DNA from: Thermococcus sp. M39
GTDB lineage: Archaea; Methanobacteriota_B; Thermococci; Thermococcales; Thermococcaceae
Length of the DNA: 64,000 bases
Direction of reading: 5' to 3'
Assembly (NCBI RefSeq): GCF_012027325.1
Contig: NZ_SNUG01000001.1
Coordinates: 434,001 to 498,000 of the forward strand
The translations under genes were made by a program, and so were the position numbers. How positions within the stretch are numbered: position 1 is the stretch's first letter; every line of letters starts with the position of its first letter. Below the pieces are notes generated by a model. That model saw only the letters and a list, made by a program, of their open reading frames with translations, was not told the origin of the DNA and did no database searches. Shown in pieces: positions 1-64,000 of the stretch.

Positions 1-93
1 AAGGATATTAAGGAGATTGGGCATATTAAAAAGCTAAAGCGCTCAAGCATAGGGAAAGGCAAGCAGAGGCTGGAGATATGGCTTGAGGATTAA
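1..93 (+). CDS. C-terminal end of an unidentified protein (partial)
   Basis: An open frame runs from the first base and stops at TAA after 30 codons. The tail is rich in lysine and arginine and ends in RLEIWLED. The codon use fits the neighbouring genes. The protein is cut by the window edge and I do not recognise the family from this stub. It is convergent with the DUF167 gene, whose stop codon overlaps this frame's last bases. Confidence 0.5.
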   Translation, partial: KDIKEIGHIKKLKRSSIGKGKQRLEIWLED

Positions 94-368
94 ATCTCCA
101 GCTTTTTCTTTACCTCCTCCATACTTGCTCCTTTAATCAGCAAGTCTTTTTCCCTTGAAGTTTCTCCACGTATTATAACAACCTCCTTTCCAAGGAGCTT
201 TGAGAGGAACTTTATTAATTCTTTGTTGGCTTTCCCGCCAACTGGAGGAGCACTAACTTTTATTTTAATCCTTCCCTTCCACTTGTCAATTCCCTCAATG
301 CTGTTCTTTTTTGCATTTGGCTGGACATGGACGAGGAGAATAACACCATCTTTTGTTTGCTTTATCAT
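90..368 (-). CDS. DUF167 (YggU/UPF0235) family protein
   Basis: Small basic alpha/beta protein of about 92 residues. The family signature is visible: VQPNAKKNSIEG near the start, then KIKVSAPPVGGKANKELI and a closing region with IIRGETSREKDLLI. The molecular role of this widespread family is not established. The start chosen is the ATG at 368, preceded on the minus strand by GGAGGGGAGAGA. It overlaps the upstream stop codon as ATGA, so it is probably translationally coupled to the DUF402 gene. An upstream in-frame start would add nine residues unlike the family. Confidence 0.85.
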   Translation of the reverse strand: MIKQTKDGVILLVHVQPNAKKNSIEGIDKWKGRIKIKVSAPPVGGKANKELIKFLSKLLGKEVVIIRGETSREKDLLIKGASMEEVKKKLEI

Positions 369-877
369 TCTCTCCCCTCCAGACTGTATTCCCAAACAAT
401 TTTTGGAGGAAACTTCTTTTCTTTTACAGCCCTCATTATTTCATCTGCAACTTTGTAGGCGAAATCAAAGGTCTCTTTGTCGATTAGACCATAATTGAGA
501 GCCATTTCAAGCTCGTCCTCATCTAAAAGGAAAGCTTCGCCATTTGGGAAGATAAATATATCTAAAAATAGGTCGAGCATCTCTAAAGTGTCTCCATATC
601 TCTTTGTGTAGGCTAAAACATCAACATAGAAACCTTTGAAGTTGCCCTCTTTATCATAGACCTTTAGGATATCATAATTTTGCCCGATAAAGGCGAAGTA
701 AATCATTGTGTATTCATTTTCAATGACCTTAACTCCATTTACATAAAGGGGTGCAAGCATTCCATAAAATTTGGACTTGGCAACAATAATATCTCCTAGG
801 TCATCTATCACTTCATCGTATCTTTCAAGAATTCTGTTCGGAATGCGCTTGTAGATGAGATGGATTTTTTGACTCAT
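365..877 (-). CDS. DUF402 domain protein
   Basis: A 170-residue protein with the DUF402 fold. Visible hallmarks are an aromatic-rich core (YTMIYFAFIGQNYDILKVYD), a GFYVDV strand and an acidic segment with LDLFLDIFIFPNG and LLDEDEL. DUF402 occurs in archaeal RNA-binding proteins (FAU-1 type) and in FomD-like phosphohydrolases. The conserved acidic residues would suit metal-dependent chemistry, but the substrate is unknown. It shares an operon with the downstream DUF167 gene. No Shine-Dalgarno precedes the ATG, and a TTTTTAAA box lies about 25 bases upstream on the minus strand, so the transcript may be leaderless. Confidence 0.8.
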   Translation of the reverse strand: MSQKIHLIYKRIPNRILERYDEVIDDLGDIIVAKSKFYGMLAPLYVNGVKVIENEYTMIYFAFIGQNYDILKVYDKEGNFKGFYVDVLAYTKRYGDTLEMLDLFLDIFIFPNGEAFLLDEDELEMALNYGLIDKETFDFAYKVADEIMRAVKEKKFPPKIVWEYSLEGRE

Positions 878-1009
878 TGCATATTTAATTGCATTTTAGG
901 TTTAAAAATCTCAGCTATACTAATGGTACTGAAACTTAATGGAATTATCTCTTTGGCTTCCTGAGTGGTGTTGTTCTTTTCACTGCGGCAAGAATAATTT
1001 GGAGAAAAG

Positions 1010-2722
1010 TCAAGAGGAGCCAAAGATAAGCTCCTTCAGCTTCTTTGGTAATTCATCAATCTTAACCCTAATTTGCTCCCTCGTATCTCTGTCTCTGATT
1101 GTTACGGTGTTGTCTTCCGGTGTTTGGTTGTCAATGGTTACACAGTATGGAGTTCCAATCTCATCGTATCTTGCGTATCTCCTTCCGATTGTGTCCTTCT
1201 CATCGTAAACTGCTATGAATCCCGCTTTCTGGAGCGTCCTAAAGACGTTGTAAGCTATCGTTGTTAGTGGTTCCTTTGCAACTAATGGCAGAACGGCAAC
1301 CTCTATTGGAGCCATGTCCTTCTTTATCTTGAGGTAAATTCTTCCGTCCTCATCAATTGTTAGTGAGTTCTCAAGGAGGAGGTAGAACGGTCTGTCAATA
1401 CCGAAACTTGGCTCTAAGACGTGAGGAACAATTTTTTCACCGGTTATCTTTTCTTCAACTTCTTTGATTATGAAGTCCTCCTTCTCAAGCTCATAACCCT
1501 CAATGCTGACTTTACATTTCTCTTCAAGTTCTTCAACAAGCTTTCTGAGCTCCTCCTCGCTCATCTCTTTGAGCTTGTCGTTGATTCTTTTTGCATCTTT
1601 CTTGAGCTTTGGACCTACTCTTTTCATATCTAGGCTCACTTTGAGCCTTTTTACAATCTTCGGCTCATCATAGTGGATCATAACTGTCAAATCGGCACCG
1701 CTCATCTTCATGTGTCTGCTTAAGTCGTAATCTCCTCTGTAAGCGATACCGACACATTCAATCCATCCGAATCTTTCGCTGTAAATTTCAACGTCCCAAG
1801 TATCTTTCGAATAGTGTGCTCTCTCCTCTGGAAGCTGCTGCCTGAATCTTATCGCCTTTTCTGGAATGCCGATATCAAGTAGAATTCTCTTCACCATAGC
1901 CATGTAATAAGCAAAGAACGTGTTCATGACATAGCCTTTCTTAACTGCTTCTTCAAGCGTTATTTCAATCTCGCCAAGGTTCTTGAGCTGATGCTCAATT
2001 GGATAGAGCCTAACAACCTCATCTTTGACCTCATCGAAGTGCGGATGCTCTGTCTCTTTTGGATTGAAGAATATCTCAGCCTCAGCTTGAGTGAACTCTC
2101 TAAGCCTAATCATCCCTTGCCTTGGTGAAATTTCATTTCTGTATGCCTTTCCAATCTGGAACACACCGAATGGGAGCTTGTTTCTCGCAAAAGCGTTGAG
2201 TCTCTTAAAGTTCACGAAAATACCTTGAGCGGTTTCCGGTCTTAAATAACCTTTCTTATCCTTGTAAGGACCTATATATGTCTCAAACATCAAGTTGAAA
2301 TACCATACATCGCTCAATTCTCCACCACACTGGGGACACTTTATGCCGTTTTCCCTTATTATCTTGGTAAGCTCTTCAGCACTCAATCCTTCGACATCAA
2401 TGTCCAAGTTCTCCTCAATAAGGTGGTCTGCCCTGTATCTTGCATGGCACTTGGTACACTCAACTAGTGGATCCACGAACTTTTCAACGTGTCCTGAGGC
2501 TATGAAAACTTCCTCAGGAGTTATGTCTGGAGTTTCAAGTTCAAAAAAGCCCTCTCTCTGGAAAGCCTCTCTGATTTTACGCTCAATCTTTCTCTTTATT
2601 GTTGCTCCAAGAGGACCGTAATCGTAGAAACCTCTCGCTCCCCCATAAATCTCAAAGCTCCCCCATGCAAAGCCCCTTCTTCTCATCAAATCTGAGAGGA
2701 TTTCATACTTATCTATCTTCAT
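1010..2722 (-). CDS. glyS: glycyl-tRNA synthetase, archaeal/eukaryotic alpha2 type
   Basis: Class II aminoacyl-tRNA synthetase of 570 residues, the usual archaeal size, charging tRNA-Gly in the cytoplasm. It opens with the family's RRGFAWGSFEIYGG segment and RGFYDYGPLG. CxxC pairs (CTKC near residue 88 and CPQC near 134) suit a zinc site. Class II motif 2 reads YRNEISPRQG and motif 3 reads EPSFGIDRPFY. The anticodon-binding domain follows, from about MAPIEVAVLPL. A strong GGTGGTGAG site sits just before the ATG. Confidence 0.97.
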   Translation of the reverse strand: MKIDKYEILSDLMRRRGFAWGSFEIYGGARGFYDYGPLGATIKRKIERKIREAFQREGFFELETPDITPEEVFIASGHVEKFVDPLVECTKCHARYRADHLIEENLDIDVEGLSAEELTKIIRENGIKCPQCGGELSDVWYFNLMFETYIGPYKDKKGYLRPETAQGIFVNFKRLNAFARNKLPFGVFQIGKAYRNEISPRQGMIRLREFTQAEAEIFFNPKETEHPHFDEVKDEVVRLYPIEHQLKNLGEIEITLEEAVKKGYVMNTFFAYYMAMVKRILLDIGIPEKAIRFRQQLPEERAHYSKDTWDVEIYSERFGWIECVGIAYRGDYDLSRHMKMSGADLTVMIHYDEPKIVKRLKVSLDMKRVGPKLKKDAKRINDKLKEMSEEELRKLVEELEEKCKVSIEGYELEKEDFIIKEVEEKITGEKIVPHVLEPSFGIDRPFYLLLENSLTIDEDGRIYLKIKKDMAPIEVAVLPLVAKEPLTTIAYNVFRTLQKAGFIAVYDEKDTIGRRYARYDEIGTPYCVTIDNQTPEDNTVTIRDRDTREQIRVKIDELPKKLKELIFGSS

Positions 2723-2840
2723 GCACTCACCACCTTAAGGTGTGATGGCCCAAAATCCTAAAAACTTTGTGGAAACTCCTTTGGCATTTTATCAAAGTTG
2801 ATGCTTAATAGAACATTATTAAGGCTGTGATACGAAAGAG

Positions 2841-2848
2841 TTATAAAC
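2841..2848 (+). promoter_or_regulatory. TATA box for the Lsm-L37e operon
   Basis: TTATAAAC preceded by a purine-rich BRE-like CGAAAGAG, about 60 bases before the Lsm start codon. It lies in the gap between the divergent glyS and Lsm genes. This fits the Thermococcales promoter pattern; the start site itself is not mapped. Confidence 0.55.
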
Positions 2849-2904
2849 CAATTTTCCCGTTATGAATGTGAGCTTTAGCTTTGATTATTTAGGAGGGAAG
2901 AGAA

Positions 2905-3135
2905 ATGGCGGAAAGACCACTTGATGTTATACACAGGTCATTGGACAAGGATGTTTTGGTAATCCTTAAGAAGGGATTCGAGTTTAGAGGCAGGCTTATC
3001 GGTTATGACATTCACCTGAATGTTGTCCTTGCAGACGCTCAGCTTATTGAGGGCGGCGAGGTAACGAAAAAATATGGCAAGATCGTAATTAGAGGAGACA
3101 ATGTGTTGGCTATTTCACCAGTAGAAACTGAGTGA
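2905..3135 (+). CDS. Sm-like RNA-binding protein (Lsm)
   Basis: A 76-residue archaeal Sm protein. Family knowledge says it forms a heptameric ring that binds U-rich RNA. The Sm1 region (VLVILKKGFEFRGRLIGYD followed by NVVLADA) and the Sm2 motif (IVIRGDNVLAIS) are both plain. The ATG follows GGAGGGAAGAGAA. The gene lies 11 bases before L37e, a pairing conserved in archaea, which suggests co-expression with ribosomal protein production. Confidence 0.95.
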   Translation: MAERPLDVIHRSLDKDVLVILKKGFEFRGRLIGYDIHLNVVLADAQLIEGGEVTKKYGKIVIRGDNVLAISPVETE

Positions 3136-3146
3136 GGTGATTCTCG

Positions 3147-3335
3147 GTGGGAAGCGGAACAGCACCCCATGGAAAGAGGAATAGGACTCCTACTCACATA
3201 AAGTGTAGAAGATGTGGAAGAAAAGCCTACAACATTAGAAAAGGCTACTGCGCTGCTTGTGGCTTTGGAAGGAGTAGAAGATTAAGGAAGTACAGCTGGT
3301 CAAAGAAGTGGAAGAAAGCTAAGAACGTCCACTGA
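3147..3335 (+). CDS. rpl37e: ribosomal protein L37e
   Basis: A 62-residue, very basic zinc-ribbon protein of the 50S subunit. Two CxxC pairs (CRRC and CAAC) form the zinc site and the C-terminus is Lys/Arg/Trp rich ([13 protein letters not shown]). The start is a GTG giving [12 protein letters not shown], the conserved N-terminus, with GAGGTGA upstream. It is the second gene of the Lsm operon and ends in a T-rich tract. Confidence 0.96.
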
Positions 3336-3356
3336 TTTCTTTTTTATTTTGCTTTT
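3336..3356 (+). terminator. T-rich terminator after L37e
   Basis: Directly after the TGA stop the plus strand reads TTTCTTTTTTATTTTGCTTT. Oligo-T runs of this kind act as intrinsic terminators for archaeal RNA polymerase. There is no hairpin. Confidence 0.5.
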
Positions 3357-3388
3357 CTGCACTAGGTTAATTTGCTAGGGATAACTCT

Positions 3389-3395
3389 ATAAATC
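3389..3395 (+). promoter_or_regulatory. TATA box of a probably leaderless gene
   Basis: TATAAAT lies about 25 bases before the ATG at 3416, so transcription should begin at or next to the start codon. No Shine-Dalgarno is visible between the two. Confidence 0.5.
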
Positions 3396-3415
3396 TTTGC
3401 TTTGAATTCTAAACT

Positions 3416-4420
3416 ATGAGTGCAAAAGATGACATTTTGAGCTATTTAAAATCAAAAGGACATGATGGTGCTTTGCAGAGTGAGCTGTATAATCTAGGCT
3501 ATTCCCGCTCAACAATTGCTGAAGCCTTAGAAAGTCTTGAAGAAGAGAATCTTATTGTGAAAAAGAACATTGGGAAAAAAGCATACAGAATATGGATCAT
3601 TGATGAGGCACCTTTTCCCGTTAAAGGCACTCTCCGACTTGGGCTTCTAAGAGCTGTTGAATATCCTCATGCTCTTCTGACAGCTCATGATTTAAAGGAA
3701 AAGTATAATGTTCGAGTCTTAATTTACGACTCAGCCCTTGAGCTTACAAATGCCCTGGCGATAGGAAAGGTCGATTTAGCATGTTCACCGCTAATTACTC
3801 AAATCCTTTATGCTTTGTTAATGAAAAGCATTAAAATTGTTTCTGGCTGTGGATTTGCTGGCAGTGGACTTGTTATGAGAGGAGAGCTCAAGGAAGGGAG
3901 AACCATTGCTTCTTCTGAGCTTTCTACGATGGAAACTATGCTGAAGCAGTTCCTTGAGAGAAAAGGCTTGGAGAATATCAAAGTAACGTATTTTAAGAAT
4001 CCTGAGACTGCTGTGGAGTCCCTCCTTAGAGGCGAGACTGATGGGTTGAGTATTTGGGAGCCATATCTCAGCCTACTTAAAAAGAAGGGCTTCAATGTCT
4101 ATCATTACTCTGATTATTTTGGAAAGTATCCCTGCTGCGCGTTGGGAGTTAATTTGAGCTTTTTAAATGTTAACAGGACTCTTTTCGATGAGTTTTTTGA
4201 AAAATTTAAGTACAACACTGAAAACTTAGAGAGAAGAAAGGAGGAAGCCATAAAGCTCATTGTTAAGATTATGGGCTTTAAAGAGGAGCTTGTAATGGAG
4301 AGCTTTGGAGGATTTATCTATGATTATAAACTCACAAAAAAGCAAGTTGAAGAGATGCTAAACAGATTTGGTCTCAAAGTGTTCAACCTTGAAAAGCTTT
4401 TCTTATCGCAAGATTTTTAA
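3416..4420 (+). CDS. winged-helix regulator fused to an NMT1/SsuA-like substrate-binding domain
   Basis: A 334-residue soluble protein with no signal peptide. Residues 1-60 form a winged helix (SELYNLGYSRSTIAEALESL, then a wing with VKKNIGKKAYRIW). Residues from about 70 resemble periplasmic binding proteins of the NMT1/THI5/SsuA kind: LRLGLLRAVEYPHAL, VDLACSPLITQILYAL, then SIWEPYLSLLKKKG. This layout implies a one-component sensor in which a transporter-type ligand domain controls DNA binding. The ligand is unknown; family relatives bind thiamine precursors, sulfonates or similar small molecules. It stands alone, with no transporter genes beside it, and appears leaderless. Confidence 0.7.
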   Translation: MSAKDDILSYLKSKGHDGALQSELYNLGYSRSTIAEALESLEEENLIVKKNIGKKAYRIWIIDEAPFPVKGTLRLGLLRAVEYPHALLTAHDLKEKYNVRVLIYDSALELTNALAIGKVDLACSPLITQILYALLMKSIKIVSGCGFAGSGLVMRGELKEGRTIASSELSTMETMLKQFLERKGLENIKVTYFKNPETAVESLLRGETDGLSIWEPYLSLLKKKGFNVYHYSDYFGKYPCCALGVNLSFLNVNRTLFDEFFEKFKYNTENLERRKEEAIKLIVKIMGFKEELVMESFGGFIYDYKLTKKQVEEMLNRFGLKVFNLEKLFLSQDF

Positions 4421-4466
4421 CTTCTATTCTCTTTTTATCGCTTAGACATTCATCTAAGTGATCACT

Positions 4467-5831
4467 ATGGACGGCGAATTAAGGAAGAAGCTGTGGGAGC
4501 TTGCATGGCCAGCAATATTAGCAAACATCTCCCAAACCCTAGTCAACTTAGTTGACATGATAATGGTAGGACAGCTAGGCTCTCTGGCAATTGCAAGTGT
4601 TGGCTTAGGTGGGCAGTTCGCATGGTTTATGATGCCTCTGATGTTTGCAGTTTCCGCTGGCGTCTTGGCCTTAGTTGCTCGATTTATCGGTGCCAAAAAT
4701 TACGAAATGGCAAACTTGACACTGGAGCAGGGAATTTATCTTGCGTTTCTCATGGGAATACCGGTTATGCTGGTCGGCTTATTCTTTGGAGATGATGCAC
4801 TTAGAATAATGGGAGCTAGTGAAGACGTAGTTAGGCTTGGTTATGAATATATTAGGATATACTTCTTATTTTACCCTATTAATTTCATGGGTTTTGCAGC
4901 TTTTTCGGCTTTGAGAGGGGCTGGTGATACAAAAACACCAATGAAGTTAAGCATTTTGATGAATGTGCTGAATGTGATTTTGAACTATCTTCTAATTTTT
5001 GGAAAATTCGGCTTTCCGAGATTAGAAGTCAAGGGAGCCGCATTGGCTTCTGGACTTTCAATTGCAGCAGCGTTTATCGTTGGTATGTTCCTCTTCTTAA
5101 GCGACAGGCTTGTTTTGAAGCTTAAACCTAGGCTTAGATTTGATATCAGCATGATTAGGAGAATCCTCAAAATTGGAATTCCAGCAACTATTGAGAGAAT
5201 TATCTTCAGCTTTTACAACTTCATTTACATAAGCATTGTTACAAGATTTGGAACGATCGCTCTAGCTGCTCATCAGGTCGGCTTGAGGGTTGAGAGCATA
5301 GCCTATATGCCAGCTTTTGGCTTTAATGTTGCCACATCAGCTTTGGTTGGGCAGAGCTTAGGTGAAGGAAATCCAGAGAAAGCTGAGAAAGTTGTATACG
5401 AGTCGTTGAAGATGGTAACCGCTTTCATGAGCGTCATGGCTGTGGTTTTGATTGCTTTTCCAAAATACCTTGTTATGCCTTTCATAACAAAAAGCGACCC
5501 CAATTATTGGCAAGTCATTCACTTGGCTGCAATTTACCTCATGATTGTAGGTATAAGTGAAATCCCGTTAGGCTGGCTCTTTGTTCTCAGCGGAGCTTTG
5601 AGAGGTGCAGGAGATACGAGGAGTCCCATGTATGTAACTGCAGTTAGCAAATTGCTCTTTAGAATCCTCCCAGCTTATCTTTTGGGATTTGGATTTACAA
5701 TAGGTTCATTCCGCTTTGAGGGGCTTGGCGTTATTGCCGCTTGGATCGCAATGAGCCTTGAAACGTTTACAAGTGCAGCAATGTTTTGGTGGATATTCAA
5801 GAGGGGGAAGTGGAAGTACATAAAAGTTTGA
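4467..5831 (+). CDS. MATE family multidrug/cation exporter
   Basis: An integral membrane protein of about 454 residues with twelve predicted helices in two halves. The duplicated signature FSALRGAGDTKTPM in the first half and LSGALRGAGDTRSPM in the second is typical of MATE exporters, which use H+ or Na+ gradients to expel organic cations. The N-terminal ELAWPAILANISQTLVNLVD is also characteristic. The ATG at 4467 is preferred because GTGATC sits four bases before it; a GTG at 4458 would add three residues. Confidence 0.93.
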   Translation: MDGELRKKLWELAWPAILANISQTLVNLVDMIMVGQLGSLAIASVGLGGQFAWFMMPLMFAVSAGVLALVARFIGAKNYEMANLTLEQGIYLAFLMGIPVMLVGLFFGDDALRIMGASEDVVRLGYEYIRIYFLFYPINFMGFAAFSALRGAGDTKTPMKLSILMNVLNVILNYLLIFGKFGFPRLEVKGAALASGLSIAAAFIVGMFLFLSDRLVLKLKPRLRFDISMIRRILKIGIPATIERIIFSFYNFIYISIVTRFGTIALAAHQVGLRVESIAYMPAFGFNVATSALVGQSLGEGNPEKAEKVVYESLKMVTAFMSVMAVVLIAFPKYLVMPFITKSDPNYWQVIHLAAIYLMIVGISEIPLGWLFVLSGALRGAGDTRSPMYVTAVSKLLFRILPAYLLGFGFTIGSFRFEGLGVIAAWIAMSLETFTSAAMFWWIFKRGKWKYIKV

Positions 5832-5833
5832 AA

Positions 5834-6928
5834 TCAAAGCGTCGAAACGTGGAACAAGGCTTCCATAAGCCTTCCGAAGAGATAGCTCACAAATGCAGCT
5901 CCCAACCCAGTGGTGACCATCTCTGTGATTTTCTTTCTTATTGGAATTCCGGAAAGTATTGAGATGAAAGTTGCAACTACTGCCAGCGCTGTTCCAGCTA
6001 GTAGCACCGAGAAAGGCAGAGCAACTAGAGATGAGGACGCAAAGAAATAAGGCGTAACTGGGAACGCCACACCAATGAGGTAGAAAATTCCAGTGTATAG
6101 TGCTGCCCTTACCTCATTCTCGTCCTCTTCTTGAACGAGCAGCTTAATTATTGCATCGTGATTTGAGGAGAGCTTTTCAGCAACTTCCTTTGCAACTTCC
6201 TCAGGCATTCCGCTTTCTAGGAGCTTGTCTAAAAGTTCATCTTTCGCTCTATCCGGGGAAACTCTGAACAGGACTTCCATTCTCTGCCTAATGCTCTCGT
6301 TTACTTGTCTCTGAGAGCGGACTGATATGAAAGTTCCAATTGCCATTGAGAGTGCTCCAGCAACTCCAACGATGAGACCGCTGATTCCAACAAGCTTGGG
6401 ATTGTAAACGTAAACTGCTGACAATCCAGTGACTGCACCAAGAATCTCTACGAGACCATCATTCATACCGAGAACCAGATCTCGGATGTTTTCAACGTGG
6501 AGCCGTCTCTTGCTCTCGTAGAAGAACTTCTCGTGTTCGAGCTCATCTAGGATGACTCCACTTAACTCTTTCCTATCTTCCTCATCGAGCTTCTCTTGAT
6601 ATGCCGTGAGGAATTTGAAGTACTTTTGGATTGCACTGTTCTCTCCCATCTCAAGGAGCGAAGCAACAGCACCAGGCCCTAAAATTTTCCTTAGGAGTTT
6701 TGTGCTATAAAGTGAAAGCTTGCTAACCTTTACTTTAGGTATTTTAACACCTCTTCTTGCTAAGAAATCGTGCCAGAACTTTGCATGCTTTGCCTCAATG
6801 TTTGAAAGTCTCAGAAATTCCTCCTTTAAAGTCTCGTCTTTCTCAATTTTAGCAAGCTGAGCGTAGAGAACTGAGTCTGAGTATTCATCTCTGTAGAATT
6901 GAAGTGCTGACTTTATCATCTCGTCCAT
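5834..6928 (-). CDS. ferritin-like domain fused to a VIT1/CCC1 membrane transporter
   Basis: A 364-residue protein. Residues 1-145 form a rubrerythrin-like four-helix domain with EAKHAKFWHDF and, later, DELEHEKFFYESKRR, supplying the Glu and His of a diiron site. From about 150 the sequence becomes a VIT1/CCC1 iron/manganese transporter domain (VLGMNDGLVEILGAVTGLSA) with membrane helices to the end. Related proteins export or sequester Fe2+; the soluble domain probably binds or oxidises the iron. The gene is convergent with the MATE gene, two bases apart. Confidence 0.85.
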   Translation of the reverse strand: MDEMIKSALQFYRDEYSDSVLYAQLAKIEKDETLKEEFLRLSNIEAKHAKFWHDFLARRGVKIPKVKVSKLSLYSTKLLRKILGPGAVASLLEMGENSAIQKYFKFLTAYQEKLDEEDRKELSGVILDELEHEKFFYESKRRLHVENIRDLVLGMNDGLVEILGAVTGLSAVYVYNPKLVGISGLIVGVAGALSMAIGTFISVRSQRQVNESIRQRMEVLFRVSPDRAKDELLDKLLESGMPEEVAKEVAEKLSSNHDAIIKLLVQEEDENEVRAALYTGIFYLIGVAFPVTPYFFASSSLVALPFSVLLAGTALAVVATFISILSGIPIRKKITEMVTTGLGAAFVSYLFGRLMEALFHVSTL

Positions 6929-6970
6929 CTTCCATCCCTTAAAAAGCTGAACAAAAAGAGTTAATTAAGG

Positions 6971-8110
6971 TTACTGTAATGATTTTAAAGCCTCAAGCAC
7001 TTCCTCAAAAGGAGCATTTGTCTTTAGAGCCGTTGGTGAGAAGTGAGTTCTCGTTGCTTTGTAGCCCTCTTCTTCAAGAATCTCGATGATTTTGGCAACT
7101 TTTCTAGCCTCAAGATTGTTTCTCCTCGCTAATGCATGAGTGTCGTAGAAAAAGGGAACATCGAGTTCTTCCTTGACAATTCCTAAAAACTTCAGCACTT
7201 TCTTTTTCTCTGCAATCTCTTCTTTCTCTGCTAGCTTATGCATCTCTTCAACAATTTCTTGATTCTTAAGCTCCCCAAGCCATAAAGGTCCATAAGCTTT
7301 AGGTTTACTCGGCAAAAAGCTTCTCTCAATCTTAAACTTTCCGCTCTTTTCATCAAAATACAGATATCCGAGCTTTTCTAAAGTATCATCCCCTTTCTTT
7401 GCTCCATCTTTAAACCTTAAGAATGCCCTAAAGTAGTGGTCTTTGTAATACGCAAAAAGAACCTCAAAGCCCATGTCGTACTTTGCAACATATCTCGCAA
7501 CGGTTCCTATTAAAATCCTCAGCCCAGCTTCATGGCAGAGCTCACCTCTTATTGGCACTGCGTTGTATTTTCTTAGACATGCCTTTGGATGAGCGCCGCA
7601 GAGGGGTGCTGTATCTGTTGCAGTGATTGCCAAAACTCCTTTCCGCTTTACACTCCTTAAAGCTGAGTCAAGGAATTCCATTGGAGAACCAAAGGGGTCT
7701 AAATCAATGAAGTCAAAGTACCTGAATTGCTCATTCATCAATCTGTTGGCATCCAAGTTTGTTGCGACTAAAACCTTGTTCCCTTTTAAAATTGCTTTCT
7801 TCTCATGTATCTCAATTTTACCGGAGAAGTTAAGCCCTAGATTTTTAATTATCAGCTTAAATGCGTCTGGATTTATGTCGTTCATCCAAACTTCAGTTGC
7901 TGGTGTCTCTAAAGCATACCTAATTCCCCTAATACCTGTGGCACTTAAAGCATCTAAAACTCTCTTCACTTCAATAACCTTGAGGAGAAGGACGCTCAAA
8001 TCCCTATTCAGAGCCATCACTGGGTTGTAAAAAACTGGAGCATCATAAATACGTTCAGCTTTTGGAATAAGAACCCTTGCTTTTCCTTCACTTATTTCTA
8101 TTAGCTCCAT
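6971..8110 (-). CDS. trm1: tRNA (guanine(26)-N(2))-dimethyltransferase Trm1
   Basis: SAM-dependent enzyme of 379 residues that methylates guanine-26 of tRNA. The N-terminal [18 protein letters not shown], the catalytic [19 protein letters not shown] and [20 protein letters not shown] are diagnostic. The C-terminal part (about 280-379) contains a helical specificity domain ending near [14 protein letters not shown]. The ATG follows GGTGATATC. Confidence 0.95.
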
Positions 8111-8159
8111 GATATCACCAATCTCTTTTACAAAAAGCTTAGGCTAGGAAGAAAAGAAA

Positions 8160-8417
8160 TCAGAGAATTTCGACGTAATCCCCAAGAGCTTGTCCGGGTA
8201 AACCTTTCTCAAACCTTACTTTAACTTCGCCCCTAACTCCATGTGGCTTGACAATTTTGCCAGCAATGATTTTTCCGCTCGGGCTCTTCCAAATGACTTT
8301 CTTTCCTATGAGCTTTGCTGCCTCTTCTCTGCTCTCAATTCCGAGAGGCTTGATAATCATGTGGTGGTTGTGCTGATTTTCTTTACTCCTCATGTAGCTT
8401 AACACTATCCCCTTCAT
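8160..8417 (-). CDS. rpl35ae: ribosomal protein L35Ae
   Basis: An 85-residue 50S protein found in some archaea and in eukaryotes. It has the L35Ae beta-barrel signature: [44 protein letters not shown] and the terminal LGDYVEIL. The ATG at 8417 lies four bases after GGTGAG; a GTG three codons upstream overlaps that site and is unlikely. The spacing suggests an operon with trm1. Confidence 0.93.
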
Positions 8418-8511
8418 CGCTCTCACCGTTAATGCCTATTGAAGAGAGCTTTTAAATTTATTGATGGAAAGGGTTTTATTCTCTCTTAGCTATTCAGCTT
8501 TGGTGGTGATC

Positions 8512-9561
8512 ATGAAAATGGAAAGAATAAAGAAGCTTCAAAAGTTTATAAACGAGAACTCAATTGATGTAGCGCTCATCTCTAAACGTGAAAACTTGTT
8601 CTACTTTTCTGGAGCTTCTCCGTTAGCTGGGGGGTATTTGGTTGTTACCCCTGATGAGGCTATAATTTATGTTCCCGAACTTGAATATGAAGCAACAAAG
8701 GAAGAAACTGAACTACCAGTTGAAAAGTTTAGGAGACTGCCAGAACTTTATGAAAAGCTCAAACCTTACAGTGTTTTGGGAATTGAAGGTTCAACAAGCT
8801 TTTCCTTCATGAATGGACTTAAAGAAAAAGCTGAGATAAAGGAGTTCAGGAGCATTGATGATGTTATAAAAGACCTTAGAATCGTAAAAACCAAAGAAGA
8901 AATCGAGATAATTAAAAGTGCGTGTGAATTAGCTGACATGGCTGTTATGGCAGCTATTGAAGAAATCAGCGAAGGGAAGAGAGAAAGGGAAATAGCAGCA
9001 AAAGTTGAGTATGTTATGAAGATGAACGGTGCTGAAAAGCCAGCCTTTGATACAATCATTGCCAGCGGCTATAGGTCAGCTCTCCCTCATGGGATTGCAA
9101 GCGATAAGAGGATTGAGAGAGGAGATTTGGTTGTCATAGACTTAGGTGCACTTTATAGGCACTACAATTCTGACATCACCAGAACCATAGTTGTTGGAAA
9201 ACCCAATGAGAAGCAGAAGGAGATTTATGAGATAGTTCTTGAGGCTCAAAAGACAGCTGTTGAAAAAGCTAAGCCAGGAATGACTGCGAAAGAACTCGAC
9301 AGCATAGCAAGGGACATCATAGCGGAATATGGTTATGGTGATTACTTTATCCACAGCCTTGGTCACGGAGTTGGGTTAGAAATTCATGAACCTCCGAGAA
9401 TAAGCCAGTACGATGAGACTGTTCTCAAAGAGGGAATGGTCATAACGATTGAGCCAGGAATTTACATTCCAAAGCTTGGTGGCGTCAGAATTGAGGATAC
9501 AGTTGTTATAACGAAGGATGAAGCAAAGAGGCTCACAAAGATGGAGAGAGAGCTTATCTGA
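8512..9561 (+). CDS. pepQ: Xaa-Pro dipeptidase (prolidase)
   Basis: A 349-residue metallopeptidase of family M24 that cleaves Xaa-Pro dipeptides in the cytoplasm, probably with Co2+ or Mn2+. The metal ligands are visible: VVIDLGALYRHYNSDITRT gives two Asp, SLGHGVGLEIHE gives His, and TIEPGIYIP and VRIEDTVV give two Glu. It is collinear with the Pyrococcus furiosus enzyme. The ATG at 8512 directly follows GGTGGTGATC; the frame opens 17 codons earlier without a ribosome site. Confidence 0.96.
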   Translation: MKMERIKKLQKFINENSIDVALISKRENLFYFSGASPLAGGYLVVTPDEAIIYVPELEYEATKEETELPVEKFRRLPELYEKLKPYSVLGIEGSTSFSFMNGLKEKAEIKEFRSIDDVIKDLRIVKTKEEIEIIKSACELADMAVMAAIEEISEGKREREIAAKVEYVMKMNGAEKPAFDTIIASGYRSALPHGIASDKRIERGDLVVIDLGALYRHYNSDITRTIVVGKPNEKQKEIYEIVLEAQKTAVEKAKPGMTAKELDSIARDIIAEYGYGDYFIHSLGHGVGLEIHEPPRISQYDETVLKEGMVITIEPGIYIPKLGGVRIEDTVVITKDEAKRLTKMERELI

Positions 9562-9646
9562 GTTGGGCATTTCTTTCTCTATTCTTTTGTTACCATCCAA
9601 CAGTATTTAAAAGCATTTTTCCAAATTCTCAAAGGGAGGTGAGAGA

Positions 9647-10717
9647 ATGAAAATACTTGACCAGAATCCCAAGGAGGGCAAGATTAAAGTTAAAGCTGAA
9701 ACTCTCGATGACCTCTGGCATCTCTATCACATCATTGAGGAGGGAGATGTAGTTTATGCAAAGACCCTCAGAAAGCAAAGTCAGAGAAGTGATTCCCTTA
9801 GACCAGAAAAGGTCCAAGCAATTCCAGTGTTTTTGGGTATTAGAGCTGAAAAAATCAACTTCCACAAGTTTGCAAATGCATTGAGGGTTATTGGTCCAAT
9901 AGTTTATGCCTCAAGAGAGGAAGTTCCCCTTGGCAAGTATCACACAATAGCAGTTGAAGAGAACAGCGTTATCACTATTCAAAAGCCTAAATGGAAGGCT
10001 CACCAGTTGGAAAGGTTAAAGCAGGCCGTTGAAGCTTCTCAGAGAGCGAGAATTATGATTGTTGTTGTGGACGATGGTGAGGCTGATATTGCTCTCGTGA
10101 GAGAATATGGCGTTGATATAATTGCCAACATAAGACATAACCTTGGGGGAAAGAGATACACCACAAATAGAGAAGCTGAGGAAATGAAGTTCTTCCACGA
10201 TTTAGCAAAGACAATGGTTGAAATTATGGAGAGAGAAAAGGTGGATAAAGCTATTGTTGCTGGTCCCGGCTTTGTGAAAGAGAACTTTTACAAGTTCCTT
10301 CAGGAGAATTATCCGGAGTTAGCAAAGCGTGTTGTAATTGAGGACACGAGTGTTACAGGAAGAACAGGGATTTATGAGGTCATTAGGAGAGGAACCGTTG
10401 ACAAAGTTTACCATGAAAACAGAGTCGCAAAGGAAATTCAGCTCGTGGAGAAGGTCATAGAGGAGATTGCAAAGAATGGATTGGTGGCTTATGGTATAAA
10501 AGAGGTCGAAGAAGCAGCGAATTATGGAGCAATTGAGACTCTACTCGTTTTAGATGAGCTTTTGAAGGGGGGGATGAGAGAAAAGATTGAGCAGCTTATG
10601 GAGTTCGTCAGACAGATGAGGGGGGAGATAGTAATTGTTAGTTCGGAGCATGAGGGCGGTGAAAAGCTGAAAGCTTTGGGAGGAATTGCTGCACTGTTGA
10701 GATATAAGGTTAAGTGA
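9647..10717 (+). CDS. pelA: mRNA surveillance protein Pelota
   Basis: A 356-residue Dom34/Pelota homologue that acts on stalled ribosomes with aEF1-alpha or ABCE1. The N-terminal Sm-like domain starts MKILDQNPKEGKIKVKAETLDDLWHL (written in pieces: MKILDQNPKEG, then KVKAETLDDLWHLYH). The central eRF1-like domain contains VVDDGEADIALVREYG and RHNLGGKRY. The C-terminal domain includes NYGAIETLLVLDELL. A GGGAGGTGAGAG site precedes the ATG. It converges with the AIR-synthase-like gene with no gap. Confidence 0.95.
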   Translation: MKILDQNPKEGKIKVKAETLDDLWHLYHIIEEGDVVYAKTLRKQSQRSDSLRPEKVQAIPVFLGIRAEKINFHKFANALRVIGPIVYASREEVPLGKYHTIAVEENSVITIQKPKWKAHQLERLKQAVEASQRARIMIVVVDDGEADIALVREYGVDIIANIRHNLGGKRYTTNREAEEMKFFHDLAKTMVEIMEREKVDKAIVAGPGFVKENFYKFLQENYPELAKRVVIEDTSVTGRTGIYEVIRRGTVDKVYHENRVAKEIQLVEKVIEEIAKNGLVAYGIKEVEEAANYGAIETLLVLDELLKGGMREKIEQLMEFVRQMRGEIVIVSSEHEGGEKLKALGGIAALLRYKVK

Positions 10718-11704
10718 TTAGTAAATCTCGGCATAGGCATCGCTTTCAAATCTTGGGAACTCCTCCTCTTCGCTGTTCTTCACTAAAACTCTGTCTTTTT
10801 CTTCTGTAAATTTGCCAATGATGAAAGCTTTAATTCCATTGTTAGATAGCTCCTTGATTATTCTTGAGGAATTCTCCTTAGGAGAAATTATTATCAGCGT
10901 TCCGGTTGATGAGACAGTTAAAGGATTCACATCAAAAGCTTCAAGGACTTTTTTGACGAGAGGCGGGATGTAAATTCTATCATAACAGACTCTAAAGCCA
11001 ACATCTGAATTGTCGGCTATCTCATGAAGGGCTGTTAAACCTCCTTCGGTTGCATCATGCATCCCTCTCACGAGCTTTCTTACAGCTAGGGCATCAGGGA
11101 CGACAGTTTCAAGCTTGTACATCTCTCTAAGCTTGGTTATTTCACTAGGAGTTAGAATCCCCTTAATCTTCTCTTTTTTAAAGTAAGCCGCTCCAACGGC
11201 AAACTCTATCCCAACGCCCTTCGTTATTATTATATCATCCCCGGGTTTTGCTAACGGTAATCTCAGCTCTTCTTTCTTCACAAATCCAAGTGCCGTTGTG
11301 GTAGCAGTTGTTTCTTTAGTCGTGGTGTAAACTCCCGTATGCCCACCGATTACAGCTGTTCTGTATTTTCTGCACTCTTCATTGAGTTCCTCCATTATTT
11401 GAGCGAGCTCTTCTTTAGTGGAACCAGGGGGTAACAATAAGTCAACAACCAGCCATCTCGGCTCAGCGCCAAAAACTGCAACATCGCTTGCTGCGAAATG
11501 ATATGTGAAGAATCCAAAATGTTCCTTTGGAACGCCTAGAACTGGATCAGTTGCTATGACCAGATAACTTTCATTGTCATATTCAAGAACTGCGGCATCA
11601 AAGCCCTCTCTCGGACCGATAAAAACTTTCGGATCTTCAATGTTAAGGTTATGCAAAATAATTTCATTTAGAACTTCACTTCTTATTTTCCCGAGCGGCA
11701 ACAT
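10718..11704 (-). CDS. AIR synthase-related protein (HypE/PurM/SelD superfamily)
   Basis: A 328-residue ATP-dependent enzyme of the PurM/HypE/SelD fold. The N-terminal half has FDAAVLEYD and TDPVLG. The middle has DVAVFGAEPRWLVVDLLLPPG and a glycine-rich AVIGGHTGVY. The C-terminal half has GMHDATEGGLTALHEIAD and VSSTGTLIII, as in HypE. It is not a canonical HypE because the C-terminal PRIC cysteine motif is absent. Its start overlaps the end of the PP-loop ATPase gene by 29 bases and has its own GAGGAGGT site, so the two proteins probably act together. The substrate is unknown. Confidence 0.8.
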   Translation of the reverse strand: MLPLGKIRSEVLNEIILHNLNIEDPKVFIGPREGFDAAVLEYDNESYLVIATDPVLGVPKEHFGFFTYHFAASDVAVFGAEPRWLVVDLLLPPGSTKEELAQIMEELNEECRKYRTAVIGGHTGVYTTTKETTATTTALGFVKKEELRLPLAKPGDDIIITKGVGIEFAVGAAYFKKEKIKGILTPSEITKLREMYKLETVVPDALAVRKLVRGMHDATEGGLTALHEIADNSDVGFRVCYDRIYIPPLVKKVLEAFDVNPLTVSSTGTLIIISPKENSSRIIKELSNNGIKAFIIGKFTEEKDRVLVKNSEEEEFPRFESDAYAEIY

Positions 11705-12485
11705 TTTTGAACCTCCTCACGATTTGCCCAGTTTCTTTCAAAATTTCCTCATTACATCCATGACAAAGCAATTCAAAACTCGGCACTCTCACGCTCATCC
11801 TAACCTTGTATCTTCTTGCAAGCTTACTTATTTCGTAGTTCACTTCATAAGCCAAATCGAGGTACTCTCGCTTAATGATTTCAAATTTGTCAATATACTG
11901 CAGGGGGCAGCCCTCTCTCCATTGCCTCCTTCTTCCATATTCATACATTCTGTAAGGTTTTATCCCCGCTTCTTCCGCAAGCTTTTCAACTTCTTCAGCA
12001 GTATACTTTATCAGAGGTCTGAATATCGGAATTCCAATTCTCGGAATTTCACTCAGCCTTATATCTCCCTTCCACTGATCGAGCAGAGCCCCGATTATTT
12101 TGTCATTTGCATTGTCTCCTTTTGCCAAAATATCAAAGCCGTTAATTTTTGCGAACCAGTAGGCATTCCTCATCATAACTTTTTTGCAGTGAATGCATAT
12201 TGGACCCTTCTTTCCAATTGAATTCTTGAGGAGTCCTTCTGTTATGTCGACAAGATAATGCTTAACTCCAAGCTTTTTAGTGAAGTCTATTGCCCACAGC
12301 ATAGGCTCTCTCCAGCTCCACTTATGGAAGAAAGTTAGGGCAGAAACATCTAAACCAGCTTTTTTCATAATATATAAAGCTAAACTGCTGTCTTTTCCTC
12401 CAGAAAACATGAGAAGTATTTTCTTTTCATAAAGTCTAGTGTTTTTTGCAAACTGCTCAATCTCTCTTATCACTTCTGAAAGCAT
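11676..12485 (-). CDS. PP-loop ATP pyrophosphatase with CxxC pairs
   Basis: A 269-residue N-type ATP pyrophosphatase. The PP-loop MFSGGKDSS lies at about residues 26-34. Cysteine pairs CIHC (97, 100) and CHGC (241, 244) and a Cys in REGCPLQY suggest zinc or an Fe-S cluster, as in tRNA or cofactor thiolation enzymes (TtuA-like) and ExsB relatives. This type adenylates a substrate and may add sulfur, amine or another nucleophile. The gene overlaps the AIR-synthase-like gene by 29 bases. I cannot name the substrate. Confidence 0.8.
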   Translation of the reverse strand: MLSEVIREIEQFAKNTRLYEKKILLMFSGGKDSSLALYIMKKAGLDVSALTFFHKWSWREPMLWAIDFTKKLGVKHYLVDITEGLLKNSIGKKGPICIHCKKVMMRNAYWFAKINGFDILAKGDNANDKIIGALLDQWKGDIRLSEIPRIGIPIFRPLIKYTAEEVEKLAEEAGIKPYRMYEYGRRRQWREGCPLQYIDKFEIIKREYLDLAYEVNYEISKLARRYKVRMSVRVPSFELLCHGCNEEILKETGQIVRRFKNVAARENKK

Positions 12486-12521
12486 GGTATAAAGTAAAAA
12501 GAGAGGCTTTAAAAATTTGCC

Positions 12522-12890
12522 TCAGCTGCTCATTTTTTTAACTTGGTTCTCTGCTATGCCTCCGACAATTGGGAACTTGTAATATTCTCCTTGGTATGCT
12601 TTAACTATGCCTAAGATCCATAGGACAAGGCCGACAAGGCTTAAAAGCATAGCTAGTATTCCACCTAGGAATGGAATAAATCTCAACAGTTGTTGTAGTA
12701 TGAAAATTCCTAGGAACGTTATCGTTGACTGCATTGCGTGAAATCTGACGAATTCGCTTTCTTTTTCTAACAACAGGAATATTATACCTGTCAAAAACCC
12801 AAGCACATATGCTAAAGCTGCTTCAACGTTTTCTTCAAGTCCCAAAGAAGTTTCGCTCTTTTTTATAACACCACTTTCATCTTTTTCCAT
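12522..12890 (-). CDS. DUF4870-type membrane protein
   Basis: A 122-residue protein with a charged N-terminus and three membrane helices. The family cues are EAALAYVLGFLTGIIFLLLE, then EFVRFHAMQST and ILGIVKAYQGEYYKFPIVG. The function of this common archaeal and bacterial family is unknown. The ATG follows GAGGTGGGAGT. It lies 37 bases upstream of the PP-loop gene on the same strand. Confidence 0.75.
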   Translation of the reverse strand: MEKDESGVIKKSETSLGLEENVEAALAYVLGFLTGIIFLLLEKESEFVRFHAMQSTITFLGIFILQQLLRFIPFLGGILAMLLSLVGLVLWILGIVKAYQGEYYKFPIVGGIAENQVKKMSS

Positions 12891-13085
12891 ACTCCCACCT
12901 CACATGACAATATATCAAATTATTTTTAACTTTCTTAGTTAAATACTTTTCTAAAATTCCAAGAAAACACTAATTTATTTAAATTTTTTTGCAAGTATTT
13001 TTTTTATAATATGCAAGTTACTTTTCAAACCTCCATGGCTGAAAAATAATCCTTATTACTTCAAAGTTCAAACCTAATCCTTTTG

Positions 13086-13099
13086 TTAGGCTTACCAAA
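13086..13099 (+). promoter_or_regulatory. upstream DtxR-like half-matching operator of feo
   Basis: TTAGGCTTACCAAA matches 11 of 14 positions of the perfect palindrome found 49 bases downstream. It also forms an inverted pair with the CCTAA at 13073-13077. It sits just upstream of the feo TATA-like element. Confidence 0.5.
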
Positions 13100-13101
13100 A
13101 G

Positions 13102-13108
13102 TTTTTAA
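13102..13108 (+). promoter_or_regulatory. TATA-like element of feoAB
   Basis: TTTTTAA preceded by an A-rich CCAAAAG stretch resembling a BRE. It lies between the two palindromic operator candidates, so a bound repressor would block TBP/TFB or polymerase. Confidence 0.4.
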
Positions 13109-13134
13109 TCTTTCCTATAAAGGAAATATTAAAA

Positions 13135-13148
13135 TTAGGTTAACCTAA
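13135..13148 (+). promoter_or_regulatory. DtxR/IdeR-like operator of feoAB
   Basis: TTAGGTTAACCTAA is a perfect 14-base palindrome, extended by one A/T pair on each side. It resembles the bacterial DtxR/IdeR consensus with its TTAGG...CCTAA arms. It lies around the expected transcription start and just before the feoA ribosome site, so an iron-bound DtxR-family repressor is the likely partner. Confidence 0.65.
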
Positions 13149-13159
13149 TGGTGATGTTC

Positions 13160-13390
13160 ATGTATGTTCGTTTAAGTCAAATGAGGGAAGGAGAGCGAGG
13201 AGTTGTAGTGGATATTCAAGGAGGCGTGGGAGCGAGGCAGAGATTACTAGGCTTGGGGATTACTCCTGGGACTAGGATTTGGGTGATTAAGTCTTCTGCT
13301 CCAGGGCCAATAATCATAGCTGTTGGCTCTTCAAGAATAGCACTCGGCAGAGGAATAGCTGACAAAATCATCGTCAGGAGGGAGCGTTGA
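13160..13390 (+). CDS. feoA: FeoA, ferrous iron transport accessory protein
   Basis: A 76-residue SH3-like protein that assists FeoB. The sequence shows VRLSQMREGERGVVVDI, then RQRLLGLGITPGTRI and SSRIALGRGIADKIIV, the standard FeoA pattern. The ATG at 13160 follows GGTGATGTTC at good spacing; the in-frame ATG at 13148 sits inside the operator palindrome. Its stop overlaps the feoB start as TGATG. Confidence 0.92.
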   Translation: MYVRLSQMREGERGVVVDIQGGVGARQRLLGLGITPGTRIWVIKSSAPGPIIIAVGSSRIALGRGIADKIIVRRER

Positions 13391-15387
13391 TGCTAAAGGT
13401 TGTTGCTCTCGCTGGCAATCCAAATGTTGGCAAGACTACAATATTCAACGCTTTAACTGGATTGAGACAGCATGTTGGCAACTGGCCGGGAGTTACTGTG
13501 GAGAAGAAAGAAGGGATCATGAAGTATAAAGATAGGGAGTTTCTGGTTGTTGATCTGCCTGGAACATACTCTTTGACAGCTCATTCTATTGATGAGCTTA
13601 TAGCGAGGAACTTCATTCTTGAAGGAAATGCCGATGTCATAGTTGACGTTATTGATTCTTCATGTTTGATGAGGAACCTTTTCTTAACAATGGAAATCCT
13701 TGAGATGGGCGTTAAAAACGTGATAATTGCTTTAAACAAGATTGATTTAGCGAAAAAGAAAGGTGCTGTCATTGATTTTAAGAAGATGGAGAAAGTTCTT
13801 GGCATTCCTGTCGTGCCGACGAATGCAAAGGAAGGTATTGGAATTGAGGAGCTTAAGAGAACGATTGTTGCTATGGCTGATGGAAAAATCACAACTAATC
13901 CCGTTGTTCCTGTTTATGATGAAATCATTGAAAGAGAAATCTCCCACATAAGCGAGATTCTGAAAGAAACCCCTCTGGCTGAAAAGTACAACGTAAGGTG
14001 GTTATCTATAAAGCTTCTCACGAGAGATGAAGAAGTAATAAAGCTTGTTTTGAAGCAGTTGGGACAAGGAAAGATGGACGAGATTCTGCAGCACATAAGC
14101 GAGCTTGAACAATATTACAAGCGCTCCCTTGACATAATCATTGCTAACCAGAAGTATGAGTTCATTGACAACTTAATTCATCAGTTCGTTACTCACTTTG
14201 CTGAGCAGAAAGAAACAATAAGTGATCAGCTTGATAAAATCCTAACTCACCCAATTTATGGTATGATCTCCCTCCTTATCATCTTCTACTTCCTCTTTAA
14301 GTTTGTTTTTACAATTGGAACACCCATGCAGGAAACTTTGGATTTACTCTTTGCATCTTTAGGGGATTTGGTCGGAAGTCATATAGCAAATGAAACCCTT
14401 AGAGGTTTGGTAGTTGATGGGATAATTGGTGGTGTTGGCTCAGTTTTAAGCTTCTTCCCACTAGTATTCTTGCTCTTCGTTGCCATGTCAATCCTTGAGG
14501 ACTCCGGATACATGGCTAGAGCAGCTGTTGTCATGGAAAGGATAATGAGGAAGTTCGGCTTGCCCGGAAAGAGCTTTATCCCAATGGTTTTAGCCTTTGG
14601 GTGCAATGTCCCGGCTGTTATGGCTACCAGAGCTTTAGACGATGAAAGAGATAGGATTTTAACAATGCTAATTAATCCATTGGTTCCATGCAGTGCGAGG
14701 ATGGTTGTCATAACATTTCTCGCTGGAGTTTTCTTTGAGGAGCACAAAGCATTAGTTGCCGTTAGCATTTATGCAATCTCTCTCGGATTGGCTCTGATTT
14801 CAGCGCTGATACTGGGTAGACTTGTTGTTAAGGGAGAAGAGAGTCCGTTCATAATTGAACTCCCTGACTATCTCATTCCTTCCTGGAAGAGTGTTGTAAT
14901 ACATTCGTGGGAGAGAAGTAAGGAGTTTTTAAGAAAAGCTGGAACAGTAATTCTTGCTGGAGCAGTGGCAATATGGTATCTGAGTAGCCATCCTGAGCCA
15001 GTTGGTACTTGTTTGAGCTATGTAGAAATGCTTGGCAGAGCATTTGAGCCTTTGGCGAAGCTTATGGGTTTGGATTGGAAGGCTGCAGTTAGCTTAATCT
15101 TTGGTATAATCGCTAAAGAAAATGTTATCGCAACATACGGTGTAATTTATGGAGTTGGTGAGAGCGAAGAGGCTCTAGCTGTCTTGATGAGACAGGCAAT
15201 GACGCCACTGCAGGCATTTGTTTTGAGTCTGGTAACAACGCTCTACCTCCCTTGTATAGCAACTATTGCAGCAATAAGAGCCGAAGGAGGAACAAAGTGG
15301 GCACTTGTAGCTGTGATATATAACTTAATCCTTGCGACTGTGATGGGTATTCTGGTTTACAATTTGGGAATCCTGCTTAGTTTTTAA
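13390..15387 (+). CDS. feoB: FeoB ferrous iron transporter
   Basis: A 665-residue inner-membrane Fe2+ importer. The N-terminal G-protein domain has G1 GNPNVGKTT, G3 DLPGTYSL and G4 NKID. Membrane helices follow from about residue 285, with the paired Gate motifs (FFPLVFLLFVAMSILEDSG, and later FLRKAGTVILAGAVAIW) and a conserved Cys in FGCNVPA. The length is normal for archaeal FeoB. It is preceded by feoA and followed seven bases later by a FeoC-like gene. Confidence 0.96.
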   Translation: MLKVVALAGNPNVGKTTIFNALTGLRQHVGNWPGVTVEKKEGIMKYKDREFLVVDLPGTYSLTAHSIDELIARNFILEGNADVIVDVIDSSCLMRNLFLTMEILEMGVKNVIIALNKIDLAKKKGAVIDFKKMEKVLGIPVVPTNAKEGIGIEELKRTIVAMADGKITTNPVVPVYDEIIEREISHISEILKETPLAEKYNVRWLSIKLLTRDEEVIKLVLKQLGQGKMDEILQHISELEQYYKRSLDIIIANQKYEFIDNLIHQFVTHFAEQKETISDQLDKILTHPIYGMISLLIIFYFLFKFVFTIGTPMQETLDLLFASLGDLVGSHIANETLRGLVVDGIIGGVGSVLSFFPLVFLLFVAMSILEDSGYMARAAVVMERIMRKFGLPGKSFIPMVLAFGCNVPAVMATRALDDERDRILTMLINPLVPCSARMVVITFLAGVFFEEHKALVAVSIYAISLGLALISALILGRLVVKGEESPFIIELPDYLIPSWKSVVIHSWERSKEFLRKAGTVILAGAVAIWYLSSHPEPVGTCLSYVEMLGRAFEPLAKLMGLDWKAAVSLIFGIIAKENVIATYGVIYGVGESEEALAVLMRQAMTPLQAFVLSLVTTLYLPCIATIAAIRAEGGTKWALVAVIYNLILATVMGILVYNLGILLSF

Positions 15388-15408
15388 TGTTTTTTGGGGG
15401 ATTATGCA

Positions 15409-15678
15409 ATGGGAAAGCTTGAAAGTGTGTTTGAGCTGATAAAAAAGGGAGTCAGTAATCCTAGAGAGATCGCGGAAAAGCTCAACTTAGATGTTGAGGA
15501 AGTTGAAGGGATAATCAAAATCCTTGAAAGTTTGGGATATGTGGAAAAGGTTGAGCTTGGAAGCTCTATATGTGAACGTTGTCCGCTAAAGAAGATATGT
15601 CCCGGAAGTTGCATCCGCTTCAAAGGGCAGATTTACCACGTTTCTGAGAAGAGCTTTAGAGTTGATTTAAGGGAATAG
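15409..15678 (+). CDS. FeoC-like winged-helix protein with four-cysteine cluster
   Basis: An 89-residue protein. Residues 1-45 form a helix-turn-helix (NPREIAEKLNLDVEEVEGII). A cysteine-rich segment CERCPLKKICPGSC follows, spaced C-x2-C-x5-C-x3-C, able to hold an Fe-S cluster or zinc. FeoC proteins downstream of FeoB are small winged-helix proteins, some with Fe-S clusters, that control FeoB stability or activity. The location supports that role. The ATG at 15409 follows GGGGG at eight bases. Confidence 0.75.
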   Translation: MGKLESVFELIKKGVSNPREIAEKLNLDVEEVEGIIKILESLGYVEKVELGSSICERCPLKKICPGSCIRFKGQIYHVSEKSFRVDLRE

Positions 15679-15774
15679 CATGCTTAGTTTTGTCTAATAG
15701 CTCTCTACTCAACATTCTCACCCGAGGAGCAAAATATATAAGAGGCTTTCTTTTAATTATTATCGGTGGTGTTA

Positions 15775-17016
15775 ATGAAAGCTGTTATTCTTGCTGGAGG
15801 ATTTGGAACAAGATTAAGGCCAATTTCATCAACGAGACCAAAGCCTATGGTTCCGGTTCTCGGAAAGCCGAACCTGCAGTACCTCTTAGAGAGCTTAGAG
15901 AAAGTTAAAGAGATTGACGAAATAATTCTCTCCGTTCATTATATGAGGGGAGAGATTAGAGAGTTTATAGAGGAAAAAATGAGCGATTATCCAAAGGACA
16001 TAAGATTCGTTAATGATCCAATGCCCCTGGAGACAGGTGGAGCGCTTAAGAACGTTGAGGAATATGTCAGCGACGAGTTCTTAGTGATTTATGGAGATGT
16101 GTTCACGAACTTTAACTTTGCAGAGCTCATTGAAGCTCACAAAAAGAACGATGGTCTAATAACAGTAGCTCTGACAAAAGTGTATGACCCAGAGAAGTAT
16201 GGTGTTGTGATAACTGATGAGGAAGGAAAGGTGATAGAGTTTGAAGAGAAGCCGAAGAGACCAAAGACAAACTTAATTGATGCTGGAATTTATGTTGTAG
16301 GTAAAGAGGTTTTGAAGGAAATTCCAAAGGGCAAGGAAGTTTACTTCGAGAGAGAAGTTCTTCCAAAGTTTGTAAGCCAAGGCTTGGTTTATGGCTATAA
16401 GATGTCAAAGGATAACTATTGGGTTGATTTAGGATCCCCAGAAGACTTGTTCTATGCCCACCAGATAGCTCTTGATGAAATTGCGAGGGAAGATGGATAC
16501 TTTACGATAAAAGAGGATGCTGAAGTTCCGGAGGACGTTGAGATTCAAGGGCCAGTTTACATTGACAGCGGAGCAAAAGTAGGACATGGAGTAAAGATTA
16601 AGGCTTACACTTACATTGGACCGAACACAATAATCGAGGACAAGGCATACTTGAAGAGGTCAATTCTCATTGGAAGCGACATAATCAAGGAGAAAAGCGA
16701 AATTAAGGACTCAATCCTTGGAGAAGGGGTAGTGATAGGAAAGAACGTCATTCTTAAAGAGGGAGCAGTTGTTGGTGACTATGCAAAGATTTATGACAAC
16801 TTAGTGATCTATGGAGCAAAGATTCTTCCATGGAAGAAGGTTGAAGAGTATGAAGCATACATCAAGATAAAACTCGACCCAACAAAAGTTAGACCAGAGC
16901 TTACTCCAGACAGATGTCCTCTCGGCCTGCCAGAGTGTATCTACAAGAAGTTCAAGGCAATTGCCGGCGAAAAGCCACCGTGTGATGAGTGTATTGAGAA
17001 CCAATGGCTCTTCTGA
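15775..17016 (+). CDS. sugar-phosphate nucleotidyltransferase with left-handed beta-helix
   Basis: A 413-residue enzyme that activates a sugar-1-phosphate to an NDP-sugar. It opens with the NTP-binding MKAVILAGGFGTRLRP and SSTRPKPMVPV; IYGDVFTN and NYWVDLGSPEDL are further family marks. Hexapeptide repeats of a beta-helix domain run from about residue 255 (VYIDSGAKVGHGVKI) to about 365. GlmU-like or mannose-1-phosphate guanylyltransferase activity is plausible; the sugar cannot be set. The C-terminus is unusual: CPLGLPEC and CDEC give four cysteines in the last 35 residues. Confidence 0.85.
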   Translation: MKAVILAGGFGTRLRPISSTRPKPMVPVLGKPNLQYLLESLEKVKEIDEIILSVHYMRGEIREFIEEKMSDYPKDIRFVNDPMPLETGGALKNVEEYVSDEFLVIYGDVFTNFNFAELIEAHKKNDGLITVALTKVYDPEKYGVVITDEEGKVIEFEEKPKRPKTNLIDAGIYVVGKEVLKEIPKGKEVYFEREVLPKFVSQGLVYGYKMSKDNYWVDLGSPEDLFYAHQIALDEIAREDGYFTIKEDAEVPEDVEIQGPVYIDSGAKVGHGVKIKAYTYIGPNTIIEDKAYLKRSILIGSDIIKEKSEIKDSILGEGVVIGKNVILKEGAVVGDYAKIYDNLVIYGAKILPWKKVEEYEAYIKIKLDPTKVRPELTPDRCPLGLPECIYKKFKAIAGEKPPCDECIENQWLF

Positions 17017-17038
17017 GGCCTCTCTTCTTTATTTTGAT

Positions 17039-17845
17039 TCAGTATCTCATTCTCGGATTATATTCAAGAATTATTTCGCCATTCTTGAAAACTCTAATCA
17101 CCCCACTCTCTGAGAGTGTTATGGCCGTTGCTTTTGTTTTCTTTGAGATACTGGCAGCAGCTAGATGCCTGCTTCCTAATCCCGGTGGCAAATGGACATC
17201 AAGTTTTTTTGGATTAACATCTAGGTATCTGCCTGCTGCTAAGATTCTCCCAGTGCTGCTTATAATAAAGGCCCCATCGAGCATAGCAAATTCCTTGATT
17301 ATCCCTTTTACATTTTTGTCCAAAACATTCAGTCTATGTTCTTTAAAAGGATTTGGAATAATCTGATGGGAATGTTTTAGGACATTTTTGGTGTCTCCAA
17401 CTACAAATATTGTTCCCACCGGGTAGCCTTCTTTTCCTTCTAGGCTAAGCTCTACCGCTATCTCAAGTAGCCTTTGGAGAACTGTTTGGGCTTCCTCAAA
17501 GAAGCCTTTTATAGTAGCTATTCCTTTTTTAACTGTTCTTACTCCAAGAGTGTTTGGGGTAACGTAAACAAAGGTTTCTCCATCAGAAATGATGTTGTTT
17601 TCAATAAGAAACGCAGAAACAAGGTTTATAACGTTCTTTATTCCTAGAGAAAGGGGTAAAGGGATTTTTTTAATTCTAGGATTAGATACATCGAAATCTT
17701 TCCCGACTACTATTACTGGCACATCTAATTCAGGGAGTTCTCCTTCAAAGGAAGGTATTATTATGACCAGTGCTCTAGCATCGACTTCGTTAATAATCTC
17801 CAAGGCTTTATTGATGAGAAGTTTGGTATGCCTTCCTTTATCCAT
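17039..17845 (-). CDS. dacZ: diadenylate cyclase (DisA_N/DacZ-like), c-di-AMP synthase
   Basis: A 268-residue soluble protein whose C-terminal half carries the DisA_N (DAC) domain: DGAFIISSTGRILAAGRYL (the DGA motif) and GLGSRHLAAASISKK with the RH of the second motif, then AITLSESGVIRVFKNGE. In bacterial enzymes the second motif reads RHR, here RHL. Archaeal DacZ proteins with this architecture make cyclic di-AMP. The N-terminal 130 residues would be the archaeal regulatory or PK-like domain. It is convergent with the nucleotidyltransferase gene. Confidence 0.8.
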   Translation of the reverse strand: MDKGRHTKLLINKALEIINEVDARALVIIIPSFEGELPELDVPVIVVGKDFDVSNPRIKKIPLPLSLGIKNVINLVSAFLIENNIISDGETFVYVTPNTLGVRTVKKGIATIKGFFEEAQTVLQRLLEIAVELSLEGKEGYPVGTIFVVGDTKNVLKHSHQIIPNPFKEHRLNVLDKNVKGIIKEFAMLDGAFIISSTGRILAAGRYLDVNPKKLDVHLPPGLGSRHLAAASISKKTKATAITLSESGVIRVFKNGEIILEYNPRMRY

Positions 17846-17995
17846 CTTTACACCTATTTATAGCATTTCTAGAGGATATTTATAAAGTTGTTTGTTTGAA
17901 AAATCATTTTGTGTCCTTATGGAAAACGTTTAATAGTTTGGATAACATACGAATTAGTAGAAGTGTGCTCTAAAAACACTACTCGTGGTGAGAGC

Positions 17996-18529
17996 ATGAA
18001 AATCGTAGTTGCAATAACTGGGGCCAGCGGAGTAATTTATGGGCTTCGACTCATAGAAACGCTGAGGGAGTTGGGTCATGATGTTATTACAGTTGCGTCA
18101 AAAACGGGTTTGGCAGTAATTCGCCATGAAGTTGGGATTGACTTTAGGCCAGATTATGGGGAAAATGACCTTTTTGCACCAATTGCTTCTGGCTCATATA
18201 AGTTTGATGCCGTTGTAATTGCTCCATGTTCAATGAAAACATTAAGTGCTATAGCCAATGGTTACGCTGACAACTTGATAACTAGGGTTGCGGATGTGGC
18301 TTTAAAGGAGAGGAGAAAGCTAGTCTTGCTGGTTAGGGAGACTCCTTTGAATCTGATCCATATTGAAAACATGTTGAAAATTACCCAAGCAGGAGGCATT
18401 ATCATGCCAGCATCTCCAGGATTTTATCATAATCCTAAAAATTTAGACGATATGATAAACTTTATAATTGGTAAAATCTTAGACATTTTGGGTATCAGTC
18501 ATAACTTATACAAAAGGTGGGGGGGATAA
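17996..18529 (+). CDS. ubiX: UbiX-like flavin prenyltransferase
   Basis: A 177-residue flavoprotein that transfers dimethylallyl to FMN to make prenyl-FMN for UbiD-type decarboxylases. Visible: [19 protein letters not shown] for FMN binding, [20 protein letters not shown], and [20 protein letters not shown] with PASPGFY near the end. The ATG at 17996 follows GGTGAGAGC; the frame opens 29 codons earlier with no ribosome site. No ubiD lies in this window. It leads an operon with an Lrp regulator and a CYTH protein. Confidence 0.93.
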
Positions 18530-18530
18530 A

Positions 18531-19013
18531 ATGTTACAGCTTGATGATTTGGACAGGGCAATATTGAAACTTCTTAAAGAGGATGCTAGGTTGACTATTT
18601 CTGAGATCAGCGAAAGACTAAACAAGCCAGAGTCCACTATACACTTTAGGATTAAAAAACTTCAAGAGAGAGGAATAATAGAGAGATACACGATTATTCT
18701 TGGAGAAAGCCTTAGACCTAAACACGTTGCTTTCCTAATCTTAAGAGTTGAGAAGCCCGTTATCGAGGACTTCCTTGAGAGGTATCTCGAATATATAACA
18801 AAGACCCTTGCAATGTTGCCAAATGTTCTCATGGTTGCTAAGAGTGAAGAAGACAAGATTGTCGCCCTAGTCGGAGAAGAAACCCAAGAAAAGCTCGATA
18901 AGTTCATAGAGGACAACATAAGGAGCATACCGACTCTAAAAGAAGTGTTGGTATTCCCAATTAGGACATTCAAGAAGGGTGAGGAAATCATTGGATTTCT
19001 CGCGGGGATTTAA
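18531..19013 (+). CDS. Lrp/AsnC family transcription regulator
   Basis: A 160-residue protein with the classical Lrp N-terminus: LDDLDRAILKLLKEDARLTI, then the helix-turn-helix ISERLNKPESTIHFRIKKL and ERGIIERYT. The C-terminal alpha/beta region is the RAM-like oligomerisation and effector domain. The start lies one base after the ubiX stop behind a GGGGGG tract, so the gene is co-transcribed. The effector is unknown. Confidence 0.9.
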   Translation: MLQLDDLDRAILKLLKEDARLTISEISERLNKPESTIHFRIKKLQERGIIERYTIILGESLRPKHVAFLILRVEKPVIEDFLERYLEYITKTLAMLPNVLMVAKSEEDKIVALVGEETQEKLDKFIEDNIRSIPTLKEVLVFPIRTFKKGEEIIGFLAGI

Positions 19014-19535
19014 ATGGAGATCGAGATAAAATTTAGGGTTAATCTAGATGAAATTAAAAAGAAAATTGAAGCTCTTGGAGCTGAATTTGTAGGAGAAGAG
19101 ATTCAAGAAGATTTGTATTTCTCCCTCTCTCCAAAACGACTTTTAAGAATCAGACGGATTGTTAATCTAAATGAAGTCATTCTCGGATACAAAGATATTA
19201 AGGATGAGAAAAATGAGGAGTTCGATGAAATTGAAGTGAAAGTCGAAGATTTTGAAAAGATGAAGATCATTCTAAAGCGCTTAGGATTTAAGGAAGATGT
19301 GTGGGTTAAGAAACATCGGTATGTTTACAAACTCGGTGATGTGACTTTTGAGCTCAATCACGTTGAAGGACTTGGGGATTTTCTTGACATAGAGGTTATG
19401 AGCGATGATATTGAAAAAGCCAAGAAAAGGATTTGGGAAGTTGCAAAGCTGTTAGGATTAAGCAAAGAAGATGTAGAGCCAAGACTATATCAAGAGATGC
19501 TTAAAGAATTACCCAAATATGTACAGAAAGAGTAA
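19014..19535 (+). CDS. CYTH domain protein (class IV adenylate cyclase/thiamine triphosphatase-like)
   Basis: A 173-residue protein that starts with the CYTH signature MEIEIKFRV (ExExK) and has paired basic and acidic strands: RLLRIRRI, ILGYKD, FDEIEVKVEDFEKM, VWVKKHRYVYKLGDVTFELNHVEG (in pieces), LGDFLDIEVM. The tunnel fold hydrolyses or cyclises triphosphate-bearing substrates with Mg2+. Archaeal members are often named CyaB, but the substrate is unproven. Its ATG follows the Lrp stop immediately. Confidence 0.85.
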   Translation: MEIEIKFRVNLDEIKKKIEALGAEFVGEEIQEDLYFSLSPKRLLRIRRIVNLNEVILGYKDIKDEKNEEFDEIEVKVEDFEKMKIILKRLGFKEDVWVKKHRYVYKLGDVTFELNHVEGLGDFLDIEVMSDDIEKAKKRIWEVAKLLGLSKEDVEPRLYQEMLKELPKYVQKE

Positions 19536-19572
19536 AATATTTCTTCTTTGGAATTTTATATGGTGACAAGGC

Positions 19573-20007
19573 ATGAGAATTAAGAAAGGCCAAGGCTCTC
19601 TTGAGTATCTTTTTGTTGTTGCTTTAGTGATTATTATTGTTGCTATTGGAGTTAGGTATCTTAAAGGAGCCGCTAAAGAGGTGCCTCATTATAATGAAAT
19701 AACTCTAAATCCAGGGCTTTTTAACAACATAACTGCCGATTATGGAGATATAAAAGTTGAGGCTTATTTAGTAGATAATGGCGATGGAACATACAAAGTG
19801 GAGTACAAAATCTGGGCAATAACGACACCTATAAGAAAAGCCCAGTTGGCACTAATATGCATGAATAAACCACCTAATGTGGCAGGGTATCAGGTGATAA
19901 CACATGAAGGTCTACTTACACCGGTAAATTATTGGGCTAATTATTGGACTCCCGTTCCAGAGGAGTATTTTCCTTGTGAGATAAGATTCTATATTTGGAA
20001 GGAGTAA
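19573..20007 (+). CDS. class III signal peptide-containing pilin-like protein
   Basis: A 144-residue exported protein. The N-terminus MRIKKGQGSLEYLFVVAL matches the euryarchaeal class III signal peptide: a short basic leader, the conserved QGSLE at the cleavage point, then a single hydrophobic helix. Such proteins are processed by the EppA/FlaK-type peptidase and assemble into type IV-like pili. The remaining 110 residues form a beta-rich head with two cysteines (ALICMN and FPCEIR). A GGTGACAAGG site precedes the ATG. It is followed closely by a secreted glycosidase-like gene. Confidence 0.8.
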   Translation: MRIKKGQGSLEYLFVVALVIIIVAIGVRYLKGAAKEVPHYNEITLNPGLFNNITADYGDIKVEAYLVDNGDGTYKVEYKIWAITTPIRKAQLALICMNKPPNVAGYQVITHEGLLTPVNYWANYWTPVPEEYFPCEIRFYIWKE

Positions 20008-20018
20008 AGTGATGCCAA

Positions 20019-20960
20019 ATGAAAGGATACTTAACTTTTATGACCTTTGTTTTTATATCCCTTCAGACTCTTGTTTATGCAAGCTTTGCAGTTTATTATG
20101 GTGATGTATCCCCTTCCAATGTAAATGAACTCTCAAAGTTCAATCTCCTTATTCTTTCTCCTTTAGTGGAAGAAAACTATATCAAAGAGCTGAAAGCCAA
20201 AAACGTAACCGTTGTGGGTTATTTAAGCCTAGCAACTATCGGCGACTGGGAGCCTTGGGCTGAGGAAGTTCCTGATAGTATAATAATAGGACATTGGGAA
20301 ACATGGGATGAGAAAGAAGTTGACTTTTCCTCTCCACAGTGGAGAGACATAGTTCTCAATAAAGCTGTCCCGTATATCCTCTCAAAAGGTTTTGATGGTG
20401 TCTTTTTGGACAATTTGGACTACGTTGATAAGTATCCCGAAAAGAGAGAAGCAATGGTCGAACTCATTAAAGCAATTCGTGAAAAATATCCTGATATAGT
20501 TATTGTAGCAAACAGAGGCTTTTCAATAACCAAAGAAATTGCTCCCTATGTTGATTACATCCTCTTTGAGGATTTCATAACTTATTATGATTTCAATGAC
20601 AATAAATACAAGATTTATCAAGATGCCGACTTGCAGTGGGTTCTTGCTCAAGCCGAAATGCTGAAGAAGCTGAATGTTAAAGTCTTGGCTTTAAGCTATG
20701 TGGATTTAGACAATGAGAAGCAGGTAGAAGAATTTTCCAAAGTCGTTTGCAAATATGCAGATAAATACGGCTTTGAAGTTTATATGGCCGATATAACCCT
20801 TCAGAGAATTGGATTTAACCCGTGTGAGAACTTCACAAAAAGCCAAGTTGCTTCAAGTGAGACAAAAATTGAGGGAGAAAATAAAAATATCTGCGGGTCG
20901 GGAGCAATTTTGCTAGTAGTACTTCTTCCGCACTCACTTAGAGAACTCATCTTGCGGTAG
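20019..20960 (+). CDS. secreted GH114/TM1410-like endo-glycosidase family protein with CGP-CTERM-like tail
   Basis: A 313-residue protein. A signal peptide covers residues 1-22. The body is a TIM-barrel of the endo-alpha-1,4-polygalactosaminidase-like family: FAVYYGDVSP, VVGYLSLATIGDWEPW, GFDGVFLDNLDYVDKYP and DYILFEDFITYYDF, with acidic residues at the family's catalytic places. The tail, ICGSGAILLVVLLP then HSLRELILR, resembles the Thermococcales CGP-CTERM sorting signal, with Ser in place of Pro. It sits 11 bases behind the pilin-like gene and overlaps the convergent ychF by 14 bases. Confidence 0.75.
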   Translation: MKGYLTFMTFVFISLQTLVYASFAVYYGDVSPSNVNELSKFNLLILSPLVEENYIKELKAKNVTVVGYLSLATIGDWEPWAEEVPDSIIIGHWETWDEKEVDFSSPQWRDIVLNKAVPYILSKGFDGVFLDNLDYVDKYPEKREAMVELIKAIREKYPDIVIVANRGFSITKEIAPYVDYILFEDFITYYDFNDNKYKIYQDADLQWVLAQAEMLKKLNVKVLALSYVDLDNEKQVEEFSKVVCKYADKYGFEVYMADITLQRIGFNPCENFTKSQVASSETKIEGENKNICGSGAILLVVLLPHSLRELILR

Positions 20961-22140
20961 CTACAATTTTTATAATGTCGTTGAATTGAAGCTCATAGTC
21001 TTCCCCTACTCTTCTGTGTGTTCTTGCATTTATTGCATAGAGAAATGTCTTCCCTAGATCGGTGTGCACTTTAAATGCTAAGTCCCTCGGCGTTGAGCCT
21101 TTCTTCATTAAGAACACGTGAGGCAAAACGTTTCCAAAGCTGTCAGTCATCTTATTCTCGTCCTCAACGGGATAAACTGGAATCAACTGCAGTAATTCAA
21201 AAACAGCTTTGTTGATGACCTCTTGAACTCCCGTTGAGCCAAATCTCTCGAGGACTTTCTCTTTGATAAGCTCCAACGCTTTCTGCTGCTTTGAGCTGAG
21301 GGGTTTTAAAATTTTGAAATCGCTTTGACCGGGGAGATAATCTATGTAGCCAGCTTTCGCTGCCTTTCTAAGCGTTAACTCAGCGACAGCTGAAGTTGGT
21401 ACGACAATATAGCCTCTTTTCTTCCCTTCTTCGATAAGTCTCTTTATTTGTTCATCGCTTGCCGTATCTGCTTTGTTTGCCGCTATTATGATTGGCTTAT
21501 TTATTCTCCTAAGTTCGCTGACAAAGTTATACAAATCTTCATCGCTCCATTTGGTTGGGTCATTGCTTAAGTTTGTTTTGTGCAAAGCTTCAAGGACATC
21601 TTCCTCACTGACCCCAATTCCAGTCAGTTGCTCTGCAATGGCTCTTGCGAGATTTAGATGTTGAAGTTTAACCCTTTTAGCAAATTTATCCCAATTCTTC
21701 TTTAAAATTCCATAGATCCAGTAGTTTATCTCTTTCTCCAGAAATTCAATATCTTCAACGGGATCATGGTAATCTGTGGGCTGTCCTTCAGCATCAGTCT
21801 TTCCGCTTGCATCAATGATATGAATCAACGCTGAGGCCATTCTTAGGTCATCTAAAAATTTGTTTCCTAGACCCCTTCCCTCATGTGCACCGGGTACAAG
21901 TCCAGCTACGTCAATCATCTTTATTGGAATCAAGGCTAACCGGTCTCTATACTCGTAGTTCTGTGGATTTGGAACACAGCCAAGCTCTTTGCATGGATGC
22001 TCTGCTATAACATGACTCACTCCAACGTTCGCCTCAATAGTAGTGAATGGATAATTGGCTATCTGAACATCTACTAAAGTTGCTGCAGAGAAAAAGGTTG
22101 ATTTTCCCACATTTGGCTTTCCGACTACACCGATCTCCAT
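20947..22140 (-). CDS. ychF: YchF/OLA1-type GTPase/ATPase
   Basis: A 397-residue TRAFAC-class P-loop NTPase of the Obg family. It starts with G1 GVVGKPNVGKSTFF and carries ANYPFTTIEANVG, G3 DVAGLVPGAHEGRGLG and NKAD. The C-terminal TGS domain ends with FLYAINARTHRRVGEDYEL. Relatives associate with ribosomes. The ATG follows GGTGATAAA. Confidence 0.95.
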   Translation of the reverse strand: MEIGVVGKPNVGKSTFFSAATLVDVQIANYPFTTIEANVGVSHVIAEHPCKELGCVPNPQNYEYRDRLALIPIKMIDVAGLVPGAHEGRGLGNKFLDDLRMASALIHIIDASGKTDAEGQPTDYHDPVEDIEFLEKEINYWIYGILKKNWDKFAKRVKLQHLNLARAIAEQLTGIGVSEEDVLEALHKTNLSNDPTKWSDEDLYNFVSELRRINKPIIIAANKADTASDEQIKRLIEEGKKRGYIVVPTSAVAELTLRKAAKAGYIDYLPGQSDFKILKPLSSKQQKALELIKEKVLERFGSTGVQEVINKAVFELLQLIPVYPVEDENKMTDSFGNVLPHVFLMKKGSTPRDLAFKVHTDLGKTFLYAINARTHRRVGEDYELQFNDIIKIVATAR

Positions 22141-22188
22141 TTTATCACCTACTTACTCTAAGCTGGTTCCAGCTTATAAAGTTGAGGA

Positions 22189-23242
22189 TTAAAAGATAAG
22201 GAATTTTCCTTTCTCCATTATCTTCTCCCCGTCAACTTCAACCGTTGGATTAAGAATGAGACAATCAAAGTGGTTCAAAGCTGGAGCATCATTATCATAG
22301 TTTGCCCCAATTGCTATATGGACTGTATTTCTGAGCTTCTCATCCTCAAGGAGCTTTCCACTCAATTTTTGCTCTCGGATTTAGTCCTATACCGAGTTCT
22401 CCCAAGTGCCATGCATTCTTAGCCAGCTCTTCTTTTCCCATTTTAAGCGCTCTTTCCTCTGCTCTCCTTATGGCCTCTTCAAGCTTTTTAGCTTCTTCTT
22501 TACCTTCAATCTTTTGCACAAAACCTTCTTTAACGTATACTTTTACAGGATTTTTGGAGAGTATACTTTTTCCCCCTAAGCCCAGAGTTCCATCAAAAAC
22601 TATCACTCCCTCACTTTTTCCAACTGCGGGAGAAATGAATACTTCTCCAGCGGGCAAGTTGCCACCTTTTCCAGGTTTTCTAAAATCACCATCGTCTCTG
22701 AATGCTTTTCTTCCTTTGATGTTAATCCACAAATCTGTTCCTTTTTCAGTTGCTACATGCACTTCTTTCCCTTTATCAAAAATTTCAGCTAAGACTTGTG
22801 CCTCATACCTAAGCCTCTCATAATCAATTGGAACAGCTCTCAGATACATGTCTACAGTGATTCCAGGGCTCCAGAAGGAGCGTATTTTTCTATCTCCCCG
22901 GAGGAGCTTTTCAAAAATGTGGGTATACTTTTGGTTGTCTCTTCCTACATATCCGATATTCAATCCAAATGCATCTTTCCCCAATTTTTTCTCAGTTATT
23001 GAGATTACTATGTCCGGTTCACTTTTTATGGCCTCAATTACACTTCGCTCTGCAAATTCAAGTGAAGTCTTTGGCTCTTGAATAATGATTGTAGGCTTAG
23101 CGTGAAATTCCCTAGCAGCATTGAAAAGGCTCAATGAAATGCCAAGAATCTCTCCGGGATTTGTTATTATCAGCACTTCTTCCCCTTTCTGAACATCTAG
23201 AACTTCACGCATGACTATCCTTGAGACCTCCTCGAGCTTCAT
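22189..23242 (-). pseudogene. M29-like leucyl aminopeptidase interrupted by a frameshift
   Basis: The main frame (23242 down to a stop at 22346) encodes about 298 residues of a thermophilic aminopeptidase family protein, with EEVLIITNPGEILG, FRDDGDFRKPGKGGNLPAGE and HLGELGIGLNPRAK. It then reads out into EWKAP and a stop. Removing a single G near 22362-22366 restores a frame that continues 56 codons to TAA at 22189 with the expected family ending: GKLLEDEKLRNTVHIAIGAN, then HFDCLILNPTVEVDGEKIM. One extra base therefore breaks the gene, by mutation or sequence error. The ATG at 23242 follows AGGTGGT. Confidence 0.8.
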
Positions 23243-23341
23243 AGAACCACCTAAAATTGGGATTCGTTTCTTCATTTAATAACAATTATGGAAGAGAAAA
23301 GCATAATTACTTTGGATTCTTAATTCCTTGGGTGGTTACTG

Positions 23342-24169
23342 ATGACAAGAATCTACACCCTTGTTGAAGATTATTCTGGTTATGAAAGTCCTTTCTTAGG
23401 TCACCATGGCATAAGTTTTCTAATTGAACACAGAGAAAAGCGCATTCTTTTTGACGTCGGACAAAGCGAAAAGCCAATTTTATACAATATGGGCATATTA
23501 GGGTTAGAGCCAGAGAGCATTGACTACATATTTTTATCACACTGCCACTATGACCATACTGGTGGCTTATTGGGGATGCTTAAAGCCATCAAAAGGAGAA
23601 TTCCAGTCATTGCACATCCTTTAATATTCAGAAGACATTTTATAACAGAGCCATATCTGAGGCATGTTGGAATTCCATTTTCAAGAGAAGAGATTGAAGA
23701 GTTAGCAGAGTTATACCTAGTGGATGAGCCGTTTCAAATCGTTGAAGATATCTATTCTACTGGGGAAATAAGGAAGAGAGAAGACTTTGAGAAAGCAACT
23801 TTGGGGCTTTATACAGTAGAAGATGGCAAACTTGTGAGGGATGAACTTTTAGATGACATGAGCTTGGTTATAAAAACCTCGCAAGGGCTGGTAGTCGTTA
23901 GCGGTTGCTCTCATGCTGGAATTGTGAGCATAATTAAGCGTGCCGTTGAAATTACAGGCATCAAGAAAGTGAGGGCAGTTATTGGGGGATTCCATCTCAT
24001 TGATGCCAGCGGTGAGAGGATAAAGCAAACTGTCAAAGCTTTCCAAGAGCTTGGTGTCGAAGAAGTTTATACGGGACATTGTACTGGACTAAAAGCAGAA
24101 GCTGAATTTTTGAAAGCTTACGGAGATAGGTTCCATAAGCTTCATAGTGGCATGGTAATTGAATTTTAG
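23342..24169 (+). CDS. metallo-beta-lactamase fold hydrolase, dihydropterin synthase-like (MJ0301 type)
   Basis: A 275-residue zinc-dependent hydrolase. The metal motif FLSHCHYDHTGGL (HxHxDH) lies near residue 65; later ligands come from VVVSGCSHAGIVSII and GGFHLIDAS with YTGHCTG. It belongs to the branch that includes the methanogen enzyme forming 7,8-dihydropterin-6-methyl-aminobenzene ribosyl phosphate. Substrate assignment by family is uncertain. The ATG follows GGTGGTTACTG. Confidence 0.8.
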   Translation: MTRIYTLVEDYSGYESPFLGHHGISFLIEHREKRILFDVGQSEKPILYNMGILGLEPESIDYIFLSHCHYDHTGGLLGMLKAIKRRIPVIAHPLIFRRHFITEPYLRHVGIPFSREEIEELAELYLVDEPFQIVEDIYSTGEIRKREDFEKATLGLYTVEDGKLVRDELLDDMSLVIKTSQGLVVVSGCSHAGIVSIIKRAVEITGIKKVRAVIGGFHLIDASGERIKQTVKAFQELGVEEVYTGHCTGLKAEAEFLKAYGDRFHKLHSGMVIEF

Positions 24170-24178
24170 GTGTTGAAA

Positions 24179-25148
24179 ATGGGGAATCCACAGATTACGC
24201 TCTTTGCATATTCAAAGGATAAATTTACGGAAAAGAGGCTTGAGAACATTGAGGAAGCCCTTAATTACACGGAATATTCTGTGGTATGGATAAACATTGA
24301 TGGTATTGCTTATCTGGATGAATTAAAGAAAACTTTTGGTCTTTATGACACCTCGATAAGGTCAATCCTCCGTTCAAAAAGCAGACCAAAAGTTGAAATT
24401 TTTGAGGATTATCTTTTTGTACTCCTCTATCAAGTCTATGAATCCTCTGGAGGATTAAAAAGGGAGAAAACTGCAATATTTCTGAAGGATAACTACGTGA
24501 TAACTCTGCAGGAAGTAAAGGGTGATGTTTTCAACCCTATAAGAGAGAGTATTAGGAAGCGAGAAGGACTTGTTAGGGAGAAAAAAGCGGATTATTTGGT
24601 TTTTCTCCTCCTTGATGCGGTAATTAACAACTATATCCCAATTTTGGATAAGATAAATGCAAAAATGGAGGCGATAGAGGATAAGATACTCCGTAACAGC
24701 GACAGAGAAATGCTCAGGAAAATTCACACAATACGCAGAAGAATCCTCTTCATGAGGCGTGCAATTTTCCCTCTCCTTGAGGTCTTTAGGGAGCTGCAGC
24801 TTGAAGGTACAAGGTTCTTTGAAGAGGACACAAGGCCATATCTTAGAGAGCTTAATGCCCCACGTTCTGGAAGTTCTTGACCTAATAGAAAGCCAGCGTG
24901 AGATGGCGAATGGTCTCATAGATATTTACTACTCCACAATCTCAATGAGAATAAATGAGATCATGAGAGTACTAACAGTAATTTCGACAATTTTCATACC
25001 TCTGACGTTCATAACTGGACTATACGGTATGAACTTCCGCTACATGCCAGAGCTGACTTGGCGTTATGGATACCCTGCAGTTCTGCTTGTTATGTTGATG
25101 ACATCACTTAGCATGCTCTATTATTTCAAAAGAAAAGGGTGGCTTTAG
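24179..25148 (+). pseudogene. corA: CorA Mg2+/Co2+ transporter broken by a small deletion
   Basis: The first frame (24179-24880) encodes the CorA cytoplasmic domain to PYLRELNAPRSGSS and then stops. The second half is in the +1 frame: HVLEVLDLIESQREMANGL, the membrane helix with STIFIPLTFITGLYGMNF (the GMN motif), and a terminal YYFKRKGWL. The family normally has about five residues (YDHTV-like) between the two joined parts, and only seven bases remain there (about 24854-24860), which shifts the frame. As written no intact pore protein is made. The last four bases overlap the convergent racemase gene. Confidence 0.8.
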
Positions 25149-25837
25149 AGATTCAGAGCAAGCTTCACAGCTTTTTCAGCTATAATATCCATTGGATCAA
25201 TTAGCGGAACCTCCAAATCCTCAGGTTTCAGCGCAACACTTACCTCAGTGCAGCCCGCAATGATGCCTTCGCTTTCCTTTTCAAGCTTTTTGGCTATCTC
25301 CAACAGGAGTTCTCTCCCAAGCTCGAACTTGTTAGCTTTGATTCCTTCGTAGATGCCTCTCATGACTTTCTCTTGCTCTTCCTCATTTGGTATTATCGCT
25401 TTTATCTCTCTCTTTTCCAGAGCTTTCTGATAAATTCCACTAGTTAATGTTCCCGTTGTTGCCAGCAGTCCAACTCGTTTAATCCCCAGCTGTTTAACAT
25501 ATTCGGCAGTTTCCTCAATCATGTTGATTAGTGGAATGTTTATTGCCTTCTGGATCTCATCGGCGAAGAAGTGTGCTGTGTTGCAGGGCATTATTATAAA
25601 ATCTGCTCCCCAGCTTTCAAGCTTTTTTGCACTGTCAATGAGTTCTGGCAGGGGATTTTCACCTTTACCGAGAATGTAAGCTGTTCTATCGGGAATTTTT
25701 GGATTGTTGTAGATTATAATCCTTGGATGGTCCTGGTCTCTTTTTGCTGGGGTTTTCAGAACTATTCTTTTAAATAGCTCAACAGTTGCCATAGGGCCCA
25801 TACCGCCAAGGATACCTATTATTTTTTCCTTCCCCAT
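25145..25837 (-). CDS. aspartate/glutamate racemase family protein
   Basis: A 230-residue cofactor-independent racemase. Two catalytic cysteines lie in family contexts: [15 protein letters not shown] and [12 protein letters not shown]. The N-terminal [18 protein letters not shown] and [15 protein letters not shown] are typical of aspartate racemase. The substrate could be Asp or Glu. The ATG at 25837 follows GAGTGGT; a GTG three codons upstream is less likely. Confidence 0.92.
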
Positions 25838-25846
25838 TTTAACCAC

Positions 25847-26368
25847 TCAGCTTTTTGCATATTTGAGTTTGCCTTCTTTCCACTCAATATAACGCGCCAT
25901 AATAAACAGCAAGTCACCTAGGCGGTTGAGATATTTTAGGGCATCTTCGCCAAATCCATATTCCAAAAGGAGCCTTGCAACTTTTCTTTCTGCCCTTCTC
26001 ACAACAGCTCTGCAGACGTCAAGTTTTGCGCTCGCTATTGTTGAGCCAGGGATTACAAAAGATTTCAGCTGGACTTCCTCTTCGAATTTTTTAATTAACC
26101 CTTCTATCTCCTCTATCTCCCTCTCCCTAATCTTCTTGTATTTGCCTTTGCTTGCTATCTCTGCCATGAGAGAATACAGGTCAACTTGAATTTTCTCTAC
26201 AATGGCTCTAAGCTCCTCATCCCCAATGTAGTGCTTTGCTTCTCCAAGAAAAGAGCTTGCTTCATCAATTGCCCCGTTGGCTTCAATAATCGGTGAGAAC
26301 TTTGCCAGCCTTTCCCCAGTGAAAATTCCAGTTGTTCCCTTATCACCAGTTTTTGTTGTGATTGGCAT
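25847..26368 (-). CDS. cob(I)yrinic acid a,c-diamide adenosyltransferase, PduO type
   Basis: A 173-residue ATP:corrinoid adenosyltransferase that makes the adenosyl form of cobamides. The ATP-binding N-terminus TTKTGDKGTTGIFTGERL and the conserved IEANGAIDEASSFLG, CRAVVRRAERKVA and KYLNRLGDLLFIMAR are all present. It sits ten bases upstream of the racemase gene on the same strand. The ATG follows GGTGATTAT. Confidence 0.94.
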   Translation of the reverse strand: MPITTKTGDKGTTGIFTGERLAKFSPIIEANGAIDEASSFLGEAKHYIGDEELRAIVEKIQVDLYSLMAEIASKGKYKKIREREIEEIEGLIKKFEEEVQLKSFVIPGSTIASAKLDVCRAVVRRAERKVARLLLEYGFGEDALKYLNRLGDLLFIMARYIEWKEGKLKYAKS

Positions 26369-26521
26369 ATAATCACCAAGTTCAGTTAAAAGTGCTGGCC
26401 TTTTTATCCCTTTTGTTGCTTTTTTGTTGTCTAATGTCGATATCTATACATCACAGGTGATACAAAAGCACTAGGAAAAGCTATTTATACTTGAGAGCGT
26501 TTTTAGAATTTTGGTGATACT

Positions 26522-29143
26522 ATGAAGAGGTGGGGTCTGTTTTTGATTATTGTAATGATTTTAAGTATGGTTCCAGCGTGGATGATTAAGCCGGTAACAG
26601 CTACGGACTCCATTCTAACGGCCATTGACGACGCATACAGCTATTATAAAGATGGGGAGACCTTTAACTGGAAAGACTATTACTATGACAGCTTTTATGG
26701 TGACTATGTCCTTTACGTTGGAAATTCGTCTAGTTATCAGAAAGAAAGGGCATATTTGAAATTCGATCTCTCAGAATTGCCCACGAATATACAGATAGAG
26801 TCTGCCAGCCTCTGCATTTACGTCACCTACGTGAAGAATGGTCCCTTTGACATCGGTCTTTACACGACCACTAATAATTGGGCTGGCTCAGAAACGCCAG
26901 ATGCCATTCCGGAGCCTATTGAACTTGTTGCTACTGCAACTGCTAACAGCTACAACACCTGGTACTGCTTTGATGTTTCCGACTTCATGGCTAACCTTGA
27001 CCTAACTGACAATCATGTTATCAGCTTCATCGTCAAGCTCGTTGATGAGTCACTTACTAATAACTACCTGAAGATATCATCCACAGATGCATCAGACAAT
27101 AGGCCTTATTTGAACGTGGAGTACACTCTTCCCAAAAACGTTCAAATTACCAATGTTGAAGCTCCAAAAGTAGTTTGGAAAGGGGAAAAGACAAACATTA
27201 ATGTAACCGTGCAGAACAATGATGAATTTGATTACTCAAACCTTAATCTAACGATATCCGTCAATGGAAAGGTCATTTACGAAAACACAACATTTTCAAT
27301 TGGGAAGAATGAAGAGAAAACTGTGGGCATTCCATGGACTCCAGAGGGGTTAGGCACTCACGAGATTAGTGTCATACTCAAAGATGAGGACGGATCCCTG
27401 TTATCCCAAGAAACTGCTTATGTTGAGGTAGGTGTAGTGACGTCAATCCAAGAAATTCAGAGCAATACCGAGGATGGTGATGCTTCAGTTTATGAAGATA
27501 TTCTCGTAAAGACCTATGGTGTAGTCACTTTTGTTACAGACTATGGATTCACAATTCAGAATGGTACTGGGCCATGGAGTGGAATCTGGGTCTACACTGG
27601 TAGCACTCCGCCAGTCAAGGTTGGTGACTATGTCAGCGTTCAGGCTCTTGTGGAGGAGCACTATCATTTCACTGAGCTCAACTACAAAGATACCCTGACC
27701 GACCAGAGAAACATAGAAGTTTTGGGTACTGCTGAAGTTCCTGATCCAGTGATTCTCCCAACGGGCGATGTTGCCCAAGAGCAGTGGGAAGGTGTTCTCG
27801 TGGAGGTCAGGGATGTTAAGGTTGTCAATCCTAACCTTAGCTACGGGGAGTGGTCGGTTGATGACGGTAGTGGCCCAGTTAGAATTGACGATAAGTTCTA
27901 CGACTATACCCCGAGCTATACAAAATATGACTACATAAGAGGAATTGTGTGGTATCCCTATGGTAACTTTAAGATTGAACCAAGGTATGCAGAGGACATA
28001 AAGCCGCACATTCCAGATTTCAATGTTATTGCACATACTCTCGTTCTCTATTATGATAAAAAATACATGAAACATAAAGGAGAGCTTGACCAGCTTTATG
28101 AGCAGTTTACAGATATGATTGAAGAGCTCCAAGAGTATGGAGTTGACTTAACACCAATTCAGAGGGACATAGAGGCAATACAGGCAAATGTTGAAGAGAT
28201 AAACAGCCTTCACCAGAAGTACGAGAGCCTTTCAGGCTACAAGGAAAAGGGCTACTACATCCCGCTCATGATACCACTCAGGAAGGCAACAGTCATCACC
28301 GAAGAAACCATTAAGATGCTTGAGCACATCAACCCAATACTAAACTCAACACTTGAGCAAGTCAAGGCGATGATTCAACAACAGAATATGACTAGCGAAA
28401 ATGCAACAATAATTGAGAACATAACAATAAAAGTTCCAAAGCTCGTAAAAGTGCTTATCGATTCAGGTCATAATCAGTACTACAATGCTGACATGATGAG
28501 TGGTCTCATCAACAGGATTAAGAACGAACTTAACTGGACAGTTGATGTTAACTATGGAATGCTAACCTACGAGAAGCTCAAAGATTATGACATTCTCATC
28601 ATTACTAATCCAGGGACGGATATCACAGATGAGGAAGCTCAAGCAATCAAGCAGTGGGTCAAAGAAGGTGGGGGCCTCTTCATTCTCGGAGACTGGCATA
28701 AGTACATTTACTACAGAAGCTTGAATAAGATAACTGAAGAGTTTGGCATCAAGTTCAATGACGATGAGCTTATGGATGATGAAATAAACGATGGAAAGCC
28801 GTACTATCCGTTCGTTGGTGAATACAACTTTGAGCATCCAGCAATGAAATTCCTCAACGAAACATGGAAGATGTATTATGGCGGTGATACTTTGGATGTA
28901 TCTGGAGATGCAGTTTGGCTTATCAGAGGTTATGAAAGCTCCTATGCTGTTGATCAGACAGGAAAGATTACAAAAGAGAAGGGATCAAAACCAATTGTCG
29001 CAGCAGCAGTTGAGGTTGGAGAAGGAAGAATCGTAGCCTATGGTTCAAGCAAAGCTATAAGCGACAAGTATTACGGAAACTACATAAGCACAAACTGGCC
29101 GTTCATTAAGGGAGTTCTCCTCTGGCTTGCAGGGGAAATCTGA
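26522..29143 (+). CDS. large secreted multidomain protein (DNRLRE, CARDB-like, OB-fold, DUF4350-like)
   Basis: An 873-residue exported protein with a signal peptide at residues 1-27. Residues 35-205 resemble a DNRLRE carbohydrate-binding-type domain (ERAYLKFDLSELP, then ISFIVKLVDES). Residues 210-305 look like a CARDB Ig-like domain (WKGEKTNINVTVQNND). Residues 310-505 contain two OB-like segments of the kind seen near extracellular nucleases (VKTYGVVTFVTDYGFTIQNG). A helical linker follows, then a DUF4350/ThuA-like Rossmann domain (VLIDSGHNQYYN, ILIITNPGTDITDEE, GGGLFILGDWH). There is no nuclease motif and no membrane anchor at the C-terminus. The function is unknown, perhaps binding or handling of extracellular polymers. 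Confidence 0.7.
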   Translation: MKRWGLFLIIVMILSMVPAWMIKPVTATDSILTAIDDAYSYYKDGETFNWKDYYYDSFYGDYVLYVGNSSSYQKERAYLKFDLSELPTNIQIESASLCIYVTYVKNGPFDIGLYTTTNNWAGSETPDAIPEPIELVATATANSYNTWYCFDVSDFMANLDLTDNHVISFIVKLVDESLTNNYLKISSTDASDNRPYLNVEYTLPKNVQITNVEAPKVVWKGEKTNINVTVQNNDEFDYSNLNLTISVNGKVIYENTTFSIGKNEEKTVGIPWTPEGLGTHEISVILKDEDGSLLSQETAYVEVGVVTSIQEIQSNTEDGDASVYEDILVKTYGVVTFVTDYGFTIQNGTGPWSGIWVYTGSTPPVKVGDYVSVQALVEEHYHFTELNYKDTLTDQRNIEVLGTAEVPDPVILPTGDVAQEQWEGVLVEVRDVKVVNPNLSYGEWSVDDGSGPVRIDDKFYDYTPSYTKYDYIRGIVWYPYGNFKIEPRYAEDIKPHIPDFNVIAHTLVLYYDKKYMKHKGELDQLYEQFTDMIEELQEYGVDLTPIQRDIEAIQANVEEINSLHQKYESLSGYKEKGYYIPLMIPLRKATVITEETIKMLEHINPILNSTLEQVKAMIQQQNMTSENATIIENITIKVPKLVKVLIDSGHNQYYNADMMSGLINRIKNELNWTVDVNYGMLTYEKLKDYDILIITNPGTDITDEEAQAIKQWVKEGGGLFILGDWHKYIYYRSLNKITEEFGIKFNDDELMDDEINDGKPYYPFVGEYNFEHPAMKFLNETWKMYYGGDTLDVSGDAVWLIRGYESSYAVDQTGKITKEKGSKPIVAAAVEVGEGRIVAYGSSKAISDKYYGNYISTNWPFIKGVLLWLAGEI

Positions 29144-29251
29144 ACTTTCTCTTTAATTTTATCTTCGCTTCTCATTTCAACATCCATCGAAGCGAAACGA
29201 TTTTATATTTAAGGATTGCACTCTTCTATGCATAGATGAGAGGTGGGAGTC

Positions 29252-30670
29252 ATGCATGAACTTGTTGAGTTTGCTGTTGAAAAGGCTTTAGAGCTTGGAG
29301 CAAAATACGCGGAAGCAAGATTCGAGGAACATAGTGGAGTAAATATTGTCATGAAAAACGGCAATCCAGAAGGGCTAGGCATAAGAGCTGACAGAGGGAT
29401 TGGAATTAGAGTTCTTGTAAATGGCGGAATGGGGTTTGCATCAACAAACGTTCTGACAAAGGAAAGTGTCAGCGAAGCTGTCAAGAAAGCTGTTAAGCTT
29501 GCAAAAGCTGCGGCAAAAGTTAGAAACAGACCAATAGAGTTCAGCGAGGGGAGGTTTCATGAAGTTTACTACGAAGTAAGAATGAAGAAAGACTTCAGAG
29601 ACTATTCTGGAGAAGAAAAGATGGAGTATCTAAAGCTCATCGAAGAAGAAGTTCTGAACAGTGGAGTCAATGTTCCAATGAGATTTTTAAGCTATCAAGA
29701 CTGGATTGCTCACAAGTATTTCGTCAACAATGAAGGAGCAAAAGTTGAGAGTGTCATTCCAAGGGTCTCAATAACATACAACTTGGTGGTTTTTGAGGAA
29801 GGTCAAGTTGAACAAGCTCCGTTTGTTCAGACAGCTTTCACTGGTGGTCTTGAGTTGATAGAGAAGGCAGAACCCTGGAAGAAAGCATTAAATGATGTTA
29901 AAGCCTTGCAGAGATTAATAAAGGAAGGAAAGAAGCCGCCAGAAGGAAAGGTAGATGTTGTTATAAGTCCAGAAGTTGCAGGAATAGCTGTTCACGAGAG
30001 CGTTGGACATCCTTATGAAGCTGATAGGATTTTTGGAAGGGAGGCAGCTCAAGCTGGAGAGAGCTTTGTCAAACCAGAGATGCTTGGACAAAAAATTGGG
30101 AGTGAAGTTGTTACTGTTATTGAAGACCCAACAATACCAAACAGCTGGGGTTTCTACCTGTATGATGATGAAGGCGTCAAAGCTCGTCCGAGGTACCTAA
30201 TCAAAGATGGAATCATTACCGAGTTCTTGATGAATAGAGAATACGCCTATTACTTAGGCACTCACTCAAACGCCTCTGCTAGGGCGATAAACTACGACAG
30301 AGAGCCCATAGTGAGAATGGCCAACACATACTTGGCTCCGGGCGATTATTCCTTTGAGGAGCTGATTGAAGATGTGAAGCTTGGAGTTTACATGGTCAGC
30401 TTTAACGAATGGAACATTGACGATAGGAGGTACCAGCAGAGGTACATTGGTAGAGAGGCGTATTTAATCGAGAATGGTGAAATAAAGCATCCAGTAAGGA
30501 GACCTATCCTTGAGATTACAACAAAAGGTCTGTGGAGCAGTGTTGACGCAGTAGGAAAGGAGGTTGAATTTTACCCAGGAACATGTGGAAAAGGTGAACC
30601 CGGACAGGGAGTTCCAGTATGGATGGGAGGGGCGAGTGCAAGACTTAGGGACGTTGTATTGAGGAGGTGA
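29252..30670 (+). CDS. tldD: TldD metalloprotease subunit
   Basis: About 472 residues. It carries the HExxxH-type zinc motif in AVHESVGHPYEADRIFG, and EFLMNREYAYYLGTHSNASAR. TldD and TldE form a heteromeric protease that trims peptides inside the barrel. The ATG at 29252 follows GAGGTGGGAGTC. The partner gene begins four bases after the stop. Confidence 0.94.
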   Translation: MHELVEFAVEKALELGAKYAEARFEEHSGVNIVMKNGNPEGLGIRADRGIGIRVLVNGGMGFASTNVLTKESVSEAVKKAVKLAKAAAKVRNRPIEFSEGRFHEVYYEVRMKKDFRDYSGEEKMEYLKLIEEEVLNSGVNVPMRFLSYQDWIAHKYFVNNEGAKVESVIPRVSITYNLVVFEEGQVEQAPFVQTAFTGGLELIEKAEPWKKALNDVKALQRLIKEGKKPPEGKVDVVISPEVAGIAVHESVGHPYEADRIFGREAAQAGESFVKPEMLGQKIGSEVVTVIEDPTIPNSWGFYLYDDEGVKARPRYLIKDGIITEFLMNREYAYYLGTHSNASARAINYDREPIVRMANTYLAPGDYSFEELIEDVKLGVYMVSFNEWNIDDRRYQQRYIGREAYLIENGEIKHPVRRPILEITTKGLWSSVDAVGKEVEFYPGTCGKGEPGQGVPVWMGGASARLRDVVLRR

Positions 30671-30674
30671 GAAA

Positions 30675-32000
30675 ATGTTTGATATTAATGAACTCATTTT
30701 AAAGAAGGCCAAAGAGATTGGCTTTGGAGATGTCGTTGTTTTATCATATGAGACACAGAGGAGACAAGTCAGATTTGCAAACAACGAGATTACTGTCGCT
30801 AAAAACTGGCACTATCAAAAATCTGTAATTTTTGCTGAATATGAAAAGAGGCTTGTCTCAACAGAGCTTACAGCACTTGATGAAAAAACAATCGAAGAGA
30901 CATTAAAAATGCTTTTCAAGACAGCAAAGGCGATGGAGCCAAAGAAGGACTATTATGGCATAGCAGAGGGCCCATTTGAATATAGGGACATTCCAGAGAC
31001 ATTTGACAAGGCAATAGTTGAGCTTGATGAGCCGAATGAATACGTTGAGATTGCCATAAACTCAGCATTGGAAGAAGGGGCTAAGAGGGTTGCTGGAGTT
31101 CTCTATACGGACTACAACAAGCTCTACTTAACGACAAGCAACAATGTTGAGGCTTTTGACGAGGGAACCGGCATAGAAATCAGTGTTAGGGCTTTCGTTG
31201 ATGACATAGCAAGCGGACATGGGACGAATTCAGTCAGAGTTTTGAAAAAGTTCGACCCAGAAAGCGCTGGAAGAAAGGCTGGAGAGATAGCGAAGCTTGC
31301 CGTTAATCCGGAAGAGGGAGATGCTGGCAAATACGACGTCATCTTTGACCCGTTAGCCTTCGCAAATCTGCTTTCATATATGAGCTTCATGGCATCAGCC
31401 TTTGCTGTTGAAGCAGGATTCAGCTTTTTAGTTGGCAAGCTTGGGCAGAAGGTTGCAAGTGAAGACCTCGTTTTGAAGGATGTAGGCAACATGCCAAATG
31501 CTTATGGAACGAGGAAATTTGACGATGAAGGTGTTCCAACTCAAGAAACAACGATAATTGAAAATGGAGTTTTGAAGACGTATCTTCTCAACACAAGCCT
31601 AGCTAGAAAATACAACACTAAAACAACAGCTAACGCAGGTCTAACAATGCCAAGAGCTTGGAACATCTACCTTGAAGCTGGAGATTACTCAAAAGAAGAG
31701 CTCTTCAGCGAGGTCAAGAGGGGAATTTACATAACAAACGTTTGGTACACAAGGTTCCAGAACTATGTTGCTGGTGATTTCTCGACGATTCCAAGGGATG
31801 GAGCGTTCTTAATTGAAAACGGTGAGATTGTTAAGCCGATAAGGAACATCCGCGTAAGCGATAACTTCCAGCGCATCTTGGAGAGCATAGCTGCTCTAGG
31901 AAAGGAACTCTATCACATCCACTGGTGGGAAGTCAGAACGCCAGTATTTACTCCTTATGTGTTGGTTAAAGATGTTGGCATAACGAAGGCTACAAAGTAA
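30675..32000 (+). CDS. tldE: TldE/PmbA protease subunit
   Basis: A 441-residue partner of TldD. It shares the TldD/PmbA fold (KYDVIFDPLAFANLLSYMSF, KFDDEGVPTQETTIIENG, LNTSLARKYNTKTTANAG) but lacks the HExxxH zinc motif, as expected for TldE. A GAGGAGGTGAG site precedes the ATG. Confidence 0.93.
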   Translation: MFDINELILKKAKEIGFGDVVVLSYETQRRQVRFANNEITVAKNWHYQKSVIFAEYEKRLVSTELTALDEKTIEETLKMLFKTAKAMEPKKDYYGIAEGPFEYRDIPETFDKAIVELDEPNEYVEIAINSALEEGAKRVAGVLYTDYNKLYLTTSNNVEAFDEGTGIEISVRAFVDDIASGHGTNSVRVLKKFDPESAGRKAGEIAKLAVNPEEGDAGKYDVIFDPLAFANLLSYMSFMASAFAVEAGFSFLVGKLGQKVASEDLVLKDVGNMPNAYGTRKFDDEGVPTQETTIIENGVLKTYLLNTSLARKYNTKTTANAGLTMPRAWNIYLEAGDYSKEELFSEVKRGIYITNVWYTRFQNYVAGDFSTIPRDGAFLIENGEIVKPIRNIRVSDNFQRILESIAALGKELYHIHWWEVRTPVFTPYVLVKDVGITKATK

Positions 32001-32017
32001 CTTCTTTTTCCTTTTCC

Positions 32018-32590
32018 CTAAATTATTCCTTTAGCATAAAGTTCATGATAAGCCTTTAATAATGCATCTCTAACCCTCTTTGGTCCATATCTTTTCACTG
32101 CAGCTTTTAGTCCCTCCTCATGGACTTTTTTCACAATCAAATCAACATCTGGAGCAATTTTTAGGTTGTTTTCGACATAAAGCTTAGCTATCTCATAGGG
32201 GTCTCTGTAATTCAAGCCCTTGAGCCATTTTAGGGGTATTCCTTCTTTGAACTGTTTTATAACTTCAAACTCAATGATTGTGATTTCATCATCCCCATAA
32301 AGCTCTCCGTAAATTTTGTTCAAGGCTCTCAAAAGCTCTTTAACGTCTTTAAAACCATCTCTCTTTGCATCCTCATTGGTGAGCTCTTTGACCTTCTTTT
32401 TTATGACACTCTTTATCCTAGCTTTAGCTATTGCCGTATCGCTTGGAGTTATGACTATGTAAACCTCGCTTCCCGGTTTTGCTTCGTATTTTCCATATCT
32501 AATCGTTGTAACTTTCTTTCCCTTCAGAATACGCTCTTTGTATGCGTTATCTATCAGCATGAACTTCCTTATTTGAATCGTCTTTGCCAC
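32018..32590 (-). CDS. ASCH domain protein
   Basis: A 190-residue protein. The ASCH beta-barrel occupies roughly residues 8-115: [40 protein letters not shown], then [16 protein letters not shown] domains resemble PUA and are thought to bind RNA; some act on modified nucleosides. The C-terminal 70 residues are helical and basic. The GTG at 32590 has GAGGTG upstream and overlaps the HAD gene by 44 bases; an ATG at 32560 is the alternative. Confidence 0.75.
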
Positions 32591-33275
32591 TGTTCAGCAC
32601 CTCTATTATCTTCGGAACGTCAAGCAGATCGGTGATTTCATAGTCCGCATACTCCTTATATTCCTTTTCCCTGTTTGCATACTTTCCATAGCGGAACCAA
32701 ACTGTATGCATACCAACCCTTTTTGCTCCATAAATGTCTGAATAAAGCCTATCTCCAACCATTACAGCTTCTTCAGCTTTAATTCCAAATGTTCTAAGTG
32801 CTTTCTGGAAAATTTTTGGATGCGGCTTCTTAACTCCCTCAAAGTCAGATATGACGACATGTTCAAAGAAGTCGTCTAAATCTAAGCGCAGAATTTTCTC
32901 CCACTGTTTTATTGGATCCCCATCTGTGATTATACCGAGCCTTAGGCCCATCTCACGAAGCTTAAGGAGAGTCCTCCTCACATGTCTTACCTCTCTCAGA
33001 TAAGCAAATTTTGTATTATGGTAAGCAATTACTCCAGCAGCAACCCACTTTGGATTATACTTTAAGTCTAAACGTCTGAGAAGATAGTCAAAGTGCCTTG
33101 GAAAGTTGCTTCCATACTCATTGATAAGCTCCAAAAGCTCATTATAAGCGGTATCAAAATCAACGGGCATTCCATGGCGGATCATGTTTTCTATTGCGTT
33201 CTTTCTTGCCATTTCAGCTAACCTTGTTGTATCAGCTATCGTATCATCCAAATCAAAAAACACAACCTTTATCAT
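32547..33275 (-). CDS. HAD family phosphatase
   Basis: A 242-residue haloacid dehalogenase-like hydrolase. Motif [13 protein letters not shown] holds the nucleophile Asp and acid Asp. Motif II is LGIITDGDP, motif III is the Lys in [12 protein letters not shown], and motif IV is [19 protein letters not shown] helical cap lies between motifs I and II. The substrate is unknown. The ATG at 33275 follows GGGGAGGGGT. Confidence 0.9.
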
Positions 33276-33309
33276 ACCCCTCCCCATTTTATCTTCGATA
33301 AAAACCTAT

Positions 33310-33705
33310 TTAACCTTTCCCAATATCCAAATACAGCTTGCTTTGTTTTGTCCTCATTCTCTTCAATTCTTGGAAGTATTCGTCTTCACGAATCAGCTCT
33401 TCAAGCAAATCCTCAAGCTTCCATGTGAGTGAAGTTGGCGTCGTGGTTGCAAAGATTATCTTTCCGAGGTTTAGGGACTTTATTTTAGCTAAAACTTCCT
33501 TAATTTGGGAATTTTCAAGGTTGTGCATTAAAATGAACTTTTTGAGATGCCAGTCACATGAACCTTTCAGTTCTTCTGCTTTCTCAACTATGCTTTGCAC
33601 AGCCCAATCCCTGCAGTATTGGGGAGCCTCATAAACTTTAAACTCACTAAGTGTTTCTCTGATTTTCTTAACTTCATTCTCGTTAAATCCAATTAAAAAT
33701 ATCAT
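33310..33705 (-). CDS. DUF3783 family protein
   Basis: A 131-residue protein without membrane segments. It begins [15 protein letters not shown] and ends with the DUF3783 core [19 protein letters not shown] followed by ELIREDEYF. The function is unknown. Its start overlaps the sir2 stop as ATGA, so it is translated in a coupled manner with the deacylase. Confidence 0.7.
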
Positions 33706-34457
33706 TCTCTCAGCTCCATGATTTTCTTCAAAAGCTCATCCATAACTTCCCCAGCTTTTCCCCTTATGAAGATGTCAGCTATCGGCGTGATGCCGCTTTC
33801 ACTTGGATTGATTTCAATTACATAACCGCCGTTATCTCTGACCATGTAGGGTATGTATGCTGCCGGAAACACTTGTCCACTCGTCCCTATAACCAAACAT
33901 ACATCAGATTTTCTTGCTAAGTTGAATGCTTTGCTTAAAGCTCCCTCGGGCAAGGCTTCTCCAAACCAAACGACGTCTGGCCTTAAAAGAGAGCTGCACT
34001 TTGGACATTTAGGCAAATCTTCATCTTCAAGGAACTTTTCAAGTCTTCTGCTTTCTTTGAGATTCTCTCTGTAATCACAACGCGTGCATTTAACCCTAAA
34101 GATGTTGCCATGCAGCTCGATGATGTTTTTATTCCCAGCTTCTCTGTGCAGATCATCAACGTTCTGAGTTATTACGGCTTTAAGAATTCCCATTCTTTCA
34201 AGTTCAGCCAGAGCTAAGTGTGCTCTGTTTGGCTTGGCTTTTGATATGAGCTTCATTCTCCATTTGTAGAATTCCCACACAAGCTTTGGATTTCTGGCAA
34301 AAGCTTCTGGTGTGGCAAGTTCTTCTGGGCGGTACTGCTTCCATAGCCCGTTTTTTCCTCTAAAAGTTGGTATTCCACTCTCGGCACTTATTCCAGCTCC
34401 GGTGAAAGCTATTAGAAACTTTGAGCGAGCGATTAATTTCACTGCTTCTTCTATCAT
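33702..34457 (-). CDS. cobB: Sir2-type NAD-dependent protein deacylase
   Basis: A 251-residue sirtuin. The NAD site reads [18 protein letters not shown]; the catalytic His is in [12 protein letters not shown] then IIELHGN. Four zinc cysteines are in CTRCDYRE and [17 protein letters not shown]. In archaea such enzymes deacetylate Alba and other proteins. The ATG at 34457 follows GGGGAGTGAG; the frame extends 18 codons further without a ribosome site. It leads a minus-strand operon with DUF3783, HAD and ASCH genes. Confidence 0.94.
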
Positions 34458-34537
34458 CTCACTCCCCAATATTTTTCGTCTTCTTGGCTTTAAAATCTTA
34501 ACATATGTCATCTTTTTCGCTTAAGTATCTAAGCAAC

Positions 34538-34546
34538 CTTTAAATT
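34538..34546 (+). promoter_or_regulatory. TATA box for glyA
   Basis: CTTTAAATT lies about 50 bases before the glyA start, in the gap between the divergent sir2 and glyA genes. Confidence 0.45.
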
Positions 34547-34591
34547 ACATGGCAATGAAATATTTCATGCATAAATCTTTGGGGTGGTACT

Positions 34592-35869
34592 ATGAGCTAT
34601 GCAGAGTATAAGGATAAGGTTCTGGAGTTTATTGAGATGCACGAGAAGTGGAGGAGCTCAACAATTAATTTGATTGCAAGCGAAAACGTGACTTCTCCAA
34701 GTGTTACAAGAGCTGTTGCCTCTGGCTTTATGCATAAGTATGCTGAGGGGTGGCCAAAGCAGAGGTACTATCAAGGATGTAAATACGTTGATGAGGTTGA
34801 ACTTATTGGTGTTGATCTCTTCTGCAAGCTCTTCAAGAGTGATTTCGCGGATTTAAGACCAATTTCAGGTACAAACGCGAACCAAGCTGTATTCTTCGGT
34901 CTCACACAGCCTGGAGATAACGTTATAGTCCTCCATACCTCTCACGGTGGACACATAAGCCACATGCCTTTTGGTGCAGCTGGTATGAGAGGTCTCAATG
35001 TCTTCACATGGCCGTTCGATAACGAAACCTTCAACATTGATGTTGACAAGGCAGCTCAGCTTATTAGAGAGAAGGAGCCAAAGCTCGTTGTCTTCGGTGG
35101 TTCACTGTTCCCATTCCCACACCCTGTCAAAGAGCTCGCTCCAGTAGCTAAAGAGGTTGGAGCTTATGTTATGTATGATGCAGCTCACGTTCTCGGATTG
35201 ATTGCTGGGGGAGAATTCCAAGACCCACTTAGAGAGGGCGCTGACATAATCACATCTTCAACTCACAAGACATTCCCAGGTCCACAAGGCGGTGTAATCC
35301 TCTACAAGAACTTTGGTGAGGACGTTGCAAAGCTCCAGTGGGCAATCTTCCCAGGCGTCCTCAGCAACCACCACCTCCACCACATGGCTGGAAAAGTTAT
35401 CACAGCAGCGGAGATGCTTGAGTACGGTGAAGCTTATGCAAAGCAGATTGTAAAGAACGCTAAGGCTTTAGCTGAGGCTTTAGCTGAAGAAGGATTCAAT
35501 GTCATCGGCGAAGACCAAGGCTATACCAAGAGCCACCAGGTTATAGTTGATGTCAGCGACCTTCACGAAGCAGCTGGCGGATGGGCAGCACCGCTCCTCG
35601 AAGAGGCGGGCATAATCCTCAACAAGAATCTCTTACCTTGGGACCCACTTGAGAAGGTCAACACACCAAGTGGTCTCAGAATCGGTGTCCAAGAGATGAC
35701 GAGAGTTGGAATGATGGAAGATGATATGAAAGAAATTGCAAGGTTTATGAGAAGAGTCCTCATCGACAAGGAGGATCCAAAGAAGGTCGAGAAGGAAGTC
35801 TTCGAGTTCAGAAAGCAGTTCCAGAAGGTCTACTACTCCTTCGACTATGGTCTACCAATGAAGGAGTGA
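34592..35869 (+). CDS. glyA: serine hydroxymethyltransferase
   Basis: A 425-residue PLP enzyme that interconverts serine and glycine, probably with an archaeal folate or modified pterin. Marks: NLIASENVTSPSV, YQGCKYVDEVE, and the PLP lysine in ITSSTHKTFPGPQGG. Length and collinearity fit the archaeal form. A GGGGTGGT site precedes the ATG, and the stop runs into TTTCTTTTCTCTTTA. This gene uses more C-ending codons than its neighbours, as expected of a highly expressed gene. Confidence 0.97.
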   Translation: MSYAEYKDKVLEFIEMHEKWRSSTINLIASENVTSPSVTRAVASGFMHKYAEGWPKQRYYQGCKYVDEVELIGVDLFCKLFKSDFADLRPISGTNANQAVFFGLTQPGDNVIVLHTSHGGHISHMPFGAAGMRGLNVFTWPFDNETFNIDVDKAAQLIREKEPKLVVFGGSLFPFPHPVKELAPVAKEVGAYVMYDAAHVLGLIAGGEFQDPLREGADIITSSTHKTFPGPQGGVILYKNFGEDVAKLQWAIFPGVLSNHHLHHMAGKVITAAEMLEYGEAYAKQIVKNAKALAEALAEEGFNVIGEDQGYTKSHQVIVDVSDLHEAAGGWAAPLLEEAGIILNKNLLPWDPLEKVNTPSGLRIGVQEMTRVGMMEDDMKEIARFMRRVLIDKEDPKKVEKEVFEFRKQFQKVYYSFDYGLPMKE

Positions 35870-35886
35870 TTTCTTTTCTCTTTATC
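35870..35886 (+). terminator. T-rich terminator after glyA
   Basis: TTTCTTTTCTCTTTATC follows the TGA stop directly, with no hairpin, matching the archaeal oligo-T terminator type. Confidence 0.45.
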
Positions 35887-36011
35887 CGTGTAGTTTTCTT
35901 GCCTAGCATTGGTACTCTGTGAATTATAATCCCTCTAATTCTTTTTTGAGTTTTTCAATAGGTAGCACGATATAAGTAATGCGATATGAGGCATTTCCCC
36001 AGGTGGCAAAA

Positions 36012-36019
36012 CTTTTTAT
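36012..36019 (+). promoter_or_regulatory. TATA box of the TFS-PCNA-GINS operon
   Basis: CTTTTTAT preceded by GGCAAAA (BRE-like), about 45 bases before the TFS start codon. Confidence 0.5.
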
Positions 36020-36062
36020 CCTCTTCCAACATACCTAACCCTCAGCTAAAGGGGTGAGAAAA

Positions 36063-36392
36063 ATGGTGAAGTTCTGCCCAAAGTGTGGAAGCATAATGCT
36101 CCCCGATAGGAAAAGAGAGGTCTTTGTTTGTAGGAAGTGCGGCTATGAGGAGCCTCTAAACCCAGAGGCTGCTAAGGCTTACCGTCTAACTCAAAAGGTT
36201 GAGCATAAAGTTGAGGACATACCAGTTATTGAGCAAGATGTAGCAACACTGCCAAAGGTGAAGATAACATGTCCGAAGTGCGGAAATGACGAAGCCTACT
36301 GGTGGGAGCTGCAAACGAGAGCTGGAGATGAACCTTCAACGATATTCTACAGATGTACAAAGTGCGGCTATACATGGAGGAGCTATGAGTGA
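36063..36392 (+). CDS. tfs: transcription factor S (TFS, RPB9/TFIIS-like)
   Basis: A 109-residue protein with two zinc ribbons. The N-terminal one is FCPKCGSIMLP...CRKCG. The C-terminal one has CPKCGNDEAYWWELQTRAGD, then EPSTIFYRCTKCG. The acidic pair in GDEP matches the TFIIS-type tip that stimulates RNA cleavage in backtracked polymerase. The ATG at 36063 follows GGGGTGAG. It is first in an operon with a small gene, PCNA and GINS. Confidence 0.95.
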   Translation: MVKFCPKCGSIMLPDRKREVFVCRKCGYEEPLNPEAAKAYRLTQKVEHKVEDIPVIEQDVATLPKVKITCPKCGNDEAYWWELQTRAGDEPSTIFYRCTKCGYTWRSYE

Positions 36393-36397
36393 TAGAT

Positions 36398-36565
36398 ATG
36401 AAAGAGGAGATTGAGGTACTGAGGAGGCTTGCAGAAAAGGCTTTAAAGGAGTTGGATGAAGCTTATAAAAGGATACCCGATGTAAACAATGGAAAGGCTT
36501 ATTTATGGAGAGGTAAAGAAAGAGTTAAATTGATGCTCAAAATTCTCAATGATATGGAGGTGTGA
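36398..36565 (+). CDS. small helical protein between TFS and PCNA
   Basis: A 55-residue frame begins with ATG five bases after the TFS stop and ends in TGA two bases before the PCNA start. The product is charged and helical (MKEEIEVLRRLAEKALKELD, then RIPDVNNGKAYLWRGKERVK). I do not recognise a family. Its position, packed between TFS and PCNA and carrying PCNA's ribosome site (GGAGGTG) in its own last codons, argues that it is real and translated. Confidence 0.7.
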   Translation: MKEEIEVLRRLAEKALKELDEAYKRIPDVNNGKAYLWRGKERVKLMLKILNDMEV

Positions 36566-36567
36566 AG

Positions 36568-37320
36568 ATGCCGTTCGAGATTGTTTTTGATGGAGCAAAG
36601 GATTTTGCAACTTTGATAGCAACAGCAAGCAATTTGATTGATGAGGCAGCCTTTAAGGTTACTGAAGATGGGATAAGCATGAGGGCAATGGATCCAAGCA
36701 GAGTTGTTCTCATTGACCTCAACCTGCCGGCTGGAATTTTCTCAAAATATGAAGTTGACGGAGAAGAGACAATTGGCGTTAATATGGATCACTTTAAGAA
36801 AATCCTCAAAAGAGGAAAGAGCAAAGACATTCTCATCTTGAAAAAAGGTGAAGAGAACTTCCTTGAAGTGACTCTGCAAGGAACAGCAACTAGAACATTC
36901 AGACTACCTCTCATCGAGGTCGAAGAGCTTGAACTTGAACTTCCAGAGCTACCTTTCACAGCAAAAGCAGTTGTTCTGGGGGAAGTTCTCAAAGAAGCTG
37001 TTAAGGATGCATCACTCGTCAGCGACAGCTTGAAGTTCATCGCAAGGGAGAACGAGTTCATAATGAAGGCTGAAGGAGAAACAAATGAGGTTGAGATAAA
37101 GCTCACACTTGAAGACGAAGGCTTGCTTGACCTTGAGGTTCAAGAAGAAACCAAGAGTGCCTATGGAATCAGCTACCTCGCTGATATGGTCAAGGGAATC
37201 GGAAAAGCTGATGAGGTAATTATTCAGTTCGGAAACGACATGCCCCTCCAGATGGACTACCCAGTAAGAGACGAAGGAAGATTAACGTTCCTCCTTGCAC
37301 CAAGAGTAGAGGAGGAGTGA
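36568..37320 (+). CDS. pcn: DNA polymerase sliding clamp PCNA
   Basis: A 250-residue clamp nearly collinear with Pyrococcus PCNA as I recall it. Marks: MPFEIVFDGAKDFATLI, the DNA-facing helix IDEAAFKVTEDGISMRAMDP, a lysine-rich KKILKRGKSKD loop, and the C-terminal LAPRVEEE that contacts PIP boxes. It forms a homotrimer around DNA. The ATG at 36568 follows GGAGGTGTGA; a GTG two codons earlier overlaps that site. Confidence 0.97.
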   Translation: MPFEIVFDGAKDFATLIATASNLIDEAAFKVTEDGISMRAMDPSRVVLIDLNLPAGIFSKYEVDGEETIGVNMDHFKKILKRGKSKDILILKKGEENFLEVTLQGTATRTFRLPLIEVEELELELPELPFTAKAVVLGEVLKEAVKDASLVSDSLKFIARENEFIMKAEGETNEVEIKLTLEDEGLLDLEVQEETKSAYGISYLADMVKGIGKADEVIIQFGNDMPLQMDYPVRDEGRLTFLLAPRVEEE

Positions 37321-37353
37321 TTTCCCCTTATTCTTTCTTTATAGGTGATCCCT

Positions 37354-37926
37354 TTGGACATTGTAAAACTAAGAGAGCTCCTTGAAAGAGAACTTTCATC
37401 TAATGAGCTTGCTCCTCTTGATGATGAGTTTTATAAAGAATTTGATAGCCTAGTTCGGGCGTTAAAGCTCAGAGCAGAAAGTTCAAAGGAAAGAGGAGAG
37501 ACCGTTGAAGAGAGGCTTTATTTGGCTGAACTCAATATTGCAGAGCACTTGATGAAGGAAATAATCAAAATCAGACTTCACAAGATAGTTGATTTGGCTT
37601 TTGATGGAAGGCCTCAAAGTTTAGTAAGTGAGGAAAAGAAGATATTTGCAATTCTCATGGCGTTTATAAACCGCGAACCTCTACCTCTTTCTGGTGAAGT
37701 TGAATTTGAAGAAACTGCTGAAGAGGAGAGCGAGATTGAAATACCTGTTGGCAAACGTGCTATTTGGGAAGCTTATCTCATCAAAGTTGATATTCCCAAA
37801 GTTCTTGATGAAAAGCTTAGAGAATATGGACCATTTAAAGCTGGTGACCTTGTAACACTTCCAAAGAGCATTGGAAAAATCCTTGTGGAGAGAGATGCTG
37901 CGAAGCTCATAGACATAAATCCGTGA
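37354..37926 (+). CDS. gins51: GINS subunit (Gins51/Sld5-Psf1 type)
   Basis: About 190 residues. The A-domain is helical (KLRELLERELSSNELAPLDD, then YLAELNIAEHLMKEIIKIRL), and a small B-domain follows the acidic linker (PKVLDEKLREYGPFKAGDLV, LPKSIGKILVERDAAKLI). The A-then-B order is the Gins51 arrangement. GINS links MCM to GAN and primase in the archaeal replisome. A TTG start at 37354 fits the GGTGATC just before it; a GTG at 37345 overlaps that site. It lies 33 bases after PCNA. Confidence 0.88.
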   Translation: MDIVKLRELLERELSSNELAPLDDEFYKEFDSLVRALKLRAESSKERGETVEERLYLAELNIAEHLMKEIIKIRLHKIVDLAFDGRPQSLVSEEKKIFAILMAFINREPLPLSGEVEFEETAEEESEIEIPVGKRAIWEAYLIKVDIPKVLDEKLREYGPFKAGDLVTLPKSIGKILVERDAAKLIDINP

Positions 37927-39839
37927 TGAAAATGTTCTCTGTGTGCATGAGAGATTGCTATGACACTTGTTCAATTATAAGCGAGATTAAAAATGGCAGA
38001 CTATTTGTTAGAGGAAATCCCAAACACCCGATAACTCGAGGCTTTTTGTGTCCTAAAGGAGCTCTGTTACCAAAGTGGTTCCACAGTGAGGAACGATTAA
38101 AGACTCCTCTCATAAGAGAAGGCGAAAGGGGGGCAGGAAAATTCAGAGAAGCAAGCTGGGAGGAGGCTATAAGCCTAGTTGCAGATAAGATTAAAGAAAC
38201 AATCGAGAAGTATGGAAGCGAAAGCATATTAGTTTACAACTATGCTGGTGATAGGGGTGTTGTTAACTTCTACTTCCCAATGAGGCTCTTCCACTATTTG
38301 AATGCAAGCGTTTTGGACTATGGAATATGTGATAGAGCTGGACAAGAAGCTTTGAAAGATGTCTATGGAACAGCTGTGGGCTTAGACCCAGAAGAGCTGA
38401 AAAATCAAAAGCTGATTGTTTATTGGGGAATAAATGCTTTTTGGACAAATCTTCATGGCTTCATGCTCGCCAAAAAGTATGGCTTAGAGATTTGGGCAGT
38501 TGACGTTGTAAGAACTGAGACCGCAAAAAGAAGCGACAAATTCTTCCAAATAAAGCCCAATACTGATGTCCTCTTCGCGTTGGGAATTGCGAGAATCATA
38601 ATCGAGAACGAGCTGTATGATGCAGATTTTGTTAGAGAAAATGTTTATGGATTTGATGAATTCAAGAATTATGTAAAAAAGATTGACTTGGACTTTGTTA
38701 GCAGGGAAACTGGAGTTGAGAAAGAGCAGATTGAAGAGTTTGCTTTTGAATATGCAGAAAAAAGAGGGGTTATCCACATAGGCTACGGCTTCCAGCGTTC
38801 TTTGGCTGGGGGAGAAGCAGTTAGGGCTATCTCCCTTCTGCCAGCTTTAGTTGGTCATGAGTTTGGCTTCATCTATGACATGAAAACTATTGACAAGAGC
38901 TATGCTGAAGGAGCTTTTCTGAGAACTAAGCCCGCAAGAAGAATCCCGCAGATAAAGTTGGCAGAATATATTGAAAGAGGAAAAATTAAGTTTCTCTACA
39001 TTTATAATTCAAACCCCCTAGCTTCCCTCCCAAATCAGAATCGCCTAAGGAAGGCATTAAAAGAGAGTGACATCTTTGTTGTTGTTCATGATATTTTCTT
39101 GACTGATACAGCTATCTTTGCTGATGTTGTTTTACCAGCAAATACTTTCTTTGAGCGCTTGGATATGGCAGATTCCTACTATCACCGTTATGTTGCACTA
39201 AATGAGCCAGTTGCGAAGCTTTATGGAAAGAGCAATAGGGAAGTAACTGTAATGCTGGCGAAAGCTCTTGGAATTGATAATCCCTATCTTTATGAAACTG
39301 AGGAAGATATTATTAGAAAAATCCTTCAGCAAAATGATTTAAGCTGGGAGGAGCTTAGAAAGAAAGGATTTCTAAAAGTGCCTGAAAAGCCAAGAAAATA
39401 TCTCACCCCAAGCGGAAAGATTGAGTTCTACTCCCAGAGAGCAGTTAAGAGAGGGCTTTCGCCATTCCCACAATACACGCCGCTCAAAGGGGACTATCCA
39501 TTGCAGCTTCTCAGCCCAACATACAGAATGACAATAACAAGTCAGTACCATAACACCTACGGAATTATAGACCCCTATTTGTACATGAATCCCAGAGATG
39601 CCGAGGAAAGAGGAATTAAAAATGGTGATTTAGTGGAGGTTTACAACGAACATGGAAGAATAAAAACGACAGTCAAATTAACTGAAGACGTTCCTAAAGG
39701 AGTTGTTATGCTCTACAAAGCTTTTTGGATCTCAAAGCTTGGCTGGAATGTTAATGTATTGACGACTGATGAGACTATTGAAAAATATGGAAATGCATCA
39801 GCATATCACTCAACTTGGGTTGAAGTAAGGAAAATTTAG
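37926..39839 (+). CDS. molybdopterin/tungstopterin-dependent oxidoreductase (DMSO reductase family)
   Basis: A catalytic subunit of about 637 residues. The N-terminal [4Fe-4S] cysteines are C8, C12, C16 (CMRDCYDTC) and C43 (FLCPKG), counted from the GTG at 37923. A possible Mo/W-ligand cysteine is C136 in DYGICDRAG. Later pterin-binding stretches include VYWGINAFWTNLHG, FLYIYNSNPLAS and VLPANTFFERLD. There is no signal peptide and no partner Fe-S or membrane subunit beside it. Formate, polysulfide or aldehyde-type substrates are all possible. Its start overlaps the GINS stop as TGATG. Confidence 0.85.
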   Translation: MKMFSVCMRDCYDTCSIISEIKNGRLFVRGNPKHPITRGFLCPKGALLPKWFHSEERLKTPLIREGERGAGKFREASWEEAISLVADKIKETIEKYGSESILVYNYAGDRGVVNFYFPMRLFHYLNASVLDYGICDRAGQEALKDVYGTAVGLDPEELKNQKLIVYWGINAFWTNLHGFMLAKKYGLEIWAVDVVRTETAKRSDKFFQIKPNTDVLFALGIARIIIENELYDADFVRENVYGFDEFKNYVKKIDLDFVSRETGVEKEQIEEFAFEYAEKRGVIHIGYGFQRSLAGGEAVRAISLLPALVGHEFGFIYDMKTIDKSYAEGAFLRTKPARRIPQIKLAEYIERGKIKFLYIYNSNPLASLPNQNRLRKALKESDIFVVVHDIFLTDTAIFADVVLPANTFFERLDMADSYYHRYVALNEPVAKLYGKSNREVTVMLAKALGIDNPYLYETEEDIIRKILQQNDLSWEELRKKGFLKVPEKPRKYLTPSGKIEFYSQRAVKRGLSPFPQYTPLKGDYPLQLLSPTYRMTITSQYHNTYGIIDPYLYMNPRDAEERGIKNGDLVEVYNEHGRIKTTVKLTEDVPKGVVMLYKAFWISKLGWNVNVLTTDETIEKYGNASAYHSTWVEVRKI

Positions 39840-39963
39840 ACAATATAAGCATTTTAATTTCTAAATTTCTGACAACATTTTTCAGTTAATCTTCTCAAAC
39901 TGTCAACAATTTTGGATACTTTTTTAAAATAAAATCCCAAATCTTAAAAATTTGCTTTGGATG

Positions 39964-39991
39964 TTCGACAACATGAGTAATGTTAGACGAA
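39964..39991 (+). promoter_or_regulatory. imperfect inverted repeat upstream of the peroxiredoxin TATA box
   Basis: The left arm TTCGACAACAT and right arm ATGTTAGACGAA are separated by GAGTA. The outer TTCG/CGAA and inner ACAT/ATGT match exactly. It lies just before the BRE/TATA of the peroxiredoxin gene, a good place for an activator or repressor. Confidence 0.45.
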
Positions 39992-39999
39992 CCAAAAAA

Positions 40000-40008
40000 T
40001 TTATATAT
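40000..40008 (+). promoter_or_regulatory. TATA box of the peroxiredoxin gene
   Basis: TTTATATAT preceded by CCAAAAAA, about 47 bases before the start codon. One of the clearest promoters in the window. Confidence 0.6.
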
Positions 40009-40054
40009 TCGAACTATTTAGGTTATAATGAAAAAACAAATAAAGGTGATGGAA

Positions 40055-40705
40055 ATGGTCGTGATAGGTGAAAAGTTCCCAGAAGTTGAGGTTAAGACAA
40101 CCCATGGAGTGATAAAATTGCCCGACTACTTCACAGAAAAGGGCAAGTGGTTTGTTCTCTTCAGCCACCCAGCGGACTTTACACCAGTCTGTACAACTGA
40201 GTTCTATGCAATGCAACAGAGAGCTGAGGAGTTCAGAAAGTTAGGTGTTGAGCCCATTGGACTCAGTGTTGACCAAGTGTTTAGCCATATTAAGTGGATA
40301 GAGTGGATAAAGGAAAACCTTGGAGTTGAGATTGACTTTCCAATCATAGCCGACGACCGCGGTGAGCTCGCTGACAAGCTTGGTATGATTCCAAGCGGCG
40401 CAACAATCACAGCAAGAGCAGTCTTCATCGTTGACGACAAGGGAATCATAAGGGCAATCGTTTACTATCCAGCCGAAGTTGGAAGAGACTGGGACGAGAT
40501 ACTCAGATTAGTTAAGGCACTCAAGATAAGCACTGAGAAAGGCGTTGCGCTTCCACACAAGTGGCCAAACAACGAACTCATCGGTGACAAGGTTATCATC
40601 CCGCCAGCATCAACAATTGAAGAAAAGAAGCAGAGAGAAGAGGCAAAGGCCAAGGGAGAAATTGAGTGCTACGACTGGTGGTTCTGCTACAAGAAGCTTG
40701 AATGA
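40055..40705 (+). CDS. peroxiredoxin (archaeal Prx6-type)
   Basis: A 216-residue thioredoxin-fold peroxidase. The peroxidatic Cys is in [13 protein letters not shown], with the conserved Pro and Thr. [14 protein letters not shown] is also present. Two C-terminal cysteines ([11 protein letters not shown]) are the usual archaeal resolving pair, giving a decameric enzyme that reduces H2O2 and alkyl peroxides. The ATG at 40055 follows GGTGATGG. Confidence 0.96.
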
Positions 40706-40763
40706 TTTCTCTACCCTTTTAGCTTTTCTTTTGGTTGTCTTTGATAAAACTAAGAAGAAAAAA

Positions 40764-41288
40764 TCAGAAGTTGAAGTTTATGTCTTTCATCAGTTGGTCG
40801 TAGAATTCTTCTTTATAAATGTCTGGATAGCGCATTATATACTCATATTGCTTTTTGAGGATATTGTAGTGGTTGTTTTCCATATCCGCAAGCATTTCTA
40901 GGAGAAGTTTGGTCTTCTCGGTGGCAGCATATCTGGCAAGCTCTTTGTAGAGTTTTTCACTAACAAGTTCGGCTTGCATAGCAATTTCATAAACCTCATC
41001 GAGATTTACATCGGGCTTGGTTATAGCTTCAGCCATTTTCTCAGCTATAACCTTGAACTCTGCCATAACCTCTGTCTTTATCTTTTTAGGTTCAACATTT
41101 TCTCCCTTGAGCTTCTCAGCAATCTTCCCTATTATCTCTCTGTGCTTGTCCTCCTCTCTCGCCAAGAAGAGAAGCTCATCCTTTATGATATCGCTCTTCA
41201 CAATGGAAGCGAGCTTCTCATAAGCCTTCTTGGCCCTAATTTCGGAGTTCATAGCTATTTCAAAAACTTCCTTGTCAGTTATCTCCAT
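40764..41288 (-). CDS. ferritin-like (rubrerythrin-type) diiron protein
   Basis: A 174-residue four-helix protein with two repeats of the diiron motif: EIAMNSEIRAKKAYEKL with LAREEDKHREII, and EIAMQAELVSEKLYKEL with LADMENNHYNIL. This supplies the Glu and ExxH ligands. It has no rubredoxin domain, so electrons must come from a separate carrier. It may act in peroxide reduction or iron handling. The ATG at 41288 follows GGTGGTTTCC. It is convergent with the peroxiredoxin gene. Confidence 0.85.
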   Translation of the reverse strand: MEITDKEVFEIAMNSEIRAKKAYEKLASIVKSDIIKDELLFLAREEDKHREIIGKIAEKLKGENVEPKKIKTEVMAEFKVIAEKMAEAITKPDVNLDEVYEIAMQAELVSEKLYKELARYAATEKTKLLLEMLADMENNHYNILKKQYEYIMRYPDIYKEEFYDQLMKDINFNF

Positions 41289-41425
41289 GGAAACCACCAT
41301 AGTTAATTTCTCGTCATGATTATTAACGTTTTCGGAACTGTTTGGATTGGAGACTGCATACTATATGCTGATCTCTGTCCGAAATGGTTATATTTTCTGG
41401 GAGGGCAATCTAGTAAGGTGGTTTT

Positions 41426-41605
41426 ATGATAATAGACCAGAAAACGATTAGAGATTCGAGCAGAATTGCAAAGGTAAAGCAAAAAGAGTTTTTAGAGCAG
41501 AGTAAAGAGTTGAAAGATTTTTCAAAGCTTGAAACAGTTATAGTGCTAATTCTTGGGGCAATAGCCATGGGCTTCGTAATCTTTGTGCTGAAGAATTACT
41601 TATGA
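41426..41605 (+). CDS. small single-span membrane protein
   Basis: A 59-residue frame with ATG preceded by AAGGTGG. The first 35 residues are polar and charged (IRDSSRIAKVKQKEFLEQSK); one membrane helix follows (TVIVLILGAIAMGFVIFVL) and the end is KNYL. A TATA-like TTATATTTT lies near 41385. I do not recognise a family. Position among oxygen-defence genes suggests, but does not show, a link. Confidence 0.6.
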   Translation: MIIDQKTIRDSSRIAKVKQKEFLEQSKELKDFSKLETVIVLILGAIAMGFVIFVLKNYL

Positions 41606-41843
41606 TTGCTCATCTGCTTCCTAACTCACAAACATTATGGTGCCGAAAGTCGAACCTAAAGTGGGGGACTGCGCACTAATTAGCGGTGTTTCAAACACAC
41701 CATCTAGGTAAAAGATCACGGCCATACAATAGGGAGAAGACATTTAAGAGAATTATTGGAAGTAATCCTTACTATTCTGAGATCCTTAACAGGTAGTATC
41801 TTTTATTAATCCTTATGACTATAACGTTAATTGGGTGAGTTAA
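41606..41843. other. intergenic stretch before the flavodiiron gene
   Basis: 238 bases without a credible gene. It holds the palindrome GTGTTTCAAACAC (41686-41698) and, near 41815, an AT-rich CTTTTATTAATCC followed by the flavodiiron gene's leader. A 24-codon ATG frame at 41637 has no ribosome site. Confidence 0.4.
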
Positions 41844-43076
41844 ATGCCAAGGGTCTGGATTGAAAAAATTATTGATGAACCTGAGCTTTATCTGCTAAGG
41901 GTTGACGACGACCAAATAAGATACTTCGAGGCAACTTGGGAAATTTCAGAAGGGATAACTTACAATGCTTACCTCTTAAAGCTAGATGGTGCTGTTGTGC
42001 TCTTTGATGGTTGGAAAAAGAACTATGCTAAAGAGTTTATAGAAGCACTTTCAAAGCTTGTTGATCCCAAAGAGATAACGCACATAATAGTTCATCACAC
42101 TGAGCCTGATCACAGTGGTGCTCTTCCTGAAGTCCTTGAGCTTAATGGCTATAAAGCTCAGCTTATAGGTACGAGCTTTGCAAAGAGGCTTCTTGAGGCT
42201 TTTTATGGACCAAAAGTTGTTGAGAACTTTCATGCAGTCAAAGATGGCGAAGAAATGAAAATAGGTGGAAAAACCTTCCGCTTCATTACGGTTCCATGGC
42301 TTCACTGGCCTGATACAATGATTACGTATATAGTCGAGAATGGTTTGATGTTCAGCTGTGACGCTGGTGGTGGTTACTCTATCCCAGAAGCTATAGATGA
42401 CAGCAATGAAGAAGTTGTTCAAAAGTACCTCCCCTACGTTACAAAGTACATAGTCACTGTCATCGGCCATTATCACAAGTACATTGTCCAAAACCTAGAG
42501 AAGATTAAGAAGCTTGGAATACTCGAAGAAACGAAAATGATTCTCCCAGGACATGGTCTCATATGGAGGAAGAATCCAAAAAGAATTTTTGAATACTATG
42601 AAGCCGTTGGAGCTGGAATTCCAAAGAAAGGCAAAATCCTTGTGATTTATGACTCAATGTATGGCTTTGTTGAGAGGGCTGTTGAAATAGCTTTAGATGA
42701 GCTGAAAAGGCATGGCTATAATCCAGTTGTGTATAAGTTCACTGATAAAGAAGCTCCAGCAGTCAGTGATATTCTCGGTGAGGTTCCAGATAGTGAGGCA
42801 CTTATAATTGGGGCATCAACATATGAGGCAAACATCCATCCAAGAGTCCGCTACGTCCTCTATGAAATAGTTGATAAGGCAAACTACGAGAAGCCCGTGC
42901 TGATTCTGGGTGCATATGGCTGGGGAGGTGTCGCTGGGAGAGAAATTGAGACGATGATAATGAGGAGCAAGTTTGACCATGTTGACACAATTGAAGCTAG
43001 GGGAAGAACAACTAAGGAAGATGAGGAAAGGATTAGAGAGGGAGTCAGAAAGCTCCTTGAGAGGCTGAATAAATGA
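41844..43076 (+). CDS. fprA: flavodiiron protein (FprA-like)
   Basis: A 410-residue enzyme. The N-terminal lactamase-like diiron domain carries HHTEPDHSG (H85, E87, D89, H90) and VIGHYHKY and LPGHGLIW further ligands. The C-terminal flavodoxin domain starts near residue 263 ([20 protein letters not shown]) and binds FMN. It reduces O2 to water, or NO, with electrons from rubredoxin. It overlaps the NROR start by four bases (ATGA), so the two are co-translated. Confidence 0.95.
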
Positions 43077-44119
43077 GGCTCATTATAGTCGGAAACGGTA
43101 TTGCAGGAGTTACGCTTGCGAAAGAGCTCTCAAGGGAGTTTGACATAACCATAGTTGATAAGGAAAACCTCCCATACTACAGCAAGCCAATGCTGAGTCA
43201 TTATATAGCTGGCTTCATTGACGAAAAGGCTCTTTTTCCATATTCTTTTGAGTGGTATGAGAAGAAGGGTATAGAACTTAAGCTTGGAGTTGAGGCTAGG
43301 GTAATAGACAGGGCAAGGAAAAGGCTGATAACCTCCGAAGGGGAGCTTGATTATGATATTTTGGTTCTTGCAATGGGAGCAAAGGCAAGAGAGCTTATGA
43401 TGGAAGGCAAAGAGTACTTGAAGGTACTGAGAACGTTTGAAGACGCAAAAGCGATAAGAGAAGCTCTTGAGCTTGCAGGAAACCTTGCAAAGGCGGGCTA
43501 TGATGTAGGACTCATTCATAGGAGAAATACAATTCTTGGCCTTGATGAGGAGCTGAGCAGAATATTAAAAGAGAGGCTTGAAGATGTCGGAATTAAGTTT
43601 CATCTCAATACAAATTTAGTAAAAGCTAATGAAAACGGCGTTTTTACAGATAAGGGTTACATTGAGGGGAAGCTTAAAGTGTGTGCTTTTGGTATAGTTC
43701 CAAACAAGGAAATTGCAATAAGGAGCGGAATACATGCTGGGGGAGGTATTCTGATTGATGAGCAGTTCAGAACCTCAGCAAGGGATGTATATGCAATTGG
43801 GGACTGCGCCGAGTATAATGGTATAATTTGTGGAACTGCCAGAGCTTCTATGGAACATGCAAGAGTCCTGGCAAATCTGCTTAGAGGAAAAGAGGACAGA
43901 TATAATTTTGAGTTTCGCTCCTCAGTTTTTAGACTCGCTGATTTTTCAATTACAGTAATTGGAAAAATTAAAGGATTAGGGCGTTGGATAAATGAAAACA
44001 TCAAAATATTCACCGCTCAAGGGAAAATCTTGGGTGCAGTAGTTTTTGATGACTTAAAAACTGCCATGAAACTTGAAAAATCCATCAAGACTGGAGCAAA
44101 CCTTAATGAGCTCTTATAG
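43073..44119 (+). CDS. NAD(P)H:rubredoxin oxidoreductase with a missing nucleotide-binding loop
   Basis: A 348-residue FAD enzyme of the NROR family. The FAD site ([14 protein letters not shown]), the [14 protein letters not shown] signature and [14 protein letters not shown] are intact. The second Rossmann motif should lie between [13 protein letters not shown] and [11 protein letters not shown]. The homologue from Pyrococcus has about 16 more residues there, with a GGGFIGLE-type loop. Here the sequence jumps straight across at residues 131-134, about 43463-43474, in frame. Without that loop NAD(P)H binding should be lost. The gene is directly coupled to the flavodiiron gene. Confidence 0.85.
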
Positions 44120-44180
44120 GAATTATTTGGCTAATCTAACATAAATAGGCTTATAAAACAACCTATAGCTTGAGAAAACC

Positions 44181-44188
44181 TTTTATAT
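44181..44188 (+). promoter_or_regulatory. TATA box of the rubrerythrin gene
   Basis: TTTTATAT preceded by GAAAACC, about 50 bases before the rubrerythrin start codon. Confidence 0.5.
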
Positions 44189-44234
44189 TTCTTTTTTGAA
44201 AATGTATTGAAACGATTCGATGGAGGTGAACAAT

Positions 44235-44750
44235 ATGGTTGTGAAAAGGGAAATGACAAAGAAGTTTTTGAGCGAAGCTTATGCAGGTGAAAGCCAAGCC
44301 CATATGAAGTACCTCATTTTTGCAGAGGTTGCTGAAAAAGAAGGATTTCCAAACATCGCAAAGCTCTTCAGGGCTATAGCATTTGCTGAACTGGTTCATG
44401 CTAAGAACCATCTCAAGGCCCTTGGAAATGTGAAAGATACAGTTGAAAATCTCCAAATGGCTATAGATGGCGAAACCTTTGAAGTTGAGGAGATGTATCC
44501 AGCTTATAAGGCTGTTGCAGAATTGCAAGGAGAAAAGGAAGCTGTTAGGAGTACACACTATGCGTTAGAGGCAGAAAAGATTCATGCTGAACTCTACAAG
44601 AAAGCGAAAGAGCTTGCAGAGCAAAAGAAGGATATGGAAATTAAAAAGATCTACATATGCCCTGTCTGTGGTTACACAGCATTAGATGACGCTCCAGAAA
44701 AGTGTCCGGTTTGTGGTATAACAAAAGAAAAGTTTGTTGTCTTTGAGTGA
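44235..44750 (+). CDS. rbr: rubrerythrin
   Basis: A 171-residue peroxidase. The diiron domain has FLSEAYAGESQAHMKY, AFAELVHAKNH and ALEAEKIHAELY. The C-terminal rubredoxin-like domain has CPVCGYTALDDAPEKCPVCG with four cysteines. It reduces H2O2 to water with electrons from rubredoxin. The ATG at 44235 follows GGAGGTGAACA; the frame's earlier ATG overlaps that site. Confidence 0.97.
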   Translation: MVVKREMTKKFLSEAYAGESQAHMKYLIFAEVAEKEGFPNIAKLFRAIAFAELVHAKNHLKALGNVKDTVENLQMAIDGETFEVEEMYPAYKAVAELQGEKEAVRSTHYALEAEKIHAELYKKAKELAEQKKDMEIKKIYICPVCGYTALDDAPEKCPVCGITKEKFVVFE

Positions 44751-44773
44751 GCTTTTCTTTTTCTTAACTTCTT

Positions 44774-44792
44774 AAGTTTGATACACAAACTT
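44774..44792 (+). promoter_or_regulatory. perfect inverted repeat at the rubredoxin/SOR promoter
   Basis: AAGTTTG and CAAACTT flank ATACA in a perfect 7-5-7 inverted repeat. The right arm runs into the TATA box (TTTATAA, 44791-44797). Protein binding here would directly affect promoter opening. Confidence 0.5.
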
Positions 44793-44832
44793 TATAAGGT
44801 TGATCTAACAATATTAGAGTGAGGTTTGTAAG

Positions 44833-44994
44833 ATGGCAAAGTGGAAATGTATAGTTTGTGGATATATCTACGATGAGGAGGAAGGCGACTCAGACAATGG
44901 AATAGCTCCGGGAACAAAGTTTGAAGACTTGCCGGATGATTGGGTCTGCCCGCTCTGTGGAGCTGGAAAAGACATGTTTGAGAAAATAGAGTGA
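44833..44994 (+). CDS. rub: rubredoxin
   Basis: A 53-residue electron carrier. The iron is held by C6, C9, C39 and C42 in [10 protein letters not shown] and [13 protein letters not shown]. It follows a GTAAG leader and lies two bases before the superoxide reductase frame. In Thermococcales it passes electrons to superoxide reductase, rubrerythrin and the flavodiiron protein. Confidence 0.97.
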
Positions 44995-45004
44995 GGTGAT
45001 GAGG

Positions 45005-45352
45005 ATGTTGAGCAAAACTATAGCTTCTGGAGATTGGAAAGGAGAGAAGCACGTTCCAGTTATAGAGTACAAGAAGGATGGAGATTTGCTTGAGATTGAG
45101 GTTAGTGTTGGAAAAGAAATTCCACACCCAAACACACCAGAGCACCACATAGCTTGGATTGAGCTCTACTTCCACCCAGAGGGAGAGAAGTTCCCAATTA
45201 TGATTGGCAGAGTAGCATTTACCAACCACAACGACCCACTCACTGAGCCAAGGGCAAAGTTCTACATCAGAACAAGCAAGAAGGGCAAGCTCTACGCTTT
45301 AAGCTACTGTAACATTCACGGCCTCTGGGAGAACAGTGTTGACGTTGAGTGA
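45005..45352 (+). CDS. sor: superoxide reductase
   Basis: A 115-residue neelaredoxin-type enzyme that reduces superoxide to H2O2 without making O2. The iron ligands are in place: E14 and H16 (GEKHVP), H41, H47 or H48 (PHPNTPEHH), C102 and H105 (YCNIHGLWE). It is about nine residues shorter than the Pyrococcus protein I recall, in a surface loop near NHNDPLTEP. The ATG at 45005 follows GAGGTGATGAGG. It shares the operon with rubredoxin. Confidence 0.96.
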   Translation: MLSKTIASGDWKGEKHVPVIEYKKDGDLLEIEVSVGKEIPHPNTPEHHIAWIELYFHPEGEKFPIMIGRVAFTNHNDPLTEPRAKFYIRTSKKGKLYALSYCNIHGLWENSVDVE

Positions 45353-45376
45353 TTTCTTTCCTTTATCCATTTTTGT
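45353..45376 (+). terminator. T-rich terminator after superoxide reductase
   Basis: TTTCTTTCCTTTATCCATTT follows the stop codon, without a hairpin. Confidence 0.4.
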
Positions 45377-45424
45377 CCAGGAATGTTTTTTAATTGATAT
45401 GCTGATCGTAATTCGGTGAAGAAA

Positions 45425-45778
45425 ATGAAGGTTTATAGTCCAGATAGAGAGTATCCGCAGGAGTATCGTGAAGTTCTCGAAGAGCTTAAGAAGATAATTG
45501 ATCCAGTAACTGGAGGAGATATACTCGATTCAGGGGTTGTTGCCGGCTTAGAGGTAACTAAGGACACCTTGAAGATATGGCTGAGATTTGAAAGTCATGC
45601 GGAGTATAACATTATAGGTGAATCCCCAATAGCATATTCCAAGATAATTGGGGATATAATGGAGCGTTTTGCATTGGTTAAGTTTGATAATGTTTACGTC
45701 TATGATTTGGCTAACAACATAGTTGGGAAATTTGAAAATAGGGGAAGATATAAGCCAGAAGACTTGGGGGATGTCTAA
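45425..45778 (+). CDS. MIP18/DUF59 family protein
   Basis: A 117-residue member of the MIP18 (DUF59) family, linked to iron-sulfur cluster maturation. The family pattern appears as LEELKKIIDPVTGGDILDSG, then VAGLEVTKDTLKIWLRF and a closing VYDLANNIVGKF. The usual active Cys is not seen. The ATG at 45425 follows GGTGAAG. A related gene follows three bases after its stop. Confidence 0.75.
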   Translation: MKVYSPDREYPQEYREVLEELKKIIDPVTGGDILDSGVVAGLEVTKDTLKIWLRFESHAEYNIIGESPIAYSKIIGDIMERFALVKFDNVYVYDLANNIVGKFENRGRYKPEDLGDV

Positions 45779-45781
45779 GCA

Positions 45782-46129
45782 ATGGGACTTTTTGACTTCT
45801 TAAAGCAGAAGAAACCAAAAGATGTGAAAAGGAAAGAGTTGCCTGAAGAGGTTAGGCGTGTTGTTGAAATCCTGAAAAAAGTCAAAGACCCTGAAACTGA
45901 GCTAAGCATTGTTGATGAAGGTTTAGTTTATGGTCTTACAGTCGAGGGCAGAAAGGTTCAAGTCTTTCTCCTTATGGCTCGCTCGACCCCAGAATGCCAT
46001 TTCTGTCGGATGATAGCAATAAACGTGCAGAGAAAAATCTTGGATGGAATAATTTGCGTGCTTAAGGAGGAAGGATTTGATAGGGTTGAGGTGTATAATG
46101 AATTGGGGCTGCTTTTAGCGGAAGGATGA
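45782..46129 (+). CDS. MIP18/DUF59 family protein with CxxC
   Basis: A 115-residue paralogue of the gene before it. It has VEILKKVKDPETELSIVDEG, LVYGLTVEGRKVQVFLLM and then ECHFCRM, a CxxC absent from its neighbour, followed by an amphipathic helix. Such proteins carry or insert Fe-S clusters; the pair may form a heteromer. It is translated in the same operon. Confidence 0.75.
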   Translation: MGLFDFLKQKKPKDVKRKELPEEVRRVVEILKKVKDPETELSIVDEGLVYGLTVEGRKVQVFLLMARSTPECHFCRMIAINVQRKILDGIICVLKEEGFDRVEVYNELGLLLAEG

Positions 46130-46135
46130 AAGAGG

Positions 46136-46320
46136 GTTCCAGAACTTGATGAGGAACTTCCCCTCGAAAGAATCAAGGATTTTCCTTTGAGGAACTTCTA
46201 GGAATGGCAATAAAATCTGAGATGAGGGCAAGGAAATTTTTATGAAAGTTTGGCTGTAAGAACATTGATATTGAAGCATTGAAGGAGAAAATAGATTACA
46301 GAAAAAAGAATCAAAGCTCG
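46136..46320 (+). pseudogene. decayed ferritin-like (rubrerythrin-type) gene
   Basis: Just after the second DUF59 gene the three frames can be stitched into the start of a diiron protein. Frame one reads VPELDEELPLERIKD. Adding one T in the T-run near 46180 continues as SFEELLGMAIKSEMRARKF. Removing one T near 46240 continues as YESLAV, and a third frame gives NIDIEALKEKIDY. At least three frameshifts and a truncated end point to a dead gene. It runs into the convergent ferritin-like gene. Confidence 0.6.
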
Positions 46321-46610
46321 ACCTTTATACCGGTTTCCTCTTCGACTTCCTCAAAGCCTTTCTTTATGTGCTTGCCCAGTTCAGGATCGAGTTTGAGGAG
46401 CAAAGCCAAAAACTCCCCCACGTGCTCTTTCTCTTCATTAGCAACATCAAGGAAGATGTGCTTTACAGCTTCGTCATCAATCAGCTCGGCAAACTGCTCA
46501 TAGAAGTTGATAGCATCGAGCTCAGCTATAACAGCCCAGCGGAGAGCTTGTACGATTTCCTTTTTGGAGAGCTTTCCTTTGTTCATGGAAATTGGGTTCA
46601 ATCCAAGCAT
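46311..46610 (-). CDS. encapsulated-ferritin-like protein (EncFtn) without shell
   Basis: A 99-residue two-helix ferritin-like protein: ALRWAVIAELDAINFYEQF and LDVANEEKEHVGEFLALLL. E30, E60 and H63 reproduce the Glu/Glu/His spacing of the EncFtn half-site, which works as a dimer. It closely resembles the N-terminal cargo domain of the Pyrococcus furiosus encapsulin fusion, ending near GFEEVEEETGIKVEL. Here the gene stops at that point and no capsid domain follows on either strand. The ATG follows GGTGATACC. Confidence 0.8.
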   Translation of the reverse strand: MLGLNPISMNKGKLSKKEIVQALRWAVIAELDAINFYEQFAELIDDEAVKHIFLDVANEEKEHVGEFLALLLKLDPELGKHIKKGFEEVEEETGIKVEL

Positions 46611-46656
46611 GGTATCACCGCTTATATTTCGACCTTAGAGGCAATAAACGTTTTCA

Positions 46657-47133
46657 TTAGTCAACCTCAAGGCTGAAGTCTTGATAATCCATCCATATTC
46701 CTGTCTTCATGACAGCATCGTATTGTGCTTTTAAAAGCTCGTAATGAGCTTTTTCCCTCTTAGCCAGCTCGCGGAATGTTCTTTTCACATTCTCATCCTC
46801 TGCTTTCTCAGCAGCTTTCTCGTAGAATTCCCACGTCAGCTTTTCTTGTTCTAGACCTATCTCGACGGCTTTAACTTCACTAAGCTCACCTTCGTATTTG
46901 GGCGTTAGTTTTTCAAGAATGTTTTTATCAACAGCTGGAAGTTCGCATTCCTTTACAAGCTTTTCAAAGAATTTTTCTTCAAATATATCCCAATGTTCAG
47001 CTTCCTCTCTTGCTAAAAACAGAAACATCTTTTTTGCTTTTTCATCTTTTGCTTTTATCGCCATTTCAAGATAAAACTTCAGCTCGGCTTTCTCAACTTC
47101 AAGTGCTAAAGCAAGTGCTTCGAGCTCGTTCAT
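46657..47133 (-). CDS. ferritin-like diiron protein
   Basis: A 158-residue four-helix protein with two ferritin-like halves: ALEVEKAELKFYLEMA with LAREEAEHWDIFEE, and GLEQEKLTWEFYEKAA with LAKREKAHYELLK. It resembles rubrerythrin without the rubredoxin domain. It lies 46 bases upstream of the EncFtn-like gene on the same strand, so both are probably transcribed together. The ATG follows GGTGATAAT. Confidence 0.85.
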   Translation of the reverse strand: MNELEALALALEVEKAELKFYLEMAIKAKDEKAKKMFLFLAREEAEHWDIFEEKFFEKLVKECELPAVDKNILEKLTPKYEGELSEVKAVEIGLEQEKLTWEFYEKAAEKAEDENVKRTFRELAKREKAHYELLKAQYDAVMKTGIWMDYQDFSLEVD

Positions 47134-47188
47134 ATTATCACCAAAATTTATTTAGAGCTCAGAGCTATAACTCTTTTGGGGAACAAAA

Positions 47189-47713
47189 ATGGAGATCGTC
47201 AAAGTGGAAAATCCTCTATCACTTAAAGATGAACTGCTTAGCTTTGTTTTCAGAGTGTATCAAGGTACTAATGGAGCTTACCCAGCTCTTGAGTGGGTTG
47301 AGAACAAGCCAAGTCCAGAGGATTTTGAAGGCTTCAAAAGAGTATATGAGTCTTTTCTGGAATTCAGACTTGGAAAAGAGTTCGATGAGCTGTACACTTT
47401 AAAGGAAAATGGCAAGATAATCGGTGTTATCGCCCTCGTTTATACTTTTAATGGCAAAGATGTCTGGTGGGTACCAGAAGAACTGAAAAATGAAAAAACT
47501 GGCTTAATAGAGTTCTTTATGGTTGATCCAGCATATAGAGGAAGAGGTTATGGGTCAAAACTTTTAGAATTTGCAATTAGAAGGCTGAAGGAGCTTGGAA
47601 AAGAGCCTTATTTAATAACGTTCAAACATCTCGAGGCTTATGAGTATTATCTCAAAAAAGGATTTAAGGAGGTTATGGAGTATAAGGAGTTCGTGGTGCT
47701 GAAAAAAGAGTAA
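47189..47713 (+). CDS. GNAT family N-acetyltransferase
   Basis: A 174-residue acetyltransferase. The acetyl-CoA motif is in IEFFMVDPAYRGRGYGSKLL (RGRGYG), followed by RRLKELGKEP and AYEYYLKKGFKE. The substrate cannot be read from the sequence. A GGGGAAC precedes the ATG by a few bases. Confidence 0.88.
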   Translation: MEIVKVENPLSLKDELLSFVFRVYQGTNGAYPALEWVENKPSPEDFEGFKRVYESFLEFRLGKEFDELYTLKENGKIIGVIALVYTFNGKDVWWVPEELKNEKTGLIEFFMVDPAYRGRGYGSKLLEFAIRRLKELGKEPYLITFKHLEAYEYYLKKGFKEVMEYKEFVVLKKE

Positions 47714-47715
47714 AG

Positions 47716-48066
47716 TCAAAGGAGGAAGTTGTAAACTGCCAGTAGGATTTGGAGGGTTAATAGAAGCACCGCGATCATAGCTAAACGCTTGTGCTGATCT
47801 CTTGTAATTTTTCTTGTTAAAAAAGCCCTGCCACTGAATATTGTGAGGAGAATATAGAAGTAAACGAAGAGTCCAAGCACTCCGTGTGGGGAAAGAGTTC
47901 TGATTATATAGAGCATGTACCCAATGCTGATAGTTAGAAGAATAACTGCAGTGTAGATGAAGGTGTGGTGCATCTTTAGGTTGTGGTTTTTTGCATAATG
48001 TATTCCAGTAAGGAAGCTCATCAATGCTAAGATCTGAATGACTGCATGTATCTGGAAGGGCTCCAT
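47716..48066 (-). CDS. four-helix membrane protein, DUF420 or cytochrome b561-like
   Basis: About 116 residues with four hydrophobic segments. Conserved-looking histidines fall at helix ends (IHAVIQ, IHYAKNHNLKMHH, LSPHGVLG, RDQHKRLAM), which recall DUF420 and b561-type proteins with haem or metal ligands. The family call is tentative. The ATG at 48066 has GAGGG upstream; another in-frame ATG lies at 48084. It is convergent with the acetyltransferase gene, two bases apart. Confidence 0.6.
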   Translation of the reverse strand: MEPFQIHAVIQILALMSFLTGIHYAKNHNLKMHHTFIYTAVILLTISIGYMLYIIRTLSPHGVLGLFVYFYILLTIFSGRAFLTRKITRDQHKRLAMIAVLLLTLQILLAVYNFLL

Positions 48067-48178
48067 TGAAAAACCCTCTGGCATGGCATTCAGGACACTG
48101 GTAATGGTTAGCTCCTATGTAACAATTATTTTAACGCTTAAATAAAATTTTTAAAGGTAAACAGGCAGATTTTCTACG

Positions 48179-49087
48179 ATGACACACACTAATCATCCCC
48201 ATGAGCACAACAGAAGAGCCATGAAGTTTAAGATGGTCTTCTCAATAGGTCTCAACTTTATCATAACATTAGCTGAGGTTATTGGTGGAATTCTTTCTGG
48301 AAGCTTGGCACTGTTGAGTGATGCTCTTCACAACTTCAGCGATGCCATGAGCTTGCTTTTGAGCTATATTGCTATTAGAATCGGGGAAAGAGAGAAAAAT
48401 GAAAAATACACTTTTGGGTATAAGCGGGCTGAAATTTTAACGGCGTTTGTAAATTCAACAGTTTTGGTTGGAGTTTCACTTTTTCTGTTTACTGAGGCTT
48501 ATAAAAGGTTCAAACATCCCAATCCCATAGACACTGGGCTAATGCTAATTGTTGCTATCATTGGTTTGATAGCTAATCTGATCTCAGTTCTACTTCTTCA
48601 TGGACATTCACATGAGAGCATCAATGTCCGCTCGGCCTATCTGCATCTTTTAAGCGATACGCTGTCTTCGGTGGCAGTTATAATTGGGGGCTTTGCAATT
48701 AGATATTGGGGAATACTTTGGATTGACCCAGCAATAACAATCTTAATTTCTGCGTATATTCTCAAAGAAGGTTTTGAGGTACTAAAGCACTCTGTCGAAA
48801 TTTTGATGGAGGCATCTCCAGAAGTTAACATTGAAGATGTCAAAAAAGAGCTCGAAAATATTGATGGGGTTAAAAATGTCCACCATATACATCTCTGGCG
48901 CATTGGGGAGAAAGATATTCACTTTGAATGCCACATTGAAGTTGAGGATATGAAAATAAGCGAAGCTCAAAGAATCATTGATGAAGCTGAGGAGCGACTC
49001 AAAAAGTTTGGGATAACCCATGTAACTGTACAACTTGAGATAAACAGATGCGAGGAGAAAGAGCTTGTGGGATGTGGTATGAAATGA
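48179..49087 (+). CDS. cation diffusion facilitator (CDF) metal exporter
   Basis: A 302-residue Zn/Co/Fe-type exporter. It starts with a His-rich tail (HTNHPHEHNRR) and has six membrane helices. The metal site motifs are SLALLSDALHNFSDAM and SAYLHLLSDTLSS, with a His loop LLHGHSHES. The cytoplasmic ferredoxin-like domain begins near residue 205 (VKKELENIDGVKNVHHIHLW). No strong ribosome site is visible. It ends four bases into the next gene. Confidence 0.92.
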   Translation: MTHTNHPHEHNRRAMKFKMVFSIGLNFIITLAEVIGGILSGSLALLSDALHNFSDAMSLLLSYIAIRIGEREKNEKYTFGYKRAEILTAFVNSTVLVGVSLFLFTEAYKRFKHPNPIDTGLMLIVAIIGLIANLISVLLLHGHSHESINVRSAYLHLLSDTLSSVAVIIGGFAIRYWGILWIDPAITILISAYILKEGFEVLKHSVEILMEASPEVNIEDVKKELENIDGVKNVHHIHLWRIGEKDIHFECHIEVEDMKISEAQRIIDEAEERLKKFGITHVTVQLEINRCEEKELVGCGMK

Positions 49088-49332
49088 ACATATTTGTGCC
49101 TCTTATTATTGGTGTAATAGTCGGATACTTTATGAAAGATAAATTGAAAAGATTTGATTTAGATAAGCCCATGAGCGTAACTTTGCTCTTACTGATTTTC
49201 TTTATGGGTGTTGAGGCAGGCAGAGTCGAAATAAACGCTTTGAATCTGCTTATCGCATCTCTGACTTTTGCCGTCCTAACGATTGTAGGCAGCTTGTTCT
49301 TTGCTGTGCTTTTAGGAGGTAGGCTGAGATGA
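49084..49332 (+). CDS. LysO-family exporter, N-terminal part
   Basis: An 82-residue membrane protein with three helices (MNIFVPLIIGVIVGYFM, then TLLLLIFFMGVEAGRVEI and SLTFAVLTIVGSLFFAVLL). This matches the first part of the DUF340/LysO lysine-exporter family. The ATG overlaps the CDF stop, and its own stop overlaps the next start as ATGA. The two halves are separate genes in different frames with clean coupling, so the split looks natural rather than a fresh frameshift. Confidence 0.8.
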   Translation: MNIFVPLIIGVIVGYFMKDKLKRFDLDKPMSVTLLLLIFFMGVEAGRVEINALNLLIASLTFAVLTIVGSLFFAVLLGGRLR

Positions 49333-49910
49333 GCTTTCTTTACCTAGTTCTGGTATCTCTCTTTGCTGGGCTTTTGGTAGGGAAATACACAACCCTTCAG
49401 TTTGGCAACTTATATGAAGTAATGCTCTATCTGTTAATCTTCATCATTGGGGTTGATTTAGGGAAAAGTAGGGGAGTTGGGGAAATTAAGAAGCTTGGAG
49501 GGATTGCATTAGTTTTGCCACTTGCCACTGTAATAGGTTCTCTGCTGGGAGGACTCTTAGCGTCATTTTTGCTTAATATTCCCATAAGGTGGGCTTTGGG
49601 GATTTCGGCTGGATTTGGCTGGTATTCATTAACTGGACCTCTCTTGGCACAGTACTCAGCTGTTTATGGCGTAATTGGATTTTTGGCAAATCTCACGAGG
49701 GAGATATTGACGATTCTGTTTTATCCTCTAGCTATTAAGAAAATCCCTAAGGAGCTCGCAGTTTCAATGGGAGGAGCAACGACCATGGATTCCACACTAC
49801 CAGTCATTGTAAAATTTGGGGGAAGCGAGATTACAATAATTGCATTTGTTCATGGATTTATCCTAACGGCAGTGGCTCCATTTTTGATTCCTTTCATACT
49901 TCAGCTTTGA
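49329..49910 (+). CDS. LysO-family exporter, C-terminal part
   Basis: A 193-residue membrane protein with about six helices. Conserved LysO pieces are MLYLLIFIIGVDLGKSRG, GISAGFGWYSLTGPLLAQY, LTREILTILFYP and GGATTMDSTLPVIVKFGG. It should form one transporter with the short upstream protein. In bacteria LysO exports lysine; the substrate here is not shown. Confidence 0.85.
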   Translation: MSFLYLVLVSLFAGLLVGKYTTLQFGNLYEVMLYLLIFIIGVDLGKSRGVGEIKKLGGIALVLPLATVIGSLLGGLLASFLLNIPIRWALGISAGFGWYSLTGPLLAQYSAVYGVIGFLANLTREILTILFYPLAIKKIPKELAVSMGGATTMDSTLPVIVKFGGSEITIIAFVHGFILTAVAPFLIPFILQL

Positions 49911-49926
49911 ACCATTAAATTTATAA

Positions 49927-49934
49927 GTTCGAAC
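49927..49934 (+). promoter_or_regulatory. GTTCGAAC palindrome at the promoter of a small HTH gene
   Basis: A perfect 8-base palindrome between a TATA-like TTTATAA and the start codon at 49971. The flanks repeat TATAAGTTC twice (49923 and 49937 onward). It could be an autoregulatory operator. Confidence 0.35.
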
Positions 49935-49970
49935 ATATAAGTTCTATTTGCAAACTACGGAGGGATTTAG

Positions 49971-50150
49971 ATGAGCAATGAGGAGGTTGTTTTGGAGATT
50001 ATGAGAAAAGCTGGAAAGCCGCTCAAAAGTGCTGAGATCGCTGAAATGACAGGTATTCCAAAGAAGGAAGTCGATAAAATCATTAAAAAGCTGAAGAAGG
50101 AAGGAAAAATAATCTCACCAAAGCGCTGTTATTATGCCCCAGCTGAGTGA
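49971..50150 (+). CDS. small winged-helix DNA-binding protein
   Basis: A 59-residue protein that is almost wholly one helix-turn-helix: VLEIMRKAGKPLKSAEIAEM, then TGIPKKEVDKIIKKL and a short wing with GKIISPKRCYYAP. A GGAGGGATTTAG site precedes the ATG. It may regulate genes of the oxygen-defence region. It is convergent with the next ferritin-like gene, with no gap. Confidence 0.75.
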   Translation: MSNEEVVLEIMRKAGKPLKSAEIAEMTGIPKKEVDKIIKKLKKEGKIISPKRCYYAPAE

Positions 50151-50798
50151 TTACTCCTTTCTCTCTTTATCCTTCCCAAGCTCTTTGATGAGCTCTTGGA
50201 GTTCTTGTTCGGCTTTTACCTTTTCATAGAGTTCATATTCTTTTGACACAAACTCATAGTGATCACGTTCATCCTTTGCGAGTTCCAGAAATATCTTTTT
50301 GTGCTCTGGATTTTCAATATTTTTCTCGAGATACAAATATACCTCTTCCGCTAATCTTTCGGCTTCCATCGCAATCTCGAGAACATCTAAGTAATCTTTC
50401 ACAGTCTTCAGCTTGTATTCCCGCTCTTCAAATATTTTCTTCCAGCTTTTAAAGGGAACATCTTTTGGCTCTTCATTTGGATATAACGTCTTAAAAATCT
50501 CCGTTACCTTTCTGTCATGAGATTTTTCAATCTCAACGAATTGCTTAAATCTTTCTTTAAGGTATGTGCTGGGAGCATTCTCATAGAGAAAGATGTAGGG
50601 AGCTGTTGCATCTTTTTCGCCTTTAATGACGTAACTAAGGATATCCTTTAGAGGCAGTTTGGTAATCTGCTTTAAAGTTTCCTTCACTTTCTCTTCAATT
50701 TCTGCTTTTTTCATGAAAACGTCTAATGGACTCTCCACAACCACTCCCTCTTGTTTATGTTCTTCTTTTATTTTTAAAAGCCTTTTCTCTGCTTTCAT
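50151..50798 (-). CDS. ferritin-like protein
   Basis: A 215-residue helical protein. The C-terminal half has a clear diiron pair, VLEIAMEAERLAEEVYLYLE with LAKDERDHYEFVS. The N-terminal half repeats the fold (GEKDATAPYIFLYENA and FVEIEKSHDRKV). The N-terminus is charged, with no signal. The fifth ferritin-like gene between 40 and 51 kb. The role is unknown; peroxide reduction or iron binding is likely. Confidence 0.8.
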   Translation of the reverse strand: MKAEKRLLKIKEEHKQEGVVVESPLDVFMKKAEIEEKVKETLKQITKLPLKDILSYVIKGEKDATAPYIFLYENAPSTYLKERFKQFVEIEKSHDRKVTEIFKTLYPNEEPKDVPFKSWKKIFEEREYKLKTVKDYLDVLEIAMEAERLAEEVYLYLEKNIENPEHKKIFLELAKDERDHYEFVSKEYELYEKVKAEQELQELIKELGKDKERKE

Positions 50799-50876
50799 TT
50801 GAACTTTTGGGAAACTTCCAAATAATTAAATAAGTCAGTCAAAGGAAATTTTTAATGCCAACATATTCCGGTTCTT

Positions 50877-50957
50877 TCAGCTTCCTAATTCCCTTTCTTT
50901 TTCAGCTTTCTTCTTAATGTCTTTTCTTGTTTCAACAAGTTCAATGAGCCTTTCCAT
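50877..50957 (-). CDS. possible 26-residue peptide
   Basis: The minus strand has GGAGTGGAGATT before ATG and a frame of 26 codons, charged and helical (ERLIELVETRKDIKKKAEKE). It has a good ribosome site but no recognised family, so it may be chance. Confidence 0.25.
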   Translation of the reverse strand: MERLIELVETRKDIKKKAEKERELGS

Positions 50958-51052
50958 AATCTCCACTCCCATAACAGTTTAATAACATTTTGTATTTAAA
51001 AATCGTGGTGACCCTCTCTAAGCAAAAACATTTTAAAGGGTTTAAGCTTAAG

Positions 51053-51124
51053 GAGGCATGCAAGATAATGCCTCATGGCTCGGGGGTATCCGAAAAAGTA
51101 GGAACCTACCGGGCCTCTGTGAGG
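51053..51124 (+). ncRNA. candidate structured leader of L44e
   Basis: Four hairpins follow one another. GAGGCAT pairs with ATGCCTC (51053-51074). TCGG pairs with CCGA (51080-51093). GTAGG pairs with CCTAC (51098-51109). CCTC pairs with GAGG (51114-51124), and that last arm is part of the L44e ribosome site GAGGAGGTGG. The GC content is high for this genome. A ribosomal-protein leader or small RNA is possible. The expected transcription start near 51058 could cut the first hairpin. Confidence 0.4.
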
Positions 51125-51134
51125 AGGTGGAAAA

Positions 51135-51419
51135 ATGAAGTATCCAAAGCAGATAAGAACTTACTGCCCGTTCTGTAAGAAGCACACAATTCACAAGGTC
51201 GAGAAAGTGAAAAAGAGACCAAGAAGTGAGCTTAGTGCAGGTCAGAGAAGATTCAGGAGAATCCTTAAGGGTTACAAGGGTTTCCCAAGACCAAAGCCAG
51301 AGGGCAGAGAAAAGCCAGTTAAAAAGCTTGACTTGAGATTCAGATGTACCGTCTGTGGAAAGGCCCACACGAGAGGACAAGGCTTTAGAGTAAAGAAGTT
51401 TGAGCTTGTGGAGGTGTGA
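51135..51419 (+). CDS. rpl44e: ribosomal protein L44e
   Basis: A 94-residue zinc-binding 50S protein. CPFC and CTVC give the metal site, and the basic [20 protein letters not shown] and [12 protein letters not shown] regions are characteristic. It begins the operon L44e-S27e-aIF2alpha-Nop10-PAC2-EndoQ and overlaps the S27e ribosome site region. The ATG follows GAGGAGGTGG. Confidence 0.96.
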
Positions 51420-51421
51420 AG

Positions 51422-51619
51422 ATGGCACTTCCAAAGGGCCTAATTCCAATGCCAAGATCAAGGTTCATTAGAGTTAAGTGCATTGACTGTGGCAACGAGC
51501 AGATTGTCTTCAGCAATCCAGCAACAAAAGTGAGATGCTTAGTCTGTGGGGCTACTCTCGTTGAGCCAACAGGCGGTAAGGGAATTATAAAGGCCAAAAT
51601 ATTAGAGGTTCTTGAGTGA
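51422..51619 (+). CDS. rps27e: ribosomal protein S27e
   Basis: A 65-residue zinc-ribbon protein of the 30S subunit with CIDC and CLVC pairs, [18 protein letters not shown] and the terminal [15 protein letters not shown]. The ATG at 51422 follows GGAGGTGTGA, two bases after the L44e stop. T-rich sequence follows the stop. Confidence 0.95.
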
Positions 51620-51639
51620 ACCTTTCTTTTCCTCTTTTC
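51620..51639 (+). terminator. T-rich terminator after S27e
   Basis: CCTTTCTTTTCCTCTTTTCT lies directly after the stop and before a new TATA box, so L44e-S27e may end here and aIF2-alpha may have its own promoter. Confidence 0.4.
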
Positions 51640-51647
51640 TCCGAAAC

Positions 51648-51655
51648 TTTAAAAA
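51648..51655 (+). promoter_or_regulatory. TATA box of the aIF2-alpha operon
   Basis: TTTAAAAA preceded by CCGAAAC (BRE-like), about 55 bases before the aIF2-alpha start codon. Confidence 0.5.
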
Positions 51656-51706
51656 CCTCTTTTGCCAACAATCAAAGGGTAAAAACAATTTTAGGAGATG
51701 GTGAAA

Positions 51707-52534
51707 ATGCCGAGGAGAGCAAGAGAATTTCCCGAAGAGGGAGAATTTGTAATCGCGACTGTCAAGAGCATCCATCCTTATGGAGCATTCCTTACACTTG
51801 ACGAGTATCCCGGAAAAGAGGGATTCATGCACATAAGTGAAGTTGCATCAACTTGGGTGAAGAACATAAGGGATTACCTTAAGGAGGGTCAAAAGGTTGT
51901 TGCAAAGGTAATCAGAGTTGACCATGAGAAAGGGCATATTGACCTTAGCCTAAAGCGTGTAACCCAGCAGCAAAGGAAAGCGAAGATTCAGGAGTTCAAG
52001 AGAGCCCAAAAGGCTGAGAATCTCCTAAAGATGGCAGCTGAAAAGCTCGGTAAGGACTTTGAGACAGCATGGAGAGAAGTTTGGGTACCACTCGAAGAGG
52101 AGTACGGGGAAGTGTATGCGGCCTTTGAAGATGCAGCTCAAAATGGAGTTGAAGTTCTTGAGGGCTTAGTGCCAGATGAGTGGCTCCCAGTTCTGGAGGA
52201 GATAATTAAGAGCTATGTCGAAATTCCAACAGTTACAATTGATGCTGAATTTGAAATCACAGTTCCAAAGCCAAACGGTATTGACATCATTAAGGAAGCT
52301 TTGATTAGGGCTAGAGACAGGGTAAACAAGGAGAAGGACATTGAGGTTAAGTTTACATACCAAGGGGCTCCAAGATACAGGATTGACATCACCGCTCCTG
52401 ATTATTATAAAGCTGAGGAAGTCCTCGAGGACATTGCTGAGGAGATTTTGAGGGTAATTAAGAAAGCGGGTGGAGAAGCAACGCTGATTAGGAAGGAGAA
52501 AAGGATCAAGAAGATTAAGAGGAGAGGCAAATGA
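51707..52534 (+). CDS. eif2a: translation initiation factor aIF2-alpha
   Basis: A 275-residue subunit of the factor that brings Met-tRNAi to the ribosome. The N-terminal S1 domain has FVIATVKSIHPYGAFLTLDE, then GFMHISEVASTWVKNIRDYL and DLSLKRVTQQQRK. The helical middle and the C-terminal alpha/beta domain (YRIDITAPDYYKAEEVLEDI) match the archaeal protein. The ATG at 51707 follows GGAGATGGTG. It overlaps the Nop10 start by four bases. Confidence 0.97.
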   Translation: MPRRAREFPEEGEFVIATVKSIHPYGAFLTLDEYPGKEGFMHISEVASTWVKNIRDYLKEGQKVVAKVIRVDHEKGHIDLSLKRVTQQQRKAKIQEFKRAQKAENLLKMAAEKLGKDFETAWREVWVPLEEEYGEVYAAFEDAAQNGVEVLEGLVPDEWLPVLEEIIKSYVEIPTVTIDAEFEITVPKPNGIDIIKEALIRARDRVNKEKDIEVKFTYQGAPRYRIDITAPDYYKAEEVLEDIAEEILRVIKKAGGEATLIRKEKRIKKIKRRGK

Positions 52535-52713
52535 GATTCCGCATAAGGAAATGTCCTAAATGCGGAAGGTACACCCTAAAGGAGACATGTCCAGTGTGTG
52601 GTGAAAAAACCAAAGTAGCTCACCCTCCGAGGTTTTCACCTGAAGACCCATATGGAGAATATAGGAGAAAGCTCAAGAGGGAGCTTTTAGGTATCGGGAG
52701 GCGTTCAGAATGA
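52531..52713 (+). CDS. nop10: Nop10, H/ACA ribonucleoprotein subunit
   Basis: A 60-residue zinc protein of the archaeal pseudouridylation complex with Cbf5, Gar1 and L7Ae. It reads RKCPKCGRYTL and ETCPVCGEKT, then the conserved HPPRFSPEDPYGEYRRKLKR. ATGA overlaps couple it to the genes on both sides. Confidence 0.96.
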   Translation: MRFRIRKCPKCGRYTLKETCPVCGEKTKVAHPPRFSPEDPYGEYRRKLKRELLGIGRRSE

Positions 52714-53501
52714 AAGAAACAATAATTGTTGTGTATGAGAGACCAGATATTTACAACCCCATCTTTATTGAAGGTCTGCCCGGAATAGGGTTGGTTGGAA
52801 AATTGGCAGCTGAGCATCTGATTCAAGAGCTTAACGCTAAGAAGTTTGCTGAGCTCTATTCCCCTCATTTCATGCATCAAGTTTTGATTAAGAAGGACTC
52901 AACCGTTGATTTGATGAAAAACGAGTTCTACTACTGGAAGAGTCCAGATGATGAGCACAGGGACTTGATCATAATCACTGGAGATACCCAAGTACCCCCA
53001 ACAGACAGCTACGGCCACTTTGAAGTAGTGGGAAAGATGCTTGACTTCGTTGAGCAGTTTGGAACAAGGGAGATAATAACAATGGGCGGCTATCAGGTTC
53101 CAGAGCTTCAAGGTGAGCCGAGAGTTTTGGCCTCATTTACGGATTTGGAGACAAAAGAGAAGTATAAGAAAATCCTTGGGGATTCTGTGATTTTCAGGGA
53201 AGATGAAGGAGGAGCAATTGTCGGAGCGGCTGGACTTCTGCTTGGCATAGGGAAGCTTAGGGGAATGAAAGGAGCATGCTTCCTTGGAGAGAGCTTGGGG
53301 TATATAGTAGATGCAAAAGCAGCTAAGTCAGTATTAACGGTGGTAGCAAAGGTTCTCAACCTTGAGATTGACATGACTGCGCTCGATGAGAGGGCAAAAG
53401 AAACTGAAGAGATACTTAAAAAGGTGCAGGAAATGCAGAGGGCAATGTTTGAGCAACAATTACCCCAGCCTCATGAGGAGGAAGATAGAGGGTATCTATG
53501 A
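52710..53501 (+). CDS. PAC2-family proteasome assembly chaperone (PbaB-like)
   Basis: A 263-residue protein of the PAC2 fold. FIEGLPGIGLVGKLAAEHLI, LIIITGDTQVPPTDSYG and IITMGGYQVPE are typical. The C-terminus is a helix rich in Gln and Glu. Archaeal PbaA/PbaB homologues bind proteasome subunits as ATP-independent chaperones. It is coupled to Nop10 by an ATGA overlap. Confidence 0.85.
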   Translation: MKETIIVVYERPDIYNPIFIEGLPGIGLVGKLAAEHLIQELNAKKFAELYSPHFMHQVLIKKDSTVDLMKNEFYYWKSPDDEHRDLIIITGDTQVPPTDSYGHFEVVGKMLDFVEQFGTREIITMGGYQVPELQGEPRVLASFTDLETKEKYKKILGDSVIFREDEGGAIVGAAGLLLGIGKLRGMKGACFLGESLGYIVDAKAAKSVLTVVAKVLNLEIDMTALDERAKETEEILKKVQEMQRAMFEQQLPQPHEEEDRGYL

Positions 53502-53539
53502 ACTTTTTTGCTTTCCATTTCACATTTTCTGGTGATCCC

Positions 53540-54805
53540 ATGCACATAGATGCCGATCTTCACATACACTCTCATTACTCAAAAGCAGTTTCAAAGCTCA
53601 TGGTGTTTCCAATCTTAGCTGACTATGCCAAGCTCAAGGGACTTGGGATAGTAGGCACTGGGGACATTTTGAACCCTAAATGGGAAGAGGAGCTCTTGAA
53701 GTATGCAAGAAAAGTGGATGAAGGGACCTATGAGATTAAAGGCGCTAGGTTTCTACTAACGGCTGAAGTTGAAGACAGCAGAAGGGTTCACCATGTTCTA
53801 ATTTTCCCGAGCATTGATTCGGTTAGAGAGATGCGAGAGCATTTGAGGAAGTATTCCCGAGACATAGATGCCGAAGGCAGACCCCACTTGAATTTAAACG
53901 GAGCGGAAATAGCGGATTTAGCTAATGAGCTTGATGTTTTGATTGGTCCGGCACATGCCTTTACTCCATGGACGGCTTTGTATAAAGAATACGACAGCTT
54001 AAAAGAATGCTATGGAGATGCTAAAATTTATTTTTTAGAGCTTGGGCTTTCAGCTGACTCTCAAATGGCAGACATGATAAAAGCCCACCACAAGCTGACT
54101 TATCTGTCTAATTCCGATGCCCACTCTCCTCAGCCCCACCGCTTGGGAAGGGAGTTCAACCGTTTTGAGGTTAAAGATGCAACTTTTGAAGAAATTAGAA
54201 GAGCTATCCTCAGGAGGGGTGGGAGAAAGATAGTCCTCAACGCGGGCTTGGATCCAAGATTAGGTAAGTATCACTTAACTGCTTGTTCCAAATGTTACAC
54301 AAAATACAAGCTCGAAGATGCCAAGCGCTTAAATTGGAGATGTGAGCGCTGTGGGGGAGTTATAAAGAAAGGAGTGAAAGATAGAATTTTGGAGCTTGCT
54401 GACACGAAAGAAAGGCCCAAAGATAGACCTCTCTACCTTCATCTCGCTCCTCTGGCAGAGATAATTTCAATGGTAACTGGCAAAGGTGTTGAAACTAAAA
54501 GTGTAAAGGCAATTTGGGAGAGGCTTTTAAGGGAATTTGGCAGCGAGATTAGAGTTTTAGTTGATGTTCCAATTGAAAGCATAGCACAACTCATTGGTGA
54601 AGACATAGCCAAAGCTATCTGGGCTTTCCGCAATGAAAAACTGACTATCATTCCGGGCGGTGGGGGTAAATACGGTGAGATTAAGCTGCCAGATGAAATA
54701 AGAAACGCGAAAATCCAAGATTTGGACAGCATTGAGGTTAAACAAGAGGAAGTCTACTACAGACCAAAGCAAGCTTCAATTCTGAGCTTTTTAAAAAAGA
54801 AGTGA
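53540..54805 (+). CDS. endoQ: endonuclease Q (EndoQ), PHP-domain repair nuclease
   Basis: A 421-residue protein of the TIGR00375 family. The PHP metal site includes DADLHIHSHYSKA, GTGDILNP, IGPAHAFTPW and LSNSDAHSPQ. A zinc-finger CSKC...CERC lies near residue 253, followed by a helical domain. In Thermococcales EndoQ nicks DNA on the 5' side of uracil, hypoxanthine and AP sites. The terminal QASILSFLKKK fits a PCNA-interacting box. The ATG at 53540 follows GGTGATCCC; the frame opens 14 codons earlier without a ribosome site. Confidence 0.9.
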   Translation: MHIDADLHIHSHYSKAVSKLMVFPILADYAKLKGLGIVGTGDILNPKWEEELLKYARKVDEGTYEIKGARFLLTAEVEDSRRVHHVLIFPSIDSVREMREHLRKYSRDIDAEGRPHLNLNGAEIADLANELDVLIGPAHAFTPWTALYKEYDSLKECYGDAKIYFLELGLSADSQMADMIKAHHKLTYLSNSDAHSPQPHRLGREFNRFEVKDATFEEIRRAILRRGGRKIVLNAGLDPRLGKYHLTACSKCYTKYKLEDAKRLNWRCERCGGVIKKGVKDRILELADTKERPKDRPLYLHLAPLAEIISMVTGKGVETKSVKAIWERLLREFGSEIRVLVDVPIESIAQLIGEDIAKAIWAFRNEKLTIIPGGGGKYGEIKLPDEIRNAKIQDLDSIEVKQEEVYYRPKQASILSFLKKK

Positions 54806-54816
54806 AAGTTCAAAAG

Positions 54817-55425
54817 TCATGTCAAAAATAGTGGCTTTATGAGAACAGCAACTACCGGCACAGCCACATTGTCATCTATCACTTTTTGATATTCTGCAAG
54901 CATTAAGATCACTGACCATGCGACTTTCATTAAGACATTTAGCTGTGGTAGGATTAGGAAGGCAATTATAATTGCACTTACAATGTAGCCTACACTCCCT
55001 ATCCAGTGCTTTCTGAGCTTGACGTTAAAGCCATTCTTTCTGAAGTAATAGTATCTCAGAACACCAGTTATTCCATCGCTTACTGCCATCACAAGCATTA
55101 TCGCTGATGCATAATTGACATCCATGAAGAGAGCCATTGCGCTGAACATTATGCAGTAGAACACCTCCCCGTAGTTGTTCTTTATTTGATACCATGAAAG
55201 CTCTTTATTCATAAGATGGGTGAGCAACTGTCCAACTGCAAAGAGCATAACTACTGCGGCGAGCTCTTTTCCAGTGACTAAGCCTTCCCTAAAGAACAGG
55301 ATTGCAGGAACACTGCTGAAGTGAATTATCTTTCTGTTTATCCAAGCATATTCTTCTCCAAGATACTTTGTAAACAGAATTGCAAGGACTGGGAACATGA
55401 CACCAATTACTAAATATTTTAGCAT
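54817..55425 (-). CDS. dolichol kinase/phosphatidate cytidylyltransferase-like membrane protein
   Basis: A 202-residue protein with about six membrane helices. The CTP-dependent polyprenol kinase pattern is visible: WINRKIIHFSSVP in the first third, LVMAVSDGITGVLRYYYF, KHWIGSVGYIVSA and DDNVAVPVVAV near the end. It probably phosphorylates an isoprenoid alcohol used in lipid or glycan pathways. The substrate is inferred. It is convergent with EndoQ. Confidence 0.8.
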   Translation of the reverse strand: MLKYLVIGVMFPVLAILFTKYLGEEYAWINRKIIHFSSVPAILFFREGLVTGKELAAVVMLFAVGQLLTHLMNKELSWYQIKNNYGEVFYCIMFSAMALFMDVNYASAIMLVMAVSDGITGVLRYYYFRKNGFNVKLRKHWIGSVGYIVSAIIIAFLILPQLNVLMKVAWSVILMLAEYQKVIDDNVAVPVVAVLIKPLFLT

Positions 55426-55588
55426 CTTATTCCCTCCAGCATTTTCTGAATTGTTGAATATTTTTCAAGTGGGCTTTATAAATTTTTCTGCAGTTGTTAA
55501 ATATATTTTCGATAATTGTCGGCAATATGCAGAGTATTATCATGGCAATTCTAATAAACCCGTCTGAGCTAATACCCGGCTGATAGCC

Positions 55589-56527
55589 ATGGAGCAAGAA
55601 ATCATTGAAATGTTCATGAAACATCTTAGGTTCCAAGGAGATTTGCCGTTAGGAGACGATGCTGGAGCATTAAAGTTTGAGGATGGGTGGTTAGTTGCCA
55701 CTAATGACATGCTTGTAAGGGCAACTGATGTGCCAGAGATAATGACGCCAGAACAAGTTGGATTTAAAGCCGTAACAATGAATGTAAGCGATTTAGCTGC
55801 CATGGGGGCTGAGCCGTTGGGCTTTCTTTTTTCCCTTGGCATTCCAAGGAATTTTGACATGGGATACTTGGAAGGAATTGCAAAAGGAATTGCGAGAGCA
55901 TCTGAATTTTATAGAATCCCTATAATAAGCGCTGACACGAATGAAGCCTGTGACTTGATAATTGATGGTATTGCTTTAGGAAAAACCAAGAGGCTTCTAT
56001 TGAGAAGCAATGCAAAAATTGGAGATTTGGTCTGCGTTACGGGTGATATTGGAAGAGCTTTGGCTGGGCTTAAAGTGTATTTTGAAAAGCTTGAGATTGA
56101 GGAAAGAATCCAAAAAGTCCTTTACGAGAAGCTCCTCGAGCCAAAGGCCAGAATTAGGGAAGGACAAGTTTTGAGCAAATACGCTAATGCAGCAATAGAC
56201 ATAAGCGACGGCATGAGCAAAGAGCTACACTTAATTGCAGAGATGAGCAATGTTAGGATTGTGATTGAGTCTGAAAAATTACCAATTAGAAGAGAAGTCT
56301 TTGAAGTTGCTGGGATTTTGGGATTAGATCCAATTGAGATTGCTTTAGCATCTGGAGAGGAGTTTGAACTAATCTTTACTATCCCAGAAGAGCATTTAAG
56401 CAAAATTAACTTTGATTTCACAGTGATTGGGAGGGTTGAAAAGGGAAAGGGGGTTTATTTAAAGAGGGATGGAAAGCTCGAGAGGATGCAGATTTTGGGA
56501 TGGGAGCATCTGTCAAAAAGTACTTAA
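55589..56527 (+). CDS. thiL: thiamine-monophosphate kinase ThiL
   Basis: A 312-residue kinase of the PurM/HypE fold that makes thiamine diphosphate. Marks: GDDAGALKFEDGWLVATNDM, then VTMNVSDLAAMGAEPLGFLF, ISADTNEACDLII and IDISDGMSKELHL. There is no Shine-Dalgarno before the ATG, and possible TATA elements lie near 55500 and 55550. The tnpB element begins 14 bases after its stop. Confidence 0.93.
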   Translation: MEQEIIEMFMKHLRFQGDLPLGDDAGALKFEDGWLVATNDMLVRATDVPEIMTPEQVGFKAVTMNVSDLAAMGAEPLGFLFSLGIPRNFDMGYLEGIAKGIARASEFYRIPIISADTNEACDLIIDGIALGKTKRLLLRSNAKIGDLVCVTGDIGRALAGLKVYFEKLEIEERIQKVLYEKLLEPKARIREGQVLSKYANAAIDISDGMSKELHLIAEMSNVRIVIESEKLPIRREVFEVAGILGLDPIEIALASGEEFELIFTIPEEHLSKINFDFTVIGRVEKGKGVYLKRDGKLERMQILGWEHLSKST

Positions 56528-56642
56528 CATTTTTCTTTTGAAAGCCTCGCCCTTTAGAGCTGGGATGTAGTAATTCTAAAACAAGCCCTTGAGTATGAAA
56601 GCGATACTCTTTTAAAACCTAAAAACTATACTATACATTGAG

Positions 56643-57692
56643 ATGAAAAGGACAGTAACAGTCAAACTTCAAGCGTCAAAACAAGTTGAAAGAATTCTTT
56701 TCGAGTTAGCCGATATTGGAGCAAAAGTCTGGAATGAGGTTAATTATTTGAGGAGACAGCAATTTTTCAATCATGAAAAAGTGGACTTTAACAAGACTGA
56801 GAAAATCGTTTATGAAAAATACAAGGGTGAGATTGGTTCCGCTACAGTCCAACAAATCTGCAGGAAGAATGCTGAAAGCTGGAAGTCATTCTTCTTCCTC
56901 ATAAAGAAGAAAAAACGAGGGGAACTACCAAAGTGGTTAAAACCAAAACCGCCAAACTATCAGAAAGAAGACGGTAAAAGAAAACCACTAATAGTTTTGA
57001 GAAACGACCAGTACATGATTGTGGGGAACAAACTAATTTTGAAGGGTCTTGGCAAATACAGGAAGTTAGAAGTTCAATTCAAGGGGCGGATCCACTGGAA
57101 GGGCAAACAAGGAAGATTAGAGATTATTTATGATGACGCGAGGAAAAAGTTCTATGCTCACATCACGTTTCACGTTGAGGAGAAATTGTCCAAAAACGGT
57201 TGGGTTAAAATTCCAAGACAACCAAAAGGAAACCTCACGGCAGGAATTGACCTTGGAGTGAATAATCTAATGGCCGTTTATGTCGAAAATGGTGAAAGTT
57301 TTCTCATAAACGGAAGACCACTAAAATCAATAGCCTTTTACTGGCAGAAAAAGATTTCAGAATACCAGTCTAAAATCAACAAATCTGGAGTCAAAAGAAG
57401 TAGAAAATTGAAGAGGATGCATGAAAAGGCAAAACTCCAAGCAAAACACTACATCAACACTGCAGTTAGACAGACCGTTGAAAGATTGTACAAGTTGGGA
57501 GTTTCAAAAATCGTGGTTGGCTATCCAAAAGAAATTGCGAGGAACTCCAATAAAGGGAGAAAGCAGAATTTCATACTCTCCCACGTCTGGCGTTTCAACA
57601 CGGTGATTCAAAGGTTAAAAGAAGTCTCAGAAGATCTTGAAAAAGGTCGTGAAAACCATAACCCCGAGCCTGTCGGGTTTATCGGCAGGTAG
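56643..57692 (+). CDS. tnpB: TnpB, RNA-guided nuclease homologue, truncated by deletion
   Basis: The frame encodes 349 residues. The RuvC-I Asp is D203 (AGIDLGVNNLMAVYV), and the RuvC-II Glu is E297 (VVGYPKEIAR). After VIQRLKEVSE the zinc finger and RuvC-III Asp should follow, but the sequence jumps to DLEKGRENHNP. The next frame at 57634 reads ILKKVVKTITPSLSGLSAG, the normal TnpB tail just after the RuvC-III Asp. So about 50-60 codons have been lost and the frame shifted. A nuclease without the third acidic residue and the finger should be inactive. Confidence 0.85.
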   Translation: MKRTVTVKLQASKQVERILFELADIGAKVWNEVNYLRRQQFFNHEKVDFNKTEKIVYEKYKGEIGSATVQQICRKNAESWKSFFFLIKKKKRGELPKWLKPKPPNYQKEDGKRKPLIVLRNDQYMIVGNKLILKGLGKYRKLEVQFKGRIHWKGKQGRLEIIYDDARKKFYAHITFHVEEKLSKNGWVKIPRQPKGNLTAGIDLGVNNLMAVYVENGESFLINGRPLKSIAFYWQKKISEYQSKINKSGVKRSRKLKRMHEKAKLQAKHYINTAVRQTVERLYKLGVSKIVVGYPKEIARNSNKGRKQNFILSHVWRFNTVIQRLKEVSEDLEKGRENHNPEPVGFIGR

Positions 57693-57827
57693 GGGTAACG
57701 GGGGGAAGACCCTCCCCGAGGGGCTGAAAAGCCCAATTGGGTTTAATGAAGCCCCTCAAACCTCCCTGCCAATGGCGAGGGGTTAACTCGCTGGAACCCT
57801 CGCCCTTCAGGACGGGGAGGAGGTCAG
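57634..57827 (+). ncRNA. candidate omega-RNA region of the tnpB element
   Basis: The residual TnpB tail frame (to about 57786) overlaps a very GC-rich tract, including the GGGGAAGACCCTCCCCGAGG-like stems and the right-end hairpin at 57798-57820. In this group the RNA scaffold overlaps the end of tnpB, and the guide is the flanking DNA, here starting TTTGATAATCC. Activity is doubtful because tnpB is broken. Confidence 0.45.
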
Positions 57828-57950
57828 TTTGATAATCCACGTAAGGTGACCCTCAAAGATTTGGCGGAAATGCTTGGACTGAGTGTATCAACTGTCAAGG
57901 AGCACTTGAGAAAGGCGCAGAAGAAGGTCTTGGAATATATTATTGAATAA
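57828..57950 (+). pseudogene. C-terminal remnant of a Bat-type HTH regulator
   Basis: Directly after the element the frame reads FDNPRKVTLKDLAEMLGLS, then VSTVKEHLRKAQKKVLEYII and stops at TAA. This is the HTH_10-type DNA-binding tail of bacterio-opsin-activator-like regulators. No start and no N-terminal part exist on this side of the element, and none is seen upstream of it, so the gene has lost its body. It precedes an ABC transporter operon it may once have controlled. Confidence 0.75.
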
Positions 57951-58012
57951 CCGCACATTTGCGGCATCAGTTATAAGTATACCAAGAGTTTATTTTTTGC
58001 TTGGGTGAAATT

Positions 58013-58864
58013 ATGCCAGTTATTGAGGTTAAAAACCTCAAAAAGTATTACGGTGATGTCAGGGGTGTAGAAAACCTAAGCTTCGAAGTCGAGGAAGGAG
58101 AAATCTACGGATTTTTGGGTCCCAACGGGTCAGGAAAGACTACAACCGTGAAGATTTTAGTGAAGATTATTCGCGATTATGAAGGTACTGTCAGAGTTTT
58201 TGGCAAGGACTTAAGAGAGTGGGGCAAAGACTATTATCAGAAGATAGGTGTTTCCTTTGAGTTTCCTGCAGTATATTCAAAGCTCACTGCACTAGAAAAC
58301 CTTGAATTCTTCGCCTCCTTCTACAAGAAGCATCTTGATCCCATGGACGTCCTCAAGATGGTGGGTCTTGATAAGGAAGCAGATCAACTTGTCTCAGGCT
58401 TTTCAAAAGGTATGAAGAAAAAACTTGATTTGGCTAGGGCTTTTCTCCCTGATCCAGAAATTCTCTTCCTCGATGAGCCTTTGGAAGGGCTTGATCCAGA
58501 GAGTGCAAGAAAGATTAAAGATTTGCTCCTTGAGATGCGCGAGAATGGAAAGACTATCTTCCTCACGACCCACAACATGTATGTAGCGGATGAGCTCTGT
58601 GATAGAGTAGGGTTCATAGTAGAGGGGGCTATACGATTAGTGGACAGTCCGAAGGAGCTCAAGGTCAAGATGGGCAAAAGAGTCGTTAAGGTCGAGTACG
58701 TGGCTAACGGTGACGTTGATATAAAGGAGTTCCCACTCGAAGGACTTGGTCAAAATGAAGAGTTCCTCAATATCCTCAGAAACTATGAAATTAGGAGAAT
58801 AAACACGGAGGAGCCAACCTTGGAAGAGGTCTTCTTAAAGGTCACGGGGAGGAGGCTCGTATGA
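58013..58864 (+). CDS. ABC transporter ATP-binding protein
   Basis: A 283-residue ATPase of an export system. Walker A is GPNGSGKTT, the signature is VSGFSKGMKKKLDLARA and Walker B is PEILFLDEPLEGLDPES. The H-loop is TTHNM. The ATG at 58013 follows GGGTGAAATT. The last 70 codons are richer in GC than the first part. It is coupled to the permease gene by an ATGA overlap. Confidence 0.93.
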   Translation: MPVIEVKNLKKYYGDVRGVENLSFEVEEGEIYGFLGPNGSGKTTTVKILVKIIRDYEGTVRVFGKDLREWGKDYYQKIGVSFEFPAVYSKLTALENLEFFASFYKKHLDPMDVLKMVGLDKEADQLVSGFSKGMKKKLDLARAFLPDPEILFLDEPLEGLDPESARKIKDLLLEMRENGKTIFLTTHNMYVADELCDRVGFIVEGAIRLVDSPKELKVKMGKRVVKVEYVANGDVDIKEFPLEGLGQNEEFLNILRNYEIRRINTEEPTLEEVFLKVTGRRLV

Positions 58865-59565
58865 CCTTTGTTCAGCTTATGAAAGTGGACCTCAAGGTCG
58901 GCGTGAGAAACTACTCCTACCCCATCTACCTGCTCGCGGCCTTAGCCTACGGATTGATGCTGAAGGCATTTCCCGAGAACTACCACACGTCTGTGGCACC
59001 GCTCCTCATCTTTATAGAGCCCGCACTCCTCGGCTTCATGTTCGTGGGGACGGCTATTTTCGCGGACAAGAAAGACGGGACGATTAGCGCATTATCGGTA
59101 ACGCCGATGGAGTGGCGCTATTACTACCTCTCAAAGACCCTCATAATGGCGCTTCTTGGAGTCGTTGGGGCATTTCTTATAGTGTTCGTTGGGACAGGGG
59201 TAAGCGTCAACATGAGCTACGTCCTCACAGGGACGTTTCTGTGTTCGGTCGTTTATACGCTCCTCGGGATAGCGATTTCAGCGAAGTACCGCGACCTTGA
59301 TGACTACTTCGTGTCCATTCTGGCAGTTATGGTGGTCTCGCTCCTCCCCTTCGCTCACTACCACGGCCTCATAAGAGGTTCATGGGCGAAAGTGCTCTAT
59401 GCAATACCTAGCTATCCGGCGCTCTACTTCCTCCAAGCGGGCTTCGAGCCGGTGTCGAGGGATACCCTAATGTGGTCTGGTTTTGCCTTGATAATCTGGA
59501 GCGGCATAGTGTACCATCTTGCTAAACTCAGGTTTTACAGATACGCAGTGGAGGGATTGAGATGA
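58861..59565 (+). CDS. ABC-2 type transporter permease 1
   Basis: A 234-residue permease with six membrane helices (LAALAYGLMLKAFPEN, LLIFIEPALLGFMFVGTAIF, GVVGAFLIVFVGTGV). The DKKDGTISALSVTPM segment with the following helices is typical of ABC-2 permeases. The gene is about 55% GC by eye, with many C/G third positions, unlike most of the window. Substrate unknown; related systems expel drugs. ATGA overlaps bind it to its neighbours. Confidence 0.85.
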   Translation: MTFVQLMKVDLKVGVRNYSYPIYLLAALAYGLMLKAFPENYHTSVAPLLIFIEPALLGFMFVGTAIFADKKDGTISALSVTPMEWRYYYLSKTLIMALLGVVGAFLIVFVGTGVSVNMSYVLTGTFLCSVVYTLLGIAISAKYRDLDDYFVSILAVMVVSLLPFAHYHGLIRGSWAKVLYAIPSYPALYFLQAGFEPVSRDTLMWSGFALIIWSGIVYHLAKLRFYRYAVEGLR

Positions 59566-60266
59566 GCTTTGTGAGAAGGTTTTTTGTCATCTACAGGACT
59601 GATATAAAGCTCCTCAGGAGAGACCCGATGCTCGTGTACAGCGTTGTCATTACGCTCGTCTTCCTTGGTGTGGTTCGCTACTTCCAGGAAAGGCTCGGGG
59701 AGCTATATCCCATAGTGGCACTCCTCGTGTTGATCTTCATCCCTCTGATCTTCGGCATGATCCCGGGCTTCATGATGGCCAACGAAAAGGAAGAGAAGAC
59801 GATACAGGCCCTTCAGGTGATCCCAATATCGAGCGAGGCTTTTTTAACGTACAGGCTCCTCTGGGCATCGGCGATAACTGTAATCCTCACGGTTTTAGCA
59901 CCAAAAATTCTCGACATAAATGTTCCGTGGAAAGGTCTTTTAGCGCTCATAGCACTTTTCATCATCGAAGTGCCTATCTATGCACTGTTGATAATTGACT
60001 TCTCAGAGACAAGGATGCAGGCTTTAACGGTTTCAAAAATCGCCGGCTGGCTGCTAATCCTACCAGCAGCTATAAAGTTCATCGTCGTTGCAAGACACCT
60101 CTCGACGGACTGGAGCAAGTTCACCGCGTTTTTACCGACATACTGGGTCTACAAGATCTTTGAATGGATTGCCTTCAATGATTACAGCGACTTTCCAATA
60201 GCTCTTGGAGTTCACTTGGCGTGGCTCTTTCTGCTGGTTTTATTGTTTAAGAGGAAGATTCTCTGA
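59562..60266 (+). CDS. ABC-2 type transporter permease 2
   Basis: A 234-residue permease with six helices. It begins RRFFVIYRTDIKLLRRDPML and has PGFMMANEKEEKTIQALQVI and ISSEAFLTYRLLWASAI, the ABC-2 pattern. The first half shares the high GC of permease 1 and the end returns to normal. It should form a heterodimer with permease 1, powered by the upstream ATPase. Confidence 0.85.
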   Translation: MSFVRRFFVIYRTDIKLLRRDPMLVYSVVITLVFLGVVRYFQERLGELYPIVALLVLIFIPLIFGMIPGFMMANEKEEKTIQALQVIPISSEAFLTYRLLWASAITVILTVLAPKILDINVPWKGLLALIALFIIEVPIYALLIIDFSETRMQALTVSKIAGWLLILPAAIKFIVVARHLSTDWSKFTAFLPTYWVYKIFEWIAFNDYSDFPIALGVHLAWLFLLVLLFKRKIL

Positions 60267-60326
60267 TCTTTTCTTTTTAACCAAAAGCTTAAACTACTAT
60301 GAGTCCTATTTTTTCATGGTGAGACT

Positions 60327-61370
60327 ATGAGAGAAGCTATGTATTGGGAACCTTTAGAAGGTAACAAAGTGAGATGCCACTTATGTCCCCTGAACTGTAT
60401 CATAGATGAGGGTAAGAGAGGCTCTTGTAGGGTGAGAGAGAACATTAGTGGAACACTCTACACACTTAACTATGGAAAAGTATCCTCTATGGCAGTAGAC
60501 CCGATTGAGAAAAAGCCGCTGTTTCATTTTTACCCTGGTTCATGTGCATTCTCGATTGGAACCGTCGGCTGCAATATGCACTGTAAGTACTGCCAGAACT
60601 GGGAGATAAGTCAAGCCGATGAGAGATTTCCTTATCTTCAAGATGCCACGCCAGAGGCAATAGTCAGTTTAGCAAAGCACTACGAATGCGAGAGCATAGC
60701 ATACACATATAATGAGCCAACGATATGGTACGAGTTCGTCCTTGACACTGCAAAGCTTGCTAAAAAAGCTGGGCTCAACAATGTTCTTGTCACAAACGGC
60801 TACATAAACGAGGAGCCCTTCCGTGAATTGGCACCATATATAGATGCAATGAACATCGACATTAAAGCCTTCGATGATATGTTTTACATGAAGATAGTTA
60901 GCGTACCAAGTGGAGAGCCGAGCAGGAGAATAGCTAAGATAGCAAAGAATGAGTTTGGAATTCATGTTGAGCTGACTTACTTGATAGTACCTACACTCAA
61001 TGATAAGGAAGAAGAAATTCGAGCATTCGCAAGGTGGGTAGTTGAAGAGATGGGAGACGATACACCTGTGCACTTTTCAAGGTTCTTTCCGCATTATAAG
61101 CTTATCAACTTCCCTCCAACACCTGTCAAAACTATCGAAATGGCATATAGAGTTGCAAAAGAAGAAGGCTTAAAGTTTGTTTACATTGGGAATGTTCCCG
61201 GACATTCCGGGGAAAATACATACTGCCCAAGATGTGGAAAACCTTTAATAGTGAGGTGGGGCTTTACAATTGAGGAGTATCACATTAAAGATGGAAAGTG
61301 TGAATACTGCGGTGAACCAATTCCAATAGTTGGGGAATATAAGAAAAGGCATTACAGGGGAATGTGGTAG
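60327..61370 (+). CDS. amrS: AmmeMemoRadiSam radical SAM enzyme (AmrS-like)
   Basis: A 347-residue radical SAM protein. The cluster motif is CNMHCKYCQNWE (CxxxCxxC). The N-terminus adds CHLCPLNC and RGSCRVR; zinc-like CPRC and CEYC pairs close the C-terminus. YTYNEPTIWYEF and LVTNGYINEEP are family marks. Such proteins occur with AMMECR1 and Memo partners; neither gene is in this window. The substrate is unknown. The ATG follows GGTGAGACT. Confidence 0.9.
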   Translation: MREAMYWEPLEGNKVRCHLCPLNCIIDEGKRGSCRVRENISGTLYTLNYGKVSSMAVDPIEKKPLFHFYPGSCAFSIGTVGCNMHCKYCQNWEISQADERFPYLQDATPEAIVSLAKHYECESIAYTYNEPTIWYEFVLDTAKLAKKAGLNNVLVTNGYINEEPFRELAPYIDAMNIDIKAFDDMFYMKIVSVPSGEPSRRIAKIAKNEFGIHVELTYLIVPTLNDKEEEIRAFARWVVEEMGDDTPVHFSRFFPHYKLINFPPTPVKTIEMAYRVAKEEGLKFVYIGNVPGHSGENTYCPRCGKPLIVRWGFTIEEYHIKDGKCEYCGEPIPIVGEYKKRHYRGMW

Positions 61371-61590
61371 TGACGCTCCCTTGTGGAGGTTGCTCGGAGT
61401 TTGAGCTCCTAAACTCAATAGGGGTACCATTCCAGCTACGTGGGTCCTATAACTCACGATGCTCTTCCGACCTTCGGGGAGTAAACTCCCCATTGGACTA
61501 CTGCCCGCATGGTTCCGTCAAATCGGGACTGAAACCTAAGGGTTGTTGAAACTGTATCTTCGTCCCAAAGGACAGGAAACTTTCGAGGTG
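61371..61590 (+). ncRNA. GC-rich, hairpin-dense island (unidentified RNA or transposon end)
   Basis: This gap is clearly richer in GC than its surroundings and packed with short inverted repeats: GGAG/CTCC (61396-61409), GGGGAGT-AA-ACTCCCC (61476-61491), CCCG/CGGG (61504-61527), AACC-TAAG-GGTT (61533-61544) and GTCC-CAAA-GGAC (61562-61573). No frame gives a recognisable protein. High GC in an AT-richer hyperthermophile often marks structured RNA. A leftover transposon RNA region is the main alternative. Confidence 0.45.
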
Positions 61591-61596
61591 GTAAAA

Positions 61597-62421
61597 TTGG
61601 CTGAAATTGGTGCGATTTTTTATATTGAAGGCTTGGGAAATGATAAGAAAGCTTTAGAAAGAGCTGCAGAACAAATTGTTAAAGAGCTTAAGAAAGAGAA
61701 TGTTGTGAAGGTTAAGAAGGTTAACGTTGCAGATATCCTAGAAAATCCTGAAGAAGAGCTGCTGAAGTACTCAGTGATGATTGAAGCTGAGGTTGAGGGT
61801 TCTTTTGATGGCATTGTAAAGGCAGTCATGAAGTATTCACCCGTTGTTGTTGAGGTTTTAAAGCCTGGCAGGCTAGAAATTAATGCTAAAGATTTGATGA
61901 AGACCCTTGGGGAAGTGTCTCTCTTTATGGGTAAATTAATGGATCAGTTCGGAGGCTTGGCTGCCTATCCTCCTCTTGACAAACTTCCCAAACCTAGAAT
62001 CGGTTACAGTGATGAGGAAATTGAAGAATTCATTGTTGACGAGAGGAACGTAAGGTATCAATTTGTAATTGAGACCTATGGAAAAGACAAGGGAACAATA
62101 GAAGAGACTATAATGAAGGCATTTTACCTTGAGGGTTGTAGAATTAACAAGTTTATCGTGCAAGTGCAAGAAGAAAAAGAGGATAAGGTTTATGCACTAG
62201 TTGCAGCTGAACTGTTGTCTTCTTTTGAAACCCTCACGCAGCTTACAGCAAAGTACGCTCCAGTCGCAATTTCGATCCTTGAGCCTGAGATCATTGATGT
62301 AACCGCATCGGAGCTTCAGAACGCGCTGACAGATTTAGCAGGGTTTGTGCATGAGCTTATTCACAGACCTCTAAAGAAAAAACTTATCGAGCAGGATACA
62401 ATAAAATTTGGACTTTCTTGA
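61597..62421 (+). CDS. unknown protein with two similar halves
   Basis: A 274-residue soluble protein not recognised as a named family. The halves look related: residues 1-110 (IGAIFYIEGLGNDKKALERA, then VVVEVLKPGRLEINAKDLM) and about 150-260 (YQFVIETYGKDKGTIEETIM, then AISILEPEIIDVTASELQNA). Each has a ferredoxin-like alpha/beta rhythm. The start is a TTG at 61597, preceded by GAGGTGG; reading further upstream would run into the GC-rich island. It stands alone. Confidence 0.6.
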   Translation: MAEIGAIFYIEGLGNDKKALERAAEQIVKELKKENVVKVKKVNVADILENPEEELLKYSVMIEAEVEGSFDGIVKAVMKYSPVVVEVLKPGRLEINAKDLMKTLGEVSLFMGKLMDQFGGLAAYPPLDKLPKPRIGYSDEEIEEFIVDERNVRYQFVIETYGKDKGTIEETIMKAFYLEGCRINKFIVQVQEEKEDKVYALVAAELLSSFETLTQLTAKYAPVAISILEPEIIDVTASELQNALTDLAGFVHELIHRPLKKKLIEQDTIKFGLS

Positions 62422-62667
62422 TAATTTGCTTCATTCTTCTACTGTTACTGTTTCAGTTTTTATATTCTTAAAACGGAAAGCTTTTTAAGTTTTGGATACC
62501 TCCTAATCTCCATATTTGGCTGGGATTATCCCAAGATTTCGACGTTTGAGGAAGAAATATTATCGTCAAAAGGCGAAAAGGCTGTAGGCATTTACTAAAG
62601 CTTCTTTCAATTTTTACGGCAATTAGCGAGCTTATTTAATCGTTAGAAAGCGTCTGAAACCGAAAAG

Positions 62668-62675
62668 TATATATA
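62668..62675 (+). promoter_or_regulatory. strong TATA box of the S-layer gene
   Basis: TATATATA preceded by the BRE-like CCGAAAAG. The expected start is near 62700, giving a leader of about 60 bases before the ATG. Confidence 0.65.
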
Positions 62676-62722
62676 CCCCAAACTTATAGTTATGTAGTGA
62701 CAGCACATTAGAAAACACTCTA

Positions 62723-62736
62723 GGGCTTTACAGCCC
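62723..62736 (+). promoter_or_regulatory. hairpin in the S-layer leader
   Basis: GGGCT-TTAC-AGCCC is a perfect five-base-pair stem in the predicted 5' leader, 22 bases before the start codon. Hairpins of this kind can protect abundant surface-protein messages. Confidence 0.45.
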
Positions 62737-62758
62737 AAAAATATGGAGGTGTTGAAAA

Positions 62759-64000
62759 ATGAAAGTTAGAAAGATTGCGGCCCTTGCAGTTGGTGCCGCA
62801 ATGGTTGGAGCAACCATGGGCTTTGCAAGTGCTCAAGCAAACCTTCCAGGGAAGGAATTCTTCGTTAAAGACGGAGCTCCAAACGTTAAAATAGTCGTTG
62901 GTAGCCAAGCTGCTGCAATGGATGTTGCAAGCGCAGCTGACATTGCCCTTGCATTAGGAAGCTTACTCTACACTGAGAAGGAAGTTGAAGCGAGCGGTGT
63001 TAGCGTTCTTGTTAAGAAAGACATAACAGTTACTCCAGACCCAATACCTGTGTACAGCAACTACTACTCAGACTATAATGCTTCCCCAACTGCTGAAGAC
63101 TGGACTCAGCTTCCACAAGACGCTTGGTACAACGGCGCAGCATACAACACAGACTATGCTGGGTGGAAGAGCTACATAGGAGGAGGCTATGCCTTTGAGA
63201 TTGAAGACAGAGATTCAATTGGCAGTGACCAAATGATCGACTGGGACATCAAAATCACTGGAATAAAGTTCTACAAGGGAGACAGCGAATGGAGCCCCTC
63301 CTCAGACTATGGGCCTCTACCAAAAGATGCTGATGTGACACTGTATGTACCAGCAGGTGCTTTAAATGTTACCTTAAACTACGAACTCTACAATGCTACA
63401 TACAAGTACTCAGATACAGACGACGTTTGGGGAACACCAATAACTGATACAAAGTATGTAATTGATGATGACACCCCTGCAACAATGGATTTTGATGGTA
63501 AGACATATACACTCAACACAACGGAAGTATACGAATATGGAATTGGTGCTAAGGACACATTCACAATATTTGGCAATGAATACTATGTCCTAAGTGTAGA
63601 TGCTACAGCTAAGACATTAACCTATGGTCACGACCATGGACAAGTCTGGTTCCACGTTGGGGACGTCAAGGAGTTCGATGGCTATAAGATAAAGGCTGTT
63701 GACATCAGCGTTGGAGATACACCTAAGGCACTCTTTGAAATCACAGCTCCAGATGGAAGAAGCGATCTCATAATCATAAGCGTAAACGATGGAGAGGTTG
63801 ACATCAGTACCAAGTCAGACAAATTCAGCGAAGGAGAAGTTGTCCTTAAGCTCGATGACACATTCGTTGGTATCGACGGCAACTTAATCGCACAGCTCGA
63901 AGTCAGAACAAATGTTGTCACAGTAGAAAGCGGAAAAGAAAACAACTTAATCAACGGGTGGACTGCTTATTTCACCTTCGGTAAAGACAAAGACAACAAT
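62759..64000 (+). CDS. slmA: S-layer protein (partial, N-terminal 414 residues)
   Basis: The frame is open to the window edge. The N-terminus MKVRKIAALAVGAAMVGATM with GFASAQA is a signal peptide cut after Ala. It continues with the Thermococcales S-layer opening (LPGKEFFVKDGAPNVKIVVG, then SADIALALGSLLYTEKEVEA). The rest is beta-rich, acidic and Asn/Thr/Tyr rich with several N-glycosylation sites. It forms the crystalline cell envelope. A GGAGGTG site lies before the ATG, and the strong promoter fits an abundant protein. The C-terminal anchor lies outside the window. Confidence 0.88.
   Translation, partial: MKVRKIAALAVGAAMVGATMGFASAQANLPGKEFFVKDGAPNVKIVVGSQAAAMDVASAADIALALGSLLYTEKEVEASGVSVLVKKDITVTPDPIPVYSNYYSDYNASPTAEDWTQLPQDAWYNGAAYNTDYAGWKSYIGGGYAFEIEDRDSIGSDQMIDWDIKITGIKFYKGDSEWSPSSDYGPLPKDADVTLYVPAGALNVTLNYELYNATYKYSDTDDVWGTPITDTKYVIDDDTPATMDFDGKTYTLNTTEVYEYGIGAKDTFTIFGNEYYVLSVDATAKTLTYGHDHGQVWFHVGDVKEFDGYKIKAVDISVGDTPKALFEITAPDGRSDLIIISVNDGEVDISTKSDKFSEGEVVLKLDDTFVGIDGNLIAQLEVRTNVVTVESGKENNLINGWTAYFTFGKDKDNN

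Follow-up and report, generated by a model that had tools for sequence, protein, structure and literature searches.

The window, a 64,000-nucleotide stretch of the Thermococcus sp. M39 genome, carries on its forward strand the genes for a flavodiiron protein (fprA), NAD(P)H:rubredoxin oxidoreductase (NROR), rubrerythrin, rubredoxin and superoxide reductase, in this order (Table 1). NROR is regarded as keeping the Thermococcales rubredoxin pool reduced for superoxide reductase, rubrerythrin and the flavodiiron protein. The fprA stop is overlapped by the NROR start (ATGA). The first-pass annotation had described the operon around NROR as intact, and fprA (410 of 410 residues), rubrerythrin, rubredoxin and superoxide reductase indeed align at full length to their congeners. 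A TATA-like pattern lies 5' of rubredoxin, and the sequence suggests that transcription of rubredoxin and superoxide reductase need not run through NROR. Judging by translations only, further rubrerythrin/ferritin-like proteins are apparently encoded around the operon on the reverse strand (40764-41300, 46311-46610 and 46657-47133). The same gene set and order are found in T. onnurineus NA1, where NROR (TON_0865) belongs to an FdpA-NROR-Rr-SOR cluster and is reported to function in superoxide reduction (PMC4463584); the TON_0865 sequence was not individually identified here.

Table 1. Coordinates of the genes and sequence features at the NROR locus of the window.
Feature	Position	Strand	Remarks
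fprA, flavodiiron protein	41844..43076	+	Intact; directly 5' of NROR; ODP, Lactamase_B and Flavodoxin domains
NROR gene (NAD(P)H:rubredoxin oxidoreductase)	43073..44119	+	348 aa, short form
Codon 101, T to M	43373..43375	+	ATG motif now A-M-G; T in all other aligned orthologues
Deletion joint GCTCTTGAGC	43463..43472	+	One surviving copy of the direct repeat flanking the missing 48 bases; from alignment with G001, G006, G003 and G005
Rubrerythrin	44232..44750	+	Intact; 172/172 residues align in congeners; C-terminal CxxC pairs
TATA-like box TTTATAAG, 5' of rubredoxin	44791..44798	+	Pattern evidence only; chance occurrences are common
Rubredoxin	44833..44994	+	Intact; PF00301 match above cut-off
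Superoxide reductase	45005..45352	+	Intact; PF01880 match above cut-off

The NROR frame is open across all of its codons, with no stop through the joint region, and automatic annotation would name it a normal NROR. The best solved relative of its product is the P. furiosus NROR (PF1197, 1XHC; E=8e-135); the orthology extends over residues 2-338 and takes in the C-terminal PF1197-like domain. Two Pfam domains are recognized, Pyr_redox_2 and PF1197-like_C, and the C-terminal domain (PF22353) is present at full length (74.6 bits). The N-terminal FAD-binding GxGxxG-type motif is present and conserved among orthologues, and the second, C-terminal FAD-contact motif (GD region, 239-248) is conserved in the window protein as well. 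Missing are the second GxGxxG loop, for NAD(P)H, and its beta strand, at the place where orthologues carry ILGGGFI[A/G]. The first-pass annotation had located the loss of the glycine loop at 43455-43480 and described the Pyrococcus enzyme as about 16 residues longer; both statements are borne out by the alignment with 1XHC, which has one gap, of 16 residues with GGGFIG in the P. furiosus protein, at the joint. These residues are present in all 26 other Thermococcales orthologues aligned, and their absence is the one main gap of the window protein. Two near-invariant positions are also changed, T101M in the ATG motif and R224G. The NADH:rubredoxin oxidoreductase of Clostridium acetobutylicum (3KLJ) shares the NROR fold and role, but it is a distant relative and a complete enzyme. 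No second NROR copy was found across the window's genome (2.28 Mb in 54 contigs, 99% complete), in which the PF1197-like domain is single-copy.

In four congeners (G001, G006, G003 and G005) CTTGAGC is found at either end of the 48 bases that the window lacks. It is the sole repeat of at least 7 bases at 48-bp spacing in the NROR gene, where about 20-30 repeats of at least 7 bases occur at other spacings. In G001 it sits inside an imperfect 10-mer, GC[T/C]CTTGAGC, and in G004, the closest relative by NROR, the right end is one base shorter (TTGAGC). As read from the aligned sequences, the single CTTGAGC at the joint is the pattern expected of a direct-repeat deletion. The mechanism proposed in the first-pass annotation, with one copy remaining at the joint, thus stands, although the repeat is 7 bp long (imperfectly 10 bp) and not 6. 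The in-frame deletion would have arisen between the two copies, through slippage during replication or through recombination of the short repeats. A 116-base probe spanning the joint has a full-length match in the window only, with the locus found in six of the seven genomes of the genus and the gene missing from G002. Pseudogenes and gene losses caused by short direct repeats are similar in having microhomology at the joint and a relic, or no gene, in sister species; the window deletion differs from them in that it is in frame, strikes a cofactor loop and leaves an open frame.

Alternatively, the gap may be an assembly error, or a variant of the sequenced culture only, the gene of the species being intact. 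The joint does sit on a repeat, in a draft genome of 54 contigs. However, at 7-10 bp this repeat is much below any usual assembly word length, and the same gene is independently damaged in three sister genomes. The local sequence also seems not to be error-prone, as the undamaged neighbouring genes align at full length and the window has no ambiguous bases. An error or culture variant is therefore considered unlikely.

NAD(P)H flavoproteins of the NROR family need the glycine loop. In the AlphaFold2 model of the intact protein of a congener (G006), the lost residues are 131-146: helix 122-135 finishes within them, strand 137-141 and the GGG loop follow, and the first turn of helix 145-156 closes the segment. 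In the modelled NAD(P)H domain this part supplies the first strand and the nucleotide loop. The G006 model has a pLDDT of 91.1 and a pTM of 0.86 and lies 1.4 A from 1XHC, and the window protein, modelled from nearly the same alignment, has a pLDDT of 61.0 and a pTM of 0.53 and lies 6.7 A from it, AlphaFold2 confidence being a weak guide to stability. Confidence in the window model is also poor in the FAD-binding parts (33-55 and 201-255). With the first beta strand and glycine loop taken from its NAD(P)H-binding domain, the shortened NROR should not bind NAD(P)H and would probably misfold, which would leave the gene inactive or nearly so. From sequence and predicted structure together, we infer that the window NROR is inactive, and its reduction of rubredoxin with NAD(P)H is predicted to be absent. 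An open frame annotated as NROR is no guarantee of an NADPH-driven pathway.

The damage is not visible as a raised dN/dS. The ratio is 0.16 for NROR of the window versus G004 and 0.15-0.17 between intact genomes, and the nonsynonymous:synonymous changes on the two lineages, 12:9 in the window and 12:17 in G004, do not differ significantly (Fisher p=0.39). Clustering of nonsynonymous changes in the NAD(P) domain is likewise unsupported (about 4 of 12 in the window and 3 of 12 in G004, in the polarised list). As dN/dS is not raised, either the deletion is young or some constraint remains. The deletion is probably recent, and a residual or partial function of NROR may be retained.

A tree built from the neighbouring genes places the window with G002, G004 and G001 in one group, which a 100% split separates from G006, G003 and G005; within it the window pairs with G002. 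NROR is affected in all four genomes of the window's subclade, each differently, and is intact in all three of the sister group. In G002 (L099, 3950-4160), the gap between fprA and rubrerythrin is about 210 bp and ends in an NROR 3' relic, which has lost one base and the stop codon; the main part of the gene (about 1 kb) is gone. The single-contig genome G004 (L074, 2063-3154) has exchanged the first glycine of the loop (GGGFIA to DGGFIS), a form unique among the aligned orthologues, and has also changed another near-invariant G. The G001 copy, from a MAG, carries a frameshift at codon 29-30, which is possibly an error.

Across 74 good Thermococcales genomes, a long NROR is found in 42 (the window counted), none in 28 and broken copies in 4, so that about two fifths of the good genomes of the order have no NROR or a broken one. 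The forms of damage vary: G059, a complete genome, has a multi-stop pseudogene; in G056 the C-terminal half contains a frame change and stops; G046 is without roughly the first 139 codons; and in G119 the gene is split immediately 5' of the glycine loop (L098, from about 2430 onward; L085, 1-130). Superoxide reductase and rubredoxin are both kept in 23 of the 28 genomes without NROR, and therefore another donor must exist in those. NROR is thus dispensable in nature. For T. gammatolerans, a superoxide reductase but no rubredoxin has been reported (PMC2718504). The end of the N-terminal half of the split G119 gene resembles the end of an IS200/IS605-type insertion sequence. A copy lacking codons of about 100-254, in frame, is seen in G043, a MAG (L080, 1261-1890).

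It is most likely that the window carries a recently inactivated NROR in a lineage that is shedding this gene, with the defence proteins fed by another donor. The window deletion would be one step in a subclade-wide loss of NROR, while the flavodiiron protein, rubrerythrin, rubredoxin and superoxide reductase would stay, their electrons arriving by another route. Another donor and recent damage had been offered in the first-pass annotation as an either/or; the comparison suggests both, with damage or loss throughout the subclade and many Thermococcales that have rubredoxin and superoxide reductase without NROR. The type of event, short-repeat deletion and gene decay, is ordinary. The setting is informative: NROR loss recurs and the dependent oxygen-defence proteins are kept, so that NROR is caught mid-loss in one subclade while its partners mostly stay across the order.

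A short NROR could instead have been repurposed, its FAD and C-terminal domains still working but drawing electrons from a source other than NAD(P)H, such as ferredoxin or the flavodiiron protein encoded next to it, and the loop lost once it was no longer used. The open frame, the conservation of the remainder of the window protein and the dN/dS of about 0.16 are in line with this, as are the independently damaged loop in the otherwise complete protein of the sister species G004 and the in-frame G043 copy. However, the G043 deletion takes part of the FAD domain as well, the drop in model confidence in the window protein extends to its FAD-binding parts, the near-invariant T101 and R224 are changed, and the sister genome G002 has lost NROR outright. 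Repurposing of the window protein is accordingly held to be improbable. Little weight is also given to a broader version, in which NROR of the subclade as a whole is now an NAD(P)H-independent FAD protein that supplies rubredoxin with electrons taken from another donor, the loop having been disabled twice (by the window deletion and by GGG to DGG in G004) with the rest under purifying selection. That the deletion is tolerated and the window enzyme still uses NAD(P)H is scarcely credible: there is no visible relaxation of purifying selection, but the deletion takes out the strand and loop that form the nucleotide-binding core in the NROR family, every aligned orthologue except those of the window and G004 retains the loop, and the window model collapses.

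Under the preferred explanation, an inactivated NROR in a lineage losing it, the window cell probably feeds its oxygen defence from a source other than NROR. Candidates for the replacement donor are ferredoxin and a second NAD(P)H flavoprotein, of the persulfide/CoA-disulfide-reductase type. In T. kodakarensis, the ferredoxin Fd-3 co-purifies with superoxide reductase (PMC6401487). A persulfide-reductase-type flavoprotein, a relative of 6PFZ that shares about 82% identity with a protein encoded in the window's genome, is encoded directly 3' of superoxide reductase in five of the nine genomes of one NROR-less genus. These five genomes give positional support for this gene as an NROR replacement, which is not seen elsewhere. 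The in vivo electron donor of the superoxide reductase pathway becomes a testable question. The order rubredoxin, superoxide reductase, persulfide/CoA-disulfide-reductase-type flavoprotein can be followed in L102 (G007) at 3455-4962 and in L103 (G029) at 3110-4619.
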